From positions 1,116,001 through 1,180,000 of the forward strand of contig NC_014160.1 of the NCBI RefSeq assembly GCF_000092185.1: a stretch of DNA of 64,000 bases. Direction: 5' to 3'. Positions 1-64,000 of the stretch are shown here, in pieces. Positions within the stretch are counted from its first letter, which is position 1. Every line of letters starts with the position of its first letter. Both the position numbers and the translations under genes were made by a program. The notes beneath the pieces were generated by a model. The model made no database searches. It saw only the letters and a program-made list of their open reading frames with translations, and had not been told where the DNA came from. Origin of the DNA: Thermosphaera aggregans DSM 11486 (GTDB taxonomy: Archaea > Thermoproteota > Thermoprotei_A > Sulfolobales > Desulfurococcaceae).

Positions 1-3000
1 AGCCGCTGTAGAAGCCCGGTGTCGACGGTCCCCTAACTGTGACCGTAACCGTCCTTCCACCGCCGGATAGCGTGAACCTTGAGGGGCTAACCGTCACTGC
101 ATCCCAGTTTTGATACTTATACCCTACAACCCTCACCTTGACGGGGAGGTCGCCCCTGTATGTCGCCCCGGACACTCCAAGCCTCAGGACAAGGTACCTG
201 GGATACTCGGCCGGGTCAACTCCTACTAATTGCCTTGCAAGGTCTTCTATCTCCGCAATACTCCCTTCAAGGTCTCCATACTGGATCCTGAGAGCGTTAG
301 CCCTCCTTATATCGTACATCATTCTAGCTGTCTCAGTCCAGGAGAACACTCCATCCTTCCTCCAGTCTATCCAGTAGGCGAGCTCGACTATCGAGGTCCC
401 GATGGTCAGGTTGTATGCTCCTGCCCTACCGCCTGCCTCGAAATACTCGTATGGATATACTACCTCTATTTCAAAGTAATCGTAAGGCTTCAAAGCCTCC
501 ATGTCTAACACCAGGTGTCCGTCCCTAGTGGACGCGTTTACACTAAAGGTTAACCGGTCTCCGCTGCACGAGGTGATCACGGCGGGGTCTATTACCCCTA
601 GTACAATGTCACAGATCCCTGTAGTGTTAACCTGTTTCAAGACCACTGGATATATATCGTAGCTTCCAGCGCCCACCACTGTTAACGGCCTGCTGGCTCT
701 TGCCCCAGCCCTGACCGACGGGATGAATATTTTCGGCTCGAACCAGCTTCCTTTCAAAACATCACCATAAGTCATCAGCGGATACGATAGGGCTGTCTCG
801 CTCAGCAAGTCGTTTAAAATGCTGGTGGAGTAGACCAGTGGGATGTCGCCGTCAACCACTGCTTTAACGGCCCTGTAAGCGTTGACGAAACCGGCTCCCT
901 GGGAGAGCTCGTCAAACCCCATGTCCTCGGCCGTGTTCATCAATATCGTCTTCAACAAGTGAGGAGGCATTCTCCCACCATACTTAGCCTTGTATGCTGA
1001 GACTACTAGGGCTCCTACACCGGCGGCCATGGGGGTTGCCTGACTGGTGCCGCTGAACAGGTTGTAGGCCAGCCTCCCAGTCAGGTTTCTTACACCATAC
1101 ACGTTGCCCAGCGCATCCCATGTCCTGCCGACGGCCCATGCGAACGATCCAACCGCTACGACATCGGGTTTCACAACACCCAGCTCGCTCGGCCCCCTGT
1201 TACTCCACGTTATGACCTGCCTGCTGGAGCCTGGCCAGTAATACCCGTATAACGGCCTGTAGGTGAACTCTGTAGCGGCTCCAACGCTTATCGCGAGGGT
1301 CGAGCCCGCGGGCGATGCTACCGTTCCATACCCTGGGCCTCCGTTACCGGCGGCGACGAAGTGAATTGTTCCAGACGTGATTATAGTGTAGTCGAATATC
1401 ACGCTGGTTGGGTCGAAACCCGTGTTCCATCCCCAGAGTGCCCAGCCGCTTGAGCCCCAGGAGTTGCTAGTAATGTCTACCTGGTGCTCACCGATATATG
1501 CCCAAGTCCACGTGTATCCCTCGAAAGCTATCCACGGGTTTGTTAGCAGGTTCGGCCATAAGTAGATTGATCCATCACCATACGGCGTTACAATGTCGAA
1601 GCCGCTGAAGAAGTATATGGCTGTTGCCACAGTACCGTAGTACAGGGCCGGCGCGGCACCGAACTTCACAGAGGGGGCCTGCCCGGCGATGCTCCTGACC
1701 CCATACCCTGTCTGAGCGTAAATCCCCCTACCTCCCGCAGTGTTTGCACAGTACGTTCCGTGGCTGTTGTAGTCGTACTCTAAGACCACGTAGTCTCCAT
1801 ACGGGTCGAGGGCCGGCCAGATAAGGGCTACCGGCTCACCTCTCCATATTTCGTTTAGTGAGATAGATGTAGTGTCGTAACCGTAGAGCGGGGGCAGTGG
1901 AAGAACCTCCTGCTTCCAAACACCGAGCTTGTCTAGAATTATCGCGAAGGCGGCATCGTAGACGCCTCCTGCAAGGGTTCCAACAGAATAGTCGGTTAAC
2001 CCGTCACCATCGAGGTCTCTTGCCACCACCTCGTTCCCATACGTAATAGGTTCTTCATCAGCGAACGAGAAGTCAGGGGTTGAACCGAGGGTTCCCGGAA
2101 TGTTCACGCTGCATGGGCTTGGAGCCAGGGCCTGCCTCAACAAGTATAGAGCTGTAGTAGTGTCTGCGTACAGGGTGTCGTAATACCCGTCACCATCGCT
2201 GTCTACAACTATGATGGGTATAGTATAGTATAGGGTTGCTACTGGAGTTGACATATACTGTATCATTAACCCGAATTTGACTGGGCCGTAGTGAGGTATG
2301 TTGCCAATATACCATGTGGAGTTTGCGGGCCAGTCCACCCATATGTTGGCGGATCTACATCCAGATACCCTGACCCATAACTGGTTGCTCCACTTGAAGA
2401 CATAGTAGGGGGGATAGAACACGTATAGCTCTGAGGCGTTCACGTAGATGTAGCCGTCCCCAGCCTCCTGCGCGGCAACAGGCGTTAACACTAGTCCGAG
2501 ACTGCTGACGTCTAGAATTAATGGGAGCCCGGTCTCCTCATCCCTAGCTATAGACTCTAAGCCGAGCCCGGGTGATCCGAAGTCGACGCCTGTGTCTATG
2601 ATTGCAAGCTTCACTTCCTCGCCGGCGATGCCGTACTTCGACCACACATCTAGAGCGCCCGTTATGTTTAAAGTGTAGTGGTAGTTGCTGTAGTCAAGGG
2701 TTTCGAACCCTCCGGCTTGAGCCGGCCCCTCTCCTAAAAGCTCCTCAATCATTCTTGCCTCCTTGTTTATCAAAGCGTCAATTCTAACGTCTGGGAGAAT
2801 TGCGAGAACGCCCGGGGTTCTTGATAAGTAGTCAACCTGCTCCCTGGTTGCAACCGCGAACACTACGTTGTACAGGTGTGTGGGGAATGCTCCCAGGAGC
2901 CCGCTCGTTTTCCCTTTCAATACGCTGAGCGGTGTTGTTTTATCCATCACTAATATGATCCTACCTGTTTCTCGACCCCTGTTCACGAGGGTGAAGGATT

Positions 3001-3205
3001 CGTCTGGAGGGCTGAAAGACAGCAGGCTTGAATCCTCGGCGTATGCTCCAATAGTCCAGTAAGATTCTTCATTGAGGATTGGGCTCACAAACGCTCTACC
3101 GAGGCCTAGCCTCGGTGTAACCGATTCCGATGTAACGGGCGTTGCTACTGGTGTGATTAGTCCGATTAAGAGTAGGATTGATACTAATACAATTATTTTT
3201 CTCAT
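1..3205 (-). CDS. Secreted subtilisin-like serine protease (S8, pyrolysin type), C-terminus cut by window edge
   Basis: The reading frame is open from ATG at 3205 to base 1, so at least 1068 residues are encoded and the C-terminus lies outside. Residues 1 to about 20 form a signal peptide. The S8 triad is complete: Asp204 (in IIDTGVD), His482 (NSHGTYC) and Ser721 (SGTSQATPMA), with oxyanion Asn621 (VAAGNGGPG). Between Asp and His there is a 277-residue insertion with two calcium-type DxDGDG motifs (near Asp335 and Asp397). About 350 residues of beta-rich sequence follow the catalytic domain. A long insert and C-terminal extension fit pyrolysin-like and Staphylothermus-type cell-surface subtilases. 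A TATA-like CTTAAATA near 3257-3264 and GAGGGAT before the ATG support this start. Role inferred: extracellular or S-layer-attached peptide degradation in a peptide fermenter. Confidence 0.93.
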   Translation of the reverse strand, partial: MRKIIVLVSILLLIGLITPVATPVTSESVTPRLGLGRAFVSPILNEESYWTIGAYAEDSSLLSFSPPDESFTLVNRGRETGRIILVMDKTTPLSVLKGKTSGLLGAFPTHLYNVVFAVATREQVDYLSRTPGVLAILPDVRIDALINKEARMIEELLGEGPAQAGGFETLDYSNYHYTLNITGALDVWSKYGIAGEEVKLAIIDTGVDFGSPGLGLESIARDEETGLPLILDVSSLGLVLTPVAAQEAGDGYIYVNASELYVFYPPYYVFKWSNQLWVRVSGCRSANIWVDWPANSTWYIGNIPHYGPVKFGLMIQYMSTPVATLYYTIPIIVVDSDGDGYYDTLYADTTTALYLLRQALAPSPCSVNIPGTLGSTPDFSFADEEPITYGNEVVARDLDGDGLTDYSVGTLAGGVYDAAFAIILDKLGVWKQEVLPLPPLYGYDTTSISLNEIWRGEPVALIWPALDPYGDYVVLEYDYNSHGTYCANTAGGRGIYAQTGYGVRSIAGQAPSVKFGAAPALYYGTVATAIYFFSGFDIVTPYGDGSIYLWPNLLTNPWIAFEGYTWTWAYIGEHQVDITSNSWGSSGWALWGWNTGFDPTSVIFDYTIITSGTIHFVAAGNGGPGYGTVASPAGSTLAISVGAATEFTYRPLYGYYWPGSSRQVITWSNRGPSELGVVKPDVVAVGSFAWAVGRTWDALGNVYGVRNLTGRLAYNLFSGTSQATPMAAGVGALVVSAYKAKYGGRMPPHLLKTILMNTAEDMGFDELSQGAGFVNAYRAVKAVVDGDIPLVYSTSILNDLLSETALSYPLMTYGDVLKGSWFEPKIFIPSVRAGARASRPLTVVGAGSYDIYPVVLKQVNTTGICDIVLGVIDPAVITSCSGDRLTFSVNASTRDGHLVLDMEALKPYDYFEIEVVYPYEYFEAGGRAGAYNLTIGTSIVELAYWIDWRKDGVFSWTETARMMYDIRRANALRIQYGDLEGSIAEIEDLARQLVGVDPAEYPRYLVLRLGVSGATYRGDLPVKVRVVGYKYQNWDAVTVSPSRFTLSGGGRTVTVTVRGPSTPGFYSG

Positions 3206-3310
3206 ACATATCCCTCTGAATACCCACCAAGTATATAGTTAGTGGGCCCTTCAGTATTTAAGCCTTCCCGAGACTATTGAGAAATTTCCCACTCCACCAC
3301 TTGTTGGAAA

Positions 3311-3319
3311 GCTTTTTAA
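3311..3319 (+). promoter_or_regulatory. TATA box of upp
   Basis: GCTTTTTAAA lies about 30 bases before the GTG start at 3350, placing transcription start near 3342, so the mRNA would be nearly leaderless. Confidence 0.5.
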
Positions 3320-3349
3320 ATCTAACAGCAAATAGTTAGGCGTGGGTTC

Positions 3350-4015
3350 GTGTTCGAGGTTCAAGTAGTAAACAGGAAGTATGCACACCATATTCTAACT
3401 CTTTTGAGAAACAAGGATTCCTCGCAGATAGAGTTCAGGAAGGGCCTCGTAAAGCTCGGCAGAATCCTTGGAATGGAGATAGCCGAGGATATGGAGACCG
3501 AGGAAGCTGTTGTTGAAACACCATTAGGTGTTAAAGTTAAGGGGATCAGGATTAAGGACATGGATAATACGATAATCGTTACTGTTTTAAGGGCGGCCTG
3601 GCCGTTGACTGAGGGACTTATAAAAGTCTTCTACAATGCTAGACAGGGCGTTATCGCTGCGAAAAGAGTTGAGGAAAAAGGCATGCAGAACTACGAGTTC
3701 GAGATAGAGGTCTCGTATGTTAAAATGCCCTCTGTAACCCCTAACGATGTTGTCATCATAAGTGATGTCATGGTTGCAACGGGTTCCACGCTTTCAAGGA
3801 TTCTCGACGAGGTTGTGAAGAAGGGGAGGGCTAAGAAGTACTATATCGCCTCTATTCTTTCAACACCTGTCGCGGTCGCGAAGCTCAGGGATAAGGCGGA
3901 CGAGCTCGGCGTGGATTTGAAGATGTATGCCATATGGATTGACCCCGAGGTGAACCAGAAAGGCTACATTGTGCCGGGTCTCGGGGACGCTGGAGACAGA
4001 GCTTTCGGATCCTAA
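3350..4015 (+). CDS. upp: Uracil phosphoribosyltransferase
   Basis: This 221-residue protein converts uracil and PRPP to UMP in pyrimidine salvage. The PRPP-binding loop VVIISDVMVATGST is at residues 134-147 and the uracil-binding signature YIVPGLGDAGDRAFG at about 206-220, right at the C-terminus as in the family. Length is normal. The start is GTG with no clear Shine-Dalgarno, consistent with a near-leaderless transcript from the TATA box at 3311-3319. It is convergent with the nucleotidyltransferase gene; only one base separates the stop codons. Confidence 0.95.
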   Translation: MFEVQVVNRKYAHHILTLLRNKDSSQIEFRKGLVKLGRILGMEIAEDMETEEAVVETPLGVKVKGIRIKDMDNTIIVTVLRAAWPLTEGLIKVFYNARQGVIAAKRVEEKGMQNYEFEIEVSYVKMPSVTPNDVVIISDVMVATGSTLSRILDEVVKKGRAKKYYIASILSTPVAVAKLRDKADELGVDLKMYAIWIDPEVNQKGYIVPGLGDAGDRAFGS

Positions 4016-4016
4016 G

Positions 4017-4757
4017 TTATAGCTTGAAAAGCTCTCTCAAATAGTTATTGTCTAGTTTTTTATACTTCTCCAAGCTTCCCACGTCGAACCAATCCCCGTT
4101 GTAAACGTAGCCGTAGATTTTCGCACGCTTGGTTATCAACCATGGTATTAGATCGCCCATAAAGTCGAAGTTTAGTCCTAGTTTTTCCTCGAGATCATCG
4201 TCTAGAATCTTTGTCTCTAGAACTCCCACGCCTATAGTAGCGTTAATATCTAGATCCGGTTTTTCCCTCATTTCAATAATTGAGAAATCGCTACCAAGGG
4301 TAGCCACTCCGACCGGCACCTTATATTTTTTCGTAACCACTAATGTGAGGTCTCCTCTCTTACTCTGATGATAGTTTAACAGGTCTTTAACGTCTAGTGG
4401 TGCGAGTATGTCTCCATACCATATTATAACTGTACCAGTGAATAATCCCTCCCTGTAGGCTTTAAGGATTGACCCCCCGGTGTTGGTATACCCGTTCGGC
4501 TCGTCAATGGAATATGTTATTTCAACGTTGAAGCGTGACCCGTCCCCAAAATAGTTTTGAATATACCTCCACCTGTAGTTCACTAGGAAGACGTATTTTT
4601 TCACGCCAAACCTGCTGAGCCATTTAACAATGTATTCTAGGACTGGCTTTTCATCAACGCCTATCGGGATCATGGGTTTCGGAACAATCTCGGTGTAAGG
4701 GTGGAAGCGTGTGCCCATCCCGCCTGCCAATACTACAGCGGTTACGCCTTGGCTCAA
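4017..4757 (-). CDS. NDP-sugar nucleotidyltransferase (glucose/mannose-1-phosphate type)
   Basis: The 246-residue protein begins with the nucleotidyltransferase signature LAGGMGTR (10-17) followed by KPM (27-29), and has the metal/NTP Asp motif YGD at 114-116. It should transfer a nucleotidyl group from NTP to a sugar-1-phosphate for glycan or S-layer glycosylation precursors; exact sugar and nucleotide cannot be read. It is shorter than two-domain GlmU-like enzymes and lacks a left-handed beta-helix domain. The start is TTG at 4757: an in-frame TGA lies just upstream, and the next start candidate would cut the motif. AT-rich TTAATATTAAAC upstream can serve as promoter. Confidence 0.85.
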   Translation of the reverse strand: MSQGVTAVVLAGGMGTRFHPYTEIVPKPMIPIGVDEKPVLEYIVKWLSRFGVKKYVFLVNYRWRYIQNYFGDGSRFNVEITYSIDEPNGYTNTGGSILKAYREGLFTGTVIIWYGDILAPLDVKDLLNYHQSKRGDLTLVVTKKYKVPVGVATLGSDFSIIEMREKPDLDINATIGVGVLETKILDDDLEEKLGLNFDFMGDLIPWLITKRAKIYGYVYNGDWFDVGSLEKYKKLDNNYLRELFKL

Positions 4758-4803
4758 GGGTTTTCAGCCCACCGTTTAATATTAATGCTCAATTATTTAA
4801 AAC

Positions 4804-6165
4804 CTAGACATGTTTGACAGCTAGTTTATGAAACATTTTCCTGTAAACAACAAGGAGGATGATCCCTCTCGCGTACACGTCCATGAACATTGCTAGCCAA
4901 GGGCCGATCACGCCCAGGGATTTCGAGAGAAGTATTGAAGGAGCCACCCTGAACAGGTAGAGGGAGACGGTGTTGACGAGGAAGGGTATTTTAGTGTTGC
5001 CCGCCCCCCTTATAGCGCCTCCCACAATCATTGAAAGCCCGAGCCCGAGCTCGCTAAGCCCTGCTATAAGCAGGTAGGTCGCCGCCAACTCGGTGATCTC
5101 CCCGTCAGGCGAGAACGGCTCTACCAGAGCCCTACCGCCCACTGCGATCACTAGTCCCAACAGGCCCATTGTCAAAGCCCCAAGCCTTATAGTTTCAAAC
5201 CCCACCCTGCCAGCCTCTTCCACCTTTCCCTCCCCGATTTTCTGCCCTACAAGAGTTGAGGCTGTTGTGGCGAACGCGAAGCCCGGCATATAAATCAGGC
5301 TTTCAATCCTCAGCCCTATATTGTGAGCGGCCATCACCCGGGGGCTGATGCGGGAGATAACGCCTGCGTAAACGTTGTTTCCCAGTGAGAAAACAAGTCT
5401 TTCAAGGAAGGCGGGAGCCCCAAGGCTAATTATTTTCTTGAAAAAGCTCTCACCGCTGTCTAGGGAAGGTTTAAGGCCCAGTTTACGGAGATAGTGGAGT
5501 TGCAACGGGATCGTGGTGACACTGGATATCACGGTAGCGTACGCGGCCCCGGAGACGCCTAGTCCGGGGAACCCTAAGTGGCCGTATATCAGCAAGGGGT
5601 CAAGAATCACGTTAACGATTAAACCAATCGTGTTAACCAGCAGGGTTATCTTCGTCCTAGCCGTGGCTATTATCGCGGTGTCGAAGCATAATGAGAAGTA
5701 GAAAACCGGTAATCCGCCCACGCGTATTAGAAGATATGAGAGAGCGTTATCGTAAGCCGCCCCCGACAGCCCTGACTGAATTGTTAGGAATGCGGGGGAG
5801 GCTAAGTAGTATGCTACCGTAACCATTATCATCGCAAAGCCTCCCTTCACGCAAACCTCGCCAAGTATTCTGCGAGCTTTTTCTCTCATCCCGGCGCCAA
5901 TCGACTGAGATACAAGGATCATTAATGGAGTCTGGAATAGTGCGAAAACAACGGTGTAAAGCCATAGAATATATCCTGCAACCCCTACCCCCGCGAGAGC
6001 CTCCTCGCCGAGACCGGATACGAAATAGGTGTCTGCGAGGGAGTAGAGGCTGGAAACAGTTTCCACGAGCACTAAGGGAATAGTGGTTTTCAAGGCCCTG
6101 GCTAGATAGGTCTCCCCTGCTGCCTCCTCTGATTTAAAATTCAAATCTTTTCCCGACGGCTTCAC
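4804..6165 (-). CDS. MATE-family multidrug/Na+ antiporter
   Basis: About 450 residues with 12 predicted membrane spans; the first repeat has PLVLVETVSSLYSLADTYFVSGLG and the halves are related, typical of MATE exporters that extrude organic cations or drugs using Na+ or H+. The open frame reaches GTG 6228, but TATA-like boxes at 6231-6244 and 6202-6210 place transcription start near 6212 or 6180, so GTG 6165 is the better start and gives the usual family length. It is divergent from the CDF transporter gene. Substrate is not predictable. Confidence 0.88.
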   Translation of the reverse strand: MKPSGKDLNFKSEEAAGETYLARALKTTIPLVLVETVSSLYSLADTYFVSGLGEEALAGVGVAGYILWLYTVVFALFQTPLMILVSQSIGAGMREKARRILGEVCVKGGFAMIMVTVAYYLASPAFLTIQSGLSGAAYDNALSYLLIRVGGLPVFYFSLCFDTAIIATARTKITLLVNTIGLIVNVILDPLLIYGHLGFPGLGVSGAAYATVISSVTTIPLQLHYLRKLGLKPSLDSGESFFKKIISLGAPAFLERLVFSLGNNVYAGVISRISPRVMAAHNIGLRIESLIYMPGFAFATTASTLVGQKIGEGKVEEAGRVGFETIRLGALTMGLLGLVIAVGGRALVEPFSPDGEITELAATYLLIAGLSELGLGLSMIVGGAIRGAGNTKIPFLVNTVSLYLFRVAPSILLSKSLGVIGPWLAMFMDVYARGIILLVVYRKMFHKLAVKHV

Positions 6166-6329
6166 TAGTGAGTCCCATTTAACACAGTTATTGCCAGACC
6201 AGTTTAAAAGAAAACTTTTGCAACCCACTAGTCTAATATATAAGCGTTATTTAGAATTAGTAATGAAACATGAGTGAACCTTCGCAAGCTCGAATCGTTT
6301 TTTAAACTTTTCCACACGGGGTGGTTTTA

Positions 6330-7247
6330 TTGAGTTTTGGACTGAGCGAACGCTTAATCAAGGCTAGGAGGGCCTTCATAACCTCAGCGCTCCTCAGCCT
6401 GGCAGGGGCTGTCGTAGAGGGTTTGGCGTTGACAGTGTTCTCAAGCATTATTCTCTTAACAGATTTCTTTCATTGGACTCTTGACACTATTGTCGAGTTC
6501 ATGATGCTTTTCTCAATCTATTATGCTAGCAGGGTGGGCAAGAAGTTTCCCTGGAGCATTCTGATCGTCGAGTTCTCCACCAGCCTTCTAGTGATGATCA
6601 TTCTCCTAGCTTTCTACGGCTGGGTTGCACTAGACTACGTAAACAACTTAACGGTGACCTACGAAGTGTCAACGACCGACCCTTGGATCTCTCTCGTAAC
6701 CATATCCGGCGGCTTTATAACTTTCACAGCTTTTCTCCTACAGCGGAGAAACTATAACAGGTATGGGCTCGAGATTCTGAGAATCGATTATACTCATGCG
6801 TTAATGGACACGCTGTCCTCTCTCTTCGCAACCATTGGCATTGTCGCCACTGCTTCAACCAGGAGCCATTCGCTGGAAATATTGTTCACAATAATCCTTT
6901 TGGTTTTCATCATCCACAGCGTGTTGGAATTGTTCAAGGACAGCTTTAAAGTATTAACCGGTAGCAACGTGGACCCGGAGTTAACGAGCAAGATCATGCT
7001 GGCGTTGGAGAAGGAATTATTCGGGGTTAGGTTGAAAAAGGTTGAGGCGAGAAAGATTGGATCCTTTTATATAGTAAACGTGGATGTCTTCCTAGACCCG
7101 GAGATGCCCATATACAAAGCCCACGCTGTCAAGAGGAAAATAGTCAGGCTCGCTAGGAGGGAGTCCGCGCTAATCTATCATGTCGACGTCAGGATGTTTC
7201 CAGATCCCTTGTTGAGGAAGAGTGGGGTAAGGAGGAGCGCTAAATAA
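6330..7247 (+). CDS. Cation diffusion facilitator (CDF) metal transporter
   Basis: A roughly 305-residue membrane protein. The two metal-site helices are recognisable by the paired motifs DFFHWTLD and DYTHALMD, equivalent to the HxxxD pairs of CDF transporters, and a cytoplasmic alpha/beta domain of about 80 residues follows the last span. It should export a divalent cation such as Zn2+, Mn2+ or Fe2+ in exchange for protons. The extracytoplasmic loop around residues 95-115 is long. Start: TTG 6330 is preceded by GGGGTGG with 6-nt spacing; GTG 6321 overlaps that Shine-Dalgarno. The stop overlaps the end of arlJ by 8 bases, convergent. Confidence 0.85.
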   Translation: MSFGLSERLIKARRAFITSALLSLAGAVVEGLALTVFSSIILLTDFFHWTLDTIVEFMMLFSIYYASRVGKKFPWSILIVEFSTSLLVMIILLAFYGWVALDYVNNLTVTYEVSTTDPWISLVTISGGFITFTAFLLQRRNYNRYGLEILRIDYTHALMDTLSSLFATIGIVATASTRSHSLEILFTIILLVFIIHSVLELFKDSFKVLTGSNVDPELTSKIMLALEKELFGVRLKKVEARKIGSFYIVNVDVFLDPEMPIYKAHAVKRKIVRLARRESALIYHVDVRMFPDPLLRKSGVRRSAK

Positions 7248-8955
7248 CCCCTCCCAGCCCTTGGGGCCCAAGAATCCCGCTTACAAGTCCATTAATAACT
7301 ATCGAGCCAGTGTAAACAGCCGCCCCGGTTATAATGAGCATGATGCACAGGTAGTAATATATAGCATATCTTGATCCAGGATTCACTGAGTAAACGGCCA
7401 GCGTGTCAGCAATAGTTATCATCAATAGTATTAAATTGGTAACAAGTGACACGTCCTGTGGGGAAACATTGAAAAAGCCTATGATCCCGGCATATTCGCT
7501 TGGAATGCTTCCCGCGAAGCTTGCTATGACGCTCGTGAAGATATTGATGAAACTTCCAACAAACATAAGCAGGACGATCACAATAAGGTGCATTAGATAC
7601 AAGGTTACCTCGAAAGTCTTAAAGACCTGGATGTAGCTCGCTCTAAGCCTAAATAATTCGTTAACGTGATCTGAAATAAGTGCTCCGGCCTCTCCTAGGT
7701 CTCCGCCTGTTTCGACAGTGTCTATAAAGATGTGGGTTCCCCTAGTCACCATCTCGCTTGAAGACTCGTCAGCGAACAACCCCCATGCAATCCTGGGGTC
7801 CACCCTGTTCAAAAGCCTTGCGTAAACTCTTTTCAAAAGACTCCTGAGTTTTCCAAGCTCCGCTATCAGTAGGGGTTTGAGGGACTCGATCATGTTTGGG
7901 AGGACGGCGAGGTGTTCGCCATAGCTTCTTATGAAAGCAGGGAAGAACATGTCATACTCGGTTATCCTCCCCTCGTGAATCTTGACCAAGACTGCCGCGG
8001 GTAGAAGGGATACACCTGTCAGCATGAGGCTTAAGGCTACATACTCGACGTTGAAAATGTTGAGGGAAATCACAAGGTAGACTGCGATAATTGCGAACAC
8101 GAATAACCCTGTCAAACCTAGGAATGAAATAAGCATCACCAGTCCGATTCTCTTCCGAGGCCTAGCCTCGAACAACGGCTTCCTAACAAATATGTACAGT
8201 AGGAGAGCCATGCTTATCAGCGCGAAACCGACGCCTAGAACACCCGTGGTAATGAGTTCGGAAATATTGCCAAAGATCATTCCGAGGAGCATTAAGTTCG
8301 CCAACATGAAAGTTAACGCCCCGAGAAGCGTGGTGTAAACACCTAGCACTACTTTCAACGTGTCTATCATTCTCATGTATGCTGACTTGTACTCGGCGAA
8401 CAAGGTGTTGTATTCTATCCGCAGGTATTCCTTGATGTCTCCGCCCGTGGCAACTATCGCTGATAGCCTCTGGAGGAACATCTCGTCAACTTTCGAAGAA
8501 GCCTCTCTTGCCACGAGCTTGAGGGCTTCTGGAGCGCTGTAGCCCCAGTTCTTGATCAACCCTCTCAGCTTCTGAAACATACCAGAGTATTTTCTCCTAT
8601 AGAATGTTGCCTCTCCCACTTTCCCGAAGAGCGTTGTTAGGGGAGGATTACCTGTTACTAAGCATCTCATGTGGATCAAAATAAATATTAAATCATCGGA
8701 AACAGGGACTATGCCGATTCTTTTCAAAATATTGAAGTAGTAGATAAGGAGGAAGGAGCCAAGTATTACGAAGCTCCCCAAAACAATGTTTACGTAATAG
8801 GGGATGGTCGTAACGATATAGTAGACCGCGATGGAATCGGCAACAGCAACAGCAATAGTTGTCCACTTATTGGTAATGGCTCTGAAAACAAACCTCCTAA
8901 TGTACTCTGAAAGCTTTTCCCTAATAGTGCCGGTTAACCTCTTTTTCTCGCTCAA
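7240..8955 (-). CDS. arlJ: Archaellum membrane platform protein ArlJ (FlaJ)
   Basis: A 571-residue type II/IV secretion F-domain protein with about nine membrane spans and two cytoplasmic T2SSF-like domains, the polytopic platform to which the ArlI ATPase docks. It begins with TTG at 8955, directly abutting the arlI stop codon (TAG-TTG), so translation is coupled. It is the last gene of the archaellum operon and converges on the CDF gene with an 8-base overlap. Position and length match crenarchaeal ArlJ. Confidence 0.92.
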   Translation of the reverse strand: MSEKKRLTGTIREKLSEYIRRFVFRAITNKWTTIAVAVADSIAVYYIVTTIPYYVNIVLGSFVILGSFLLIYYFNILKRIGIVPVSDDLIFILIHMRCLVTGNPPLTTLFGKVGEATFYRRKYSGMFQKLRGLIKNWGYSAPEALKLVAREASSKVDEMFLQRLSAIVATGGDIKEYLRIEYNTLFAEYKSAYMRMIDTLKVVLGVYTTLLGALTFMLANLMLLGMIFGNISELITTGVLGVGFALISMALLLYIFVRKPLFEARPRKRIGLVMLISFLGLTGLFVFAIIAVYLVISLNIFNVEYVALSLMLTGVSLLPAAVLVKIHEGRITEYDMFFPAFIRSYGEHLAVLPNMIESLKPLLIAELGKLRSLLKRVYARLLNRVDPRIAWGLFADESSSEMVTRGTHIFIDTVETGGDLGEAGALISDHVNELFRLRASYIQVFKTFEVTLYLMHLIVIVLLMFVGSFINIFTSVIASFAGSIPSEYAGIIGFFNVSPQDVSLVTNLILLMITIADTLAVYSVNPGSRYAIYYYLCIMLIITGAAVYTGSIVINGLVSGILGPQGLGGVI

Positions 8956-10656
8956 CTAGAGCAACTCCCCCTTGAAAAGCCTTCTATAAGCCTCCTCAAG
9001 CCCTAGCTCATATGTCCTTACAACTGCTCTATACACGTCGTTATAATCTAGGACATTCTTTTCCACTAAGAGCCTTAGGAACCTAGCTCTCAGCTCCAAC
9101 TCCTCGTAGACCAGTTTAATATCCCTTCTAGAAATACCTCTCATAACGGCGATCTTCTCCTCGAGCAGGTAGCTCGACCCTCTTCCTGCGAACCTGTGAA
9201 CATCGGTTGTTGGATCCCAGGTGAAGACGGGAATGGCGGCTATGGAGTCCGACCTAGGATCATACCCTATAATCTCGTTGATCGTAATCATTCTACGGAC
9301 AAGCATTCCTCGCTTATCATAAACGGAGGATTGGAACCAGGCAATGTTTAAAGTGTCGAGATTGGTTTTAGGCACGCTTATAGGGGGGTTTGTCAGCCTT
9401 TGCAAAAGTCTCTCCAGGTTTGCAGCGTGGAATGTAGAGAGCACTGGGTGGCCGGTCTGCATTGCCTGGAAGGCAATGTTGCCCTCCGCACCTCTTATCT
9501 CTCCAACGATAATGTAGTTTGGACGCTGACGGAGAGCGGCCTTGAGAAGGTCGAACATTGTGACACTGCTCTCCGGCTTCCCTGTGTCGCGGGTGAGCTC
9601 TCTAACCCAGTTTTTATGTGGGAGAACTACCTCCGCGGTATCCTCGATCGAGACGACCTTGTAGTTGGGTCTTATAAAGACTGCGAGGGCGTTCAACGCT
9701 GTTGTCTTACCGCTAGCTGTTTCTCCACATATGAAAGCGCTCATGCCTTCTGAGAGCATCATCCACATGTAGGCTGCTGCGTATTCGTTGAAGGTATTCC
9801 ACTTGATTAGCTGGGTCACGCTGATTGGGGTTTTCGCTACTTTACGAATAGTGAAATTGCTTCCGAAAAGGCTGACGTCGGTTCCGTAGACTATGTTGAT
9901 TCTACTGCCGTCCGGAAGGGTTGCGTCAACTACTGGTCGAGCCCTAGATATGGGTTTCCCTATTTTCTCCCCTAGCTTAATTATGAACTCGTCCAGCTCC
10001 TCCTCGCTTCGGAAACCTATATTTGTTTCCAGGGACCCGAAGATTTTGTGTACAACATATATGTTTCCAACCCCTTTCGCACTGATATCTTCTAGGAAGG
10101 GGTCTCTGAGAAAGGGCTCTATAACTCCCACACCTATCTTGTCTCTTATTAAATGATATTTAATGTAATCCGCGTCCTCTCTGTTAACAGGTATTCTCGG
10201 CAATCCTGGTTTCACAGAAGCATAGTCGACGGGTTTATCTTTGATATCGAGTATTTCTTCTAAGAGTTCGAGCAGGATTTTCTTCCTCTCCTCAGCCGAT
10301 TCTAAGGCGTGCTCCGGCTTGATCTTCAGCGCCAAAGCCTCTTCAATAGCTTTCAACACGTTGGAGGGAGGCCTGGGAGGCTCGATTGAGATGTACTGGT
10401 TGTAACCTGCGGCTGTTCTAACGAGATTTGTAACATGTATGAAAACACCTCCACCCACAGGGTAGACAATGTTAACTCTGGACCACATTCTCATATCTCC
10501 AGTGGGTCTATCGACAAATCTTGGCCCCTCTCCATACTGTTTTTCAAAAGACTCCATGTAGCTTAAAAGGTAGGCGGGTTTTTCACCGAATTCTGGCTCC
10601 TTGACATCCTTCCCACCCTTTCTCCTTTTTATCTTTAAGGCCGCGAATCTTGGCAA
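8956..10656 (-). CDS. arlI: Archaellum motor ATPase ArlI (FlaI)
   Basis: This hexameric ATPase drives archaellum assembly and rotation. Visible features are the N-terminal segment with ISIEPPRPP, the Walker A box GETASGKTT, the Walker B/Asp box region VGEIRGAEG, and the His box downstream (TGHPVLSTFHA). The frame extends to TTG 10680, overlapping arlH, but TTG 10656 has a GGGTGG Shine-Dalgarno at 6-nt spacing and no overlap, so that start is preferred (566 residues). Confidence 0.95.
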   Translation of the reverse strand: MPRFAALKIKRRKGGKDVKEPEFGEKPAYLLSYMESFEKQYGEGPRFVDRPTGDMRMWSRVNIVYPVGGGVFIHVTNLVRTAAGYNQYISIEPPRPPSNVLKAIEEALALKIKPEHALESAEERKKILLELLEEILDIKDKPVDYASVKPGLPRIPVNREDADYIKYHLIRDKIGVGVIEPFLRDPFLEDISAKGVGNIYVVHKIFGSLETNIGFRSEEELDEFIIKLGEKIGKPISRARPVVDATLPDGSRINIVYGTDVSLFGSNFTIRKVAKTPISVTQLIKWNTFNEYAAAYMWMMLSEGMSAFICGETASGKTTALNALAVFIRPNYKVVSIEDTAEVVLPHKNWVRELTRDTGKPESSVTMFDLLKAALRQRPNYIIVGEIRGAEGNIAFQAMQTGHPVLSTFHAANLERLLQRLTNPPISVPKTNLDTLNIAWFQSSVYDKRGMLVRRMITINEIIGYDPRSDSIAAIPVFTWDPTTDVHRFAGRGSSYLLEEKIAVMRGISRRDIKLVYEELELRARFLRLLVEKNVLDYNDVYRAVVRTYELGLEEAYRRLFKGELL

Positions 10657-10666
10657 CCCTACCACC

Positions 10667-11377
10667 CTAGACTTTTGCAAGAGCCATCGGAACCAGCTTG
10701 ATGCCGAAAGCTGGGTCTACGTCAAAGGTTATAGTGTTTTCAAAAACAGTGGGGACTCCCTTAAGTTTTATAATATTCATTACTTTAAGAGCTCTGCCTC
10801 CCATTTCAACGTTTTTCAGCTCTATGTAGCCGTCCGCTATAGCTTTCAACCCAGAATGCAGGGATTCCGAGAGCCCTTCCGGATGTGTTGTAAGGATTAT
10901 TAGTTTGCCCTTGTCAACGATCCTTTTCGCCACGGTGAGGAAGTTTGCAATATCCTCTCTCCGGGAGCCTTTAACGAGAATGCTGAAAGAATCTATTATG
11001 AACACATCGTACTTATCGAGGTTTGAAACCATGTGTTTCAGGGTTAAAAATAGTAAATCCCTACTGGTCGTGGTAACCCACTTAACCCTCGGTATCTGGG
11101 TCGAGTAAACCACTAATCGACCTCGTAAATACTCGTCTAGAACGTTGAACCCAACATTGATCATCCCTCTAACATAACCTATAGTGGTTGTCTCGGTGGT
11201 TACCACTGTCACTTTCAAATCGCTTTTCAATGCCCCGTAGGCGAATTGTTGAACGAGAACGGATTTTCCTGTACCGTGTCCTCCTTCAACAACGACTAGT
11301 GCTGGGAATGGGAGCCCTCCCGCCATCTTCACGTCTAGCTCTTCGTTTCCAGTAGTAATCATTCTAATTTTGAGCAT
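10667..11377 (-). CDS. arlH: Archaellum ATP-binding regulator ArlH (FlaH)
   Basis: A RecA/KaiC-like protein of about 236 residues, with TTGNEELDVKMAGGLPFP at the N-terminus and the Walker A EGGHGTGKS. ArlH binds ATP and forms a ring with ArlI at the base of the archaellum motor. The start is uncertain: TTG 11383, ATG 11377 or ATG 11362 are possible; the first two overlap the end of arlF. The order arlF-H-I-J is the conserved one. Confidence 0.93.
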   Translation of the reverse strand: MLKIRMITTGNEELDVKMAGGLPFPALVVVEGGHGTGKSVLVQQFAYGALKSDLKVTVVTTETTTIGYVRGMINVGFNVLDEYLRGRLVVYSTQIPRVKWVTTTSRDLLFLTLKHMVSNLDKYDVFIIDSFSILVKGSRREDIANFLTVAKRIVDKGKLIILTTHPEGLSESLHSGLKAIADGYIELKNVEMGGRALKVMNIIKLKGVPTVFENTITFDVDPAFGIKLVPMALAKV

Positions 11378-11894
11378 TCGCAAACACCCATTTGGAGTCA
11401 GAGGAGCCGTAGTGCGTTGTAAACACTATTCTCAGGGGTTTTTCAGTGCTTAAATCATTAATGAAAGCAAGACCTCTTATTCTCCCAGTCTCTCCCCGAT
11501 CGATTAGCGAGTGCTCATCAAAGCCTACGGCATAGTCTTCCACAAGGAAGACTTTTTCTACGGTCCAGTTGGAAGGATACGAAAGCCTCACCGATTTAAA
11601 CGAACCATTAAGGGAGAAATACTCTATAATCAGGTCGCAGTCCTTCATTCTATAGAGAGGATATGGTCCGCTGTTTTCAACAATAATTTCAACCTCCAAC
11701 ATCCCGTTGCTGTAGTTTACAGAGGCTTGTTTAATAGTAATCCTGGTCATCTTCCTTAAAAAATCCTCTTGGACCTGTCTCGCAGTGTTGATGATTAATG
11801 AAAGAGACATGGTTAATGCTCCGGCTGTGGAGAGTGCAATCATTAAAAGCAATATTACCGCGGTAAATCCCGGGATGACGATTTCAGAAGGCAT
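11364..11894 (-). CDS. arlF: Archaellum stator protein ArlF (FlaF)
   Basis: A 176-residue protein with one N-terminal membrane helix (residues about 8-32) and a beta-sandwich exterior domain. In crenarchaea ArlF anchors the archaellum motor to the S-layer with ArlG. Assignment to F rather than G rests on position (between arlG and arlH, as in Sulfolobus) and on the general architecture; sequence identity to known ArlF cannot be tested here. It is separated from arlG by 9 bases. Confidence 0.82.
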   Translation of the reverse strand: MPSEIVIPGFTAVILLLMIALSTAGALTMSLSLIINTARQVQEDFLRKMTRITIKQASVNYSNGMLEVEIIVENSGPYPLYRMKDCDLIIEYFSLNGSFKSVRLSYPSNWTVEKVFLVEDYAVGFDEHSLIDRGETGRIRGLAFINDLSTEKPLRIVFTTHYGSSDSKWVFANAQN

Positions 11895-11903
11895 TTGAAA
11901 CCC

Positions 11904-12371
11904 TCATCCAACAGTGTAGACTGTTGAGTAACCATTAGACAGCACCATCTTTACCTCCAGCGGCGGAGTATAAGACCCTGATAGGGTTATCTGGAACAGC
12001 ACTGTTTCACCCTTCTCGAACACTCCATTTATCGATCCATACTCCTCTACGTGCACAGCCCCCGTCCTTGTTGAGAAGAAAAAGGTTTTGCCAGCGTAAT
12101 CCGTAACTATGAAGTCGATGTTTGATAGATCGCTGTAGACCACGTCGCCCGTGTTCTTAGCGTATAAATACAGGGTGTTTGCCTGCCTATCTATTGACGC
12201 ATGAATAATGGTTATGCTCAACCTGTAAGAGTCTGACTTGCTCTTAATGCTGGTTGAAATTACGTTTAAAACCGTGTTAAGCTGACCTATAACTACTGCT
12301 GCGAACAGGGAAGCCATTAACACCGCTACTATCGTGAGTATAGCGTGCGTTATTGTTGTCGATTCTCCCAT
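11904..12371 (-). CDS. arlG: Archaellum stator protein ArlG (FlaG)
   Basis: A 155-residue protein with a class-III-signal-like hydrophobic N-terminus (residues 9-30) and a C-terminal beta-rich domain. ArlG forms a filament capped by ArlF at the S-layer. It starts with ATG 12371, overlapping the end of the upstream gene by 22 bases, which implies translational coupling. Called by position in the arl operon and by architecture; F and G could be exchanged. Confidence 0.8.
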   Translation of the reverse strand: MGESTTITHAILTIVAVLMASLFAAVVIGQLNTVLNVISTSIKSKSDSYRLSITIIHASIDRQANTLYLYAKNTGDVVYSDLSNIDFIVTDYAGKTFFFSTRTGAVHVEEYGSINGVFEKGETVLFQITLSGSYTPPLEVKMVLSNGYSTVYTVG

Positions 12372-13267
12372 TTATCGCTAACACCCTGTGCAGACTCCTC
12401 TCGCCTCCCTTTTTTAGAATGCTTCTCGCCGCCGCCTTCCTCAGCCTCTGACTTGTGCTGGGCTTTCGCCCTTAGCAGTGCAAGCGAGCTTAAAACCGTC
12501 TTCATAACCTCGTCTTCTACAGCTTCATCCCTAATCCCCAGATTCTTCAGCAACATGTACATCAGCAGTGTGTTCTCCTCCGGGGTAATGTTCTCCAATA
12601 GTGAATGCTCCACGATATTGATGGTGGTTCTCAGAATACTGGCTTCTTCCTTCGACACTATTCTCAACTGCTCCATTAACTCGAGTATTCTCTCAACGCT
12701 CGCCTTAGGATAAAACTTTCTTATCTCGTAGACCATTCTCATGAGCGATAGTGCCTGCTTCAGGCTGACCCCCCTCAGGGTCTCACGCTCCTCCCTCACA
12801 ACCCTCCCCGCCTCGCTGAGAATATCGACAAGCTCTTCAAACCCCCTTCCACTAGTCTTAGGCGGTTTTTCAACGGGCCTCTCACCCTTCCCAGCTTCCG
12901 GCGGGGTCTCCGCCACACTGCTGACTCCGGGTGGGGCCGTCGCTACCTGTTCAGGCCTCGTCTGAGCGGCCTCGGCCTCCTCTTTAGGCCTATAGTAGCT
13001 GTAGGGTCCTGTTAAATCTGCTAACACCGCTTTAATTTCAGCCACGGCATCCTTGAGCTCCGAGACAGTGTTTTTCAAGTCTTTCAGCTCCCTCCCAATA
13101 TCTAAATCCTGGGACAATCCACGCTCACCTCCCGGAACCACACGGGGTTCAATCCTGTACACGTACGCACTTTTAACGTAGTGGAGAAGAATCCTCCTCG
13201 TGAACAATCTGCAGAACCAGCAGTCACAGGGCCAGAGCTTGTCAAGGGCGCTCTGAACTTCAAGCAC
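12350..13267 (-). CDS. Archaellum cytoplasmic ring-like coiled-coil protein (ArlX soluble part?)
   Basis: A 305-residue soluble protein at the arlX position. The N-terminus has a Cys cluster (CDCWFC, residues 14-19). Residues about 58-85 (ELKDLKNTVSELKDAVAEIK) are a predicted coiled coil, followed by a Pro/Glu-rich linker, then a helical C-terminal domain (about 145-265) and a charged Lys/Glu tail. Sulfolobus ArlX has a membrane anchor plus a coiled-coil cytoplasmic domain that forms the motor ring; here no membrane helix is present, but the overlapping upstream gene encodes a small membrane protein. It starts with GTG 13267 inside that gene. Homology to ArlX is inference from synteny and coiled coil. 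Confidence 0.8.
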   Translation of the reverse strand: MLEVQSALDKLWPCDCWFCRLFTRRILLHYVKSAYVYRIEPRVVPGGERGLSQDLDIGRELKDLKNTVSELKDAVAEIKAVLADLTGPYSYYRPKEEAEAAQTRPEQVATAPPGVSSVAETPPEAGKGERPVEKPPKTSGRGFEELVDILSEAGRVVREERETLRGVSLKQALSLMRMVYEIRKFYPKASVERILELMEQLRIVSKEEASILRTTINIVEHSLLENITPEENTLLMYMLLKNLGIRDEAVEDEVMKTVLSSLALLRAKAQHKSEAEEGGGEKHSKKGRREESAQGVSDKWENRQQ

Positions 13268-13538
13268 ATACCTCCAGCCCCCTTTCCGTGAAGTATGATG
13301 GGTTTCTTAACGCTAGAGCAGAGTCCACGACAACGTGGAGAATGTATGCTGCAAGCGGAACAATAGAGAACCCCAGAGCAACCGCTAAACCAACCCCTAT
13401 TAAACCAGGCGAAACCGTTAATATCCACTGAGAGGTAGCTGTGAACCCGTAGAGCAAGCCAATTAGTGTGCAAGCCGAACCTATGAAAACCATTCTCAAA
13501 CCCCTCCTTAAAACACCTTGCTTGAAGCACGAACCCAT
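13260..13538 (-). CDS. Small membrane protein of the archaellum operon
   Basis: A 92-residue protein with two hydrophobic segments (about residues 16-40 and 44-70). It begins with ATG 13538, downstream of a TATA-like T-rich box at 13567-13578, and its last 8 bases overlap the next gene. It has no recognised domain. By position (between arlB and the coiled-coil protein) it could supply the membrane anchor that ArlX carries in one chain in Sulfolobus; this is an inference. Confidence 0.72.
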   Translation of the reverse strand: MGSCFKQGVLRRGLRMVFIGSACTLIGLLYGFTATSQWILTVSPGLIGVGLAVALGFSIVPLAAYILHVVVDSALALRNPSYFTERGLEVCA

Positions 13539-13566
13539 GGAACCACCCGGAAGAGGGTGTGGAGGT

Positions 13567-13578
13567 TTAAAAAAAGAT
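13567..13578 (-). promoter_or_regulatory. T-run terminator of arlB overlapping a TATA box for the rest of the operon
   Basis: On the minus strand a run of seven T followed by AAA lies 16-25 bases after the arlB stop. A T-run is the archaeal terminator signal; the same bases form a CTTTTTTTAAAC TATA box whose predicted transcription start (about 13546) is 8 bases before the next ATG at 13538. Confidence 0.5.
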
Positions 13579-13593
13579 TTGGGCTCAACTAGT

Positions 13594-14217
13594 TCACCCT
13601 AGGTTAACGAATCCTGAAGTCTCAGGTAGAGTTGGCGGTATCGCTCTCTCAATGATCAGCGGGGCTCCTTGTAGCGGCCTTATCTCCACCGTGAACTTCT
13701 CGTACACAGTAAGAGCCATGGTTGAGGGCAACCCTATGACCAGTAAGAATTTCTCGCCGGGCTCCAGCACGCTGTCTTCGTCTCCCTGAATAATGTATAT
13801 TCCAGCCACAGGCGTTGCGCCCGCCGCAGAAGGAGCTAGCGAGCCATAGTCTACTACACTATTTATCTTCGTGGAGTCGGGGTCGTTTTCACTGTTTATC
13901 TTGCTGTATGCTCCGCTTGGGAGGTTTATGACTATGTCTATTTTATCGTTTGAGAAGTCTACTGCTAGCTGCCCTGGCGAGACTTTCAACGGTATGTAGA
14001 TCCTGGTTATCCCATTAGTGTCGCCATATCCTAGTACTGTTCCGTCTACTTCGAGGGCTGTTGTCGCCTCGTTTAGGCCTTGCTGCATTACCTCCTTGCT
14101 CTTCTGGGTTGTGTACATTCCCATGTTTATTACTACGAAGGCTAGTGCCGCTGCCACTATCACGAAGGCTATGAGGACGATCGCGGCCTCAATCCCAACG
14201 ATACCCTTCTTAGCCAT
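13594..14217 (-). CDS. arlB: Archaellin (flagellin) ArlB
   Basis: A 207-residue archaellin. The N-terminus MAKKGIVG followed by a hydrophobic helix (IEAAIVLIAFVIVAA) is a class III signal peptide; the prepilin peptidase should cut after Gly8. The remainder is a beta-rich exterior domain ending in aliphatic residues. Only one archaellin is present, as in several crenarchaea. A GGTGGGG Shine-Dalgarno lies upstream and a TATA-like TTTTAAGT near 14250-14258. A T-run follows the gene, which would let it be expressed more strongly than the motor genes. Confidence 0.95.
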   Translation of the reverse strand: MAKKGIVGIEAAIVLIAFVIVAAALAFVVINMGMYTTQKSKEVMQQGLNEATTALEVDGTVLGYGDTNGITRIYIPLKVSPGQLAVDFSNDKIDIVINLPSGAYSKINSENDPDSTKINSVVDYGSLAPSAAGATPVAGIYIIQGDEDSVLEPGEKFLLVIGLPSTMALTVYEKFTVEIRPLQGAPLIIERAIPPTLPETSGFVNLG

Positions 14218-14305
14218 ACATGCCCCACCACTTTAAGCCTAGCACACCGTTACTTAAAACCCTCGCCGAGAATTCGCCCACCCGCCGACGCGGAAACACC
14301 CGCTG

Positions 14306-14325
14306 AAAAATCGCCGAGCCGGCGA
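14306..14325 (-). terminator. Hairpin plus T-run after the PAPS-reductase-like gene
   Basis: On the minus strand TCGCCG-GCT-CGGCGA (6-bp stem, 3-nt loop) is followed at once by five T. It lies about 100 bases after the stop at 14428 and before arlB. The GC-rich remainder of 14218-14427 shows no supported gene. Confidence 0.45.
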
Positions 14326-14427
14326 ACCAAGCATGGCTTCCAGCGGCCGGGCGAAGGCGGTTCGGGGATTCCTTGATGCCGAGTCCCCCGACCACCCTTC
14401 ACATCATTCTTCCTGGTTTAAACCCGG

Positions 14428-15702
14428 CTAACGGGTGCTCCAGCGCATTCTCAAATACTCCTCCATGCCTAGGCCGGCGGCTTTGACGAGCTCTTCGTGA
14501 ACCCCCCGGTGTTTCGAGAAGGATAGGTGGAGCTCGTAGAGGTGCATCGCGGGGCATGCTACGCACCCAATTCTCGTGAAGCCTTGATCGTAGAGAGGGT
14601 TGAGAGGGATTTTCACGGAGTAAAGATATGCTTGGACTAGGAGCCTGGGCCAGTGCTTGATCGGGAGGGCTCTTTTAACCCCTGGGATTAACGGGTTGTA
14701 GCCTAGCCTGGGGGTTCTAGCGCGGTTGAAGCTCTCGTAATCCCTGGCCCCGTCGAAGTAGAGTTTCAAGCCGCTGCTACTGTAGAATCTTCTCAAAGGC
14801 TCAAGCTTCAAAATCCTCGTACACCACCTATCCTCCACGCTCATCAATCCCTTCTCCCCCACCAGGTCGACCGCTTTAACGGTAGGCTCAAGCACGACCA
14901 ACTCAACGCCGAGCCTTGAAGCCACACGCTCAGCATAGCTGAGGCTCTCCGGGAACTCTAGACCGGTGTCACTGTAAACGGCAACCACCCTGCCCGGTCC
15001 CAGGGCCTGTGCCACGAGAGAAAGGGTCGCTGTTGAATCGGCCCCGCCGCTGAAGGAGACGGCGACCCTTCCGGAGCCTTGAATACTCCGGTAGGCCTTC
15101 TTAATGAAGCCTACTGCTTCGCGAACACTCTCGTGTAAAACCTGCTCGTTGAATTTGACAACATCCTCCGCCCCGCCGCGCGCCAGCTTCCTGAAGCCCC
15201 GGGGGGCTAGATCCTTGATTTTGAAGCGCCTCCCGCCTTCTCCAACCCTTCTTCCAACACCCACGTAATCCCCCATTCTCACTAAAACCATGCTTGATGA
15301 CCCGCCGCACTCTTCGGGGAGCTCGACCTGCTTCCCCTTCAAATGCTTCGCAAACCCTATCTCGCAGGCCTGAGCCCCTTGTGATTCGAGAAGGCTTGCC
15401 AAAGCCCCTGTGGGAGATAGAACCCAGCCCTCCCTCAGACTGTAGTAGGCAACGCCCAGTCTTAAAGCATGAGCATGGAATTCGAAAGCATAGTCAACCT
15501 CACTGCTCCAGGATGGAACCCTATGGAAAACCATGGGGTCATCCTCGAAGCCAGGGTTCACGTGGAAGTACTTCCTCACGAGCGAGCTTACAAGCCTCCT
15601 CTCCCACGCCCCCGCGAGCCAGGCATCACCCCTTATTCTCCACCCTCCCCTCCTGCTTAAAACCGGGGTAGCGGGCTCCTTAACCCATGATAGGAAATAC
15701 AT
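14428..15702 (-). CDS. PUA-PAPS reductase-like PP-loop ATP pyrophosphatase family protein
   Basis: A 424-residue protein. Residues about 140-190 (MVLVRMGDYVGVGRR onward) look like a PUA-type RNA-binding domain. The PP-loop SFSGGADST lies near residue 217, starting the adenine-nucleotide alpha-hydrolase domain of PAPS-reductase-like proteins. The C-terminus carries GCVACPA, a CxxC pair in the position where related sulfur-transfer enzymes carry Cys. The PUA fusion suggests action on RNA (for example thiolation) rather than assimilatory sulfate reduction; this is inference. It is monocistronic and divergent from the epimerase gene. Confidence 0.82.
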   Translation of the reverse strand: MYFLSWVKEPATPVLSRRGGWRIRGDAWLAGAWERRLVSSLVRKYFHVNPGFEDDPMVFHRVPSWSSEVDYAFEFHAHALRLGVAYYSLREGWVLSPTGALASLLESQGAQACEIGFAKHLKGKQVELPEECGGSSSMVLVRMGDYVGVGRRVGEGGRRFKIKDLAPRGFRKLARGGAEDVVKFNEQVLHESVREAVGFIKKAYRSIQGSGRVAVSFSGGADSTATLSLVAQALGPGRVVAVYSDTGLEFPESLSYAERVASRLGVELVVLEPTVKAVDLVGEKGLMSVEDRWCTRILKLEPLRRFYSSSGLKLYFDGARDYESFNRARTPRLGYNPLIPGVKRALPIKHWPRLLVQAYLYSVKIPLNPLYDQGFTRIGCVACPAMHLYELHLSFSKHRGVHEELVKAAGLGMEEYLRMRWSTR

Positions 15703-15806
15703 TGCCGCGCACTCTCTCCGATTAGCGAGCTGTTAACGCCCGGAGTGATTATACTGTTAAGCCTGTTTTAATTGTTAAACAACAATATTTTAGCATGGAG
15801 GTCTGT

Positions 15807-16763
15807 ATGAACAGGGTGCTAGTCACCGGCGGGGCAGGCTTCATTGGAAGCCACCTGGTAGACTACTTGCTTGGGAGAGGTTTTCAGGTCAGGGTTGTAG
15901 ACAACCTGAGCAGTGGCAGGCTTGAACACGTATCACACCACTTCGGGAGCGAGCTTTTCGAGTTCGTTAAGGGGGATTTGAAAAACCCCGAGGTAGCGTT
16001 GAAAGCCGTCGAAGACGTTGACACGGTTTTCCACCTGGCCGCAAACCCTGAGGTAAGGCTGAGCGTTACGGAGCCTGCAGTACACTTCAATGAAAACCTG
16101 CTCGCTACTTTCAACCTGCTCGAAGCCTGCAGGAGGAAGGGGGGTGTTGAACTCTTCGTTTTCGCGAGCTCGAGCACGGTTTACGGTGACGCCAGCGTGC
16201 TCCCGACCCCTGAAACCCATGAGATCAAGCCTATAAGCGTCTACGGTGCCAGCAAGGCCGGTTGCGAAGCCCTGTTATCATCATACTCACACCTCTACGG
16301 TTTCAAAGGGGTTTCACTACGCTACGCCAATATCGTGGGGCCTAGGCTGAGGCATGGCGTGATATATGATTTCATTATGAAGCTTTCCCGAAACCCTGGA
16401 GAGCTTGAAATACTCGGGGACGGCTCCCAGAGGAAGAGCTACCTGCACGTAAGCGATGCTGTTGAGGCAACGGTCACGGTTGCCGAGAAATCATCAAGCA
16501 CTTACGACTGCTTCAACGTGGGGAACGAGGACTGGGTGACGGTTGCGGAGATAGCTGATATTGTTTCGAGAGCAATGGGGGTGAAACCTCTTTACAGGTT
16601 CCTCAGCACGGTTAAAGATGGGAGGGGCTGGCCGGGAGATGTGAAGCTCATGCTCCTCAGTATTGAAAAGATTAAGAAACTGGGCTGGGCCCCGAGGCTC
16701 TCGAGTAGGGAGGCGGTTGAGGAGACGGCTAGGGCACTGGTCAGGGAACTAGGCTTGAGGTAG
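15807..16763 (+). CDS. NAD-dependent sugar epimerase (UDP-glucose 4-epimerase family)
   Basis: Extended short-chain dehydrogenase of about 318 residues with the NAD-binding motif TGGAGFIGS at the N-terminus, the catalytic Ser/Thr region SSSTVYG and the catalytic YGASK (Tyr-x-x-x-Lys). It should epimerise or otherwise modify an NDP-sugar, supplying glycosylation precursors like the nucleotidyltransferase at 4017-4757. ATG 15807 has GGAGGT four bases upstream; the ATG at 15795 would include that Shine-Dalgarno. TATA-like TTTTAATT lies about 30 bases before 15795. Substrate specificity (GalE versus RmlB-type) is not resolved. Confidence 0.88.
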   Translation: MNRVLVTGGAGFIGSHLVDYLLGRGFQVRVVDNLSSGRLEHVSHHFGSELFEFVKGDLKNPEVALKAVEDVDTVFHLAANPEVRLSVTEPAVHFNENLLATFNLLEACRRKGGVELFVFASSSTVYGDASVLPTPETHEIKPISVYGASKAGCEALLSSYSHLYGFKGVSLRYANIVGPRLRHGVIYDFIMKLSRNPGELEILGDGSQRKSYLHVSDAVEATVTVAEKSSSTYDCFNVGNEDWVTVAEIADIVSRAMGVKPLYRFLSTVKDGRGWPGDVKLMLLSIEKIKKLGWAPRLSSREAVEETARALVRELGLR

Positions 16764-16776
16764 CGTTGAAAAACGA

Positions 16777-18846
16777 CTACCACATCGTGATCAGCAACCT
16801 GGTTATCAGGGCCCCCGCGTAGGCGACAGCCATCATCAACGCTAAAGTTAACACTACATGCTTAGCGCTCCTCGTCTCCGAAAATATTGCCGAGAGAGTG
16901 GCTACGCAGGGAACGTAGAGTACTGTGAAAACCGCTAAGGGGATCAGCTCAGCATCCGTCAGCCCTATCAGGGATGTTGCCTGCCTCACCGTTGAAGAAC
17001 CCGAGACAACCAGTAGCGTGGAAATGAATAACTCCTTGGCGAAAAACCCTATCAGCAGGGAGAACAGCACAATCCAAGCCCCGGGGCCGGAGACCCCGAT
17101 GGGCTCTAGCAGGGGGGTTAAAACCCTCGAGGCCTCCGCGGCGATGCTCTCCGAGGGGTCGAGCGTTAACTCGAGGGATGTGGAAACATGTGTTAGAAAC
17201 CATACCGCGACACTAGCGGACAGAATGACGAGCCCAGCCCTCTTAACGAAATGCTTCAGATCGCTCCAAACCATCCACCATAAAACCCTCGCAACGGGCT
17301 TGTGAACAGGCGGCACCTCCAGGAGCAGCTCCGGGCTCCTCCCCCTTGGCTTATCCTGGAGCCTGTATAAAGCGTAGTTCACAGTGATGAATGCTAGGAA
17401 GGCCGCGAGATACCCTGTGATCACGAGGAGGCTGCTCGAGAAGGTTGACAAGGCTGTGGAGAGGGCGAGTAGGACTATCAGCCGTGCCTGGCAAGGAATG
17501 AACGGCAAGGTTATAGTGAGCCTCAGCCTCTCCCTCAAGCTGATGCTGGCTCTCGTGGCAAGGATTGCCGGCACGTTGCACCCCAGCGAGAGGGTTAACG
17601 GGAATATTGAAGCTCCCGACAACCCTATTTTCGAAGTCAAATAGTGCGCGCCAATAGCCATCCTGGGCAGTACGCCGCTGTCCTCGAACATCGAGAGGAT
17701 CAAGCTCACAACAAGTATCAGCGGGATAAAGGTTAACACCGCCCCGACACCCCCGACTATTCCCTTGGCTATTAGAGAGGCGGCTACCGGGTCTCCAACT
17801 GCGCCCGCAACCCACTCCTGAACCGCCCCCAGGTACTCCTCCATCAGCCCTGAAACACTGTATTTCTCAACAGCCTCGGCCAGCTCCTCCTGTCCGAGAA
17901 TGCTGAGCAGGGTGTTGAGAGGGAAGCCGGTGTTTATAGTGAAGGCTACAAGGAACATCAGCATTATGATTAGAATGCTTGCAACCGGGCCGATCACAGG
18001 ATTGTAGAAAAACCTGTACTTTAACCCTGCACTCGCAACCTTTTTCTTAACGATCCCGGCTCCTAGCACCTCCAGGATGAACTGGAAGCGCTTGGATGCT
18101 GTGAAGGCCGCTAAATCCCTGCCTATGATCCTTTGCGCTTCACTCCTGACGGCTCTAATCTTGTTCAAAACCTCCTCGCCAGCCTCTCTCAACAATTTCT
18201 CCTCGAGGTCTACATCACCCTCCAGCAACTTAACCGCGAGCCATCTAGACGGGTATTTGGGAAGCACCCTGTGCTCCATTATTATTCTTTGAACCGAGTC
18301 CACGAAGGGCTCGAGCTCGCCGTAGCTCAGCTTTAACGAGGGCTCGCCCGGGGGCTTCGACACTGTCTCAAGGATTTTTTCTAAGAGTGTTCTAAGCCCT
18401 CTATCATCAACTATTGACGTCGCCACTACGGGGGCTTTAAGCCTGCTCTGGATTAAATCATAGTTTATATGTATCCCATACGAGTGGGAGAGATCTGTTT
18501 TCGTGAAAGCTACGATAACATTGCCCGTGAGCTCCAAGGCTTCCACGGCTAGGTAGAGGGTTCTCTCGGGAAGAGTTGCGTCCACGAGCACCACTACCGC
18601 GTGAGGCTCCCCGCTGAGAATGTACTCCCTAGACAGCTTCTCCTCGAGCGTGGTGGCTGAGAAGCCGTATATTCCGGGCAGGTCTATGAGCCTGATCTCC
18701 CTCCCCTTATACTTTACGACTCCTTCAACCCTCTCAACAGTTGTGCCGGGCCAGTTGGCAATCATGACATCCCCGCCGGTGAGCGCCTTGAACAGTGATG
18801 ACTTGCCCACGTTCGGTTGACCGATGAGAGCAACCCTTACCTCCAT
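16777..18846 (-). CDS. feoB: Ferrous iron transporter FeoB
   Basis: A 689-residue Fe(II) transporter: N-terminal G-protein with GQPNVGKSS (G1), DLPG (G3) and TKTD (G4), a helical spacer, then a membrane domain with the two Gate motifs, including the conserved Cys in LSLGCNVPAIL and YVPCVATLS. The gene overlaps feoA by 10 bases and forms a two-gene operon with it. Its end converges on the epimerase gene with 13 bases between stops. Confidence 0.96.
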   Translation of the reverse strand: MEVRVALIGQPNVGKSSLFKALTGGDVMIANWPGTTVERVEGVVKYKGREIRLIDLPGIYGFSATTLEEKLSREYILSGEPHAVVVLVDATLPERTLYLAVEALELTGNVIVAFTKTDLSHSYGIHINYDLIQSRLKAPVVATSIVDDRGLRTLLEKILETVSKPPGEPSLKLSYGELEPFVDSVQRIIMEHRVLPKYPSRWLAVKLLEGDVDLEEKLLREAGEEVLNKIRAVRSEAQRIIGRDLAAFTASKRFQFILEVLGAGIVKKKVASAGLKYRFFYNPVIGPVASILIIMLMFLVAFTINTGFPLNTLLSILGQEELAEAVEKYSVSGLMEEYLGAVQEWVAGAVGDPVAASLIAKGIVGGVGAVLTFIPLILVVSLILSMFEDSGVLPRMAIGAHYLTSKIGLSGASIFPLTLSLGCNVPAILATRASISLRERLRLTITLPFIPCQARLIVLLALSTALSTFSSSLLVITGYLAAFLAFITVNYALYRLQDKPRGRSPELLLEVPPVHKPVARVLWWMVWSDLKHFVKRAGLVILSASVAVWFLTHVSTSLELTLDPSESIAAEASRVLTPLLEPIGVSGPGAWIVLFSLLIGFFAKELFISTLLVVSGSSTVRQATSLIGLTDAELIPLAVFTVLYVPCVATLSAIFSETRSAKHVVLTLALMMAVAYAGALITRLLITMW

Positions 18847-19106
18847 CCAGCACCCTCCTCCGCGAGCTCAACCCTTATCCTCTTCGCCAAGCCTCTTCCA
18901 ACAGCTACTTCAACACCCATGACCCTCACGATCACGGGCCCCCTGCCATTGTTGACGAGCACTTCGACAAGGGATCCCGGGAACAGCCCCATTTGATACA
19001 TCCTGTAAACCCATCCACCCCTTCCTTCAAACCCCAGTACCCTTGCAACCTTCCCCTCCTCCACGGCGTCAAGCGTTAAGGAGTCGTTGGACATTGTTAG
19101 GGCCAC
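18837..19106 (-). CDS. feoA: FeoA SH3-like Fe(II) transport protein
   Basis: An 89-residue protein of the FeoA family, an SH3-like beta-barrel that modulates FeoB (motif YQMGLFPGSLVEVL near residues 36-50). It starts at GTG 19106, or at ATG 19094 (M5), which is preceded by GGTGG at 7-8 nt. Two dyad-symmetric sequences lie in its promoter/leader. Confidence 0.92.
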   Translation of the reverse strand: MALTMSNDSLTLDAVEEGKVARVLGFEGRGGWVYRMYQMGLFPGSLVEVLVNNGRGPVIVRVMGVEVAVGRGLAKRIRVELAEEGAGWR

Positions 19107-19143
19107 CTAATTGCTCCTGGTAGGTTAGTAACAAACCACTACC
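19097..19143 (-). promoter_or_regulatory. Candidate iron-regulator operator(s) of feoAB
   Basis: Two inverted repeats: TTAGGGCCACCTAA (19097-19110) across the start of feoA, and GGTTAGTAACAAACC (19123-19137) nested in GGTAG...CTACC (19119-19143). The second lies just after a TATA-like CTTAATAGG near 19143-19151, covering the expected transcription start. TTAGG/CCTAA half-sites resemble DtxR/IdeR-type boxes; the regulator itself is not in the window. Confidence 0.4.
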
Positions 19144-19181
19144 CTATTAAGCCTGGCGTTAGGGCTCCTAACAACCCACTG

Positions 19182-20165
19182 CTAATGTGAAATAAAAGTT
19201 TGAACGGCCTCCAGGAACTCGGCAGGGGCCTCCTCGTGCGGGAGGTGTCCAACGTTCTCGATAACGATCAATGTGGAGTTGAGGAGTCTCGAGAGTTCAA
19301 CGCTGGATTCCAAGGGGACAATCTCATCCTTATCACCATGCACTATCAGCACTTGCTTGCCAAGCCCTGGGAGCTCGCCTGTAATATCCGGGAAGTCGCT
19401 GTACTTTAAAATCCAGTACAATCCTTTATCCCAGTTCCTTGCTTTCAAGGGGTGTTTATAACCCTCGACCACGTCGCTCGTAAGCAATGTCTTATTATAC
19501 CATGCCTTGTAGAGAACCTGCTCGAGTTGCCCCACAAATCCTCTCACAACCAAGGGCCCGTACTTGTCCGCGAACGGAAGGCAGAACACTATGTTGTCAT
19601 GCCACGCTCTAACCCTGGGCTTCCATGCCGGCGCGATCAATACTACTGACTCAACCATCTCGGGATGCCTCAGCGCGAAGAGGAGTGCCAGCCCTCCCCC
19701 GGCCGAGTGCCCTATGAGAACAGCCCTGGAAACGTTAAGCTTTAAAAGCAACCTGTAGGTTAGCTCAACAACCCCCTCGCTAGTGTACGGGTTGTAAGGG
19801 GTTTTACCGGGCTCAACCCTCTCCGTGAGCCCGAAGCCGGGCCTGTCGAAAGCTATAACCCTGCCCATGGACGAGAGGTTGCTGATAATGCTTCTCCACG
19901 TGAAAACGCTCGCCCCGAAGCCGTGGAGGAGTATGAAAACCCTATCCCCCGAGCCCTCGTCCAAGTAGTGTATTTTGAACCCGTCTAGCTCCACGAACCT
20001 GCTGTTCTCGAAGCCTATCTCCTCAACCGGGACACCGACCTCGGGAACAGGGATCAATGCTAGGATCGCGAGCACCAGTATTACTGAGACTACTATCCTA
20101 CCCTTCCTCGTCCTGATGAATCCTTTCACTTTAACCGTGAGCTCTTTAAAACCCGTGGGCAACAC
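19182..20165 (-). CDS. Membrane-anchored alpha/beta hydrolase
   Basis: A 327-residue protein with an N-terminal membrane anchor (about residues 22-43) and an alpha/beta-hydrolase fold: HGFGASVFTW (oxyanion), nucleophile elbow GHSAGGG, catalytic Asp in HGDKDEIVP and His in GHLPHEEAP. It should act as an esterase, lipase or related hydrolase on the outer side of the membrane. It starts with GTG sharing a base with the preceding stop (TAGTG), so it is coupled to the zinc-finger protein gene. Confidence 0.86.
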   Translation of the reverse strand: MLPTGFKELTVKVKGFIRTRKGRIVVSVILVLAILALIPVPEVGVPVEEIGFENSRFVELDGFKIHYLDEGSGDRVFILLHGFGASVFTWRSIISNLSSMGRVIAFDRPGFGLTERVEPGKTPYNPYTSEGVVELTYRLLLKLNVSRAVLIGHSAGGGLALLFALRHPEMVESVVLIAPAWKPRVRAWHDNIVFCLPFADKYGPLVVRGFVGQLEQVLYKAWYNKTLLTSDVVEGYKHPLKARNWDKGLYWILKYSDFPDITGELPGLGKQVLIVHGDKDEIVPLESSVELSRLLNSTLIVIENVGHLPHEEAPAEFLEAVQTFISH

Positions 20166-20410
20166 TATATCCTCTTAGCCCTCGCTTTCTCTCGTTGCGA
20201 AAGAGCCTCCTCATACTCCTCCATTATCTTCTTAACGTACCCCTTCAACTCCTCCGGCGGCACCCTCTCAACCAGGCTTTTAAAGAAGCGTGACGCGCAA
20301 CGAGAGCTGTGGAAGCTCAGCGTTAAATCCCCGTAGATTAAAACAACCCCCTGCCCCTTCGGGAAAACCCTCCCGCAAACCACGCACCTATACCGCGCAC
20401 TCACCCACAC
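20165..20410 (-). CDS. Small treble-clef/TRASH-like zinc-binding protein
   Basis: An 81-residue protein with CVVCGRVFPKG...FHSSRCASRFF: a Cys-x2-Cys pair about 25 residues before a His/Cys, as in L24e/TRASH zinc knuckles, followed by a charged helical tail. Function unknown; such domains bind metal and are often ribosome-linked or metal-sensing. It overlaps the preceding membrane-protein gene by 23 bases and the following hydrolase gene by one base, so the three are probably one transcript. Confidence 0.78.
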   Translation of the reverse strand: MWVSARYRCVVCGRVFPKGQGVVLIYGDLTLSFHSSRCASRFFKSLVERVPPEELKGYVKKIMEEYEEALSQREKARAKRI

Positions 20411-21122
20411 CAGCCTCTCTCAGCTTGTCGATAAGCTTCCCTGTTTCAAGAGTGTACAGCCTTATCCTCATGCTCTTATTGCTCCGGCTCCTGAGTTCCA
20501 CGAACTTCCTGTCAGGATTGGGTTCGAAGCATATGTTCTCGTTGAATGCGATGAACTGTCTATTATCGAGCATCACCCCTTTCCTGTAAACCTCGAAGCC
20601 GATCCTGGCGAAGAGGAAGGTTTGCATGTCACTCCCCCTGAACAATAAGTACCTGAGCCCCTGCATAACGCCGAAGAAGAAGACGTACATTCCGAGGAAG
20701 TATGTGAACCTCAGGAGCACCTCATCCCCCGTGTACTCCCCTATGATGCTAACTATTAAGGGGCCTATGTAAGCTTGATAAATACTCCACAGTATGAAGA
20801 CGAAGAACAGTAGCATGAAGTTCAACATCATCATGGTCATCTGCTTCTTCAACTCAGCATTCAAGTACTTGTCATACATCATGGCGTTAACAGGGTTGGA
20901 CTCCTTGAAAACAGGGGAGCCCAGCTCGCTCCTCGGCGGGGGCTTCATCCCCTTGCTGGTCAGCTTAAACATTACCGCCATAAACACTATAAAGTATACT
21001 AGGAAGAATGCGAATGCGTACCCAGGCACCACTGCTGAAACCAGCGCGAAGAGAACCATGGATAATGCTTGAACAGCCCACATCGTCTTCCTAGGCGGCT
21101 GACTCATCATTTCAAACACCAT
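20388..21122 (-). CDS. Conserved archaeal membrane protein (DUF2208-like?)
   Basis: A 244-residue protein with about four membrane spans (residues about 15-50, 95-120, 135-160), the conserved-looking PPPRSELGSPVFKESNPVNAMMYDKYLN between pairs, and a soluble C-terminal beta-rich domain. The overall shape suggests an archaeal DUF2208 protein, but I place it from memory of architecture only. It heads the cluster with the zinc protein and hydrolase. Confidence 0.75.
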   Translation of the reverse strand: MVFEMMSQPPRKTMWAVQALSMVLFALVSAVVPGYAFAFFLVYFIVFMAVMFKLTSKGMKPPPRSELGSPVFKESNPVNAMMYDKYLNAELKKQMTMMMLNFMLLFFVFILWSIYQAYIGPLIVSIIGEYTGDEVLLRFTYFLGMYVFFFGVMQGLRYLLFRGSDMQTFLFARIGFEVYRKGVMLDNRQFIAFNENICFEPNPDRKFVELRSRSNKSMRIRLYTLETGKLIDKLREAGVGECAV

Positions 21123-21152
21123 AAGCCGTACTGAAATCAGGCTCTTTAAGAA

Positions 21153-21161
21153 TTATATTAA
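21153..21161 (+). promoter_or_regulatory. TATA box of tandem C/D sRNAs
   Basis: TTATATTAA is centred 26 bases before the predicted RNA 5' end at about 21183, five bases before box C of the first sRNA. Confidence 0.5.
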
Positions 21162-21182
21162 CCAGCTTAATAAATAATGATT

Positions 21183-21240
21183 CCTTGATGATGAGTCGCC
21201 ACTTGACGGATGAGTGAAGACGGTCCGTGTTTCTGAACAC
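21183..21240 (+). ncRNA. Candidate C/D box guide sRNA 1
   Basis: Box C ATGATGA (21188-21194), 12-nt guide GTCGCCACTTGA, box D' CGGA (21207-21210), 3-nt spacer, box C' GTGAAGA (21214-21220), 12-nt guide CGGTCCGTGTTT, box D CTGA (21233-21236). Both guides have the archaeal length of 12 nt. The D guide is complementary to AAACACGGACC, a stretch I recall as conserved in large-subunit rRNA; the N+5 rule would place 2'-O-methylation on the A of AAACA. A TATA box sits at the right distance. Such RNAs work with L7Ae, Nop5 and fibrillarin. Confidence 0.65.
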
Positions 21241-21251
21241 TCACACTGCTC

Positions 21252-21311
21252 GCGTAGCGATGAGGAGGAGCTTAGTGCGGAACGGTGAAGAAGTTATCCC
21301 CGCCTGAGCCC
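21252..21311 (+). ncRNA. Candidate C/D box guide sRNA 2
   Basis: Box C GCGATGA (21257-21263), 14-nt guide, box D' CGGA (21278-21281), 3-nt spacer ACG, box C' GTGAAGA (21285-21291), 12-nt guide AGTTATCCCCGC, box D CTGA (21304-21307). D', spacer length and C' are the same as in sRNA 1, 20 bases upstream, and no separate TATA is visible, so the two are probably one transcript. The D guide complements GCGGGGATAACT, similar to the GGGGATAAC stretch of 16S rRNA near helix 8. Confidence 0.55.
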
Positions 21312-21388
21312 TCACTCAGCGAGCCTAGGGCCACAGTGATCCAGGATAAAAGCGAGACTACCACTCTAGTTTAAACAGGGTGGGCTGG

Positions 21389-21868
21389 TTGAGCAATGTT
21401 AGATTATTCCTCAACATCATCATTGACGCACAGCCCGGATGGGTGTCTAGAACCGATAAAGCGTTAAAAGGCAAGGGATTTAAAACACGCCTAACGCCCC
21501 CCTCTACGATAAGCGCGTTTAAAGCCTACGGCACGGGAAACCCCGGCGAGATAGTAAGGGAGGTGGAGGAGCTCCTAGCCAACCCCTCGTGGAGGGCTCT
21601 CTGCATAGAGCACTGGCTACTGGTTGAGAAGGAGTGCCCCTGCCGGGGAGGGAGGGCGTGCGTGGAGGTGAGGAACAGTCAGCTACTTCACGCACACTGC
21701 AGGGAGGACGGGGGCGTGAGCTACCGGGTGTTAAACACTAAAACCCCTCCCTCAAACCCTTTGAGCATTCCGAGAAGCGTGTTCAAGATCTGCACGGAGC
21801 CCTCAGGCGTACAGGATTTGAAAGTGAAACTATTAAAAATCCTGGAAACGTTAACAAGCATAGAGTGA
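21389..21868 (+). CDS. Hypothetical protein with Cys-rich centre
   Basis: About 159 residues, not recognised. It has a helical N-terminal half with FLNIIIDAQPGWVSRTDKAL and a Cys-rich middle (KECPCRGGRACVE, later HCREDG) that may bind metal. Start: TTG 21389 has GGTGG with 6-nt spacing (GGGTGGGCTGG before it); GTG 21380 overlaps that site. Codon choice and SD support a real gene; function unknown. Its stop codon lies in the box C of a downstream sRNA candidate. Confidence 0.65.
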   Translation: MSNVRLFLNIIIDAQPGWVSRTDKALKGKGFKTRLTPPSTISAFKAYGTGNPGEIVREVEELLANPSWRALCIEHWLLVEKECPCRGGRACVEVRNSQLLHAHCREDGGVSYRVLNTKTPPSNPLSIPRSVFKICTEPSGVQDLKVKLLKILETLTSIE

Positions 21869-21927
21869 TGAACGCCCTATCCGTTTCGAACAATTGTGAT
21901 GAAGAATATCGAACCCAGGCTGACCAA
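21861..21927 (+). ncRNA. Candidate C/D box sRNA overlapping the end of the preceding gene
   Basis: Box C GTGATGA (21865-21871) and box C' GTGATGA (21896-21902) are both perfect, and box D CTGA is at 21920-21923. The 17-nt D guide ends in ATCGAACCCAGG. Box D' is poor (TCGA at 21886-21889). A TATA-like CTATTAAAAATC at 21830-21841 predicts a start at about 21861, just before box C. The rest of the gap to 22062 shows nothing else. Confidence 0.42.
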
Positions 21928-22062
21928 GCGTTCAACACAGTGGTTTAACCCGGGGATTCTTGAACCCGTTGTAAAAGAGGTTAAACAAACCCTTGTATGC
22001 ATGGTAGCGCTGGCTTGAAAGGAAGCGTCGAGGAATTCGGGAAGATCATGCGGGTTGCAAGC

Positions 22063-22833
22063 CTACTCGACCCTTGCCATCCCCTCTAACACTTTTCCGC
22101 AAACCTGTTTAAACCTGAAAGCATCGTTAAGCATTGAAACATTGTTGAACATTACGTAAGCCGTGTCGAAACTCATTTCCTTGAGAATCAGTGCCAGGCC
22201 CTCCAGATCCCTGTCAGTGTACTTGTAGGAGTAGTTAACCTCCCCGCTTCCAAGCCCGTGAAGCCTGGTGTAGACCATGTTGCCGTGGAACACGGGGCGG
22301 GCCCTCAGCAGGTCGGTCACGTGTACCACGCCGTGCTTGCTTAACACTTTCTCGAGAACGGGTGAGCGCGCCCATTCACCCCTTGGCTCCCAGCCGTATT
22401 TGACAGCGCTGGACATTGAGACGGCCTGCTCGAAGAACTCGTCAACCCATTTAACAGCATCCTGGTTGAAGGGCATGCTAGCCGGTGTTTGAAACACCAC
22501 TATGAAGGCTTCAAGGGCTTTCGCAACCTCCAGGGTTCTCTCAAGCGCTTCAATATTCTCCCTGCTCGGCCTCAGGAAGCCGTAGCCACCCGGGTCTCCC
22601 CCAGGCCTCCTCCTCATCCTCCTCCATGTGGGGGATGATGCGGGATGGGTTATAACCTGCCACGCTTTAACCGCGAAAGAGAAGCCCTGAGGGGCTTCCC
22701 TCCTAATGCTCAAAGCCCATTCAACACTCGGCAGGTCGTAGAAGGTGTTTTGAAGCTCCACGGTTTTAAAAACGCTGTAGTATTTGCCGCGGGCCGTTGG
22801 AAACCCGCAGCACCCTACGACTACCGTTTTCAT
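22063..22833 (-). CDS. DUF72 (YecE-like) TIM-barrel protein
   Basis: A 256-residue DUF72 protein: N-terminal VGCCGFP, FAVKAWQVITHP (the conserved FxxKxxxxITH motif), GWEPRGEW, and a C-terminal YVMFNNVSMLNDA matching the family's YxyFNN segment. Biochemical function of DUF72 is not established; a TIM-barrel fold is known. It is 14 bases downstream of the AbrB-ACT regulator gene and may be co-transcribed. Confidence 0.9.
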   Translation of the reverse strand: MKTVVVGCCGFPTARGKYYSVFKTVELQNTFYDLPSVEWALSIRREAPQGFSFAVKAWQVITHPASSPTWRRMRRRPGGDPGGYGFLRPSRENIEALERTLEVAKALEAFIVVFQTPASMPFNQDAVKWVDEFFEQAVSMSSAVKYGWEPRGEWARSPVLEKVLSKHGVVHVTDLLRARPVFHGNMVYTRLHGLGSGEVNYSYKYTDRDLEGLALILKEMSFDTAYVMFNNVSMLNDAFRFKQVCGKVLEGMARVE

Positions 22834-22847
22834 ACCCTGCTTATCCC

Positions 22848-23261
22848 TTACTCCACCGACATGTAGCTTGCCTCAACGTTCTTAACGGGCTCAAGCTTCT
22901 TCATCTCGTCCGCAACCATTCCCGGCTCAGTCCACTCAGACTTAGCCAGGTCGACTATCATCTCACACTCCCCCAGCTCCTCTCTCTTCAACACCGTGCA
23001 CCTTGTGGAAACAATGTCTATGTTGTGCTGCGCGAGAAACCTTGTAAGTTCGGCTAGGACGCCGGGTCGATCCTCAACGACCAATCTAATCTTTATAAGC
23101 TTAGCCGCGACAGGTATGGGCAGTAGCCTCAGCTCCTTCTTATCCTTATCAGCCACTACCAGGAGGTACATGCCCTCCCTAATATCCAGGACCTCTCTAA
23201 CAGCCAATGGAATAGTAACCCTTCCCTTGGAGTCAACCTTAACCAGCTCTTCGATCTTCAT
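22848..23261 (-). CDS. AbrB-type DNA-binding protein with C-terminal ACT domain
   Basis: A 137-residue regulator. Residues 5-48 (VKVDSKGRVTIPLAVREVLDIREG) form a SpoVT/AbrB swapped-hairpin DNA-binding domain; residues about 56-136 (IRLVVEDRPGVLAELTRFLAQHNIDI) form an ACT domain, which normally senses an amino acid. It probably regulates amino-acid or related metabolism in response to a ligand. A 6+2+6 inverted repeat in its own promoter suggests autoregulation. Confidence 0.9.
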   Translation of the reverse strand: MKIEELVKVDSKGRVTIPLAVREVLDIREGMYLLVVADKDKKELRLLPIPVAAKLIKIRLVVEDRPGVLAELTRFLAQHNIDIVSTRCTVLKREELGECEMIVDLAKSEWTEPGMVADEMKKLEPVKNVEASYMSVE

Positions 23262-23283
23262 TGGTCATCACACTCAATGATAT

Positions 23284-23297
23284 CTTGTTTTAACAAG
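23284..23297. promoter_or_regulatory. Inverted repeat in the AbrB-ACT promoter
   Basis: CTTGTT-TT-AACAAG has perfect 6-bp arms. It lies between a TATA-like CATTATAAGC (minus strand, about 23299-23308) and the start codon at 23261, where a repressor would block transcription. Confidence 0.4.
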
Positions 23298-23334
23298 CTT
23301 ATAATGATAATCTTTAATCCCACACTATTCCCAA

Positions 23335-24144
23335 TCATATTGTGAATGGGATTGTGGTTAAAACCTTCACGCCCTGGTCCTCGAGCCTCATCTTCCATGC
23401 TTCTCCAAGCCCCAGTATCGCTATAACGTCGACGATCTCGGCCCTCGACTTGCCGATCATGTCGAGAACACTGCTCAACGTCTTCCCAGAGTACACAACG
23501 TCCGCGAGAACTAATACCTTATCCTTCCTGCCAAGGAGATCCCTGTCCAGGTAGAGGTTTTCAATCTCCTTGGGGCTTCTCATAACCATGGTGCTGTAGT
23601 ACTGTATTCCAGGGTAGCTCTTGCGTTTCACGAGGACTATTGGAGCGTTGAACTCTGTTGAAAGAAAGGATGCCACGGGAAGCACTGCTTCAGCGGTCAC
23701 CACGATCTTGGTTACCTCCTTCCCAGTCAACTCCAGGAGGAGCATGACCGAGAGGAGGCGGCTGATATACGGGTCTTTCAAAACCCTCAGCAAGTCGATC
23801 ACAGGGCTTTTCTCCCTCTCCACAAGCTCTTTCACGAAGAACCCTATGTCTATTGACAACGCAATCTTCGCAAGAATGCTCGCGGCCTGCTCGAAACTAG
23901 GTATTATCGACCCCCTCGCATACCTGCAGAGAACAGACTCCGGGATACCTGTGAGCTCGTAGAGATCCTTGTACGACAAGTTCGGCTTCAAAAGCCTTAG
24001 CAGCTCGTTAGCCATCAGCCTCATCTTCATCTTGTCAGCCTTGCTCTGGGAATAAGTGCTCATAAGCTTCGCGGCGATTTCAGCAACCTCTTTTTCGCTC
24101 GGCTTTCTCGCTATAAGCACCCTGCCTGTTTTAACCTTAAACAT
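23335..24144 (-). CDS. HTH-phosphoribosyltransferase regulator (GfcR/PurR-like)
   Basis: A 269-residue two-domain protein. Residues about 55-100 contain a helix-turn-helix (LSYKDLYELTGIPESVLCRYARGSIIPS). The C-terminal half is a type I PRTase domain whose PRPP loop reads VLVLADVVYSGKT, with VVTAEAVLPVASFLS earlier. Archaeal proteins of this build act as transcription regulators that sense PRPP or nucleotides rather than as salvage enzymes. ATG 24144 lies close to a TATA-like box at 24169-24177, so the mRNA may be nearly leaderless. Confidence 0.88.
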   Translation of the reverse strand: MFKVKTGRVLIARKPSEKEVAEIAAKLMSTYSQSKADKMKMRLMANELLRLLKPNLSYKDLYELTGIPESVLCRYARGSIIPSFEQAASILAKIALSIDIGFFVKELVEREKSPVIDLLRVLKDPYISRLLSVMLLLELTGKEVTKIVVTAEAVLPVASFLSTEFNAPIVLVKRKSYPGIQYYSTMVMRSPKEIENLYLDRDLLGRKDKVLVLADVVYSGKTLSSVLDMIGKSRAEIVDVIAILGLGEAWKMRLEDQGVKVLTTIPFTI

Positions 24145-24198
24145 GATACCACCACGATTAACCAGGTATTTTTAAAATGCTTAAATAAAAATTTAAAT

Positions 24199-24270
24199 AC
24201 ACAGGGATGAGAGGGGTTTTAAGTACTGATTGGTGAGGAGAAACCCACGCGCCGACCCTTTCACTGAGCG
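24199..24270 (+). ncRNA. Weak C/D box sRNA candidate
   Basis: Possible box C GGGATGA (24204-24210), 15-nt guide, perfect box D' CTGA (24226-24229), 3-nt spacer, C' GTGAGGA (24233-24239), then a long 24-nt interval to box D CTGA (24264-24267). A TATA-like TTTTTAAAA at 24169-24177 is 26 bases before 24199, but could instead serve the divergent regulator gene. The long last interval and imperfect box C weaken the call. Confidence 0.28.
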
Positions 24271-24340
24271 GTCTCCAAGTCTTTAAGAATAAACGGCTTT
24301 AACACCATACTAACGTCTTGAACATGTGAAGCGGTGAGCA

Positions 24341-24763
24341 ATCATAGCGTACGTTTTCAACGAGAAGCTTTCAAGGCTAGGGGTTCCCCGCGGCCTGCTG
24401 GAGGAGGTTGCGTCGCAAGCCCTAGCCCTCGGGAGTACTTACGTGAAAGCATGCGGCGAGTGCAACGGGATAGTGCTCTGCTTACTGTTGAAACTAGTGC
24501 TGGTGAACGATTCATACGTGGTTGAGCCCGAGGGCCTCCTGGTGAAACTCCCGCTTGACACACCCATCGATGAGAAGATCACCTGGTTTTTAAAATACAC
24601 GGATACGATACGGAGCCATGGAGGGAGGGTTGAGTTTTACATAGGCAGGAGCAACTGGCCGGGCGTATACGGGGTCGCCTGCAAGGATGCCGGGCTCGCG
24701 AACGCTTTCGTTGAGATCCCTGAGCCGGAGGAGACAATGCTGTTCGAGGATGAAGGAGCATGA
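24341..24763 (+). CDS. Small conserved-looking partner of XPB helicase, apparent AUC (or AUA) start
   Basis: The first standard start in this frame is GTG 24443 (106 residues), but the frame stays open and protein-like back to 24338, and a GGTGAG Shine-Dalgarno (24333-24338) sits four bases before ATC 24341 (AUA follows at 24344). From ATC the product has about 140 residues, with an amphipathic N-terminal region (FNEKLSRLGVPRGLLEEV), a CGECNG motif and an acidic C-terminus. Its TGA overlaps the ATG of the XPB helicase gene (ATGA), so the two are translationally coupled. No family is recognised; a role with the helicase is inferred from coupling. Confidence 0.62.
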   Translation: MIAYVFNEKLSRLGVPRGLLEEVASQALALGSTYVKACGECNGIVLCLLLKLVLVNDSYVVEPEGLLVKLPLDTPIDEKITWFLKYTDTIRSHGGRVEFYIGRSNWPGVYGVACKDAGLANAFVEIPEPEETMLFEDEGA

Positions 24764-26412
24764 TAGTTTTGAAGACCCGTAAGTGGATTAGCGATGAGGC
24801 TTTCAGAGAGATATTGAGGATTGCCGAGTACCAGGGGAGCGGAGGGGGCGAGAGAAAGTTCGTCCTCAACGTTGAGAAAGCAGTTCGCAACGGATACTTG
24901 TACAGGGATGTCGTAGAGCTGATCAAAGAGTACCAGCTGGAGGTTGAGGGAAGCCTGAGCGAGCTGGAGGCCGCATTCCAAGCCTACACTCCCACAGTGG
25001 AGTGGGACAGCCTCACCGGCTACGTTAAACTCTATATTCCATGGCCTGTTTTCAACAAGGCCCGCGCTTTCCTCTCCGAGCTAGGCGCTAAGAGGGCCGC
25101 CTCCAGCGATACTGGAATAGTCTACAGGATCCCTCCCTACAGGCTACACGACGCATACCATAAACTATCCGAGCTAGGCCTGGATGTCAAGGACCCTGGG
25201 AGGCTTCTCGAGGACAAGCTCCTCCCGTTGAAGCCGGAGCTGGTCAACGTCTCGCTCAGGAACTACCAGCAGGAGGCTTTGGATAAGTGGAGGAGTAACA
25301 ATTACCAGGGGATCGTAGCGCTTCCCACGGGCTCCGGGAAGACCTTGATCGGGGTTTCAGCAGTGGTTTTAACGGGGAGGAGAAGCTTGATAATAACCTA
25401 CACTAGGGAGCAGATGTTTCAGTGGAGGGATGTCATAGTTAGATCCACGAACATTCCCCAGTCAATGATCGGCCTCATGTACAGTGAGGAGAAAAGGCTC
25501 GCCCCTATAACCATAATAACATATCAGAGCGGCTTCAGGATAATAAGCGAGATATCTCCCTTATTCGACCTCTTAATAGTTGACGAGGTGCACCACCTCC
25601 CAGCGGACAAGTTCAAACATATCGCAGTCCACAGCATAGCCAAGTACAGGCTAGGCTTATCTGCAACCCCCTACAGGGAGGATGGTAAGCATGAGGAGCT
25701 GTTCCCCTTGTTGGGCGGCATAGTTTATCATAAGACCCCTGCGGAGCTAGCCGCGATGGGGTTCCTGGCACGCTACCGCGTGGTCACTGTTAAAGTAGGG
25801 TTGAAGAAGGATGAGCTCGAACAGTACGACTCCCTAAGAAAACTGTACTTCAAGCTTGCTAACGGGAGGGATTTCAAGAAGGTGCTGGATGATGCTTTGA
25901 AAGGTGATCAAAGGGCTAGGGAGGCTTTGAAAATACACAGCCAGATGAAAATGCTCCTAGCCAAGTCGGAGAGTAAGCTTGAGAAGGCTGTTGAAATAGC
26001 CCGGGACGAGTTGGAGAAGGGCGGCAAGATAATAGTTTTCACCCAGTACGTGGAGCAGGCCGAGGAGTTGAGCAAGAGGCTTGGAGCATACCTGTTAACC
26101 GGCGAGGTCCCCCCGCTCGAGCGTAAGAGAATACTTGAAGAGTTTAAGACAGCCTCCAAGGGCATACTCGTGGTCACCACGGTCGGGGATGAAGGACTAG
26201 ACATCCCTGACGCTAACGTTGGAATAATGGTGTCGGGGACAGGCTCCCGGAGGCAGTTCATCCAGAGGCTTGGGAGACTTCTGAGGCCAAAGCCGGGTGG
26301 AGAGGAGGCCCGGCTCTACGAGATAGTCCTGGAGAAAACGCCCGAGGAATACCAGTCCAGGAGGAGGAAAACTTCCACTTTAGACTTCGAAGAGGTTTTC
26401 GACCAGGAGTAG
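24760..26412 (+). CDS. XPB/Rad25-type superfamily 2 DNA helicase
   Basis: A 550-residue helicase. An N-terminal damage-recognition-like domain (about 75-145) precedes the two motor domains: Walker A PTGSGKT (189-195), DEVH (275-278), SATPYRED (motif III plus the XPB RED motif), and in the second motor VVTTVGDEGLDIP and QRLGRLLRP (motif VI). Archaeal XPB takes part in nucleotide excision repair and often pairs with the Bax1 nuclease; here the coupled upstream gene is a short unrelated protein and no Bax1 is visible nearby. Confidence 0.95.
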   Translation: MIVLKTRKWISDEAFREILRIAEYQGSGGGERKFVLNVEKAVRNGYLYRDVVELIKEYQLEVEGSLSELEAAFQAYTPTVEWDSLTGYVKLYIPWPVFNKARAFLSELGAKRAASSDTGIVYRIPPYRLHDAYHKLSELGLDVKDPGRLLEDKLLPLKPELVNVSLRNYQQEALDKWRSNNYQGIVALPTGSGKTLIGVSAVVLTGRRSLIITYTREQMFQWRDVIVRSTNIPQSMIGLMYSEEKRLAPITIITYQSGFRIISEISPLFDLLIVDEVHHLPADKFKHIAVHSIAKYRLGLSATPYREDGKHEELFPLLGGIVYHKTPAELAAMGFLARYRVVTVKVGLKKDELEQYDSLRKLYFKLANGRDFKKVLDDALKGDQRAREALKIHSQMKMLLAKSESKLEKAVEIARDELEKGGKIIVFTQYVEQAEELSKRLGAYLLTGEVPPLERKRILEEFKTASKGILVVTTVGDEGLDIPDANVGIMVSGTGSRRQFIQRLGRLLRPKPGGEEARLYEIVLEKTPEEYQSRRRKTSTLDFEEVFDQE

Positions 26413-26426
26413 TTTCACTGTAGAAC

Positions 26427-27125
26427 CTACTCTTCGGCGGGAGAACCGGTTGAAACATCCACGAGTATCCAGTGAATAACCCTCCAGAACCCGGGGCACT
26501 CCCCGGCAACAGGTGCTTTCACCACCATCCTCCTCTCTTCAAAGCATGCCTGGACAACTGGTTCAGCCGCGCCGGGGCCTACGGCAATGATAACCGGGGT
26601 GTAGCATTCAGCCCTCCCCTTGCCGAAGGCCTCCCTGACAGCCGGGTCGAAAAGGTCGGAGTGCCCCACAAGGCCTCCCAGGCTGGTGTAAACCTGGCTT
26701 ACAGCCACCAGCTTCTCGCAACCCAGCCTTGACCTGGAAACAGCTATAAGCCAGCCCGAAGTCTTCAAGAACCCTTGCTCCCCGATAGACAGGAGGCTCC
26801 GGAGGGCGTGCGCCAGGCTTGAAGCGTTAACGGGGCTGTGCTCCAGCCAGGTATCCTTGTAGTTGACGTAGTATTGAAGCCCATACTTCTCCGCCACAGC
26901 TCTAGCTTGAACAGAGCTCTCGGGGGGAAACACCAGTGTGAAAGGGGCAACCGCTACTTGAACGACCTCGCCGTCAACAACCACGTAAGTGTAGCCCGGC
27001 CTCCGCGCGACAAAGAACTCTTCGACACCGTTACCCGACAGCTCCTCGAGGAAGCTTGCGAAGCCCTCTGTTTCAAGGCTGAACGCTTCCACTAGGAGAG
27101 AGTTTTTCAAGACCCTCGGCATCAC
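26427..27125 (-). CDS. Hypothetical protein
   Basis: A 232-residue protein that I do not recognise. It has alternating alpha/beta character with segments YTYVVVDGEVVQVAVAPFTLVF and TPVIIAVGPGAAEPVVQACFEERRM; no signal peptide or membrane helix. Starts are GTG 27125 or the adjacent ATG 27122. It converges on the XPB gene with 14 bases between stops. Its length and uninterrupted frame with typical codon use support it as real. Confidence 0.7.
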   Translation of the reverse strand: MMPRVLKNSLLVEAFSLETEGFASFLEELSGNGVEEFFVARRPGYTYVVVDGEVVQVAVAPFTLVFPPESSVQARAVAEKYGLQYYVNYKDTWLEHSPVNASSLAHALRSLLSIGEQGFLKTSGWLIAVSRSRLGCEKLVAVSQVYTSLGGLVGHSDLFDPAVREAFGKGRAECYTPVIIAVGPGAAEPVVQACFEERRMVVKAPVAGECPGFWRVIHWILVDVSTGSPAEE

Positions 27126-27196
27126 GAGCGACCATTAGGAGGGTTGTGGTTGATGAAAATATGCTAGAAAAACACTGTTTACTGTTTCAAACCCGT

Positions 27197-27487
27197 TTAC
27201 TCCTTAATCTTCAGCTTGACCTCTATGATGCTGACCCTGGTCTCCTTGCCCTGCGGGTTGGTCACTGTTTGGCTGCCGATCTTAATGTCCTCAACGTCTA
27301 CTTTGCCAGGCAGGAACCTGTTCCTGATGATCTCGACTGTGTCGACAGCCTTGCTAATGGCTCTTCCGCGGGCCTTGATGTATACCTCTCTAACACCCTG
27401 GTGTACCAGGGTTAGTACAGCTATTACGTAGTTCATTACGGGTTTCTTCCCAACTAAGACTGTGTTTGCACTCTGGGGTTGCGCCAT
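27197..27487 (-). CDS. albA: Alba chromatin protein 1
   Basis: A 96-residue Alba/Sac10b protein that coats DNA and RNA. Family landmarks are [10 protein letters not shown] (the Lys pair includes the acetylatable Lys), [20 protein letters not shown] and the beta-hairpin with [11 protein letters not shown] 27487 has GGTG with 6-nt spacing. It is divergent from reverse gyrase, 139 bases apart, so both promoters lie in the same intergenic space. Confidence 0.97.
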
Positions 27488-27582
27488 ACTTCACACCCTT
27501 TGGGTTTTGATTTTACTGGTTAAAGATATGATTAGTCTGCTACTATAAAAACCTTTTCCTCGCCGGTAATACACCACCCCTT

Positions 27583-27591
27583 CTTTTAAAA
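27583..27591 (+). promoter_or_regulatory. TATA box of reverse gyrase
   Basis: CTTTTAAAA is about 40 bases before ATG 27627 and predicts transcription start near 27613, leaving a short leader with GGATG. Confidence 0.5.
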
Positions 27592-27626
27592 CAATCTCGC
27601 ACAGCGGATTTGATTACCGAGGATGA

Positions 27627-30600
27627 ATGTTGACGTATGTTTTAAACCCGTTATACAGGAGCTCGTGCCCTGTCTGCGGTGGAGACCTGACCTCAAGGGA
27701 TATTGAGGAGTATGGGAAATGCTCAAAGTGCAGGAGCCGCTTAGACTCCTCCCTGAACGTTTTCACCCTGAACAAGATCATCGAGGATGAGGTCGAGGAT
27801 TTCGAAGAGTTTTTCAAAACAGCAACCAAGGGGCTGACCCCCTGGGGGGCCCAGAAGACGTGGATTAAGAGAATACTATCGGGCGAGAACACGGTGCTTA
27901 TAGCTCCTACCGGAATGGGGAAGACCACGCTCCTCGTCGCGTACGCCTTGTTCGCCAGTAGCAGGGGTAAAAAAATCCTGTACATAACGCCGACAAGGGC
28001 CCTTGGCAAGCAAATACATGCTAGAATCAGCGGGGACGCCGGTAGCGAGCACTCTGTCTTCTACGACTCCGGGCTCTCCAAAAGGAGGAAGCAGACTCTC
28101 CTGGAGAAGATCGGCAAGGGAGATTTCAAAATACTAGTGATAACCAACAGCTTCCTCGGCAGGAACTTCGACCTCCTCAGCAAGCACGAGTTCGACATCA
28201 TCATTGTTGACGACGTGGACAGCTTGTTGAGGAGTGAGAAAAATATTCTGAGACTCCTACTACTCCTAGGCTTCAACGAGGAGGTTGTCCAGTTAGCGAA
28301 GAAGAGGCTTCAACTCCTCTGGAGGCTCATGGTTAGCAAGAGCCTGAATAATGAGGAATCCTACTACAGCATTGTCAAAGAATACCTGGATCTCGACGCC
28401 AAGATTGAAGCATCCTTGAAAACGTTGAAGCGGAGACAGCTCATAGTTGCCTCAGCAACCGGGAGGATCAAGGGGTTGATGGGCAGGATCCTCAAGGATC
28501 TGCTACAGGTAGATGTTTCAGGGATAACTATCTATGGGAGGGATGTTACGGATTCCTACTTCCTCAGAAGCCTCGACGAGGCCTCCCGGGAGCTTGCCGC
28601 TTTAGTTAAAACCCTGGGCCCCGGGTGCGTGATCTACGTATCTCCCAGGCACCCGTTCAAGCAACAGCTGGTGAAACTCTCCGAGGATTTGCGAAGCATC
28701 CTTGAAAGAGAGGGTTTCAAAATAGCTGACGCAACCCCTGCGAACGTGTTAAAGCTGGTGAGCAGGCAGGTCGATGTTTTAATAGGGAGCGCGAGCTACT
28801 ACGGGTCCGGTGTCAGAGGCATAGACGCTCCCCAGAGCATAAAGTATGTTGTCTTCCTTGGAACACCTGTTTTCACGGTGAGCCTGGACTCGTTCCTGTC
28901 AAACCCCAACATGCTTGCGAGAATCCTGATAGAGCTTGCCGAGAAAACCGGTATTAAATCATTGAGGGAGAAGGCCTACACTGTTAGAAGATTAGTCTAC
29001 TACTTATCGCCCGGCGAGACAAGGTTGCTCCGCAACGTGTTAAAAGGAAAAATCCCTGAAGAAGCTGTGAAACCCCATGAGAAACTCTACAGCAAGTATG
29101 TTGAGCTGAAAACGCTTTACTCTGAAACCATTAGGGAGGTGGAGAAGTACTTAGACGTTAACACGGTCCTCGAGGCCGGATCCATTACTCTTTTGAAGAG
29201 CAGGGATGGGTATGTAGCGTTAATCCCGGACGCGATGACCTATATCCAGGCCAGCGGCAGGGTGAGCAGGCTCTACGGCGGAAGGATGACCCATGGCTTG
29301 TCCCTGATCCTTGAAACACCGCTCCTATCCAACCTTGTTAAAGGGTTGGAGATGAAGCTTAAGCTGATCAACAAGGACCTAGGGTTTAGAGAGCTGGAGG
29401 AGCTTGATCTCTCGGTTGAGAAGGAGATGGCTGAATCAACGAGGACCAGGAGCGGGGAGTGGCTTCTAAAATACAGGAGCGTTCTCATCGTTGTCGAATC
29501 CCCGACGAAGGCTAAGACTATAGCGCGATTCTTCGGGAAACCGGTGTCAAGGAGGATAGGGGATGTTAACGTTTACGAAATCCCAGTGAAGATTGGAGAG
29601 GAAATAGTTGACTTGAACATAACGGCCACCCGGGGCCACTTATACGATTTAACCACAGACCCCTACACCGACAACTACGGAATTATTGTTGAAACCGGGC
29701 TGGTAACACCTGTTTACGAAACCATTAAGAGGTGCAGGGTCTGCGGGACACAGTTTACCCATGAAGCCTCATGCCCCAGGTGCGGTAGCGGGGTCTTCTC
29801 GGATCAGAAAGCCATTGTGAACGCACTGAGAAAGCTTGCGAGCGAGGTTGACGAAGTATTAATCGCCACGGATCCTGATATTGAAGGGGAGAAAATAGCC
29901 TACGATGTCTACCTCGCAGTACTCCCCGTTAACAGCAACGTATGGAGGATCGAGCTCCACGAGATAACCCTGCAGGAGTTCTTGAAATCCATTGAGAGGA
30001 AGAGGAGCGTTGACAGGAACAAGGTTCTCGCCGAGATTTACAGGAGAAGCCTCGACAGGCTGGTCGGCTTCAGCCTAAGCCAGGACCTATGGTCTAGGTT
30101 TGGAAAGAGATATCTCGGGGCCGGCAGGGTTCAAACACCCGTTCTGGGAATGATTATTCAAAGATACAGGGAGTATGTTGAAGGCAGGTGCAGGAAGATC
30201 GAGCTCTCATTAGGTAGCCCCTTAAACACCAAGTACTCGGTATGCGTCGACAATAATTCAAGCCTGGTTGACGAGGCTAGGAGAGCGGGGAAAATACTCT
30301 TACGGAAGGAGGGCGAGGAAGTTGTCGAAATCGCTCCCAAACCCCCCTATACAACCGATGAATTCTTAGTTGACGCTGCCAGGCGGGGAATCCCCGTTAG
30401 CCTTGCGATGAAGATTGCGCAAGAGTTGTTCGAAGCAGGGTTGATAACGTATCATAGAACAGACAGCAAGTATGTCAGCGCTACGGGGGTTTCAATAGCT
30501 TCTAAATACCTGGCCTCGAAGAATTTGAGAAACCTTTTCAAGCCGAGCCACTGGGGCGAGCCCGGCGCGCATGAAGCGATAAGGCCCGTGTATCCTTATG

Positions 30601-31271
30601 ATGCTGATGATTTAATGAAGGCTTTCACGGAGGGGTTGATACCGTTAACTATTCCTTTAACAGGCCTCCACTACAGCCTCTACGACATGATTTTCAAACG
30701 CTTCATAGCGAGTCAGATGAAGCCTTTCAAAGCAGTTAAGGCACGGTTCAGCCTGTGGGTTAACGGGATATCGCTGGGGACCATGGAAGTCTACACTAGA
30801 ATCGTGGAGGAGGGCTTCAACGCGGTGGCAGGGATTAAAACCCATGAGGCCCTCGGCAGCGTTGAGGAAGCCGAGGTACCGGTGAAGGAGGTTAAAACAT
30901 CGATCTCCAGCAGGACATTCCTTTACAGCGAGGGAGACCTTGTAGCCTTGATGAAAAAAACCGGTATTGGGAGGCCGAGCACGTATTCTAAGATAATATC
31001 GAGCATTGAGAGACACGGCTACATTGTCAAGTCAAGGAAGAAGCTTAAGCTGATACCGACTAAGACAGGGGTAATGGTTTACGACTATGTTTCAACAGCC
31101 TACCCGGATCTCACCTCGATTGAGCTGACCAGGAGGATGGAGGATTTGATAGATGAAATATCTATGGGCCGGTTAAACGCTGCTGAAGTAATAATGGATT
31201 TAATACAGTCTCTCAGCACGAGAAGCCTGATAACGGTTAAAACGGTTAATACTTTTTCCTCACAGTTATAG
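27627..31271 (+). CDS. rgy: Reverse gyrase
   Basis: A 1214-residue enzyme that introduces positive supercoils, the hallmark of hyperthermophiles. In order: N-terminal zinc finger (Cys14, 17, 32, 35), helicase-like domain with Walker A APTGMGKTT (93-101) and DDVD (195-198), a second RecA-like domain, then a type IA topoisomerase starting with the Toprim Glu624 in VVESPTKAK, a second zinc finger (Cys703 in CRVCG and CPRCG), and the catalytic Tyr942 in ITYHRTDSKYVS. All landmarks are intact. The end overlaps the convergent second alba gene by 26 bases. Confidence 0.98.
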   Translation: MLTYVLNPLYRSSCPVCGGDLTSRDIEEYGKCSKCRSRLDSSLNVFTLNKIIEDEVEDFEEFFKTATKGLTPWGAQKTWIKRILSGENTVLIAPTGMGKTTLLVAYALFASSRGKKILYITPTRALGKQIHARISGDAGSEHSVFYDSGLSKRRKQTLLEKIGKGDFKILVITNSFLGRNFDLLSKHEFDIIIVDDVDSLLRSEKNILRLLLLLGFNEEVVQLAKKRLQLLWRLMVSKSLNNEESYYSIVKEYLDLDAKIEASLKTLKRRQLIVASATGRIKGLMGRILKDLLQVDVSGITIYGRDVTDSYFLRSLDEASRELAALVKTLGPGCVIYVSPRHPFKQQLVKLSEDLRSILEREGFKIADATPANVLKLVSRQVDVLIGSASYYGSGVRGIDAPQSIKYVVFLGTPVFTVSLDSFLSNPNMLARILIELAEKTGIKSLREKAYTVRRLVYYLSPGETRLLRNVLKGKIPEEAVKPHEKLYSKYVELKTLYSETIREVEKYLDVNTVLEAGSITLLKSRDGYVALIPDAMTYIQASGRVSRLYGGRMTHGLSLILETPLLSNLVKGLEMKLKLINKDLGFRELEELDLSVEKEMAESTRTRSGEWLLKYRSVLIVVESPTKAKTIARFFGKPVSRRIGDVNVYEIPVKIGEEIVDLNITATRGHLYDLTTDPYTDNYGIIVETGLVTPVYETIKRCRVCGTQFTHEASCPRCGSGVFSDQKAIVNALRKLASEVDEVLIATDPDIEGEKIAYDVYLAVLPVNSNVWRIELHEITLQEFLKSIERKRSVDRNKVLAEIYRRSLDRLVGFSLSQDLWSRFGKRYLGAGRVQTPVLGMIIQRYREYVEGRCRKIELSLGSPLNTKYSVCVDNNSSLVDEARRAGKILLRKEGEEVVEIAPKPPYTTDEFLVDAARRGIPVSLAMKIAQELFEAGLITYHRTDSKYVSATGVSIASKYLASKNLRNLFKPSHWGEPGAHEAIRPVYPYDADDLMKAFTEGLIPLTIPLTGLHYSLYDMIFKRFIASQMKPFKAVKARFSLWVNGISLGTMEVYTRIVEEGFNAVAGIKTHEALGSVEEAEVPVKEVKTSISSRTFLYSEGDLVALMKKTGIGRPSTYSKIISSIERHGYIVKSRKKLKLIPTKTGVMVYDYVSTAYPDLTSIELTRRMEDLIDEISMGRLNAAEVIMDLIQSLSTRSLITVKTVNTFSSQL

Positions 31272-31521
31272 CTATGAACGATTTAAACCGGCCCTTAAAC
31301 CTGTCACTGCCGATATCAACCTTCACCAGCTCAACGCTATCCCCAAGCCTAGAGACGAGGGCATTGTAGACGTCGACGGCCTTGCTGATGAAGGCCCCGC
31401 TACCCTTCAACACAACAGTGCTACTGCCCTCTTGAAATATTAGAATAGTCTCAAACACGTAATCCTCAACCGGCTTTGCACCAATGTTCACTAATCTAGT
31501 CTCTTCCACTATTACCACCAT
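31246..31521 (-). CDS. Second Alba-family protein (Alba2-like)
   Basis: A 91-residue divergent Alba paralogue: VNIGAKPVEDYVFETILIF corresponds to the N-terminal IGxKPxxxYV strand-helix, and GSGAFISKAVDVYNALVSRL to the ARGxAISKAVD helix. The open frame extends upstream, but a TATA-like TATTTAATAG near 31545-31553 predicts transcription from about 31522, supporting ATG 31521 as start. In crenarchaea Alba2 heterodimerises with Alba1 and alters DNA condensation. Its 3' end overlaps reverse gyrase by 26 bases. Confidence 0.88.
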   Translation of the reverse strand: MVVIVEETRLVNIGAKPVEDYVFETILIFQEGSSTVVLKGSGAFISKAVDVYNALVSRLGDSVELVKVDIGSDRFKGRFKSFIAITVRKKY

Positions 31522-31582
31522 TAACATAACACATACTGTTTTACTATTAAATATTACCCTTACCACGCGTGGATGGAGGCGA

Positions 31583-31945
31583 TTCAGTTGAAACCGAAGG
31601 GTAGAACCGGGGGGTTTCAAGATATCATTTATATCGTAATCCCCCACCCCTCGACTTCAACTCTAACACTAGAACCATATTTGAAAGTAATTTGGAGATG
31701 AAAAGCAGGAATATTATACAAAAATTTATAATTCATTATACAAACATTTTTATAATTTAGTAGAAAAAAAGTGTTTTCTAAATTTCAAACGTGCATTTGA
31801 AATATAGGGGTGTGGGGTTAACTAAGAGTTTTCCACTGTTTGCAGTTGAAACTATCCCGTAAAACCGGGGGGTTTTCAGGCGTGTTTGATTACATGGGTT
31901 CAGGGGCTCCAGTTGAAGGGTTCCGGGTGAACCCCCCGGTTCTAA
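31583..31945. other. Putative replication origin: ORB-like elements around an AT-rich core
   Basis: This gene-free stretch holds five sequences with a TTGAA core and a G-string: TTCAGTTGAAACCGAAGGG (31583-31601), minus-strand GTTGAAGTCGAGGGGTGGGGG (31641-31661), TTTGAAATATAGGGG (31796-31810), CAGTTGAAAC (31843-31852) and CTCCAGTTGAAGGG (31907-31920). Elements one, four and five are each followed by AACCGGGGGGTT or its inverse. The second and third point away from an AT-rich core (31690-31790) with two tandem copies of ATTATACAAA-type repeats (31713-31734, 31735-31758). The first element resembles the archaeal origin recognition box as I remember it (TTCCAGTGGAAAC-GAAGGGG). No orc1/cdc6 gene is in the window. 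Confidence 0.5.
31713..31758. repeat. Two tandem AT-rich repeats
   Basis: ATTATACAAAAATTTATAAT (31713-31732) is repeated with small changes at 31735-31757. Together with neighbouring A/T runs they form the most AT-rich segment of the window, a candidate DNA unwinding element. An inverted repeat ATTTCAAA-CGTGCA-TTTGAAAT (about 31781-31802) follows. Confidence 0.7.
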
Positions 31946-31989
31946 CAACGGTAGGGGTTATAGGGTTGTTAAACCAAACCATTTAAACA

Positions 31990-32302
31990 GGGGCCGGGCG
32001 GCCCGTCGACGCCTCCGTTTGGAGGTGAGGAAACTCCGCGCACCCCGTGGCAGTGCGGCCCCGTAAGGGGCACGGGTAGTCCCCGTGGCAACGGCACAGA
32101 AACGGTACGGCCGTGGCTGGATGGCCGTGATGCGGGCGGGCCCCCGGTGACGGGGGTTTAAACCGTTGAGGACGGCTACGGACGCGTTGAAACGGCCGCC
32201 CCGCACGGTGCAAGGCCTGGTTCCGGTGTGAGGGCCACGCGACCGGTGTAGGCCGCTTAGACGAATGCGGGCTTAACAGAACGCGGGTTACGGCCCGGCC
32301 CT
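31990..32302 (+). ncRNA. rnpB: RNase P RNA
   Basis: A GC-rich RNA of about 313 nt. Conserved landmarks: GAGGTGAGGAAACTCCGC (32022-32039, CR-I region), GGCACAGAAAC (32093-32103, CR-IV region) and the 3' consensus TTAACAGAACGCGGGTTA (32273-32290). The ends GGGCCGGGC (31991-31999) and GCCCGGCCC (32293-32301) pair to form helix P1. The size fits a full archaeal type A RNA rather than the shortened Pyrobaculum form. A TATA-like GTTATAGG around 31957-31965 is at the right distance. Proteins read within it on the minus strand are artefacts. Confidence 0.96.
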
Positions 32303-32303
32303 C

Positions 32304-32819
32304 TTAGCAGGGTGGGTTATCCCCCCAGTACTCCCTCACTGTGTTTATCAACTCCTCCATGCTCCCGGCTTTCGCGTACGACTCTAGTAGTTCCGAGTTT
32401 AAGTCGTTGAAGGTTTCCATCCACTTGAAAAGCCCGAGGAGCTTCTTGTAGGTATCGGTGAAACCCGTTATATACGCTGTTGCAGCGACAGCTTCAATGC
32501 TTGAAAGCATGCAGGGCTTCCCATAGTTGACAGGGTTTCCCGGTAGGAGGGGAGGTAGCTTCACATGGGTTCCATGGAGTTTTCTAAACTTTTCAGGTGC
32601 CAGCTGCTTCCAACTAGCATCAAGGACTAGGACCCCTTTCTGCTCCACCAGGCTCCTGAGCCATGGGCCCAGGTAGTCGGGGCTGAAGGGGTTTAACACT
32701 ACTGGTCTGTGCCTTGTAAAAGCAATGGTTACGTGCCTTGCAATCCCGGCTTTAACCATTTTCAACGCTGTGTTTTTAACCGGGTCATCTTCATAAAATA
32801 TAATAGCGTAAATTCTGAT
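32304..32819 (-). CDS. tsr3: Tsr3-type rRNA aminocarboxypropyltransferase, apparent AUC start
   Basis: Members transfer the aminocarboxypropyl group of SAM to the hypermodified base of helix 31 in small-subunit rRNA. Motifs are LDASWKQ and NPVNYGKPCMLSSIEAVAAT. The first standard start (TTG 32765) would remove the conserved N-terminus; the frame continues upstream through RIYAIIFYEDDPVKNTALK, which matches the family's N-terminal strand and DDP motif. In that extension no AUG, GUG or UUG exists before the stop, but ATC at 32819 lies exactly where family members start, four bases after GGTGGTG. The product is then 171 residues. It converges on rnpB with one base between. Confidence 0.87.
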   Translation of the reverse strand: MRIYAIIFYEDDPVKNTALKMVKAGIARHVTIAFTRHRPVVLNPFSPDYLGPWLRSLVEQKGVLVLDASWKQLAPEKFRKLHGTHVKLPPLLPGNPVNYGKPCMLSSIEAVAATAYITGFTDTYKKLLGLFKWMETFNDLNSELLESYAKAGSMEELINTVREYWGDNPPC

Positions 32820-32922
32820 TCTACACCACCGCTAATTCATATAGTTATTCCCAAATTAATGGTTTAAATCTTAATAGAAATATTTATTATACAGGGCTGA
32901 CTAGTATTAAAATGGTGGGAGA

Positions 32923-33186
32923 ATGGCGAAGTCAGCGGCAATAGTACTGATACAGACAGAGATAGGGGCCGAGTCCAAGGTTTTAGACGAGCTCTACAAG
33001 ATCCCCGAGGTTAAGGAAGCCTACGTTGTCTACGGTACATACGATGTCGTAGTCAAGATAGAGGCTGAGGCTTTGGAGAAGATAAGGGAGATCGTCACGA
33101 ACCATGTTAGGAGACTCCCGGACATAAGGACAACGGTTACAATGATCGTTGTAGAGGAGAGGATGAAGTCCTCTCCCAGTCACTAG
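32923..33186 (+). CDS. Stand-alone Lrp/AsnC ligand-binding (RAM) domain protein
   Basis: An 87-residue protein consisting only of the RAM/AsnC effector domain (AIVLIQTEIGAESKVLDELYKIPEVKEAYVVYGTYDVVVKIEA), without a DNA-binding domain. Such SraM proteins bind amino acids and may modulate full-length Lrp regulators by mixed assembly. ATG 32923 has GGTGG at 5-nt spacing. A T7 run follows the gene. Confidence 0.92.
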   Translation: MAKSAAIVLIQTEIGAESKVLDELYKIPEVKEAYVVYGTYDVVVKIEAEALEKIREIVTNHVRRLPDIRTTVTMIVVEERMKSSPSH

Positions 33187-33194
33187 TTAACTCG

Positions 33195-33201
33195 TTTTTT
33201 T
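33195..33201 (+). terminator. T-run terminator
   Basis: Seven T residues start 9 bases after the stop of the RAM-domain gene, the usual archaeal termination signal. Confidence 0.5.
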
Positions 33202-33250
33202 AAAACCCACTTCTCCGGAGCCCTGAGGATGAAGGAGTGGAATTGTTGAG

Positions 33251-33356
33251 TGGACCGGCCGGGATTTGAACCCGGGTCCTCCGCCTCTCCTCGACCTCGG
33301 TCGCGCCCCCTTAGGCCATGCAAGGGCGGCGCTCTTCCAGGCTGAGCTACCGGCCC
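33251..33356 (-). tRNA. tRNA-Ala(TGC) with a 32-nt intron
   Basis: Acceptor GGGCCGG pairs with CCGGTCC, including G3-U70, the tRNA-Ala identity pair. Anticodon stem CCGCC/GGCGG, loop CTTGCA|A with anticodon TGC (33320-33322). The intron (33287-33318) sits at the canonical 37/38 position; T arm CCGGGTTCAAATCCCGG. The discriminator is A73 and CCA is not encoded. TATA-like TTTAAAAC at about 33385-33392 fits the 5' end. Confidence 0.96.
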
Positions 33357-33404
33357 TCTAACAGAAATATGATTTAACAGGGGTTTTAAATGTGGGGAGC
33401 AGGA

Positions 33405-34493
33405 CTACCTTGTCACTCTAGCAGTCTTCAACTCCTCCAGGAGGCTCCTAGCATCCGGGTCACTGCTTATCCTTCTCCTAACATTGTCGAGAAGCTTGTT
33501 CAAGGCTGAAGCAGTAGCCTTCTTCAAGTCTAACGGGTGGATCCTGCCTTCAACGTAAAGCCTCTCCAGGGTGGGGTAGTCTTCAACCGTGATGGTTCCA
33601 CCGTACTTCTCCGGCCTCTCGATGACGAGTGTAAAGCCTTGTTGCTGGAACAACAGGTACTTGTTAATCTCTAACACCGGGTTGAGCTCGGTGATCCTCG
33701 GGGGGCAGTAGGCCTTCATGATCTTGGCTTCGACAGCCTCGGCCTCCTCGTGAACAAAGATGGCCGTCTCCGGCTTGCTCTTACTCATTTTAGCCTCCGC
33801 TGCAATCTCATCGATCTCCGCCCCCGCCCCCATCCTGCCGCCAGGACCCTGTAGCCCGGTTATAATCGGTGTGTGTATTGCCACGGGCTTCTTCAACCCT
33901 AGCTTCTCGGCAATATCCCTGGTCAACATGTGAGCCTTCCTCTGATCAGTCCCGCCCACGGCTATGTCGAGGTCGAGATAGAATATGTCTGTAACCTGCA
34001 TTAACGGATATATTAGCTTGGAGAAATCCGTCTCCCCCTCATCCACCCTCCTCCCCATGATGGTTAAAGCCCTCTTAACTCTTGCAAGGCTGACCTGTTT
34101 AGCCGCCCTGAGGAGTAGGCCCCAGTAGTCCTTGTCACTGGCCAACTCTTCGGCGTCAACATACTTCACCCTCCCCTCCGGAACGCCGATGGCGTCTAAA
34201 ACTATTCGAGTGTACCTGGCGGCCTTCCTGATAAGCTCGAGGCTTCCTCCCAGCTTATCGTTAATGTACGCGTGCCACGTTGCCTCCAGCAGGTAGAAGT
34301 CGACGCCGGCCTCGACGAGGTCTCTCACTTTGAACATCCACACGAGCCATCCGACATGGACAAGGCCGCTCGGCTCAAACCCGAGGTATCCCCTCGGCTT
34401 CTCCTTCTCCTCGAAAACCTTCCTCAACTCTTCAACAGTTACTACTTCAGAAGTATTTCTGATTGCAAGCCTCAATCTCTCATCCACGTTCAC
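33405..34493 (-). CDS. tyrS: Tyrosyl-tRNA synthetase
   Basis: Archaeal class Ic synthetase of about 362 residues charging tRNA-Tyr. The HIGH-like motif is in GFEPSGLVHVGWL, the amino-acid pocket around YLLEATWHAYIND and GGTDQRKAHML, and the KMSKS loop as AKMSKSKPETAIFV. GTG 34493 is preceded by GGTG at 6-nt spacing and gives the normal N-terminus MNVDERL; the longer frame to 34523 crosses the TATA box (TTTATAAGG, 34503-34511). Confidence 0.96.
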   Translation of the reverse strand: MNVDERLRLAIRNTSEVVTVEELRKVFEEKEKPRGYLGFEPSGLVHVGWLVWMFKVRDLVEAGVDFYLLEATWHAYINDKLGGSLELIRKAARYTRIVLDAIGVPEGRVKYVDAEELASDKDYWGLLLRAAKQVSLARVKRALTIMGRRVDEGETDFSKLIYPLMQVTDIFYLDLDIAVGGTDQRKAHMLTRDIAEKLGLKKPVAIHTPIITGLQGPGGRMGAGAEIDEIAAEAKMSKSKPETAIFVHEEAEAVEAKIMKAYCPPRITELNPVLEINKYLLFQQQGFTLVIERPEKYGGTITVEDYPTLERLYVEGRIHPLDLKKATASALNKLLDNVRRRISSDPDARSLLEELKTARVTR

Positions 34494-34544
34494 GCACACC
34501 ACCTTATAAACAAGTATTAGCAACCAGGCTTTATTTAAACAGGA

Positions 34545-34622
34545 ACCTGTCCCCCACCCCTAACACCCGTGGTCATCGAGGCCGTCCGGCTCAGCTTCCA
34601 CGGGCTCTTAAAGGTGGGAGCG
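34545..34622 (-). ncRNA. Candidate H/ACA guide sRNA
   Basis: On the minus strand: lower stem CTCCCACC/GGTGGGGG, internal pocket (TTTAAGAG on the left, TGTTAGG on the right), upper stem CCCGTGG/CCACGGG, and an apical K-turn made of CTGA and GATGA around a GCC-GGAC-GGC hairpin (L7Ae site). ACA (34548-34550) directly follows the lower stem and is 15 nt from the upper stem, the archaeal 14-16 nt rule. A TTTTTAAAC TATA box at about 34644-34652 predicts a 5' end at 34622. It should guide pseudouridylation; the target cannot be fixed here. Confidence 0.68.
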
Positions 34623-34643
34623 GGGCTGTTGCTCAAGATTATT

Positions 34644-34652
34644 GTTTAAAAA
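34644..34652 (-). promoter_or_regulatory. TATA box of the H/ACA sRNA
   Basis: Minus-strand TTTTTAAAC centred 26 bases before the predicted sRNA 5' end; no protein gene starts downstream of it until tyrS, which has its own TATA box. Confidence 0.5.
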
Positions 34653-34702
34653 CCTATTAATTCTTACAAGCTCACAGTTAGTCGGCATGCCGGACCTGCT
34701 GG

Positions 34703-35389
34703 TTAAGGGTATGCGAAAACCTCCCCCGGCTTCAGAACTACTACTTTAGAGCTCGTCTTAGACTCGACGAGTTGCTTGAAAACCTGCGGGTCTGCTCTTA
34801 TCAACGGGAAGGTGTTATAGTGCATTGGTATTACGTACTTAGGCTTCAGCAACTCCACGGCTTTAACAGCTTCTCGCACGCCCATTGTGAAATGCCCGCC
34901 TATTGGGAGCAAAGCTACATCAGGGGCGTAGAGCTCCCCTATGAGCTCCATCTCGCTGAACAACCCGGTGTCCCCTGCGTGGTAAACAGTCAAGTCTCTG
35001 CCTCTGACGACCACTCCTACTGGAACCCCCCGGTTACTGCTGTGGAACGCGGGCGTCAACACCACCTCGACGTCAGGGATCGCTAGGGAACCTCCAATAT
35101 TTCCGCCGATCGCCTTAACGCCCTGCTCCTGGGCGTACAGGGCTATCTCGTAAACACCCACTATCGGTGCCCCAGTGTGTTTTGATACTTCGATAGCGTT
35201 TCCCAAGTGATCCCCATGGTCATGGGTTACGATGATGTAGTCGATCCTTCTCTCCGAGTACTCGGATGGTTTTACGGGGCTCAACGGGTTTTCAATCCAG
35301 GGGTCGATCAACAGGGTTTTAACAGCGTCGTCCAGCCCGGTTAACACTATTTCGAAAAAGCTGTGGCCGAGGTATTTTACAATACCCAT
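34703..35389 (-). CDS. UPF0173 metallo-beta-lactamase-fold hydrolase
   Basis: A 228-residue metal-dependent hydrolase. The N-terminal YLGHSFFEI is typical of UPF0173, the metal motif THDHGDHLG is complete, further ligands are in FHSSNRG, HAGDTG and the final His in MHYNTFP. Substrate unknown. It is divergent from map with 46 bases between starts. Confidence 0.92.
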   Translation of the reverse strand: MGIVKYLGHSFFEIVLTGLDDAVKTLLIDPWIENPLSPVKPSEYSERRIDYIIVTHDHGDHLGNAIEVSKHTGAPIVGVYEIALYAQEQGVKAIGGNIGGSLAIPDVEVVLTPAFHSSNRGVPVGVVVRGRDLTVYHAGDTGLFSEMELIGELYAPDVALLPIGGHFTMGVREAVKAVELLKPKYVIPMHYNTFPLIRADPQVFKQLVESKTSSKVVVLKPGEVFAYP

Positions 35390-35435
35390 TCAACCCACCA
35401 TTAATCTATATTGTTTAATACTTGGAAAAACCTTT

Positions 35436-36362
35436 ATGTCTAGAAAGGGTTTGAGCCTAATGGTTACGGATGACGAGCTTGCGAAGCTTTTGAAGGCTGG
35501 CGAGATAGCGAGGAGGGTTAGGGAGGAGGCCCACCGGGTGGTGAAGCCTGGAGCTAGGCTCGTGGATGTTGCGGAGTACTTGGAGAGGATGATAAGGGAA
35601 CTGGGGGGTTTCCCCGCGTTCCCGATCAACATAGGCGTCAACGAGGTCGCAGCCCACTACACCCCTGTTCCAAACGATCCCTCCGTAATCCCCGATAACT
35701 CTGTTGTTAAAATAGACATAGGGGTTCACGTGGATGGTTACATAGCTGACACAGCCACAACGCTGTGTTTCAACCCAGCAATGGAAGGGCTTGTTGAGGC
35801 TGCGCGGAAAGCTCTTGAAAGAGTTGTAGAGGTTTTCAAACCCGGGGTGAAGGCTTCAGAGATCGGAAGGGTTGTCGAAGACACTATTAGGAGCTACGGG
35901 TTTAAACCGATCAAGAACCTGAGCGGCCACAGCATATCAGCATACACTATTCACGCCGGCGTGAGCATTCCGAATTTCAACGACTTGTTCGCGAGGTACA
36001 AGCTGGAGCAGGGTGTTTACGCGGTGGAGCCTTTCGCAACCAACGGGGCGGGCTTGGTCAAGGATTTGAGCTTGAAAACGATTTACGCTCTTAAACAGGG
36101 GCGTCGCGGCAGGCTTCCCCCGCAGGCTCTCAGGCTCTATGATCAAATCTACGGGGAGAGGAAAACCCTCCCGTTCGCCGAGAGATGGTATATGGGGCTG
36201 GCATCCTCGGCTGAGGGTTTGAAGGGGTTGCTGGCTTTAATGGAGAGGAACAATCTTCTCACCGCCTACCCCGTCCTCGTTGAGAAGGACAGCGGGGTTG
36301 TCTCACAGTTTGAACATACTTTCATTGTTCTCGACAAGGAGGTAGTGGTGTCTACTCTCTAG
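35436..36362 (+). CDS. map: Methionine aminopeptidase, type II
   Basis: Removes N-terminal Met from new proteins. Metal ligands are in KIDIGVHVDGYIADTA (Asp-Asp), SGHSISAYTIHAG (His), EPFATNG (Glu) and QFEHTFIV (Glu). The helical insert around residues 210-250 marks the archaeal/eukaryotic type II. Start uncertain: ATG 35436, or ATG 35460 (MVTDDELAK), the latter favoured by TATA-like boxes near 35410-35438. Length about 300 residues is normal. Confidence 0.96.
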   Translation: MSRKGLSLMVTDDELAKLLKAGEIARRVREEAHRVVKPGARLVDVAEYLERMIRELGGFPAFPINIGVNEVAAHYTPVPNDPSVIPDNSVVKIDIGVHVDGYIADTATTLCFNPAMEGLVEAARKALERVVEVFKPGVKASEIGRVVEDTIRSYGFKPIKNLSGHSISAYTIHAGVSIPNFNDLFARYKLEQGVYAVEPFATNGAGLVKDLSLKTIYALKQGRRGRLPPQALRLYDQIYGERKTLPFAERWYMGLASSAEGLKGLLALMERNNLLTAYPVLVEKDSGVVSQFEHTFIVLDKEVVVSTL

Positions 36363-36426
36363 TTTTAACACATGTTTTTAAACGACTATAGGGTTAGAGA
36401 TTAAGAAGAGTGTTGAGTGGACAGGT

Positions 36427-37521
36427 ATGGATGGGGACACGTCTTCAATGATTGTGCAACTGGTATGGCTGGTCTTCTTCTTCCTCATAATCACTGGTTT
36501 AAACCAGAAGATACAAACCAAGATATGGATAATGGATATCAGGGCAAAGCTTAACGTGATAATGTCTCTTGTAGAGGAGGATAGGCGGAGAGTAGCCAAC
36601 ATGCTCCGCAACCTAGGGGTCGCCGCACCGGACATCCTGATAAACAGGATTGTAGACTTCTTCACAATAGAGCCCGTCGAGATAGAGCCCACGGATATTA
36701 TTAAGAGGCTTGACCACCTGGTTAGGACAACCGATGAGTCCGTTAAGAAAATGGTTGAAGCAACCATCCCCCATGTCGGGAAGTATGAGAAAACCTTGAT
36801 CGAGTCAAGCCTTTCAATAGTTGGAGCATTAAACACCATATACAAGATTGTCAGACACTACCTGCTGACCGGTGAGAGAGAGAACAACTGGATCCTTATA
36901 ATGCAGTTGCAGTTTCAAATGCCGATGATAATGAAGCTTGTCAACACCTATCACGAAGCCCTCGACGCCTTCTCAACTGGGAAGCCGATAGGGGATGCTG
37001 CGGGCCCGTTAACGGTTCACAGGCTTATAGAGAACGGGCAGGTTGTTTCGAGAAGAGTCATTGACGAGACCAGCATTATCGAATTATACTATAAGGATAG
37101 AAGAGTTTTCGTAATAAAGGCGGAAGGCCCCGGGAGCAACGTGGGACACCCTGGCGCGGTTTTAAACAAGCTTGTCGAGGACTTGAAGGGCAACGTGGAC
37201 TTGATCATAACGATCGACGCGGCTTTAAAGCTTGAGGGGGAGGAGACAGGGTCGTTGGCGGAGGGTGTTGGAGCAGCCATCGGTGACCCGGGCCCCGAGA
37301 AGATAGCGATTGAGAGGGCCGCTTCAAAGTACAATATCCCGTTAAGAGCGCTTGTCGTGAAAATGGATTTAAGGGAGGCTATAACCGTGATGAGGAAGGA
37401 GATTTTCGAAGCATGCTATAAAGCATACAAGTATGTTGACAAGATCATAGAGGAGGAGACTAAGCCGAAGGCAACGGTTATCGTTGCCGGGATAGGCAAC
37501 ACTATGGGGGTGCCTGGGTAA
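36427..37521 (+). CDS. DUF1512 membrane-anchored archaeal protein
   Basis: A 364-residue protein with one N-terminal membrane helix (about 8-25) and a large cytoplasmic domain containing EGPGSNVGHPGAVLNKLV and the acidic, Gly-rich SLAEGVGAAIGDPGPEKI. It matches what I recall of DUF1512, confined to archaea, with no known function. Its last base is the first base of the next gene, so the two are coupled. Confidence 0.85.
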   Translation: MDGDTSSMIVQLVWLVFFFLIITGLNQKIQTKIWIMDIRAKLNVIMSLVEEDRRRVANMLRNLGVAAPDILINRIVDFFTIEPVEIEPTDIIKRLDHLVRTTDESVKKMVEATIPHVGKYEKTLIESSLSIVGALNTIYKIVRHYLLTGERENNWILIMQLQFQMPMIMKLVNTYHEALDAFSTGKPIGDAAGPLTVHRLIENGQVVSRRVIDETSIIELYYKDRRVFVIKAEGPGSNVGHPGAVLNKLVEDLKGNVDLIITIDAALKLEGEETGSLAEGVGAAIGDPGPEKIAIERAASKYNIPLRALVVKMDLREAITVMRKEIFEACYKAYKYVDKIIEEETKPKATVIVAGIGNTMGVPG

Positions 37522-37808
37522 TGGCTGACGGCGTAGATTTTTACAGCCTATTCCTCGTCGTAATCGTCATACTGTTGATAGCGTACTTGCTAATAGATAC
37601 TTTCACCAAGAAGCCGAAGAAGAAAGAGTACGTTACAAGAGAGTTGTTGAAATGTGTTAAATGCGGCTTCTCCGTTGAGAAAGAGTTCGAGCCAGGCGAC
37701 TTCATAGGGCTTGTCAAGGACAAGTGCCCCAAGTGCGGCGGGGACTTAAGGGTTGAAGGAATCTACTCCGTCGAGAAGGAAAAAATTTTAAAACCCGGTA
37801 ATCCTTAG
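37521..37808 (+). CDS. Small membrane protein with a C-terminal zinc ribbon
   Basis: A 95-residue protein: membrane helix at about 10-27, then a Lys-rich stretch and a zinc ribbon with CVKCGFSVEKEF and CPKCGGDLRVEG. Coupled to the DUF1512 gene (stop TAA and start ATG share a base), suggesting a joint membrane-associated function. The 3' end of the gene contains the TATA box of the 5S rRNA gene. Confidence 0.85.
   Translation: MADGVDFYSLFLVVIVILLIAYLLIDTFTKKPKKKEYVTRELLKCVKCGFSVEKEFEPGDFIGLVKDKCPKCGGDLRVEGIYSVEKEKILKPGNP
37783..37793 (+). promoter_or_regulatory. TATA box of the 5S rRNA gene inside the preceding ORF
   Basis: AAATTTTAAAA is centred about 28-30 bases before the 5S 5' end (about 37819); it overlaps the last codons of the zinc-ribbon gene. 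Confidence 0.5.
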
Positions 37809-37818
37809 GAATGATAGG

Positions 37819-37946
37819 TGCCCGACCCGGCCATAGTGGCCGGGCAACACCCGGTCTCGTATCGAACCCGGAAGTTAAGCCGGCCACGTCAGGGTGGCAG
37901 TGAGGTCCGCGAGGCCTCGCAGCCGCCCTGAGCTGGGATCGGGCAC
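37819..37946 (+). rRNA. rrf: 5S ribosomal RNA
   Basis: Helix I is GTGCCCGA at the 5' end paired with TCGGGCAC at 37939-37946. The conserved loop sequence GAACCCGGAAGTTAAGCC is at 37865-37882, and helix IV/V lies around GTCCGCGAGGCCTCGCAGCC. Length about 128 nt. It stands alone, not linked to 16S or 23S, as is usual in crenarchaea. Confidence 0.97.
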
Positions 37947-37974
37947 TCCCTACAACTATCCTCTTACACCGGCT

Positions 37975-38268
37975 TCAACCCTCCCAGGCGGTATCATCCC
38001 GTGGTCGGCTTCTCGAGTGTTTCAACGCCCGGGTTGCGAGGAAAATGTTCACTGCCACGAGTACTGCTAGGAGGGCGATCACTGCTAGCAGTAAAATCTC
38101 GATAACGCCGGTGCTCCCAACCCCCCAGCACACTGGTATGAAGAATATGATCAAGCATCCAGCGAACCCGGCCTCCCCGCCACCGGATCCGATCGATAGT
38201 GCTACGGCTACTAACACTATTGTGAGGCCTAAGGCTATCATGATGAGCCCTACTCTCCCGGGGCTCAT
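37975..38268 (-). CDS. Small membrane protein related to the DUF131 family
   Basis: A 97-residue protein with two or three membrane spans and the motif GFAGCLIIFFIPVCWGVG, similar to the GGxxxxGPIPIxxG loop of the DUF131 (TIGR00304) small archaeal membrane proteins. Its start overlaps the end of the upstream paralogue by four bases. Function unknown. Confidence 0.75.
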   Translation of the reverse strand: MSPGRVGLIMIALGLTIVLVAVALSIGSGGGEAGFAGCLIIFFIPVCWGVGSTGVIEILLLAVIALLAVLVAVNIFLATRALKHSRSRPRDDTAWEG

Positions 38269-38504
38269 GAAGCAACCCCTGCCATAGAAACTATTAGAAC
38301 CGCCAGTATGGCGGCGGTAATCAGAAGCAGGGCGAGCCCAATCCTCCTTGAGCTGGCGACGAGAATCGGTATTGGACCGATCATGACCAAACCCCCTGCC
38401 TCAACCCTTGCCCCTCCATCCTCCTTGATGATGGAGTAGAACAGGACCAGGATTCCAGCAATAATCAGTACCAGCCCGATTAAGAGTAGCTGTGAAACAA
38501 TCAT
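38265..38504 (-). CDS. DUF131 family small membrane protein
   Basis: A 79-residue protein with two membrane helices flanking VEAGGLVMIGPIPILVASS, the family signature. The pair of paralogous genes (this and the next) is translationally coupled by an ATGA-type overlap. Function unknown. Confidence 0.82.
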   Translation of the reverse strand: MIVSQLLLIGLVLIIAGILVLFYSIIKEDGGARVEAGGLVMIGPIPILVASSRRIGLALLLITAAILAVLIVSMAGVAS

Positions 38505-38570
38505 TCCCGCGGCCCCAGCATGCTTTAATCCCTAGACAATCTTATATGGATTCTTGAGGGCGTTTCAGAA

Positions 38571-38873
38571 ATGATTGGCGAAGTGATCCGTGTAAAAGAG
38601 GTAAGTAGCGGAGGGAGGAAGTACCTGGGGCTCGAGGTCAATCTGCCCGGGTCACCTCCACTAGTCCTCCTAGTTGGTGAAACAGGCTTCGCGATGTGCG
38701 GGTTCCTCGATGTCTCAGCGGCCGAGAAAAAGGGAGCTGTGGCCGTGAAAATCCCCGGGGTAAGCTCTGTTGAGGAATTACTCGAGAAGGAGATAGCTGA
38801 GGCAACCTCCAGAGCTGAGGCTAAGGGTTTGAGGAAAGGGGTTAGGCTTAAGGATGTTCTCGATTATTTATGA
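38571..38873 (+). CDS. DUF1805 (YunC-like) protein
   Basis: A 100-residue protein of the DUF1805 family: N-terminal strand, LGLEVNLPGSPPLVLLVGETGFAMCGFLDV and a C-terminal helix pair. Function unknown; present in archaea and Firmicutes. It lies 12 bases upstream of pyk and is probably co-transcribed with it. Confidence 0.86.
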   Translation: MIGEVIRVKEVSSGGRKYLGLEVNLPGSPPLVLLVGETGFAMCGFLDVSAAEKKGAVAVKIPGVSSVEELLEKEIAEATSRAEAKGLRKGVRLKDVLDYL

Positions 38874-38885
38874 GAGGAGAAGGTC

Positions 38886-40289
38886 TTGAAGCCAAGGGTT
38901 AAAATACTTGCAACACTGGGCCCTAGTAGCGGGGATTTTGAAACCGTTAAGAAGATGATTCGTGAAGGAGCCTCAGGCTTCAGGATAAACTATGCTCACG
39001 GTGATTCGAAAGCCTGGGATCTCTACGTTAAAATGGTGAGAGATGCCTCGGCGGAACTAGGTGTAACCGTCTCCATAATAGGCGACCTGCCGGGGCCCCA
39101 GGTGAGATCGGGTGATTTCGAAGAGTTTAGCGTTAAGAGGGGTGATCAGGTCAGGCTCGAACACGCTTCGGCGGGTTCGGGCTCGAAGACCATACCTATA
39201 GCGGTGCGCGAGCTCTTCGCAATCCTTGAACCCGGGGATGTGGTACTCTATGGTGATGGCGAAGTATCTTTGAGAGTATTAAGCATTGATGAACACTCGT
39301 CCACGCTGCTGGCTTTAAACGACGGCGTCGTCAAGCCGCGTAAGAAGATTGTTGTCCAGGGCAAGGAGATTAACCTCCCCATGCTCTCCGGAAGAGACAT
39401 GGAGTTGTTGAACCATGCTGTTTCAAACCAGTTAACTTATGTCGCGTTAAGCTATGTCAGGAGCCCCCGGGATATAGAGCTCGTTAAGAACTTGTTGAGA
39501 AATAAGAGTTTTAAACCCGGGATTATCGCGAAGATTGAGACCAGGCCAGCATATCTCAACCTTAGAGAAATAGCTGAATTAGCTGATGCCGTCCTCGTGG
39601 CCAGGGGAGATCTTGGACTTCACTTCCCGCTTGAAGAAGTCCCCCTCATACAGAAGAATATAGTGGCAGTGGCAAACTCCCTTGGCAAGCCGAGTATCGT
39701 AGCGACGCAGGTAATGGAGTCAATGATTGACAACCCTAGGCCGAGCAGGAGTGACGTGGTGGATGTTTACAACTCAGTGTACGACATGGTTGACGCGGTC
39801 ATGCTTACCAATGAGACAGCGGTTGGGAAGTACCCTGTTGAGACGGTAAAGTGGGCTAGGAGGGTTATTGAAACCGCTGAGTCCCGGCAGGACCCCGTTA
39901 TCGCGCAGCGCTCCAGGAGGATGGGGGGTGGGCTCAGGGAGAAGTATGCGTACGGTCTGCTATCGCTTGCGGAGAGTCTGAACGCTAAAATACTCGTCTA
40001 CACTAAAGGCAACACTGTCCCCCCGTTAATCTCGAAGCACAGACCTCTCGTCCCTGTTTACGTTGGCTCCTCTTCTAAAACGATTGCCGAAGCGTTAACC
40101 ATCTACTACGGGTTGACGCCTATAGTTCTGGGAGACTCCGGCGGGGATATGGATTACGAGAAAGGGGTTGAGGAGCTCTACCGTGTCGCAAGGGAGAGGA
40201 GGCTTGTCGACATCGGGGATGTTGTGGTTAAAGCCTATGTGAAATCGGGGACGGGCGTGCATGAAATAATCATTGAAGAAGTGAAGTAG
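38886..40289 (+). CDS. pyk: Pyruvate kinase
   Basis: A 467-residue enzyme forming pyruvate and ATP from phosphoenolpyruvate. The N-terminus KILATLGPSSGDF, the catalytic Lys/metal region IIAKIETRPAYLNLREI, ARGDLGLHFPLEEVP and TQVMESMIDNPRPSRSDV are all present. The C-terminal regulatory domain is of normal size. TTG 38886 follows a GAGGAG Shine-Dalgarno. Confidence 0.97.
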   Translation: MKPRVKILATLGPSSGDFETVKKMIREGASGFRINYAHGDSKAWDLYVKMVRDASAELGVTVSIIGDLPGPQVRSGDFEEFSVKRGDQVRLEHASAGSGSKTIPIAVRELFAILEPGDVVLYGDGEVSLRVLSIDEHSSTLLALNDGVVKPRKKIVVQGKEINLPMLSGRDMELLNHAVSNQLTYVALSYVRSPRDIELVKNLLRNKSFKPGIIAKIETRPAYLNLREIAELADAVLVARGDLGLHFPLEEVPLIQKNIVAVANSLGKPSIVATQVMESMIDNPRPSRSDVVDVYNSVYDMVDAVMLTNETAVGKYPVETVKWARRVIETAESRQDPVIAQRSRRMGGGLREKYAYGLLSLAESLNAKILVYTKGNTVPPLISKHRPLVPVYVGSSSKTIAEALTIYYGLTPIVLGDSGGDMDYEKGVEELYRVARERRLVDIGDVVVKAYVKSGTGVHEIIIEEVK

Positions 40290-40294
40290 CCTGC

Positions 40295-42691
40295 CTACGA
40301 TCTCAGGATCGAGAGGGCGTTCGCCAGGACGCTTATATCGCTCATGATCATCGCGGTGGCCGCCAGCTCAGGTGTTATGAAAAGCCGATGGCTCCAGTAC
40401 AGTACCCCCATGGCTATAGGTATTAGCACTATGTTGTATGCGAAAGCCCAGGCAATGTTTTGAATAATCTTCTTCCTCACCAGCCTGCTGAAATCAAGCA
40501 GGAACGGGAGAGTTTTCAAGCTATTGTTTAAAACCACTATGTCCCCAGCTTCCTTGGAAACATCCGCCCCACTGCCCATTGCAACGCCGACATCAGCCAC
40601 CGCGAGGGCTGGGGCATCGTTTAAACCGTCTCCCACGAAAACCACTCTTGAACCATTCTTCTGCATCTCCCTCACCAGGTCGGCCTTATCCCTAGGTTTG
40701 AGACCCCAGTAAGCAAAATCCAACCCCAGCGTATCCTTGTAATATTTCACACTGGCCTCAACGTCTCCGCTGGCTAAGCCGATCTTAAAGCCGTAATCCT
40801 TTAACGCGCGCACAACGCTCGATGCTTCTTCTTTTAAAACATCCCCGATTTCCAGGACAGTCTTCGCCTCGTTATTTATGAAAACAATAACTGGAGTGTT
40901 CCCTCTCCTCCCTGCTTCTTCAACAAGCCTTAGGGCATTCTCGCTTATTGAAGCCCCAAGCCTCTCCCCCAACTCTACATTGCCCACGGCCACGCTAACG
41001 CCTTCTACAAGGCCGTATACTCCTTCGCCCGGAATGCTAACATACTCTTCGGGCTCGGGGAACTTCACGTCCTCGCTGACACATTTTTCGACTATTGCGC
41101 GGGAGAGGGGGTGTTCGCTTCGCGATTCGACAGAGCAAGCCATTCTTAAAACATGCTCTTTACCGGCATTGTTGAGCAGGTGTGTTGCAACCACTACTGG
41201 TTTTCCAACAGTTATAGTGCCCGTCTTGTCTAGTATGATAGTGTCTGACCCTATGATTTTCTCGAAAACGTCTCCAGCCCTGATTAAAACACCTTTTTTA
41301 GAAGCCTTCAAGACAGCGATTGAGACTACGAGGGGTGTTGCAATCCCGAGCGCGCACGGGCATGCCACGGTTAAAACCGCAGCCATGAACACAACCGCCA
41401 TCTGGGGATTGCCTGCTATGAGACTCCAGTAGGAGAACGTTGCTATCGCGAGCCCTAGGACGATCCATGTGAAATAGCCCACTATTCTATCGGCAATCCT
41501 CGCCAGCCTCGGCTTAACGGACTCGGCCTCCCTCACTGTTTCAATGACTTGAGCTATGAGAAGGTCTCCGCCAACCCTGGTCGCCCTAATTCTTAAGTAA
41601 CCCGTGTTTAAAACACTCCCCGCGAGAACCGGGTCCCTGTTGTCGGCTTTTTTAGCGCGGGGGACTGGTTCGCCCGTGAAGCTTGACTCATCCACGTATC
41701 CAGAGCCCTCTACAACCACTCCGTCGACAGGGATGATCTCTCCAGCTCTGACCTCGACTATTTCACCCGGTATTAACTGGGAAACAGGCTTTTCTACAAC
41801 CGAGTCTCCGACCACCACCTTGGCATTGCCTCGCAGTAAAGAGGCAAGATCCTCGAGTGATTTAAAAGTCCTCCGCCGGAGCCTTTCCTCCAGGTATTTT
41901 CCAAGGCCGACGAACCCTATAACCCCGGCTGATGCTTCAAAGAATGATGACGCATGTAAACCCCCGTGCAGGCGCATCAAGCCTATAGTGGATGCCACCC
42001 CGGCCGTGAACGTTGAGATTACCGAGACAGCGATCAAGGAATCCATTACCGGGATCATCATTAACAGCGACTTCAAACCTCTCGCCACTATGTCGTAGTT
42101 GAGGAGGATTGCCGTGCCTGCTAGGGCGAGGAGGAGTGGTTCACTGATAATGCCGTGGTCGTGAACACCCCCCGCCAGCATTGAATACATTGAGAGGGTG
42201 ACGGCCAGTAAGCCGATGGTGAATGATGCCATCCTCCTGTATAGTAGTGTTTTCTCGCCGAGGCTCGCGGATTTCTCCGCGGTAGCGGATAATGGTTTAG
42301 CCCCGTAAGCCGCCAGCTTTTTCGAAACATCATCGAGGGTTGTTTCCAGGGGGTTGAAGATGACAGTTGCAACCCCGGTTGGGGATATTCTAATATCGAA
42401 TACTCCGTGCAAACCCCTTATTTTGGATTCCACGGATGCTGCTTCCTCACCGCTGAAGCCTTTTAGGTCGAAATACACCTTCTCCTTGTAGACATCATAC
42501 CCCGCATCTCTCACCGCTTCGTAAATGTTTTTGAGAAAACATTTCTCCTCATCATACTCAACCTCCGCCTCGCCGGTGGATACTTCAACCTTGAAACCGC
42601 TGATGCAGCCGAGACTTCTCAGCCTTCTCTCAATAGCATACACGCAGCTCGGGCAATCTATCCCTATAATCTTAAACCTTGCCTTTCTCAA
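40295..42691 (-). CDS. copA: Copper-translocating P1B-type ATPase
   Basis: A 798-residue heavy-metal pump. N-terminal HMA domain with GIDCPSC (CxxC, residues 11-17), a second HMA-like domain without the Cys pair (residues about 72-135), then membrane helices, TGE loop (SSFTGEPVP), CPC motif (TVACPCALG), phosphorylation site DKTGT, EHPLSRAI (SEHP-type) and GDGLNDAPAL. CPC plus a YHS neighbour suggests Cu+ export. It is 42 bases downstream of the YHS gene on the same strand. Confidence 0.95.
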   Translation of the reverse strand: MRKARFKIIGIDCPSCVYAIERRLRSLGCISGFKVEVSTGEAEVEYDEEKCFLKNIYEAVRDAGYDVYKEKVYFDLKGFSGEEAASVESKIRGLHGVFDIRISPTGVATVIFNPLETTLDDVSKKLAAYGAKPLSATAEKSASLGEKTLLYRRMASFTIGLLAVTLSMYSMLAGGVHDHGIISEPLLLALAGTAILLNYDIVARGLKSLLMMIPVMDSLIAVSVISTFTAGVASTIGLMRLHGGLHASSFFEASAGVIGFVGLGKYLEERLRRRTFKSLEDLASLLRGNAKVVVGDSVVEKPVSQLIPGEIVEVRAGEIIPVDGVVVEGSGYVDESSFTGEPVPRAKKADNRDPVLAGSVLNTGYLRIRATRVGGDLLIAQVIETVREAESVKPRLARIADRIVGYFTWIVLGLAIATFSYWSLIAGNPQMAVVFMAAVLTVACPCALGIATPLVVSIAVLKASKKGVLIRAGDVFEKIIGSDTIILDKTGTITVGKPVVVATHLLNNAGKEHVLRMACSVESRSEHPLSRAIVEKCVSEDVKFPEPEEYVSIPGEGVYGLVEGVSVAVGNVELGERLGASISENALRLVEEAGRRGNTPVIVFINNEAKTVLEIGDVLKEEASSVVRALKDYGFKIGLASGDVEASVKYYKDTLGLDFAYWGLKPRDKADLVREMQKNGSRVVFVGDGLNDAPALAVADVGVAMGSGADVSKEAGDIVVLNNSLKTLPFLLDFSRLVRKKIIQNIAWAFAYNIVLIPIAMGVLYWSHRLFITPELAATAMIMSDISVLANALSILRS

Positions 42692-42733
42692 CGATAAAAC
42701 ACCTTCAAACCTGTTTGAGGAGAGCTTTAAAGA

Positions 42734-42922
42734 TTAATGCGGCATGCCGCTTGGTCCGTGAGTGAGATAGTGCTCAGGATTCTTCTCGAACTCCTCGAGG
42801 CATCTCTTGCTGCAGAAGTAGTATATTTTCCCCTTGTAGACTGTCTTGAACCGCGCCTTCTCGGGGTCAACGCTCATTCCACACACGGGGTCAATCTGCT
42901 TAGGGTTCAAACGTTTCACCAT
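42734..42922 (-). CDS. YHS-domain metal-binding protein
   Basis: A 62-residue YHS protein: DPVCGMSVDPEKARFKTVY and YYFCSKRCLEEFEKNPEHY supply the Cys ligands. Such proteins accompany CopA pumps and bind copper or heavy metal, probably delivering it or sensing it. It lies directly upstream of copA and forms an operon with it. Confidence 0.93.
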   Translation of the reverse strand: MVKRLNPKQIDPVCGMSVDPEKARFKTVYKGKIYYFCSKRCLEEFEKNPEHYLTHGPSGMPH

Positions 42923-42983
42923 GTTTTAACTATAACAAAGTTATTAATAAACCCGTGCCCCCTATCGTTCACAAGTGCTGGAG

Positions 42984-43086
42984 AGCCGCCGGCGGGATTT
43001 GAACCCGCGTCCACCGGCTGTCCAGCGACTCCGGTGTTTTCTAGCCGTTACGAGGCCGGCGCTCCACCGGGCTGAGCTACGGCGGC
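42984..43086 (-). tRNA. tRNA-Thr(CGT) with a 29-nt intron
   Basis: Acceptor GCCGCCG/CGGCGGC with U73, anticodon stem CCGGC/GCCGG, anticodon CGT at 43050-43052, intron 43020-43048 between positions 37 and 38, T arm GCGGGTTCAAATCCCGC. TATA-like CTTTATAAAC at about 43110-43119 fits the 5' end. Confidence 0.95.
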
Positions 43087-43137
43087 TCTATATTGGTTTA
43101 AGCAGAAGGTGTTTATAAAGTGTTAGAAAGAAAAAGG

Positions 43138-43839
43138 CTAGGAAACAGCTTTCAACGCGTTTAACGCCATATCCTTCATAACGCTGTAGGGGTCTTTAGC
43201 CTTCACAATGCCCGATGCCACGAGGACCCCGATCGTGCCGAGCTTTACGGCCTGGTACACGTCCTCGCCAGTGGTTATGCCCGCTCCAGTCAGGATTAAC
43301 GCTTCCTTGTTAACGCTCCTGATCATGGATACGCTGTTTGTTATCACCTCGGGCTTGGCCTTGCTGACGCTTACCCCGGTTCCTATGAGCTCGGGCGGTT
43401 CGACAGCTATCATGTCGGGTTTCAACAAAGCTATCGCGGCACCGGTCTCCGGCACGTCTGCGCAGGCAAGTGTTTTCAAGCCGAGCCTCCTGGCCTTGAT
43501 TATCAACGCGTTTATGTCAGCGATTTTCAGCCTGTGCTCGCTGTGGTTTAATATCACTCCGTGAACCCCGGCCTCCTTCAACCCTTCAACAGGTATATAC
43601 CCTGTGACAGCCCCAGGCTCAACAGGGTCTGCGTGCTGCGCGAATACTTTAACCCCCGACCCTTCAACCTCCTTCAACACCCTGTATATCTCGGTGAACG
43701 GGGGCGCCAGGATCACTTCCACACCGGTCTCTTCCCAAACCCTTTTAGCATCCCTAGCTATCCTGAGAGCGTTCTCGCCGAAGCTGTAGGGGTAGTACGC
43801 CTTGTAGTTTACAGCTATTATGGGCTTCAAACCCGACAC
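43138..43839 (-). CDS. tpiA: Triosephosphate isomerase (archaeal)
   Basis: A 233-residue short archaeal TIM interconverting DHAP and GAP. Catalytic Lys in AVNYKAYYP, His in LNHSEHR, Glu in AVEPPELIGTG and the phosphate loop GAGITTGEDV are visible. It follows fbp on the same strand with 52 bases between, so gluconeogenic/glycolytic genes are clustered. Confidence 0.96.
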   Translation of the reverse strand: MSGLKPIIAVNYKAYYPYSFGENALRIARDAKRVWEETGVEVILAPPFTEIYRVLKEVEGSGVKVFAQHADPVEPGAVTGYIPVEGLKEAGVHGVILNHSEHRLKIADINALIIKARRLGLKTLACADVPETGAAIALLKPDMIAVEPPELIGTGVSVSKAKPEVITNSVSMIRSVNKEALILTGAGITTGEDVYQAVKLGTIGVLVASGIVKAKDPYSVMKDMALNALKAVS

Positions 43840-43891
43840 CCGTACGGGATGGTTTTGAGGTTAACCATGTGTTTGTTGAAAGGGAAAAAGA

Positions 43892-45037
43892 CTAGTGTGA
43901 GAGCAGGTCGCTGTGCTTCTTAACCACCTTTACCTCCTCGGTTTTCACGAACCTGTCCTTCAACTTCTCCAGCACTGAAGGCAGCGTGGTGTACTCCATC
44001 TCCTCGGGCCCAAGCCTGTGAGGCATGAATGGGCCGTGCCTCCTCATGTACTCAGCGATCATCTCGGCAAGCCTCCTCGTCTCGTCGAAGGCTACGTCGT
44101 CGAACAGGTCGACGGGGCCTATCAGCCTGCCTTTCGAAATATTCCACCCGAGGGCGATTATCCTTGGAGGACCATCGAACCTTGTGACTTTTGCATACCT
44201 CATTGGGACAGGCATTAGCGGGCCGTGATGCGACCCTCTCATCCACCCAGCCACCAGGTGTGGGAAGCTGAAGGGCTCCAATACCTCTCCCACGGCAGGG
44301 AGCCCGTGCTGGGCTCTCACAATGGCAACGGGGTCGTCCTTCCCGACATATCTCCCAGCTGTCAGGTTGAGTCTCTCAACGCTCACCACGGCTGCGAGCA
44401 GATTGTCCGACTTCCTGTAAACCCTTCTCACAATATATCTTCCAGGCGTCCCTATCAGGGCTAGGACGTCGTATGATTCCTCAGGGGTTTTCATTAAAAC
44501 ACTCCTGCCCTCGAAAACATCGTATACTTCGAATATGAAACCGTCATGCATCTTGGGATCTATGACCAATCCAGCAGTGTTGAACGGGTCTGCGAAAATC
44601 CTGTAAATAGGCATGTTGAAGGCTCCCGGCTCCGTTTTATCAGCGTGGAACGTGATAACGGGCTCGGCCTCCCTCTCCTCCATCTCCAGCTCGGCCACGC
44701 CGGGGCCCATCCCTCTCACGTTGCCGGAAAAGGCCTCGCTCAACAGGTCCTGCCCGGCGGCGTAAAGCTTCAACTCTTTTGCAACCTTCGTGGCTGATTT
44801 GAAAGCCTCCCATGCTAAGCCGTGAATATCCGGGTGGTCAACACCCTTTCTATGGGTCATTATCAGCTGGATATCATCGCCTACGTGGGTTACGTAGAAG
44901 TCTATTATGATATCTTTCTGCTTAGCCTCTGCTAGAATCTTGGTGGCAGCGGCCAACTGGTCTGGATGAGGCATGTGGTGGCCGGCAATACTTCCAACAT
45001 CAGCTTTTATAATGGATAAAGTGATCTTATCACCCAT
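43892..45037 (-). CDS. fbp: Fructose-1,6-bisphosphate aldolase/phosphatase
   Basis: A 381-residue bifunctional archaeal FBPA/ase (class V FBPase) that makes fructose-6-phosphate from triose phosphates in gluconeogenesis. The N-terminal SIIKADVGSIAGHHMPHP carries the first metal/substrate ligands; DDIQLIMTH, the K-rich active-site region and YTTLPSVLEKL near the C-terminus follow. ATG 45037 has GGTG at 5-nt spacing. Confidence 0.97.
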   Translation of the reverse strand: MGDKITLSIIKADVGSIAGHHMPHPDQLAAATKILAEAKQKDIIIDFYVTHVGDDIQLIMTHRKGVDHPDIHGLAWEAFKSATKVAKELKLYAAGQDLLSEAFSGNVRGMGPGVAELEMEEREAEPVITFHADKTEPGAFNMPIYRIFADPFNTAGLVIDPKMHDGFIFEVYDVFEGRSVLMKTPEESYDVLALIGTPGRYIVRRVYRKSDNLLAAVVSVERLNLTAGRYVGKDDPVAIVRAQHGLPAVGEVLEPFSFPHLVAGWMRGSHHGPLMPVPMRYAKVTRFDGPPRIIALGWNISKGRLIGPVDLFDDVAFDETRRLAEMIAEYMRRHGPFMPHRLGPEEMEYTTLPSVLEKLKDRFVKTEEVKVVKKHSDLLSH

Positions 45038-45122
45038 GATTACACCATTTTAAAGTATTAGTGGTAAGGATTAATAAAGATGCTTCTAAGGGTTTAAGGA
45101 GATTTTTAAACAATCGTTTAAA

Positions 45123-46931
45123 TCAGTCTGGAATATAGTATTCTCCCCGAGCCTTCTGCTCCCTGTCAAGGACTGAGCCGGGCTTGTTTATACGTGGACG
45201 CCCTGTCTCGCTGTCTTTTCTAACGGTTATTGAAAGATTCATTAAAAGAGTGTTAAAGCCTTCTCTTATGTTCAATGTCCTGCTAGCGTACCCCTCAATC
45301 GAGGGTTTGCCGGTGAACACTACTATCTTATCGCTTATGTAGTTTTGAAGCATTAAGTCGTGTTCAACCACTATAGCCGTCTTCCTCTTCTCCTCTATAA
45401 TCCTCCTGATAACTCTTGCAACGACAATTCTCTCCTCGACGTCAAGGTACGCGGAGGGCTCGTCTAAGAGGTATAGATCAGCTTCTCTCGCCAGGGAAAC
45501 GGCCACAGCTACTTTCTGCAACTCACCCCCGCTGAGCTCTTCAATCCTCCTATCCAGCATCCTGTTCAGCCGCAACTTTCTCACGAGCTCGTTGTAAAGC
45601 CAGGAGGCAGGGTTGAGAGCATCGGTTGAAGCGTTTCTCAATGCTTGTGAAACCGTTTCCTCCGGGAAGATCTTGGGGGATAGCTCCTGGGGTTTAACGC
45701 TGACTTTCTCCGCGGATATTAGCACGGAGCCTTCAACAGGTTTCAACTCCCCGCTTAACAGCTTGATAAAGGTTGACTTGCCGACGCCGTTAGGTCCTAG
45801 AATCCCGAGGACTTCCCCGGGATACGCCTCTCCCTCTTCAACCACGAGCTTGAAGCCTGATGAAGGGTATTGGTGGATCATTCTCTCCCATTTAATCACC
45901 GGGTACTCGGACTCTTCGAAGCGCTTCTCAGCCACCTGTATCCTGAACCTTACTGCTTCTGGGCGAATCCTCATGTTCTCTGCCGGCAGATAACCGTTCA
46001 AGTAATGGTTTATCCCTGCTCTTACACCGTATGGTTTCGAGGCTATGCCGTAAACACCTGGCTCACCGTAAATTACGACTATGTTATCGCTGATGTAGTC
46101 CAGGATCATCAGATCGTGCTCGACAACCACCACGTAGTTCTTAGACGGGTTGGTAAACTCTCTGATAGCGTCCGCAACCCTCACTCTCTCCCTAACGTCG
46201 AGGTAGCTGCACGGCTCATCGAAGAAGTATGCGTCAGCGTTCTTCAAGAGGACGGCTGCCACCAGGAATTTCTGCAACTCCCCTCCGCTCAGCTCTGAAA
46301 CGCTTCTGTCGAGAAGGTTTTTCAGGTTCAACCTCTCCACTACGTCTTTAAACAAGCCTCTTTCATCAGCCTTGGATAAGAGCTCTCCAACGTTTCCCTT
46401 CAACACGCGCCTAGCGGCTTCAATATACTGGGGCTTCACAACGCTCTTCAACTCGTTGTTGGCTAGCCGGGAGAAATACGTCTGCAACTCACTCCCCTTG
46501 AAAGCCTTCACCACCCTGTCCCACTCGGGGTCGCTGGAGTAGTCTCCAAGGTTCGGCTTCAACTGCCCCGATAATATTTTAATGCTTGTTGTCTTCCCGG
46601 CGCCGTTCTTGCCGATGATCCCTAGAACGCCGCCTGTTTTAGGCACGGGCAGGCCGTATAGCTTGAACATATTCTCCCCGTACCTGTGAACGAGCTGCTT
46701 CTCCAGCTCATCAGGCACGTTGACAATGGATATCGCGTTGAAGGGGCATTTCTTAACGCATATTCCGCATCCAATACACTTGTCCTCGAATATGACCGAG
46801 TGGGTCTTATCCTCGCTGAGATCTATTGCTTTAACCTTCTTTGTCCTGTTGACAGGGCAGAACCTTATACACTCTAGTGTACACTTGTCTGGCTTACAGT
46901 AATCCCTGTCGACCACTGCGAGCCTTGTCAA
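45123..46931 (-). CDS. ABCE1 (RNase L inhibitor homologue), ribosome-recycling ATPase
   Basis: A 602-residue protein. Two [4Fe-4S] motifs: CTLECIRFCPV with its preceding Cys, and CIGCGICVKKCPF. NBD1 has GKNGAGKTT, LSGGELQKF and FFDEPCSYLD; NBD2 has GPNGVGKST, LSGGELQKV and LLDEPSAYLD. It splits post-termination ribosomes. The TTG 46931 start has GGGTGG at suitable distance. Confidence 0.98.
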   Translation of the reverse strand: MTRLAVVDRDYCKPDKCTLECIRFCPVNRTKKVKAIDLSEDKTHSVIFEDKCIGCGICVKKCPFNAISIVNVPDELEKQLVHRYGENMFKLYGLPVPKTGGVLGIIGKNGAGKTTSIKILSGQLKPNLGDYSSDPEWDRVVKAFKGSELQTYFSRLANNELKSVVKPQYIEAARRVLKGNVGELLSKADERGLFKDVVERLNLKNLLDRSVSELSGGELQKFLVAAVLLKNADAYFFDEPCSYLDVRERVRVADAIREFTNPSKNYVVVVEHDLMILDYISDNIVVIYGEPGVYGIASKPYGVRAGINHYLNGYLPAENMRIRPEAVRFRIQVAEKRFEESEYPVIKWERMIHQYPSSGFKLVVEEGEAYPGEVLGILGPNGVGKSTFIKLLSGELKPVEGSVLISAEKVSVKPQELSPKIFPEETVSQALRNASTDALNPASWLYNELVRKLRLNRMLDRRIEELSGGELQKVAVAVSLAREADLYLLDEPSAYLDVEERIVVARVIRRIIEEKRKTAIVVEHDLMLQNYISDKIVVFTGKPSIEGYASRTLNIREGFNTLLMNLSITVRKDSETGRPRINKPGSVLDREQKARGEYYIPD

Positions 46932-47044
46932 CCGTGACCACCCTCATGTGAAGCAACATGGTTTCCTCTCTAAACAGGACCATGCTAGAGGTTTCTAACG
47001 AGCATCTCCTTGGACAATTATAATAGGATTTGAAAACCATTTTA

Positions 47045-47107
47045 TAACTGATGAAGAATGGTGACGGCTCTGAGTCTTAAGCGATGAGGAATATAAATAA
47101 CTGATTT
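47045..47107 (+). ncRNA. Candidate C/D box guide sRNA
   Basis: Box C cTGATGA (47048-47054), 15-nt guide AGAATGGTGACGGCT, perfect box D' CTGA (47070-47073), spacer, box C' GCGATGA (47081-47087), 13-nt AU-rich guide, box D CTGA (47101-47104). A TATA box AATTATAAT (47016-47024) is centred 26 bases before 47046. The 3' end overlaps the last bases of the convergent zinc-ribbon gene. Targets not identified. Confidence 0.55.
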
Positions 47108-47399
47108 AATCACTCTCCCCGCTCTCGCCTTCTTCAGCGGCAAACTCCTCGAGGAATATCTCGTAGTATTCTTGAAGCATCTCTCTTTCCTCAGGAGTGA
47201 GCCCGGAGGCCTTGCTCTCGGTCGCTCTAGCAGTGGCAACTCTCTTGCTTGATTCAACCTGGTATTTCATCCCATACTTTTCAAGGTCTTTCTTAGTAGC
47301 CTTGACCTCGTAGCCGCACTTGCTGCATTTGAAGAAGACTTCGCCTTCTTTTCTAACAGGCATCATGGGGCCGCCGCATCTGGGGCAGAATTTTACCAC
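47106..47399 (-). CDS. Single zinc-ribbon protein related to TFS/RpoM N-domain
   Basis: About 97 residues. FCPRCGGPMMPVRKEGEVFFKCSKCGYEV matches the N-terminal zinc ribbon of archaeal transcription factor S. The C-terminal TFIIS-type ribbon with its catalytic acidic hairpin is missing and replaced by a helical, Glu-rich acidic tail. It thus cannot act as a cleavage factor; it may bind RNA polymerase. GTG 47399 has GGTG at 6-nt spacing; the frame extends to TTG 47420. Confidence 0.82.
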   Translation of the reverse strand: MVKFCPRCGGPMMPVRKEGEVFFKCSKCGYEVKATKKDLEKYGMKYQVESSKRVATARATESKASGLTPEEREMLQEYYEIFLEEFAAEEGESGESD

Positions 47400-47571
47400 G
47401 GGTTTCACCACGTTCTTCAACGACTTCTATATTAGTGTATAATAACGATATTATAAAGGTTTCTATTCAAGGAGTAAACCCTGTGATTCTCTAGCCAAGG
47501 CTCTCGTGATTGTAATATTTTAAAAACCCGCTTACAATATGGTATGTGATGATTGTTAAACGGTGATGCTT

Positions 47572-47775
47572 ATGGGGAAGATAAGGATTCGCGTCGTTAA
47601 GAGAACCGCCAGGGAGTTGCTTGAGAAGTATCCGGGACTGTTCACAAGGGATTTCAACCAGAACAAGCTCCTGGTCTCCAGGCTGGTGGAGACCCAGTCG
47701 AAGAAGGTTAGGAACCTGATAGCAGGCTACGTGACCCACTTGGTCGCTATTAGGGAGAAGAAGGCGAAGGCTTGA
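47572..47775 (+). CDS. rps17e: Ribosomal protein S17e
   Basis: A 67-residue small-subunit protein: MGKIRIRVVKRTARELLEKYPGLFT, then LVSRLVETQSKKVRNLIAGYVTHL. Length and pattern match archaeal S17e. ATG 47572 has CGGTG at 6-nt spacing; GTG/ATG codons just upstream are in frame but overlap the Shine-Dalgarno. The stop overlaps the start of the next gene (TTGA). Confidence 0.95.
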   Translation: MGKIRIRVVKRTARELLEKYPGLFTRDFNQNKLLVSRLVETQSKKVRNLIAGYVTHLVAIREKKAKA

Positions 47776-48290
47776 GAGGCCTGTTCTTGCAAGCCCCAGG
47801 ACGTTCCGAGACCGTTTTCTCAGTGGAGCCTGGCGAGGAATACCTTCTCATAAGGCTTAACAACCTAGTGGTCAAACTATTCACGTACAAGTGTGTTAAG
47901 AAACATGAGGATTTCGAGGAGGAGTTAGAGTTCCGGGGGCTCTCCCCCGACAAGCCCGCGGCAATTCTCCCGCTGCCCATGTTTAAGACGCCTCTACAGC
48001 TTGTTCAAGCAGGGGTTCACTACGAGCTCTACAGGAGCGAGCTTTCAAGGTTCAGGAATAAGGGGCTCCTCCTACTCCTACTCGCAACGGGGCACAACCA
48101 GATAAGCGACCTGCTGAGTGATTTGAAGACAAGGTATTCCGAGAGCAATCACTACTTGCTGATCTCAATAGGTGATGAAGGCCTCGATAAAACCGGGTGT
48201 GAGGTTTTCAAGGATTTCAATCAAAGCATTGACGAGGATACCCGGGCTGTTCTTGTAAAAAACGTTATTAGTTTATTATCGCTGATATAG
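47772..48290 (+). CDS. Hypothetical protein coupled to S17e
   Basis: A 172-residue protein starting with TTG 47772, overlapping the S17e stop. No family recognised. The N-terminal third is beta-rich (EEYLLIRLNNLVVKLFTYK), followed by an aspartate/glutamate-rich link and an alpha/beta part (KGLLLLLLATGHNQISDLLSDL). No membrane helix. Coupling to a ribosomal protein hints at a translation-related role, but nothing more can be said. Confidence 0.72.
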   Translation: MRGLFLQAPGRSETVFSVEPGEEYLLIRLNNLVVKLFTYKCVKKHEDFEEELEFRGLSPDKPAAILPLPMFKTPLQLVQAGVHYELYRSELSRFRNKGLLLLLLATGHNQISDLLSDLKTRYSESNHYLLISIGDEGLDKTGCEVFKDFNQSIDEDTRAVLVKNVISLLSLI

Positions 48291-48292
48291 CC

Positions 48293-48379
48293 CTACCACT
48301 CCTCCTCTTCCCACTCTTCCTCCCATTCCTCTTCCTCTTCCCACCATTCCTCCTCCCACTCTTCCTCGAACCAGATCAA
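48293..48379 (-). CDS. 28-residue Trp/Glu-rich acidic microprotein
   Basis: From TTG 48379 to TAG 48293 the minus strand encodes 28 residues, almost only Trp (7) and Glu (18), with WEEE/WEEEE units after MIWF. Expression signals are present: TATA-like GTTTAAATAC (about 48428-48437) predicts a start near 48406, and GAGGTG lies six bases before the TTG, the same spacing as other genes here. GTG 48388 is an alternative start inside the SD. It lies 95 bases downstream of dnaG on the same strand and its stop is 3 bases from the convergent gene. Function unknown; it could mimic nucleic acid or bind an OB fold. Confidence 0.55.
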   Translation of the reverse strand: MIWFEEEWEEEWWEEEEEWEEEWEEEEW

Positions 48380-48482
48380 GCCCTGCACCTCGCTAGTTGC
48401 TCCTTGTTTTAAATTGGTTGGAACCCAGTATTTAAACTATATCTTTGAAGCCTCCTCCCTGTTAGACGCGGGAGAGAAGTGT

Positions 48483-49733
48483 TTAGGAAAGCTCGTTGAA
48501 CGTTAAAAGAACTATGTCCCTAGGCTTCTCCTCAACCTTCCCCAGCCTTGCGCCAACGAGGATTTTAACGTTCTTCTCGGCCGCGGTGTTTATCAGCCTC
48601 TGGGTTAGGATACCGTCTAATAGTATTCCGTGAACGCTACCGGGCTGTACACTGGCCAGCTCGTTGACAAGGTCTCTCACAGGGATTTTCTTCAAGGTAT
48701 TCCAGTTCTGATCGTACAGGATTGCTTCAAGAGTCCCAATTAAAGCCTTAGCGTCCTCGGCGAGCTTACCCGGGATCACCAGGGTTTCCTCCTTCTCAAC
48801 AGGCTGTGGAGGCGGTTGCGGCGCCTCCTCCTTCACCTCGGCTGGTTTAGCTTCAACGGGTAGCTTGTGCAATTTCTGCTGTATCTGCAGGAGGTGTTGC
48901 GCCTCCTTACTTCCCTGCTTCACCAGGTTGTTCAAGTAGTCGAACACGCTTGTGGCCTTGGAGAGAGCCTCCTCGATCTCCCTCCCGGTTAACTCTTCAA
49001 CCTCCCTACCCGCCGGCGCTCTTGCCACGAAGTCTACCTTGAGGTTTCTTAAAACCTCCTTGAGAATGAGGTCCCCGCCGTGGTCTCCATCAACGAATAA
49101 CATGATCTTCTTCGTCTCAGCCAGCTTCTTAACGGTTTCGGGGACCTTTCTCGCCCCGCCTATGGCGACAACGTTGTTTATCCCGTATCTTAGAAGGTTT
49201 ATTACGTCGGCTCTTCCCTCAACCAGTATGATAGTGTCAGCCTTCTCAACATCAGGCCCTGCGGGCAGCTCGTCGGGGCCGTAGCTGATGGGCTCGGGGG
49301 CTTTAAGCATTTCCTGAATATTCTTGATAATCTCCCTGACATCGGGAGCCTTCTCCTTGCTCCATTTCCTAAGTATTTCCTCAGCCCTCTCCATTATCTT
49401 CTTGATCTTCTCCAGCCTCAGGTCGACTATGTCGACCACTTTCAAACTGGCATCGTAGGGGCCGACCTTGTCAACGCTCTCGATGAGGGCGGCTAGAAGG
49501 GCTGTTTCAACCCTGTCAAGGTTGCTGGGTATTAGGATCTCGCCTATTGTCTTGCTCCCCTGGATCTTGGTGTTAACCTGTATCCTGCCTATTCTGCCCT
49601 TGTCCTGGAGCTGGCGCAGGTCGAACTGGTCGCCGAGCAATCCCTCGGTCTGGCCGAATATTGCGCCCACAATGTCGTGTTTCTCGACAACTCCGTCGAT
49701 CTCTATCTTAGCTCTTATCAAGTACTTGCTCAT
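48483..49733 (-). CDS. dnaG: Archaeal DnaG primase-like protein
   Basis: A 416-residue DnaG with an archaeal N-terminal domain (KYLIRAKIEIDGVVEKHDIVGAIFGQTEGLLG) and a Toprim domain: Glu in TIILVEGRADV and the DxD in FVDGDHGGDL. A Pro/Glu-rich linker near residues 300-315 precedes a C-terminal domain. Archaeal DnaG associates with the exosome and can synthesise RNA primers. It is the first gene of a minus-strand group with the Trp/Glu microprotein downstream. Confidence 0.96.
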   Translation of the reverse strand: MSKYLIRAKIEIDGVVEKHDIVGAIFGQTEGLLGDQFDLRQLQDKGRIGRIQVNTKIQGSKTIGEILIPSNLDRVETALLAALIESVDKVGPYDASLKVVDIVDLRLEKIKKIMERAEEILRKWSKEKAPDVREIIKNIQEMLKAPEPISYGPDELPAGPDVEKADTIILVEGRADVINLLRYGINNVVAIGGARKVPETVKKLAETKKIMLFVDGDHGGDLILKEVLRNLKVDFVARAPAGREVEELTGREIEEALSKATSVFDYLNNLVKQGSKEAQHLLQIQQKLHKLPVEAKPAEVKEEAPQPPPQPVEKEETLVIPGKLAEDAKALIGTLEAILYDQNWNTLKKIPVRDLVNELASVQPGSVHGILLDGILTQRLINTAAEKNVKILVGARLGKVEEKPRDIVLLTFNELS

Positions 49734-49813
49734 TAAACCACCATGGTCTATTATAAGGATTTGTCAACCCGTATAATAAGTCCTGCATTCTCGTGGAGCG
49801 CTTGGCTAAAAAC

Positions 49814-50002
49814 CTATACAATCCTAACCCTGTTAACCTTTTTATTAGCCCACGCGTACCTTCTAATCCTCCTGCTCCGCCCATACCCGCATGCTGCGCA
49901 GTATCCCTTGGAGACGTTGAAGCTGTGTCTGCCGCACCTTCTACACCTTATGTGCGTCTTGCCGCGGCTCCTCCTACCCATGCTGCTCGTTCCCTTGGTC
50001 AC
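49814..50002 (-). CDS. rpl37e: Ribosomal protein L37e
   Basis: A 62-residue zinc-ribbon large-subunit protein: CRRCGRHSF and CAACGYG supply four Cys; highly basic. GTG 50002 (MTKGTSSMG) is preceded by GAGGTG at 6-nt spacing; the longer GTG 50011 start overlaps that site. It follows the LSm gene, the usual archaeal pair. Confidence 0.96.
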
Positions 50003-50012
50003 CCGGACCACC

Positions 50013-50243
50013 TCACTGCTCGGTTATCGGGGAGATGAAGACCACGGTGTCTCCTCTTATCACGACCGTGCCCAGCTTCCTGGTGCTCCCGCCCTCCCCT
50101 ATCTCCTCGACATCGTCTAACACTATGTTTAAGTGTTGATCATAGCTCCTTAGTTTTCCGCGGAGCGTTATATCATCTTTTATTTTAATCAAGACGATGT
50201 TCCCAATGTTCTCCTCCAACATCTTATGCGCTGTCTCGCTCAA
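50013..50243 (-). CDS. Sm-like (LSm/SmAP) RNA-binding protein
   Basis: A 76-residue Sm fold: Sm1 motif [27 protein letters not shown] and Sm2 motif [11 protein letters not shown]. It forms heptameric rings binding oligo-U RNA. TTG 50243 has GAGGTG at 6-nt spacing. The stop lies 10 bases before the L37e start, so the two form an operon. Confidence 0.95.
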
Positions 50244-50344
50244 AACCAGCACCTCTATCGGTAATGCTTAATGAATCCACAAGAAGTTTAAAATACTAGG
50301 TATCCTTAAATACTTAGCGATCAACTGGTTTAACGTGGTTGGTA

Positions 50345-50830
50345 ATGGTTAAGAGGCATCCTCTATCGAAGAAGGAGCGGAAAAGGCTTGCCGAGGAGCT
50401 CTCCTATATCAGTGACTTGAAGATCGAGGATGAGAGGTTGGTGGAGTATTACCAGGACGATAACGGTGAGAAAATACTTGTAAACGGTGAAGCATGGTTC
50501 GTCAAGCTGGGGGATAAGTGGATTCCTCACCTGAGATTCGTTCTGAAAAACCTTCAGGCGCTCAGGCTTCCAAAGGTTTACGTGGATAAAGGGGCTATGG
50601 AGGCCTTGCTCAGGGGTGCAGACCTCATGGCCCCCGGGGTCAAGAGTATTGAAGGCGTCTTCAAGGAGGGCGATATCGTGGTGATCTGTGAGCTCGAGTC
50701 CCGGAAGCCCTTCGCGGTTGGCAGAGCCCTTGCTTCTTCAGACCCTATCGTCAAGGGCGAGCTTAGAAGAGGAAAGGTGGTTGAGAACTTGCATTACTTC
50801 AACGATGAGATATGGAGACATGGTCCCTGA
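50345..50830 (+). CDS. PUA-domain RNA-binding protein (MCT-1/COG2016-like)
   Basis: About 161 residues. A basic N-terminus (KRHPLSKKERKRLAEEL) and a pre-PUA domain are followed by a C-terminal PUA domain (KVYVDKGAMEALLRGADLMAPGVKS ... KPFAVGRA). It resembles the archaeal relatives of MCT-1/ligatin that act in translation. ATG 50345 (MVKRHP) chosen; TTG 50339 is an in-frame alternative. Confidence 0.87.
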   Translation: MVKRHPLSKKERKRLAEELSYISDLKIEDERLVEYYQDDNGEKILVNGEAWFVKLGDKWIPHLRFVLKNLQALRLPKVYVDKGAMEALLRGADLMAPGVKSIEGVFKEGDIVVICELESRKPFAVGRALASSDPIVKGELRRGKVVENLHYFNDEIWRHGP

Positions 50831-50905
50831 CTCCTTGACCGTTAACATTTAAAACATGTCTAAATATAGGTTGAAAACCTGGATTAAACGGGAAAGGTGT
50901 TAACC

Positions 50906-51613
50906 ATGGTGTTCAACCAGGGTGACTTCATACTTGTCGAATACACTGTTAGGGTTAAGGAAACCGGCACCCTCCTAGACACCACAGATCAGGAGTTGGC
51001 TAAGAAGGAGAATATTTACGAGGCTGACAGGCTCTACGGTCCAACACTCGTAGTGCTCGGCAGGGGGTGGATGAACGAGGTTGTTGAGCAGGAGTTAATG
51101 AAGATGGAGGTTAACGAGGAGAGGGAGGTTGAAGTACCTCCCGAGAAAGCCTTCGGTGAAAGAGACTCAGGGAAGGTTAAAACCTTCAGCCTGAGGGAGT
51201 TCCAGAGAAGAGGATACAGCGTTAACGTGGGAGACGTGGTTGAGGTTGGAGGGGTTAAAGGAGTCGTTAAAAGCATAAGCGGCGGCAGAGTAGTGGTGGA
51301 TTTCAACCACCCGTTGGCCGGCAGAACCCTTGTCTACAAGGTCAAGGTCGTGGGGAAGCTTGAAGAGTTCAAGGACAGGGTTAAAGCCCTTGCTTCAAGA
51401 CACCTCAACATCACAGGTAGCGACATCGATGTCGCCTACGACGAGGCTGAGAAGAAGCTTGTCGTGAGCATCCCCGGGAAATACTTGTCGAGGAGGGAGC
51501 TGAACTACTCCAAGATATCGTTGGCTACAGATATCTTCGACATGTTCAAGGATGTTGTCGAGAAACTAGTGTTCCAGGAGACCTTGTCCAAGATCCAGCC
51601 GCAGTCCAGCTAG
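50906..51613 (+). CDS. FKBP-type peptidyl-prolyl isomerase, long archaeal form
   Basis: About 235 residues: an FKBP domain ([33 protein letters not shown]) with the inserted flap domain of SlyD-like FKBPs ([21 protein letters not shown]) and a C-terminal extension. It has prolyl isomerase and probable chaperone activity. ATG 50906 is preceded by GGTG at 6-nt spacing. Its stop lies in a CTAG shared with the stop of convergent egsA. Confidence 0.92.
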
Positions 51614-52656
51614 ATGACGCCGGTTTCCTTGGCAAGCCTGTAAGCAGCCTCGCGTGTTAAACCCTTTTCACCCAGTATCGTGTACCTTTCAGGCCTTATA
51701 GTGTGAGCAATGGTTAAGGCTTCAATAATCTTCTCCGGCTCAATCCCGATTTCATAAGCATTCGTGGGAAGCCCGACTTTCTTCAAGATCCTTCTAACCC
51801 TTCTCCACGATGAGTCGCCGTGGAGGTATAACATCATTATTGTTCCAAGAGCTATTTGCTCCCCGTGGAGAGCCCTGCCGGGCGCCACGATATCCAGCGC
51901 GTGGCTGAACAGGTGCTCGCTCCCGCTTGCCGGGCGGCTTGACCCGGCTATGCACATGGCTACTCCACTGCTCACGAGTGCTTCAACAAGTATCCTAACG
52001 CCCTCCACGCTCCCGCTTGCGATTAGCTCGTGGTATTTGAGCACGTGTTTAGCGCTCATTAAAGCCAGCTGAGCGGCGTACTCGCCGTAGTACTCCCCTC
52101 TCAGCCTGTGCGCTAGGGCCCAGTCCTTGACAGCCACCAGCTTGCCGACGAGATCGCCGAAGCCCGCCATTATGAGCCTCCTAGGGGCTTTGGCGATGAC
52201 TTCGACATCCGCTATCACCCCGTAAGGGGTTTTAGTGTAGATGCTGGTCGGCCTCCCGGTTCCCTTGAGGCTGGCGAACGGGCTCGCTATGCCGTCGTGG
52301 CTTGGCGTGGTGGGTATGCTTATCATTAAGGAGCCTGACTCCTTCGCGACATACTTTGCTACGTCAATAGCCTTCCCCCCGCCCACGCCGATCACTGCTT
52401 CAACCCTTTCCTCCCGAGCCTTCCTCGCTATCTCCTTCGCAGTATCCACGATTGCGTTGGGAGCTTTCCAGACGACAACCTTTCTCTCGGGGGCGAGGGC
52501 TTCCTCAACTCTTCTACCGGAAAGCTCGTAGGTTAATTCTCCTGTTATTATTCCGACTTTTCTGGCTGACGGGGGAATTATCTCGGAGACCTTGTCGATA
52601 ACGCCGTGGCCAACGATGACTTTCAAGGGGAGTGTTATCTCGTGAACGCTCTGCAA
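51610..52656 (-). CDS. egsA: sn-Glycerol-1-phosphate dehydrogenase
   Basis: A 348-residue NAD(P)-dependent enzyme making the G1P backbone of archaeal lipids from [16 protein letters not shown] is the nucleotide loop; [18 protein letters not shown] binds substrate; zinc ligands include His in [12 protein letters not shown] and LHGEQIALG. It is divergent from psmB. Confidence 0.96.
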
Positions 52657-52731
52657 AACACATCCTCCAGCATACGAATCATATATTTAAGCCTGGTTAA
52701 TAATTTCAGAATTAAAGACAGGCGGTGGATT

Positions 52732-53352
52732 ATGGATAAGACTGCTTCTAAGACCACTACAGTTGGGCTGGTGGCAGGGGAGTACGTCGTACTCGCCGCT
52801 GATAAAAGGGCCACGGCAGGACCGATGGTCTACCATAAAAGAGTGAGGAAGATAATGGAGATAACTCCGTACGCGGCAATGACTATATCAGGGCTTGTTG
52901 CTGATGCCCAATTCCTCGTTGAGAACGCTAAGTATATTGCAAAGGACTACGAGCTTAAAATGGGGAAGAGGATATCTATTGACGCGCTGGCCAGCAGGAT
53001 TTCCCTCATATTGTCGGCATACCTGAGGTTCTCCCCCTTCATTGTTCAGCTACTGCTTGGAGGGGTTGACCACGAAGGCCCCAAGCTGTACTACATGGAT
53101 CTCTACGGGAGTGTTTCAAGAGAAAGGTTCATGTCAACAGGTAGCGGCTCACCAGTCGCCTTCGGAGTGCTGGAGCAGGGGTACAGGGAGGGCTTGACGC
53201 TGGAGGAGGCTAAGGAGCTTGCTTTCAAAGCCGTATCCTCAGCAATAATGAGGGATAGCTTCACGGGTGAGGGAGTGGACATAGTGGTTATAGGCCCTGA
53301 GGGGATTTCCGAGGAGACAAGGTTGTTTAAGAAAACCCTTGCAACGGTTTAG
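52732..53352 (+). CDS. psmB: Proteasome beta subunit (TTTVG type), Lys at position -1
   Basis: A 206-residue beta subunit of the 20S proteasome. After a 7-residue leader MDKTASK comes TTTVGLVAGEYVVLAADKRAT, giving Thr1, Asp17, Arg19 and Lys33, the full catalytic set. The residue before Thr1 is Lys rather than the usual Gly. ATG 52732 has GGTGG (4-nt spacing); the open frame extends to 52606 inside the egsA region but without support. Confidence 0.95.
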   Translation: MDKTASKTTTVGLVAGEYVVLAADKRATAGPMVYHKRVRKIMEITPYAAMTISGLVADAQFLVENAKYIAKDYELKMGKRISIDALASRISLILSAYLRFSPFIVQLLLGGVDHEGPKLYYMDLYGSVSRERFMSTGSGSPVAFGVLEQGYREGLTLEEAKELAFKAVSSAIMRDSFTGEGVDIVVIGPEGISEETRLFKKTLATV

Positions 53353-53450
53353 CTTGGAAACACTTATAAGCATGTTTTAATATGTTTTTCAACGCTGAAG
53401 CAGTATAGTAGTTTTCTAACTCGTTTAAACCGTGGAGAAAGGGATGGATT

Positions 53451-55406
53451 GTGAAAATTGATAAGTCAGTGTTGAACAAGAATAAGCTCGCATTACTCGG
53501 CAGTATTGTGCAGGAGATACCGCCGGAGCTCGAGCTATCAAATATAGAGTTTGAGGGGCCATCAATAGTTGTCTACGTCAGGAACAGGAAGGCTATCAGC
53601 GAGCATCTGGATCTCGCGCAGAACATTGCGAAGAAGGTTAGGAAAAGGGTTGTGATAAGGGTTTCAACAGAGTCCCGGCTACCCGTTGACGAGGCGAAGA
53701 AGAAGATCCTGGAGATAGCTCCCAGGGAAGCCGGCCTCGACCCTAACGGAATATACTTCGATGAAACCAGCGGAGAGGTCTGGGTCAAGGTTGAGAAGCC
53801 GGGGCTAATAGTGGGGAGGGGTAATTACGTCAGGCACAAGATCCTCGCCGAGACGGGTTGGAGAGCAGTGCCTATGAGGGCCAGCCCGCTGGAGTCGAAA
53901 GTGCTCAGGGAGGTTGTAGCTGGTACTTTGAAGCAGAGCGAGTACAGGCTCGAGTTTCTGAGGAGGCTTGGAGACAGGATTCACAGGGACGTGATCTTCA
54001 AGAACAACTATGTGAGGATAACGGCGCTGGGAGGGTTCAGGGAGGTTGGGAGGTCTTCAATACTGGTTGAGACGCGTGAGAGCAGGCTACTCCTAGACAT
54101 GGGGATTAACACGGGCGTGATGGACGACCCCTTTAAAGCATTCCCGTACATTGATGTCGACTCGTTGAAGCTTGAGGAGCTTGACGGCGTGATAGTCACG
54201 CACTCGCATCTCGACCACGTAGGCCTCGTGCCCATACTGTATAAGTATGGCTATAGGGGCCCCTTGTACGTGACCAAGCCCACGAGAGAGTTAATGATAG
54301 TCATGCTTAAGGATTTGATAGAGGTTTCGAGAAGGTCTGGGAGATACCTGCCTTTCACGGAGAAGGATTTAACGACTATGATACTCCACACGATCACTGT
54401 CGAATATGACGAGGTAACTGATGTAGCCCCCGACATCAAGCTAACAATGTATAATGCCGGCCACATACTTGGCTCAGCCATAGTCCACCTGCACGTTGGG
54501 ATGGGGCTCCACAACATTGTCTACACGGGCGATTTCAAGTATGCTTCGACAAGGCTTCTCGACAGGGCTAACACGGAGTTTCCAAGGGTGGAGACGCTTA
54601 TAATGGAGTCCACGTACGGGTCTGCGAAGCAACAGAACAGGCTTGAGGCGGAGGCGGAGCTCGTGAACATTGTCAAGAGGACTGTTGAGCGCCAGGGTAT
54701 TGTGCTAATACCGGTTTTCGCGGTGGGCAGGGGTCAGGAGATAATACTGATACTGAATGAGGCGATGAAGAATGGCTTAATACCCAAGCTCAACGTTTAC
54801 GTGGAGGGGCTTGTCAACGAGGTGACAGCCATTCACACACAGTACCCCGAGTATTTGAGCAGGAGTATAAGGGAGGCTATTTACAGGGGTGAGAACCCGT
54901 TCACGGCTGATTGGCTCAAGATCCTCGAGTCAGGCGTTGCGAGGCCCGATATAGTGGAGGACCGCCCCTCAGTGATCATAGCGACGAGCGGGATGCTCAC
55001 CGGCGGGCCTGCTGTTGACTATCTCAAGCTACTGGCAAGCGACCCGAGGAACAGCCTCGTCTTCGTAGGCTACCAGGCCGAGGGAACCCTTGGAAGGAAG
55101 ATTAAGGACGGTATGAGGGAGTTGACAATGGTGGTTGAGAACAAGGTTGAAGCGGTGAAGATCGACCTCGAAGTATACAGCATTGACGGCTTCAGCGGGC
55201 ACAGCGACCAGGCCGAGCTCGTGAAGTATGCTCAGAGCATTAAGCCTAAGCCCAGGAAGATAATCCTCAACCATGGGGAGCCGTCGGCGATAGACACCTT
55301 GGCGAGACTCCTGCGTAAGGCGCTACTGGCCCCGGGAACAGGCTACACCTCCCTCCCGGAAATATACACACCCTCCAACCTTGACACGGTGCACCTCACA
55401 TCCTAG
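53451..55406 (+). CDS. aCPSF1 RNA-cleaving/transcription-termination factor
   Basis: A 651-residue protein: N-terminal KH domains (residues about 1-150, including VGRGNYVRHKI), metallo-beta-lactamase domain with THSHLDHVG and a DxH set, and beta-CASP domain (motifs around TSGMLTGGPAVDYL and HSDQAEL/HGEP). It is the archaeal CPSF73-type ribonuclease that terminates transcription at U-rich sites, which fits the T-run terminators seen in this window. Confidence 0.96.
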   Translation: MKIDKSVLNKNKLALLGSIVQEIPPELELSNIEFEGPSIVVYVRNRKAISEHLDLAQNIAKKVRKRVVIRVSTESRLPVDEAKKKILEIAPREAGLDPNGIYFDETSGEVWVKVEKPGLIVGRGNYVRHKILAETGWRAVPMRASPLESKVLREVVAGTLKQSEYRLEFLRRLGDRIHRDVIFKNNYVRITALGGFREVGRSSILVETRESRLLLDMGINTGVMDDPFKAFPYIDVDSLKLEELDGVIVTHSHLDHVGLVPILYKYGYRGPLYVTKPTRELMIVMLKDLIEVSRRSGRYLPFTEKDLTTMILHTITVEYDEVTDVAPDIKLTMYNAGHILGSAIVHLHVGMGLHNIVYTGDFKYASTRLLDRANTEFPRVETLIMESTYGSAKQQNRLEAEAELVNIVKRTVERQGIVLIPVFAVGRGQEIILILNEAMKNGLIPKLNVYVEGLVNEVTAIHTQYPEYLSRSIREAIYRGENPFTADWLKILESGVARPDIVEDRPSVIIATSGMLTGGPAVDYLKLLASDPRNSLVFVGYQAEGTLGRKIKDGMRELTMVVENKVEAVKIDLEVYSIDGFSGHSDQAELVKYAQSIKPKPRKIILNHGEPSAIDTLARLLRKALLAPGTGYTSLPEIYTPSNLDTVHLTS

Positions 55407-55421
55407 CGTGAGTGGTGTGCC

Positions 55422-55943
55422 ATGGCCAAGAGGGTTTTAATGCCCGGCAGGTTCCAGCCGTTCCACAACGGACACTATCATGCTCTTAGGAGTCTCCTAG
55501 AAGAATACGAAGAGGTAGTGTTGGCTGTTGGGAGCGCGCAGGAGGGGTTCACCTGCCAGAACCCTTTCACGGCCGGCGAGAGGCTCGAAATGATAGACAT
55601 ATTCCTCAAGCATGAAGGGCTGAGGGGCAGGGTCTGGTTGATACCGGTCCCGGATATAAGGATGCCCCTGGCTTGGACTACTCACGTCCTATCAATGGCT
55701 CCAAAGGTTGAGGCCGTTGCCTCGGGAAACCCTCACGTCCTGTACATCTACAAATGGGCTGGTTTGAAAACAATTGAGCTCAAGCTTCACGAGCCATCCA
55801 GGTATAACGGGTCCAGGATTAGGAGCCTGATGCTTGAAGGCGGCGAGTGGAGGAGCCTTGTCCCAGGCGTTATAGCCGAGTATATTGAAGCCGTTGACGG
55901 TGTTGAAAGGGTTAGAAAGGTGTGTTCTAGTGGAGTATATTGA
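55422..55943 (+). CDS. Nicotinamide-nucleotide adenylyltransferase (archaeal NadM)
   Basis: A 173-residue NMN adenylyltransferase making NAD. PGRFQPFHNGHYHAL has the HxGH motif, and NGSRIRSLM the C-terminal SxxxR phosphate-binding motif. It follows aCPSF1 by 15 bases and overlaps rtcA by 14 bases, so three genes form one transcript. Confidence 0.94.
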   Translation: MAKRVLMPGRFQPFHNGHYHALRSLLEEYEEVVLAVGSAQEGFTCQNPFTAGERLEMIDIFLKHEGLRGRVWLIPVPDIRMPLAWTTHVLSMAPKVEAVASGNPHVLYIYKWAGLKTIELKLHEPSRYNGSRIRSLMLEGGEWRSLVPGVIAEYIEAVDGVERVRKVCSSGVY

Positions 55944-57003
55944 GGTTGACGGTAGCCTAGGGGAGGGCGGGGGCCAGGTTTTAAGATACTCGCTGGCCCT
56001 GTCAGCTCTCACGTTGAAGCCTGTGAGAGTGTTCAACATAAGGGCTAAGAGGGATAATCCAGGGCTCAGGCCGCAGCACCTCGCGGCTGTGAAAGCCCTT
56101 GCGGAGGTCTCGGGAGCGGAGGTTAAGGGGGCCTCCCCGGGTAGCATGGAGGTTTGGTTCAGGCCGAGGAGAAGGGTTCACGGTAGCCTCAGCATTGACG
56201 TGGGGACTGCGGGGAGCGTGTCGCTCGTCATTCAGGCGATACTCCCCGTTCTCCTCTACTCGCCCGGGGAGTCAACGATCACTGTTAGAGGCGGCACAGA
56301 CGTGCCCTGGAGCCCCCCGGTGGACTACATGTCCCTGGTTTTCACGCATAACTTGAAGCCCATGGGGGTTGAAGCATTCGTGAGGCTTTTGAAGCGCGGG
56401 CACTACCCGAGGGGAGGAGGAGTGGTCGAGGTCCGCGTCAAGCCTGTCTCGAAGCCTCTGAAGTCCTTGAACCTGGTTAAGCGGGGTAGGCCTTTGAAAG
56501 CAGCCGTGGTCAGCCACTCCGTCAGGCTCCCGAGACACGTTGCTGAGAGGCAGGCCTCCGCAGCGTCAAGCCTTGTCGAGAAAGTGCTCGGGATTAAGCC
56601 CGAGGTCGTGCTGGATGCTCAGCCGCCTGAAAGCGACACCCACCTGGGGCCTGGTAGCGGGGTTTTAGTCTATGTTGAAGCGGAGCCTTGGGTTAGGCTT
56701 GGAGGGGACTCGCTCGGCGAGAAGGGCAAGCCGGCTGAGAAGGTGGGGGAGGAGGCTTTCAGGAAGCTGGTTGAGGATTATGAGACAGGGATGGCTTTCG
56801 ACAGGCACATGGGGGATATGCTAATCCCTTACTTATTCCTAGCTCAAGGAGTCAGCAGGATCGGGGTTGCAAGAATAACTTCCCACCTCGCCACTGCTCT
56901 TGAAATATCCAAGCTCTTCTTCCCGAGTGCTGAAGCCAGGGTTGAAGGAGTTGTCGAAGGCCCCGGCGTGGTGGAGGTTAAAAGCCCTGGCTTCCAGCCT
57001 TGA
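55930..57003 (+). CDS. rtcA: RNA 3'-terminal phosphate cyclase
   Basis: About 357 residues. DGSLGEGGGQVLRYSLALS is the N-terminal signature, RGGTDVPWSPPVDY and RGGGVVEV follow, and the catalytic His region is FDRHMGDMLIPYLFLA. It converts RNA 3'-phosphates to 2',3'-cyclic ends with ATP. GTG 55930 has GGTG at 7-nt spacing and overlaps nadM by 14 bases. The 3' end overlaps the convergent GTPase by 26 bases. Confidence 0.94.
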   Translation: MEYIEVDGSLGEGGGQVLRYSLALSALTLKPVRVFNIRAKRDNPGLRPQHLAAVKALAEVSGAEVKGASPGSMEVWFRPRRRVHGSLSIDVGTAGSVSLVIQAILPVLLYSPGESTITVRGGTDVPWSPPVDYMSLVFTHNLKPMGVEAFVRLLKRGHYPRGGGVVEVRVKPVSKPLKSLNLVKRGRPLKAAVVSHSVRLPRHVAERQASAASSLVEKVLGIKPEVVLDAQPPESDTHLGPGSGVLVYVEAEPWVRLGGDSLGEKGKPAEKVGEEAFRKLVEDYETGMAFDRHMGDMLIPYLFLAQGVSRIGVARITSHLATALEISKLFFPSAEARVEGVVEGPGVVEVKSPGFQP

Positions 57004-57985
57004 GCAATCCCGCAAGCCTCTGCTTTAAAATATCCAGGTTTAAGCCCGTTAGAGCAGAGATAACGAGGGGCTCAACCCCTGTCTTCCTCAACACTATTTC
57101 GCGAGCCTCCTCGAGCTCGCCCGGGGGCGTGGCATCTGCCTTGTTCAACACTATCATCAACGGCTTACCCTGGAGCATGCTTTGAACAGTCCTGTAAACG
57201 CTCAACTGTTCGTCCAGACTGTAGTATTTACCGGGGGATGGGTCGATCAGGAAGAGGAGGGCGTCCGCCAAGTGCTTCACAGCTAGGACAGCCCTGTGCT
57301 CTATAGGGTTTCTCTCGCTCATAGGCCTGTCAAGTATGCCGGGCGTGTCAATCAGTACAATCCTCCCATAAGGCTCAACGGTCAGGTGCCCGGCAATAAT
57401 GTTCTTGGTTGTGAAAGGGTAGAAGCCTATCTCGGGCTTCGCGTTGGTGAGCCTCGATATGAGCGTTGACTTCCCAGCCTGGGGCATGCCGGCTATGATG
57501 ACTCTTAAATCACCCTCCACATCCGGCATCCTGGAGAACTCTAGGGCTGTCTTCCTTATCGCTGACAGAGTCTTCCTGTTCCTCTTGTAGATTGAAACAA
57601 GCCTTCCGACCCCGGCCCTGAAAGCCTCCCTCGCAGCGGGCTCACCCGGGGCGGTTCTTAGCTCGTTCCTCGACGAAGCATATATGTTGCCAGCAATCCT
57701 TCTCAAACCCTTAATCTTCTTCAACACTTCTCTCGGCTCAACCCCTGCTTCAAGCTTGAAGAGCTCGGCGTGGAATCCCCCAAGCTCCACTACCCGCCTG
57801 AGGAATGCTTCAGCCTTGGAGAACTCGCCATCCACTAGCCGGTAGCATGTTGAAAGCTTTTCGAGAAGCCTTGCCCTGGCGCTGGCCCTCCCCGATGAGC
57901 CAGCGGTCTTCAGCCTCCGCTCAAGGATCGCGAGGAACTCGCTGGGCTCGTGAATAATGTTTCTCCTGAAATCCTCGGGCTTCAA
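56978..57985 (-). CDS. NOG1-like GTPase
   Basis: A 335-residue GTPase with a helical N-terminal domain (about 1-160) and a G domain: G1 GMPQAGKST, switch/G3 DTPGILDRPMSERNPIEHRA, G4 NKAD. The NOG1-type G domain and helical N-terminus indicate a role in large-subunit assembly (helix 69/89 region in eukaryotes). Cellular role in archaea is inferred. Confidence 0.9.
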   Translation of the reverse strand: MKPEDFRRNIIHEPSEFLAILERRLKTAGSSGRASARARLLEKLSTCYRLVDGEFSKAEAFLRRVVELGGFHAELFKLEAGVEPREVLKKIKGLRRIAGNIYASSRNELRTAPGEPAAREAFRAGVGRLVSIYKRNRKTLSAIRKTALEFSRMPDVEGDLRVIIAGMPQAGKSTLISRLTNAKPEIGFYPFTTKNIIAGHLTVEPYGRIVLIDTPGILDRPMSERNPIEHRAVLAVKHLADALLFLIDPSPGKYYSLDEQLSVYRTVQSMLQGKPLMIVLNKADATPPGELEEAREIVLRKTGVEPLVISALTGLNLDILKQRLAGLLKAGSQGF

Positions 57986-58025
57986 CCAAACCCTTAGTGT
58001 AGAAATGTTTAAAGCTTCTTATAGG

Positions 58026-58643
58026 TTAATGGGTTAATGCCTGTCCGTGGGCTTGAGGAGGCTGTATTTTAGGAGCAAGGTTTTTAACAATATTGTAGAG
58101 CCTCCGGTAGTTCGTCCCACTGATGTTGAATACTTTCGCAACATCCTCGGGCCCCGGCGTCTTCCCCGTCCTCACCTTGACGGAGAGCATGTATGCTAGC
58201 GCGTACTTGCCCCTCTCGCTCCTGGAGAGTAATGCAGGGTTCAACTCCTCTATGAGCTTTAAGCCGTTCCTCACATCCTCCCAGTACCCGTTCGCCTCAA
58301 TGTTCTCGACAGCCTCTATCGAGGCCTTGGACATGATGGTTTTCACAAACCTTTTCGTCGACAAGACAGCGTTGTAGTCCACCGTGAGCCACGGCTTATT
58401 CCTCACCCTCTTCTCAGCCATTTTGTAAAGCCTCATGTTCACGGAATAGTTCTCTGAGACAACCCTCTTCACGGGCCGCCTCCTCCTGGCCGGCAACCCC
58501 TCCTCCTCTTCGAAACCTCCCCGAGCCTCCTCAATGATGTTCTCGACTACTAATCCACAGCCGCTGCAGACTACGAAACCATCCCTGTAATCCCATACCA
58601 GGGGGTTGCCGCAGACGGGGCAGGTTGAACGCGTCACTAACAC
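58026..58643 (-). CDS. Short TFB paralogue (transcription factor B-like)
   Basis: A 205-residue protein, about two thirds of a normal TFB. The N-terminal zinc ribbon CPVCGNPLVWDYRDGFVVCSGCGLV is intact and a B-reader-like basic linker follows (RRRRPVKRVVSENYSV). The C-terminal part has only about one cyclin-like repeat and a final helix-turn-helix-like segment (EDVAKVFNISGTNYRRLYNIV). It recalls the Sulfolobus Tfb3 type, which modulates rather than replaces TFB. Start GTG 58643. Confidence 0.82.
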   Translation of the reverse strand: MLVTRSTCPVCGNPLVWDYRDGFVVCSGCGLVVENIIEEARGGFEEEEGLPARRRRPVKRVVSENYSVNMRLYKMAEKRVRNKPWLTVDYNAVLSTKRFVKTIMSKASIEAVENIEANGYWEDVRNGLKLIEELNPALLSRSERGKYALAYMLSVKVRTGKTPGPEDVAKVFNISGTNYRRLYNIVKNLAPKIQPPQAHGQALTH

Positions 58644-58786
58644 TCAACTCCATTATTTACCTGAGAAAACACAACCCAATAGATAGGGAGAGTTGGGCGA
58701 AAGTATTTTCGAAAAACCTGCGGCACCGCACAGACAGGTTAAGTCCACCACGGGTTTGCGAGAAAGGTTTCACTCACTAGAAACAG

Positions 58787-59122
58787 GGCTTGCTGTTCTA
58801 CACGCTTTCAACCCCCTTAGCGGGCATCCCATGGGTTTTCTTCCTCATGGTGGCTGCGCTGGGCTTCTTCTACGGCTCGAGCCTGGCCTTGTTCCCCGCG
58901 GCAACAGGGGATTTCTTCGGGCTCAAACACCTATCGGAGAACTACTCCCTCATCTTCATTAGCTGGGGCCTAAGCGGCCTGGATTTCCCATCAATAGGCG
59001 GTCACATTGTTGATTCAACAGGGGGTTACGGGCTTGCACTAATAATCTCGAGCACTCTCAGCGTGCTAGGAGGGTTGTTAAACCTGTACCTGAAGAAGCG
59101 TTTAGCGCTCTATCTCCAGTAA
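58787..59122 (+). pseudogene. C-terminal remnant of an MFS transporter (oxalate:formate antiporter family)
   Basis: About 110 codons encode only the last helices of a transporter: AATGDFFGLKHLSENYSLIFISWG and PSIGGHIVDSTGGYG correspond to the cytosolic loop and following helices of OFA-type MFS proteins. A stop lies just upstream (58778-58780) and no N-terminal half is found, so the gene is a decayed fragment. The following gap to 59321 holds no supported gene. Confidence 0.72.
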
Positions 59123-59321
59123 GGCTGACATACCTGCCCCCATCTCTCGCCACTATCCACAGGTCTCTGAAAATACGAGTTAGTTGTAGAGAGGACTGTA
59201 AACATCGCACTACATATCGCTCCCAGCATCACTGCCTTAAACCCCTCCAGGATTAACCCGTTATTAACGAATCCTAGGACTCCACTACAATCCCTACTCA
59301 GCGGTTGTTTGAAGGAGACTG

Positions 59322-59396
59322 CGGGCCCGCCGGGATTTGAACCCGGGTCCTCCGGCTCCGCAGGCCGGCGCCCTATCCAGGCTAGGCTACGGGCCC
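59322..59396 (-). tRNA. tRNA-Arg(GCG), no intron
   Basis: Acceptor GGGCCCG/CGGGCCC with G73, D arm GCCT...AGGGC, anticodon stem CCGGC/GCCGG with loop CTGCGGA (anticodon GCG, 59359-59361), T arm CCGGGTTCAAATCCCGG. 75 nt, CCA not encoded. Confidence 0.95.
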
Positions 59397-59439
59397 TTTC
59401 AAGGTATTATGAACACTTGTTTCAGCGTTAAAAACTGTT

Positions 59440-60048
59440 TTACTGTGCAAGCGTGTTTTTGAACAGGACAGTTTTCTCCTCGGGTCCCTTGGCGGTTATT
59501 TTGAGTATGTCTACGCCGTCCCCCGAGAGCACGTCTCTCTCTATTACCGTCTTCACGGCTTCGACCACGAGCTTCTCAGCTTCCTCGAGGCTTATGTCTG
59601 GATTGTACCTGGGTTCGATGTATCCAAGGGCTAGTTGGGCCCCGGAGCCTAGTGCAGCGTACTTCTCCTCGATCAAGCTGCCGACCGGGTCTAGAATGTA
59701 GAGCTGTGGCCCGTTGTCATCATAGCCTCCTACCACGATCTCCGTGAGCATGGGGGCGAGCTTGTAGCTGTAGAGTATTACCGACAGCATCTTAGCGAGC
59801 CCCCTAACCCTTATCTCCCTGCCGTGCTGGAGCTCGTAGTACTTGGCCTCCATCTCGAGCATTCTCTTCAGAATATTTACATCCCCCATCAATCCTGCGA
59901 ACCCTACGCCAACGTGTGGCGTGATCGCGTAAACCTTCTTAACACTACTGCTTAACACGAACCCGTCATAAGTAAGCCTCTTCTCGCTGGCTAGGACAAC
60001 GCCTTCCCTCGTCTTTACACCTATGGCTGTGCCGGGCAACATGCTCAT
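59440..60048 (-). CDS. psmB: Second proteasome beta subunit (TAIGV type)
   Basis: A 202-residue beta subunit starting MSMLPGTAIGVKTREGVVLA. The Gly-Thr junction resembles a processing site, but aligning with the other subunit the Thr is one position late and Glu replaces Asp17 (SEKR for ADKR), while Lys33 is kept. This matches the second, TAIG-type beta subunit known in other crenarchaea, whose catalytic role differs from the TTTVG type. ATG 60048 has GGTG seven bases before; the open frame upstream is not supported. Confidence 0.94.
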   Translation of the reverse strand: MSMLPGTAIGVKTREGVVLASEKRLTYDGFVLSSSVKKVYAITPHVGVGFAGLMGDVNILKRMLEMEAKYYELQHGREIRVRGLAKMLSVILYSYKLAPMLTEIVVGGYDDNGPQLYILDPVGSLIEEKYAALGSGAQLALGYIEPRYNPDISLEEAEKLVVEAVKTVIERDVLSGDGVDILKITAKGPEEKTVLFKNTLAQ

Positions 60049-60190
60049 ACACACGCACCTTCTTCTCAACCAATATATATTAAACAAGGAATTTATACAT
60101 ATCCCAGCCACCCCATGCTTCAAGGGCTCAACGAGCTTTAGGCGAACACGATATTATCCTGTTCAAACAATACGATCCCTGGTTGTAGTT

Positions 60191-60796
60191 ATGAGTCAAT
60201 GCCTAAACGTCCTCAACACGCGTTGCAGTGTGAGATGGTTTAAGCAAGACCCAATCCCCGTGGAAACAATACGCAAGCTCTTGGAGGTAGCGGTTAAAGC
60301 CCCCACGGCACAGGGGGCTGAGCAATGGTTTTTCATAGCAGTAGTGTCGGAGGATAAGAGGAGGGAGATCCACAGGCTTTTAAAGAAAGCACATGAACAC
60401 TACGCTTCCAATGTCTTGTTGAAACCGTACAGCCCCGAGGCTGTTTCAAAATGGATGGGCAGGATTGACCAGGGAATGTACGCAGCCCCTGTCTACATAG
60501 CCGCGTATTTAGATTTCCGTAGGAGAGTCTTCAGGGAAGAATACTTCGAGTATGAGAAGCTGATGGCTACCCAGTCACTATCAGCCGCTATTGAAAACCT
60601 CATCATAGCGGCTTGGAGCATGGGTCTGGGGAGCGTGTGGATAGGTGTCCCAGTTTTCATGAGGGAGGAGTTTGACAGGATAATTTCGCCTCCCGAGAAC
60701 TGTGAGCTCTCAGCCATAGTAGCGCTGGGGTTTCCAGCCGAGAAAACCGTTCCGCGGCCGAGGAAGCCGGTTGATCAAGTATCTATGATAGTTTAG
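60191..60796 (+). CDS. Nitroreductase-family flavoprotein
   Basis: About 201 residues. N-terminal CSVRWFKQDPIPVETIRKLLEVAVKAPTAQGAEQWFFIAV is the FMN-binding RSxRxF / AP(S/T) pattern, and the C-terminal region AAWSMGLGSVWIG is the second FMN-contacting motif. It likely reduces quinones, nitro compounds or flavin with NAD(P)H. ATG 60191 chosen by family N-terminus. Confidence 0.9.
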   Translation: MSQCLNVLNTRCSVRWFKQDPIPVETIRKLLEVAVKAPTAQGAEQWFFIAVVSEDKRREIHRLLKKAHEHYASNVLLKPYSPEAVSKWMGRIDQGMYAAPVYIAAYLDFRRRVFREEYFEYEKLMATQSLSAAIENLIIAAWSMGLGSVWIGVPVFMREEFDRIISPPENCELSAIVALGFPAEKTVPRPRKPVDQVSMIV

Positions 60797-60905
60797 GAAA
60801 CATTGTGGTTAAAACTACAAGTATCTATGTATTCACAATTTAACACTTCCGTTAAGTTAATAAGCTATTCGGATATTATTATAATCGATGGGGGAAGGTG
60901 GCCAT

Positions 60906-61466
60906 ATGGTAAAATCCATGACTAAGGACGCCCTTCTCTCAGCATTCGCCGGCGAGTCGATGGCGCACATGAGGTACCTGGTTTTCGCCGACATAGCTGA
61001 GAAGGAAGGATACAGCAATGTTGCGAGACTTTTCAGAGCTATAGCATACGCGGAGCAGGTTCACGCTACAAACCATTACAACGTTTTAAGAGTTTTCAAC
61101 GAGGATGCCAAGATCTCGTCAGGCGCCCCAATAGGACCCGGGGACACTAGTAAAAACCTTGACCTAGCCTACAGGGGGGAGGTTTACGAGATAGAGGAAA
61201 TGTACCCGGTGTATCTCGAGATAGCGAAGTATCAAGACGAGAAAGAAGCTCAGAGGAGCTTCTACTTCGCGCTGTCAGCGGAGAAGATTCATGCACAACT
61301 CTACAAGACAGCTAAGGAGTATGTTGATAAGAAGCAGGATTTCCCGCTGGCCCCGGATGAGAAAGTCTGGATTTGCCCAGTATGCGGGCACACCCATGTA
61401 GGCAAGGAGCCTCCTGAGAAATGCCCGGTCTGCGGCGCGCCAAGAGGCATGTATAAGGGATTCTAA
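60906..61466 (+). CDS. Rubrerythrin
   Basis: About 186 residues: a four-helix diiron domain with Glu/His ligands (FAGESMAHMRYLVFADIAEKEGY, AEQVHATNHY, EKIHAQLYK) and a C-terminal rubredoxin-like iron site (CPVCGHTHVG...CPVCGAPRGMYKGF). It detoxifies peroxide with electrons from NAD(P)H or rubredoxin. ATG 60906 has GGTGG five bases upstream. A T6 run follows the stop. Confidence 0.97.
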   Translation: MVKSMTKDALLSAFAGESMAHMRYLVFADIAEKEGYSNVARLFRAIAYAEQVHATNHYNVLRVFNEDAKISSGAPIGPGDTSKNLDLAYRGEVYEIEEMYPVYLEIAKYQDEKEAQRSFYFALSAEKIHAQLYKTAKEYVDKKQDFPLAPDEKVWICPVCGHTHVGKEPPEKCPVCGAPRGMYKGF

Positions 61467-61467
61467 T

Positions 61468-61479
61468 CTTTTTTAAAAA
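61468..61479. terminator. Two-way T-run terminator between rubrerythrin and gapN
   Basis: CTTTTTTAAAAATCC gives a T-run on the plus strand right after rubrerythrin (T6) and on the minus strand right after gapN (T5), serving both convergent genes. Confidence 0.5.
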
Positions 61480-61481
61480 TC

Positions 61482-62960
61482 CTATAGAACGTACTTCCAG
61501 ACGCCCTTACCCTTGTAATTATATATTATGGTCTTGTAGGATGTGGTGTACTCTATCGAATACCCAACCCCCTCCCTCCCAATACCTGAATCCTTCCTTC
61601 CACCATACGGATAGTAGCCCACACCGTGTCTCGGCATATCGTTAACATATATCGCCCCAACCTCGAGAAACCTAACCAGCTTCCTTATTTCATCCATGTT
61701 CCGCCCGAATATAGCGGCGTCCAGTCCATACCTTCGCTCGTTAACCAGCGAGATGGCCTCATCGACGTTGTCAAACCCTGTTATCAGGGCCACGGGCGCG
61801 AATACTTCTCTCCTGTACAGTATGCTCTGCTTTAATGACTCGTGATTCTTAAACTCGATCAGCGTCGGCTCCATGTATGTGGTACCAAGCCTTCTGCCAC
61901 CGTAGAGTATCACGCCTCCCTTCTCCACAGCGTCTTTAACAGCGTTTAAAGCCTCGTCGACAACCCCTGGCTCTATCAAGGGACCCATTGTAGTAGAGGG
62001 ATCTCTCGGGTCGCCGACTCTGACCTTAGCCAACTCATTTACCAGTTTCTTGGCGAAGGATTCATAAACCTCGTTTTTAACAAGGATTAGCTTGATAGCA
62101 TCACACCTCTGGCCGGAGTAGCTGTAAATACCGGTTGCAACCCGTTCAGCCGAGAAATCGATGTCAGCGTCGCCGAGCACTATTGCTGGGTCTCCTCCTC
62201 CCAGCTCCATGACAAGCTGTTTAATCCCTGCTTTCTCAATAACCTTTCTCCCCGTCTCACTACTGCCCGTGAAGCTTATCACTCCAATCCTTTCATCCCC
62301 TATGATCCTATCGCTCTCACTACCGGGGACTGTGAGAACGGCTAAAGCATCCCTGGGGAACCCGCTTGCCTCGAGAACCCTTGCGAAGAGGAGTACAGGT
62401 AAAGGATCCGCTGACGGCGGCTTGATGGCGACGGCGTTGCCCGCTATGAAGCTGTACGTCACCTTCGACACCGTATCGAACAATGGGTAGTTGAAGGGAA
62501 TAACTGCCAAGACTATTCCAACAGGCTCCCTTCTCACAACGGCCTCGGTCTCAATAGTTGATTGATCCCAGTCCCCCGGCATGTATTCGCCGAAAATCTT
62601 CCTAGCATCTAGATGGGCGGCTCTCAACCTATCAATGCTCGCCAACACCTCCCCCTGGGCTTGGGCACGGGTTTTACCCGCGTTGATCATTAAGGCTTTT
62701 ATGAAGTCTTCCTTGTACTCTTCAAGCGTTTTCGCAGCACTGTTCAAAATCTCCGCTCGCTTCCAGCCAGGCAGATCCCTTGCGCTCCACCTGCCTTTTA
62801 AGTGTAGCATTGATAAAGCTTTATCCGCTAATTCCCAGTTTATTCTTGAAACCCTAGCTATCATGGACAAGTCTATTGGGGTTTTAACATCAATGTAGGA
62901 GCCGCTGTCAACCCATTCGCCAGCGAGGAACGTTTTAAAGTAGGTGATGCCGTCTCTCAC
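61482..62960 (-). CDS. gapN: Non-phosphorylating glyceraldehyde-3-phosphate dehydrogenase (GAPN)
   Basis: A 492-residue aldehyde dehydrogenase oxidising GAP directly to 3-phosphoglycerate, the catabolic route in hyperthermophilic archaea. IPFNYPLFD, KPPSADPLPV, ISFTGSSETG (nucleotide), the catalytic Glu in MELGGGDP and catalytic Cys in YSYSGQRCDAIK, typical of GAPN, are present. Start GTG 62960: the frame stays open 23 codons upstream without any standard start and no SD is visible, so the N-terminus is less certain. The gap 62961-63233 shows promoters but no gene. Confidence 0.94.
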   Translation of the reverse strand: MRDGITYFKTFLAGEWVDSGSYIDVKTPIDLSMIARVSRINWELADKALSMLHLKGRWSARDLPGWKRAEILNSAAKTLEEYKEDFIKALMINAGKTRAQAQGEVLASIDRLRAAHLDARKIFGEYMPGDWDQSTIETEAVVRREPVGIVLAVIPFNYPLFDTVSKVTYSFIAGNAVAIKPPSADPLPVLLFARVLEASGFPRDALAVLTVPGSESDRIIGDERIGVISFTGSSETGRKVIEKAGIKQLVMELGGGDPAIVLGDADIDFSAERVATGIYSYSGQRCDAIKLILVKNEVYESFAKKLVNELAKVRVGDPRDPSTTMGPLIEPGVVDEALNAVKDAVEKGGVILYGGRRLGTTYMEPTLIEFKNHESLKQSILYRREVFAPVALITGFDNVDEAISLVNERRYGLDAAIFGRNMDEIRKLVRFLEVGAIYVNDMPRHGVGYYPYGGRKDSGIGREGVGYSIEYTTSYKTIIYNYKGKGVWKYVL

Positions 62961-63233
62961 AGAATATAATTCTTCGAAGAACTTGGAGGTGAGTGTGAAG
63001 GAGTCCGTTTCAACCGCCTCAGTAAATGCTTATCGTAATATATGATTTTATACTTTAATGTTTGATCGTTTGAACTATTCATTAGATTTTAAAACAGTTT
63101 GCCCGTTTACAAGGTTAAGGGTTAAAATCCTTGTTAAATAATTTAAAACATTAGGTGGGATTATTAAACACGCTTCTCCAATCTCGTGGAGGGTTCACGC
63201 GGCAAGGGTTAGTTCTCGGGAAGGGTGGATTGT

Positions 63234-63536
63234 ATGAGCTGTTTAAGGTGTGTGTACTTCAAACCCAACAGTATACTCCCGTACGTTGGGTATTGCGAGG
63301 TGAAGGGGAGGGTTGAATCAGCCCCTGAACACCTCACACCTTGCGGCGATTTTAAAGAAGCATCTATTGACGAGTTGAAAGCCGTTCTGAGAAAGGATGG
63401 CTGGATATACTGCCTGACGTGCGCGTCAACGATTACTAGTGAAGAGGAGTTGCTGGAGCATTACAGGAAACACGTAGTCGTCCCCGGAGCCCTCGTTGAC
63501 GAATCCGTCGTCGAGGAAGCCCCCGGCGGTGATTGA
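63234..63536 (+). CDS. Cys-rich small protein next to 2-oxoacid:ferredoxin oxidoreductase
   Basis: About 100 residues. The N-terminal half has CLRCVYFKPN, GYCEVKG and LTPCGDF (possible Fe-S or zinc cluster); the second half carries a C2H2-like finger YCLTCASTITSEEELLEHYRKH. It lies 18 bases upstream of the oxidoreductase gene and is probably co-transcribed; it might help deliver electrons or assemble the complex. ATG 63234 has GGGTGG at 6-nt spacing; GTG 63225 overlaps it. Confidence 0.78.
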   Translation: MSCLRCVYFKPNSILPYVGYCEVKGRVESAPEHLTPCGDFKEASIDELKAVLRKDGWIYCLTCASTITSEEELLEHYRKHVVVPGALVDESVVEEAPGGD

Positions 63537-63554
63537 GCTGGAAAGGGTGGGATC

Positions 63555-64000
63555 GTGAAGGAGGTAGGTGTGCTACTAGGGGGCCCCCAGGGCTCAGGTA
63601 TTGAAACGTCCATGTGGATTCTGGGCAGGATTCTCGTTAGTAAAGGGTTTGGCGTGATAGCGGATAGGGAGTACTTCTCCAACATAACCGGTAGGCATAG
63701 CTACATTCTAATGCTCGTCTCATCCGTCAAACTACCCAGGTCTCTCAGGTATCCCGTTGAAATACTGGCTTCAATGGATGCTGAAACAGTCTTCACTCAT
63801 TTCACCGAACTGTCCGAGGGCGGGATCCTCATCTACGATGTGAACATTTCCTCTAAAAGAATCGAAGAAATCCCCAGCATGGAGGACGCTACTAGAGAGA
63901 GGATTGCAAGGGTTCTTGCCGAGAAGGGTGTTAAAACCTCCGTGGAATCTGTTGTCGAGTACTTGGAAAGGGATAGGAGGGTTCTCCCCCTTGGACTAGA
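63555..64000 (+). CDS. 2-oxoacid:ferredoxin oxidoreductase subunit (gamma domain start), cut by window edge
   Basis: The frame is open from GTG 63555 to the window end (148 codons). VGVLLGGPQGSGIETSMWILGRILVSKGFGV is the N-terminal signature of the gamma domain, and REYFSNITGRHSYILMLVS follows. In Sulfolobus and Aeropyrum gamma and alpha are fused in one chain of about 600 residues; the rest lies outside. It should oxidise 2-oxoacids with CoA, reducing ferredoxin. A GGTGGGATC Shine-Dalgarno precedes the start. Confidence 0.9.
   Translation, partial: MKEVGVLLGGPQGSGIETSMWILGRILVSKGFGVIADREYFSNITGRHSYILMLVSSVKLPRSLRYPVEILASMDAETVFTHFTELSEGGILIYDVNISSKRIEEIPSMEDATRERIARVLAEKGVKTSVESVVEYLERDRRVLPLGL

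Follow-up and report, generated by a model that had tools for sequence, protein, structure and literature searches.

The genome of Thermosphaera aggregans consists of one contig of 1,316,595 bp, and the window analysed here (the whole stretch of 64,000 nucleotides) contains two units with the box order of C/D box sRNAs, arranged head to tail on the forward strand at 21188-21236 and 21260-21307. They are flanked by a divergent membrane-protein gene upstream and by an ORF downstream. The features of the region are as follows (window coordinates):

20388-21122, reverse strand: divergent gene for a DUF2208 membrane protein (Pfam PF09973, E 1.2e-67)
21151-21161, forward strand: TATA-like block AATTATATTAA, 27-37 nt upstream of the first C box, likely promoter
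21188-21236, forward strand: sRNA 1, from C box through D box
21188-21194, forward strand: C box of sRNA 1, ATGATGA, exact to RUGAUGA
21195-21206, forward strand: D' guide of sRNA 1, GTCGCCACTTGA
21207-21210, forward strand: D' box of sRNA 1, CGGA
21214-21220, forward strand: C' box of sRNA 1, GTGAAGA, three nt past D'
21221-21232, forward strand: D guide of sRNA 1, CGGTCCGTGTTT
21233-21236, forward strand: D box of sRNA 1, CTGA, exact
21260-21307, forward strand: sRNA 2, from C box through D box
21260-21266, forward strand: C box of sRNA 2, ATGAGGA, one mismatch to RUGAUGA
21267-21277, forward strand: D' guide of sRNA 2, GGAGCTTAGTG
21278-21281, forward strand: D' box of sRNA 2, CGGA
21285-21291, forward strand: C' box of sRNA 2, GTGAAGA, three nt past D'
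21292-21303, forward strand: D guide of sRNA 2, AGTTATCCCCGC
21304-21307, forward strand: D box of sRNA 2, CTGA, exact
21285-21374, forward strand: closed frame starting at the C' box of sRNA 2 (GTG, 29 codons, TAA)
21380-21868, forward strand: downstream ORF of 162 aa, in a different frame from the one that starts at the second C' box

The first-pass annotation had described two tandem units with a common CGGA-N3-GTGAAGA centre, and both were found at this place. The centre departs by one mismatch each from CUGA (D') and RUGAUGA (C'). Two details had to be corrected: the gap between the units, given as 20 bases, is 23 nt (D box 1 ends at 21236 and C box 2 starts at 21260), and the guide of 14 nt is not needed when ATGAGGA is taken as the second C box, the four guides then being 12, 12, 11 and 12 nt long.

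A strict box pattern, which had been fitted to these two units, matched them alone in the 1,316,595 bp of the genome and had no match in ten simulated genomes (first-order Markov). With a looser box pattern five loci were found in the genome against 0-1 per simulated genome. The genome also encodes fibrillarin and Nop5. In Rfam neither unit reached the cut-off of any family; sRNA 1 scored 37.4 bits across the whole model of sR5 (RF01304, cut-off 40), and sRNA 2 gave a near-match of 22 bits to sR55 (cut-off 35). The family sR5 belongs to the same class as sRNA 1, but its consensus D guide is a different sequence.

After a search of relatives with the 191-bp region, all 229 genomes of the class were screened with the C'-guide-D pattern of each unit, allowing at most one mismatch. 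The motif of unit 1 was present in 110 of the 229 genomes (47 of 87 genera) and that of unit 2 in 70 (34 genera), while the reversed-pattern control gave zero matches throughout for both units. Both motifs occurred in 45 genomes, and in 41 of these they lay on the same strand with unit 1 first and 61-251 bp between the C' boxes. These ordered pairs belong to the family of the window (23), to f8 (Pyrodictiaceae, 14), to f6 (three, one of them labelled Aeropyrum) and to f9 (one), and further pairs were found with a looser match in f6 and f10. There were four exceptions to this order or spacing. The two motifs were far apart in G110 and G157 and 757 bp apart in G029, and in G010 they lay on opposite strands about 150 bp from each other, so that the pair appears inverted. 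Furthermore, the DUF2208 gene was upstream of the pair in 27 of the 27 family loci tested. With an order held across four families, the pair is ancient. A chance origin was dismissed because the motifs are conserved across families, which we consider decisive. Together with their rarity in the genome, their class-wide conservation, the covariation of guides and targets described below and the fibrillarin and Nop5 genes, this strongly supports the original identification, and we regard the pair, on comparative grounds, as a genuine and deeply conserved tandem of C/D box sRNAs, that is, an element of a known kind. Archaeal C/D box sRNA clusters have been described within repertoires that are variable (PMC7994747), whereas here several families retain both the pair and the sequence of its two units.

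A single TATA box serving both units, with dicistronic processing, had also been proposed, and this part is plausible for only some of the loci. Besides the TATA-like block of the window, the A/T fraction reaches 0.81-1.0 at positions -33 to -27 of the first C box in 16 related loci. The spacer between the units measures 10-23 nt in four genera, including that of the window with its 23 nt, which leaves no room for a second promoter; in the window, the place required for it is occupied by the D guide and D box of sRNA 1 and is not TATA-like. A shared promoter is therefore likely here. The units could instead be two merely adjoining genes, each with a promoter of its own, as suggested by an A/T block at -34 to -30 of the second C box in ten loci with spacers above 38 nt and by G010 and G029, where the inverted or distant units indicate that they can work apart. 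Against this speak the short spacers of the four genera and the order retained in 41 of 45 genomes, and we consider separate promoters unlikely. One promoter for both units is thus plausible at this locus and probably not the rule in all relatives.

The guides were compared with the 16S, 23S and tRNAs of the same genome, and the methylated nucleotide was predicted with the fifth-nucleotide rule. Both D guides are complementary to the 23S rRNA. The D guide of sRNA 1 pairs with 23S 677-688, AAACACGGGCCG, through 11 Watson-Crick pairs and one G.U, predicting Am681, and none of 150 shuffled guides did as well on the same rRNA. In the 31 genomes with readable 23S the site at 677 was invariant and always paired, and the guide varied among them staying within the Watson-Crick/G.U rule. 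The same guide has a second fit at 23S 1525-1534, AACACGGACC, where the fifth nucleotide would be A1528. This is the sequence that the first-pass annotation had given as part of conserved large-subunit rRNA; it does exist and the subunit was right, but the main target is the site at 677-688.

The GGTCC form of the guide is an exact match to the second site, and this form was found in 11 of the 13 genomes that have AACACGGACC against 2 of the 18 that do not (Fisher p = 1e-4, uncorrected for kinship). In addition, G014 has a compensated pair, with the site AACACGAGCC and the guide GGCTCGTGTT, and in G020 and G053 the second site has been lost and the guide does not match. All this speaks against the possibility that the guide serves A681 only, the fit at 1525-1534 being a by-product of similar sequences. 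That possibility draws on the invariance and constant pairing of the site at 677 in 31 of 31 genomes and on G015, G048, G011 and G198, which depart from the association between guide form and second site, and we hold it to be somewhat improbable, if still a serious one. The simplest reading of the comparison is that A681 would be the ancestral target and that A1528 would be a second target in some lineages.

The D guide of sRNA 2 had been assigned to a stretch of 16S rRNA. Its best fit, to GGGGATAAC, lies instead in the 23S rRNA, at 2602-2611 (CGGGGATAAC) in helix 89, with ten Watson-Crick pairs and a predicted Gm2605. In the alignment with E. coli this nucleotide corresponds to G2446, which precedes A2451 by five nt, and it is located beside the peptidyl-transferase centre. 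Eight of 150 shuffled guides equalled this fit on the same rRNA. The pairing was kept in all genomes tested, including G020, where the helix 89 target is CAGGGATAAC in place of CGGGGATAAC and the guide is GTTATCCCTG in place of GTTATCCCCG, a compensatory change; two other genomes of the same genus carry the D guide 2 of G020. The region 23S 1569-1580 was also considered as main target of this guide and was rejected because the compensatory change tracks helix 89 instead.

Outside the class, the exact C'-guide-D motif of sRNA 2 was sought in 84,980 species genomes and gave 36 matches, 35 of them in archaea and one in a bacterium. The archaeal matches include Methanothermococcus, Marsarchaeota, Methanomethylicota, Nanoarchaeota, Woesearchaeota and two Asgard genomes. 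In the 12 distant archaeal genomes carrying guide 2 that were searched for a motif like guide 1, only matches with two mismatches were found, none of them convincing. In Methanothermococcus the guide GTTATCCCCGG takes the D' position in a complete C/D unit that has a ggca/tgcc terminal stem.

The two D' guides did not exceed chance on their own rRNA, since 97 and 103 of 150 shuffled guides, respectively, matched or beat them, and a search of the tRNAs of this genome gave nothing convincing for either. The core of D' guide 1, TCGCCACT, fits 23S 702-709, AGTGGCGA. Among the relatives this guide keeps a GCCAC core that fits GTGGC of 23S 703-707, and its flanks track the rRNA in G005 and G018. Its register relative to the D' box varies among relatives, and for this reason its role may be to position the RNA and not to guide methylation, a suggestion derived entirely from comparison. 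For D' guide 2 no convincing rRNA or tRNA target was found and its sequence differs between genera. It is an orphan guide, a kind accepted among archaeal C/D box sRNAs (PMC7994747).

The second unit overlaps a reading frame in many relatives. Fourteen genera other than that of the window (11 in its own family, two in f8, one in f10) have a frame that starts with ATG, GTG or TTG at the C' box of unit 2 and stays open over some 180-205 aa; its predicted product begins with M/V-K-K-L-S-P or similar. Even in G029, with its units about 750 bp apart, the frame is open for 178 aa. In G031 and G004 there is no in-frame ATG, GTG or TTG upstream, and the next one beyond the C' box region is at codon 84 or 68; the C' box region is thus the sole possible start, and if the ORF is indeed translated in this predicted form, its translation would have to start within the sRNA. 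In the window the corresponding frame is closed, and in this genus the fusion of sRNA and ORF was lost or never arose. The downstream ORF of 162 aa had no match in Pfam or NCBIfam, and its predicted model, of middling quality, gave no significant fold match; BLAST showed its homology with the overlapping ORF for part of the window's family and not across families.

From the long ORF with its (M/V)KKLSP-like beginning in 14 genera it could be argued that unit 2 is conserved as the start of a protein gene and not as a guide RNA. Nevertheless, C'-guide-D is kept despite a closed frame in the genus of the window, in G011, G021 and G020 and in f6 and f9, the guide follows the change of the rRNA in G020, and in other archaeal phyla the motif stands in surroundings unrelated to these. 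We consequently rejected the idea that the conservation is due to protein-coding constraint alone, and that reading is scarcely credible. Unit 2 as a guide RNA might still have a second role where the frame is open. There, one and the same transcript might yield guide RNA 2 by trimming or be translated from a start codon within that RNA. Assembly of the sRNP and binding of the ribosome would then be mutually exclusive, which would link a methylation guide for the peptidyl-transferase centre to the expression of the downstream protein, with the fusion lost in the genus of the window; we offer this as a speculation that we consider unlikely. ORF-overlapping sRNA genes are known in archaea, and 5' overlaps are reported to account for 7% of the sRNA genes studied and to lower expression of the downstream gene (PMC7994747), which makes a conserved overlap of interest; what differs here is that many genera have the start codon at the C' box.

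Taken together, it is highly probable that two C/D box sRNA genes form a pair at this locus, most likely with one promoter, and encode two guide RNAs that would direct methylation of the 23S rRNA at A681 (possibly also A1528) and at G2605. The boxes, the guides and their complementarity, their covariation with the targets and the conserved pair and order are seen in the sequences themselves, while transcription from one promoter, processing, RNP assembly and methylation are inferred. We infer that the promoter at about 21151-21161 most likely drives both units and that the primary transcript would be trimmed to give two separate guide RNAs, each of which would bind L7Ae, Nop5 and fibrillarin. 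In the resulting particles the D guide of sRNA 1 would direct 2'-O-methylation to A681, and possibly to A1528 too, and that of sRNA 2 would direct it to G2605 beside the peptidyl-transferase centre.

Both predicted sites have eukaryotic counterparts. In yeast, Am649 of the large subunit is guided by U18 and Gm2815 by snR38 (PMC8817022; PMC11542601). A681 is the sole A of AAACA with a C 14 residues further on, and the distance between A681 and C695 is the same as that between Am649 and Cm663 in yeast (14 nt); by this spacing A681 is equivalent to yeast Am649, the U18 site. Yeast A2820 corresponds to E. coli A2451, and in part on this numbering we consider G2605 (E. coli G2446) equivalent to yeast Gm2815, the snR38 site. 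Similar guides are expected when the rRNA target is invariant, and for this reason orthology with the snoRNAs is not claimed. U18 (SNORD18) has the same predicted target nucleotide as sRNA 1 and a similar guide because the target is invariant, but its gene context is unlike that of sRNA 1, which fits the Rfam model of SNORD18 with just 16.5 bits (cut-off 41). In the case of snR38/SNORD38 the predicted target nucleotide is equivalent to that of sRNA 2, which has no Rfam match.

The repertoires of archaeal C/D sRNAs are reported to vary: a comparison of seven species found no rRNA site that was modified in every one, and counterparts among the snoRNAs of the last eukaryotic common ancestor have been identified for only a few archaeal sRNAs (PMC7994747, PMC3511168). 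The two guides of this locus, predicted to aim at the U18 and snR38 nucleotides, stay together in an unchanged order in several families. The locus is notable in that the pair is conserved, both predicted targets are shared with eukaryotes, guide 1 probably serves two sites, and a start codon overlaps the second unit in relatives. With the guides linked and guide 2 present in scattered archaeal phyla, Asgard included, it becomes directly testable how old two core rRNA methylations are and what it costs to have a start codon in common with a guide RNA.

Other RNA genes were located during the analysis. The looser box pattern gave a C/D box sRNA candidate at genome positions 89509-89560 (+), with a D guide, AGGTCTTGAGTA, that fits tRNA-Leu(CAA), a tRNA with an intron, in its anticodon region, and two more candidates at genome positions 466242-466290 (+) and 947601-947649 (-). 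The 16S and 23S genes are outside the window (genome 52824-57595), and the window itself contains the 5S rRNA at 37823-37941 (+, 69.7 bits) and the RNase P RNA at 31990-32302 (+, 165.7 bits).
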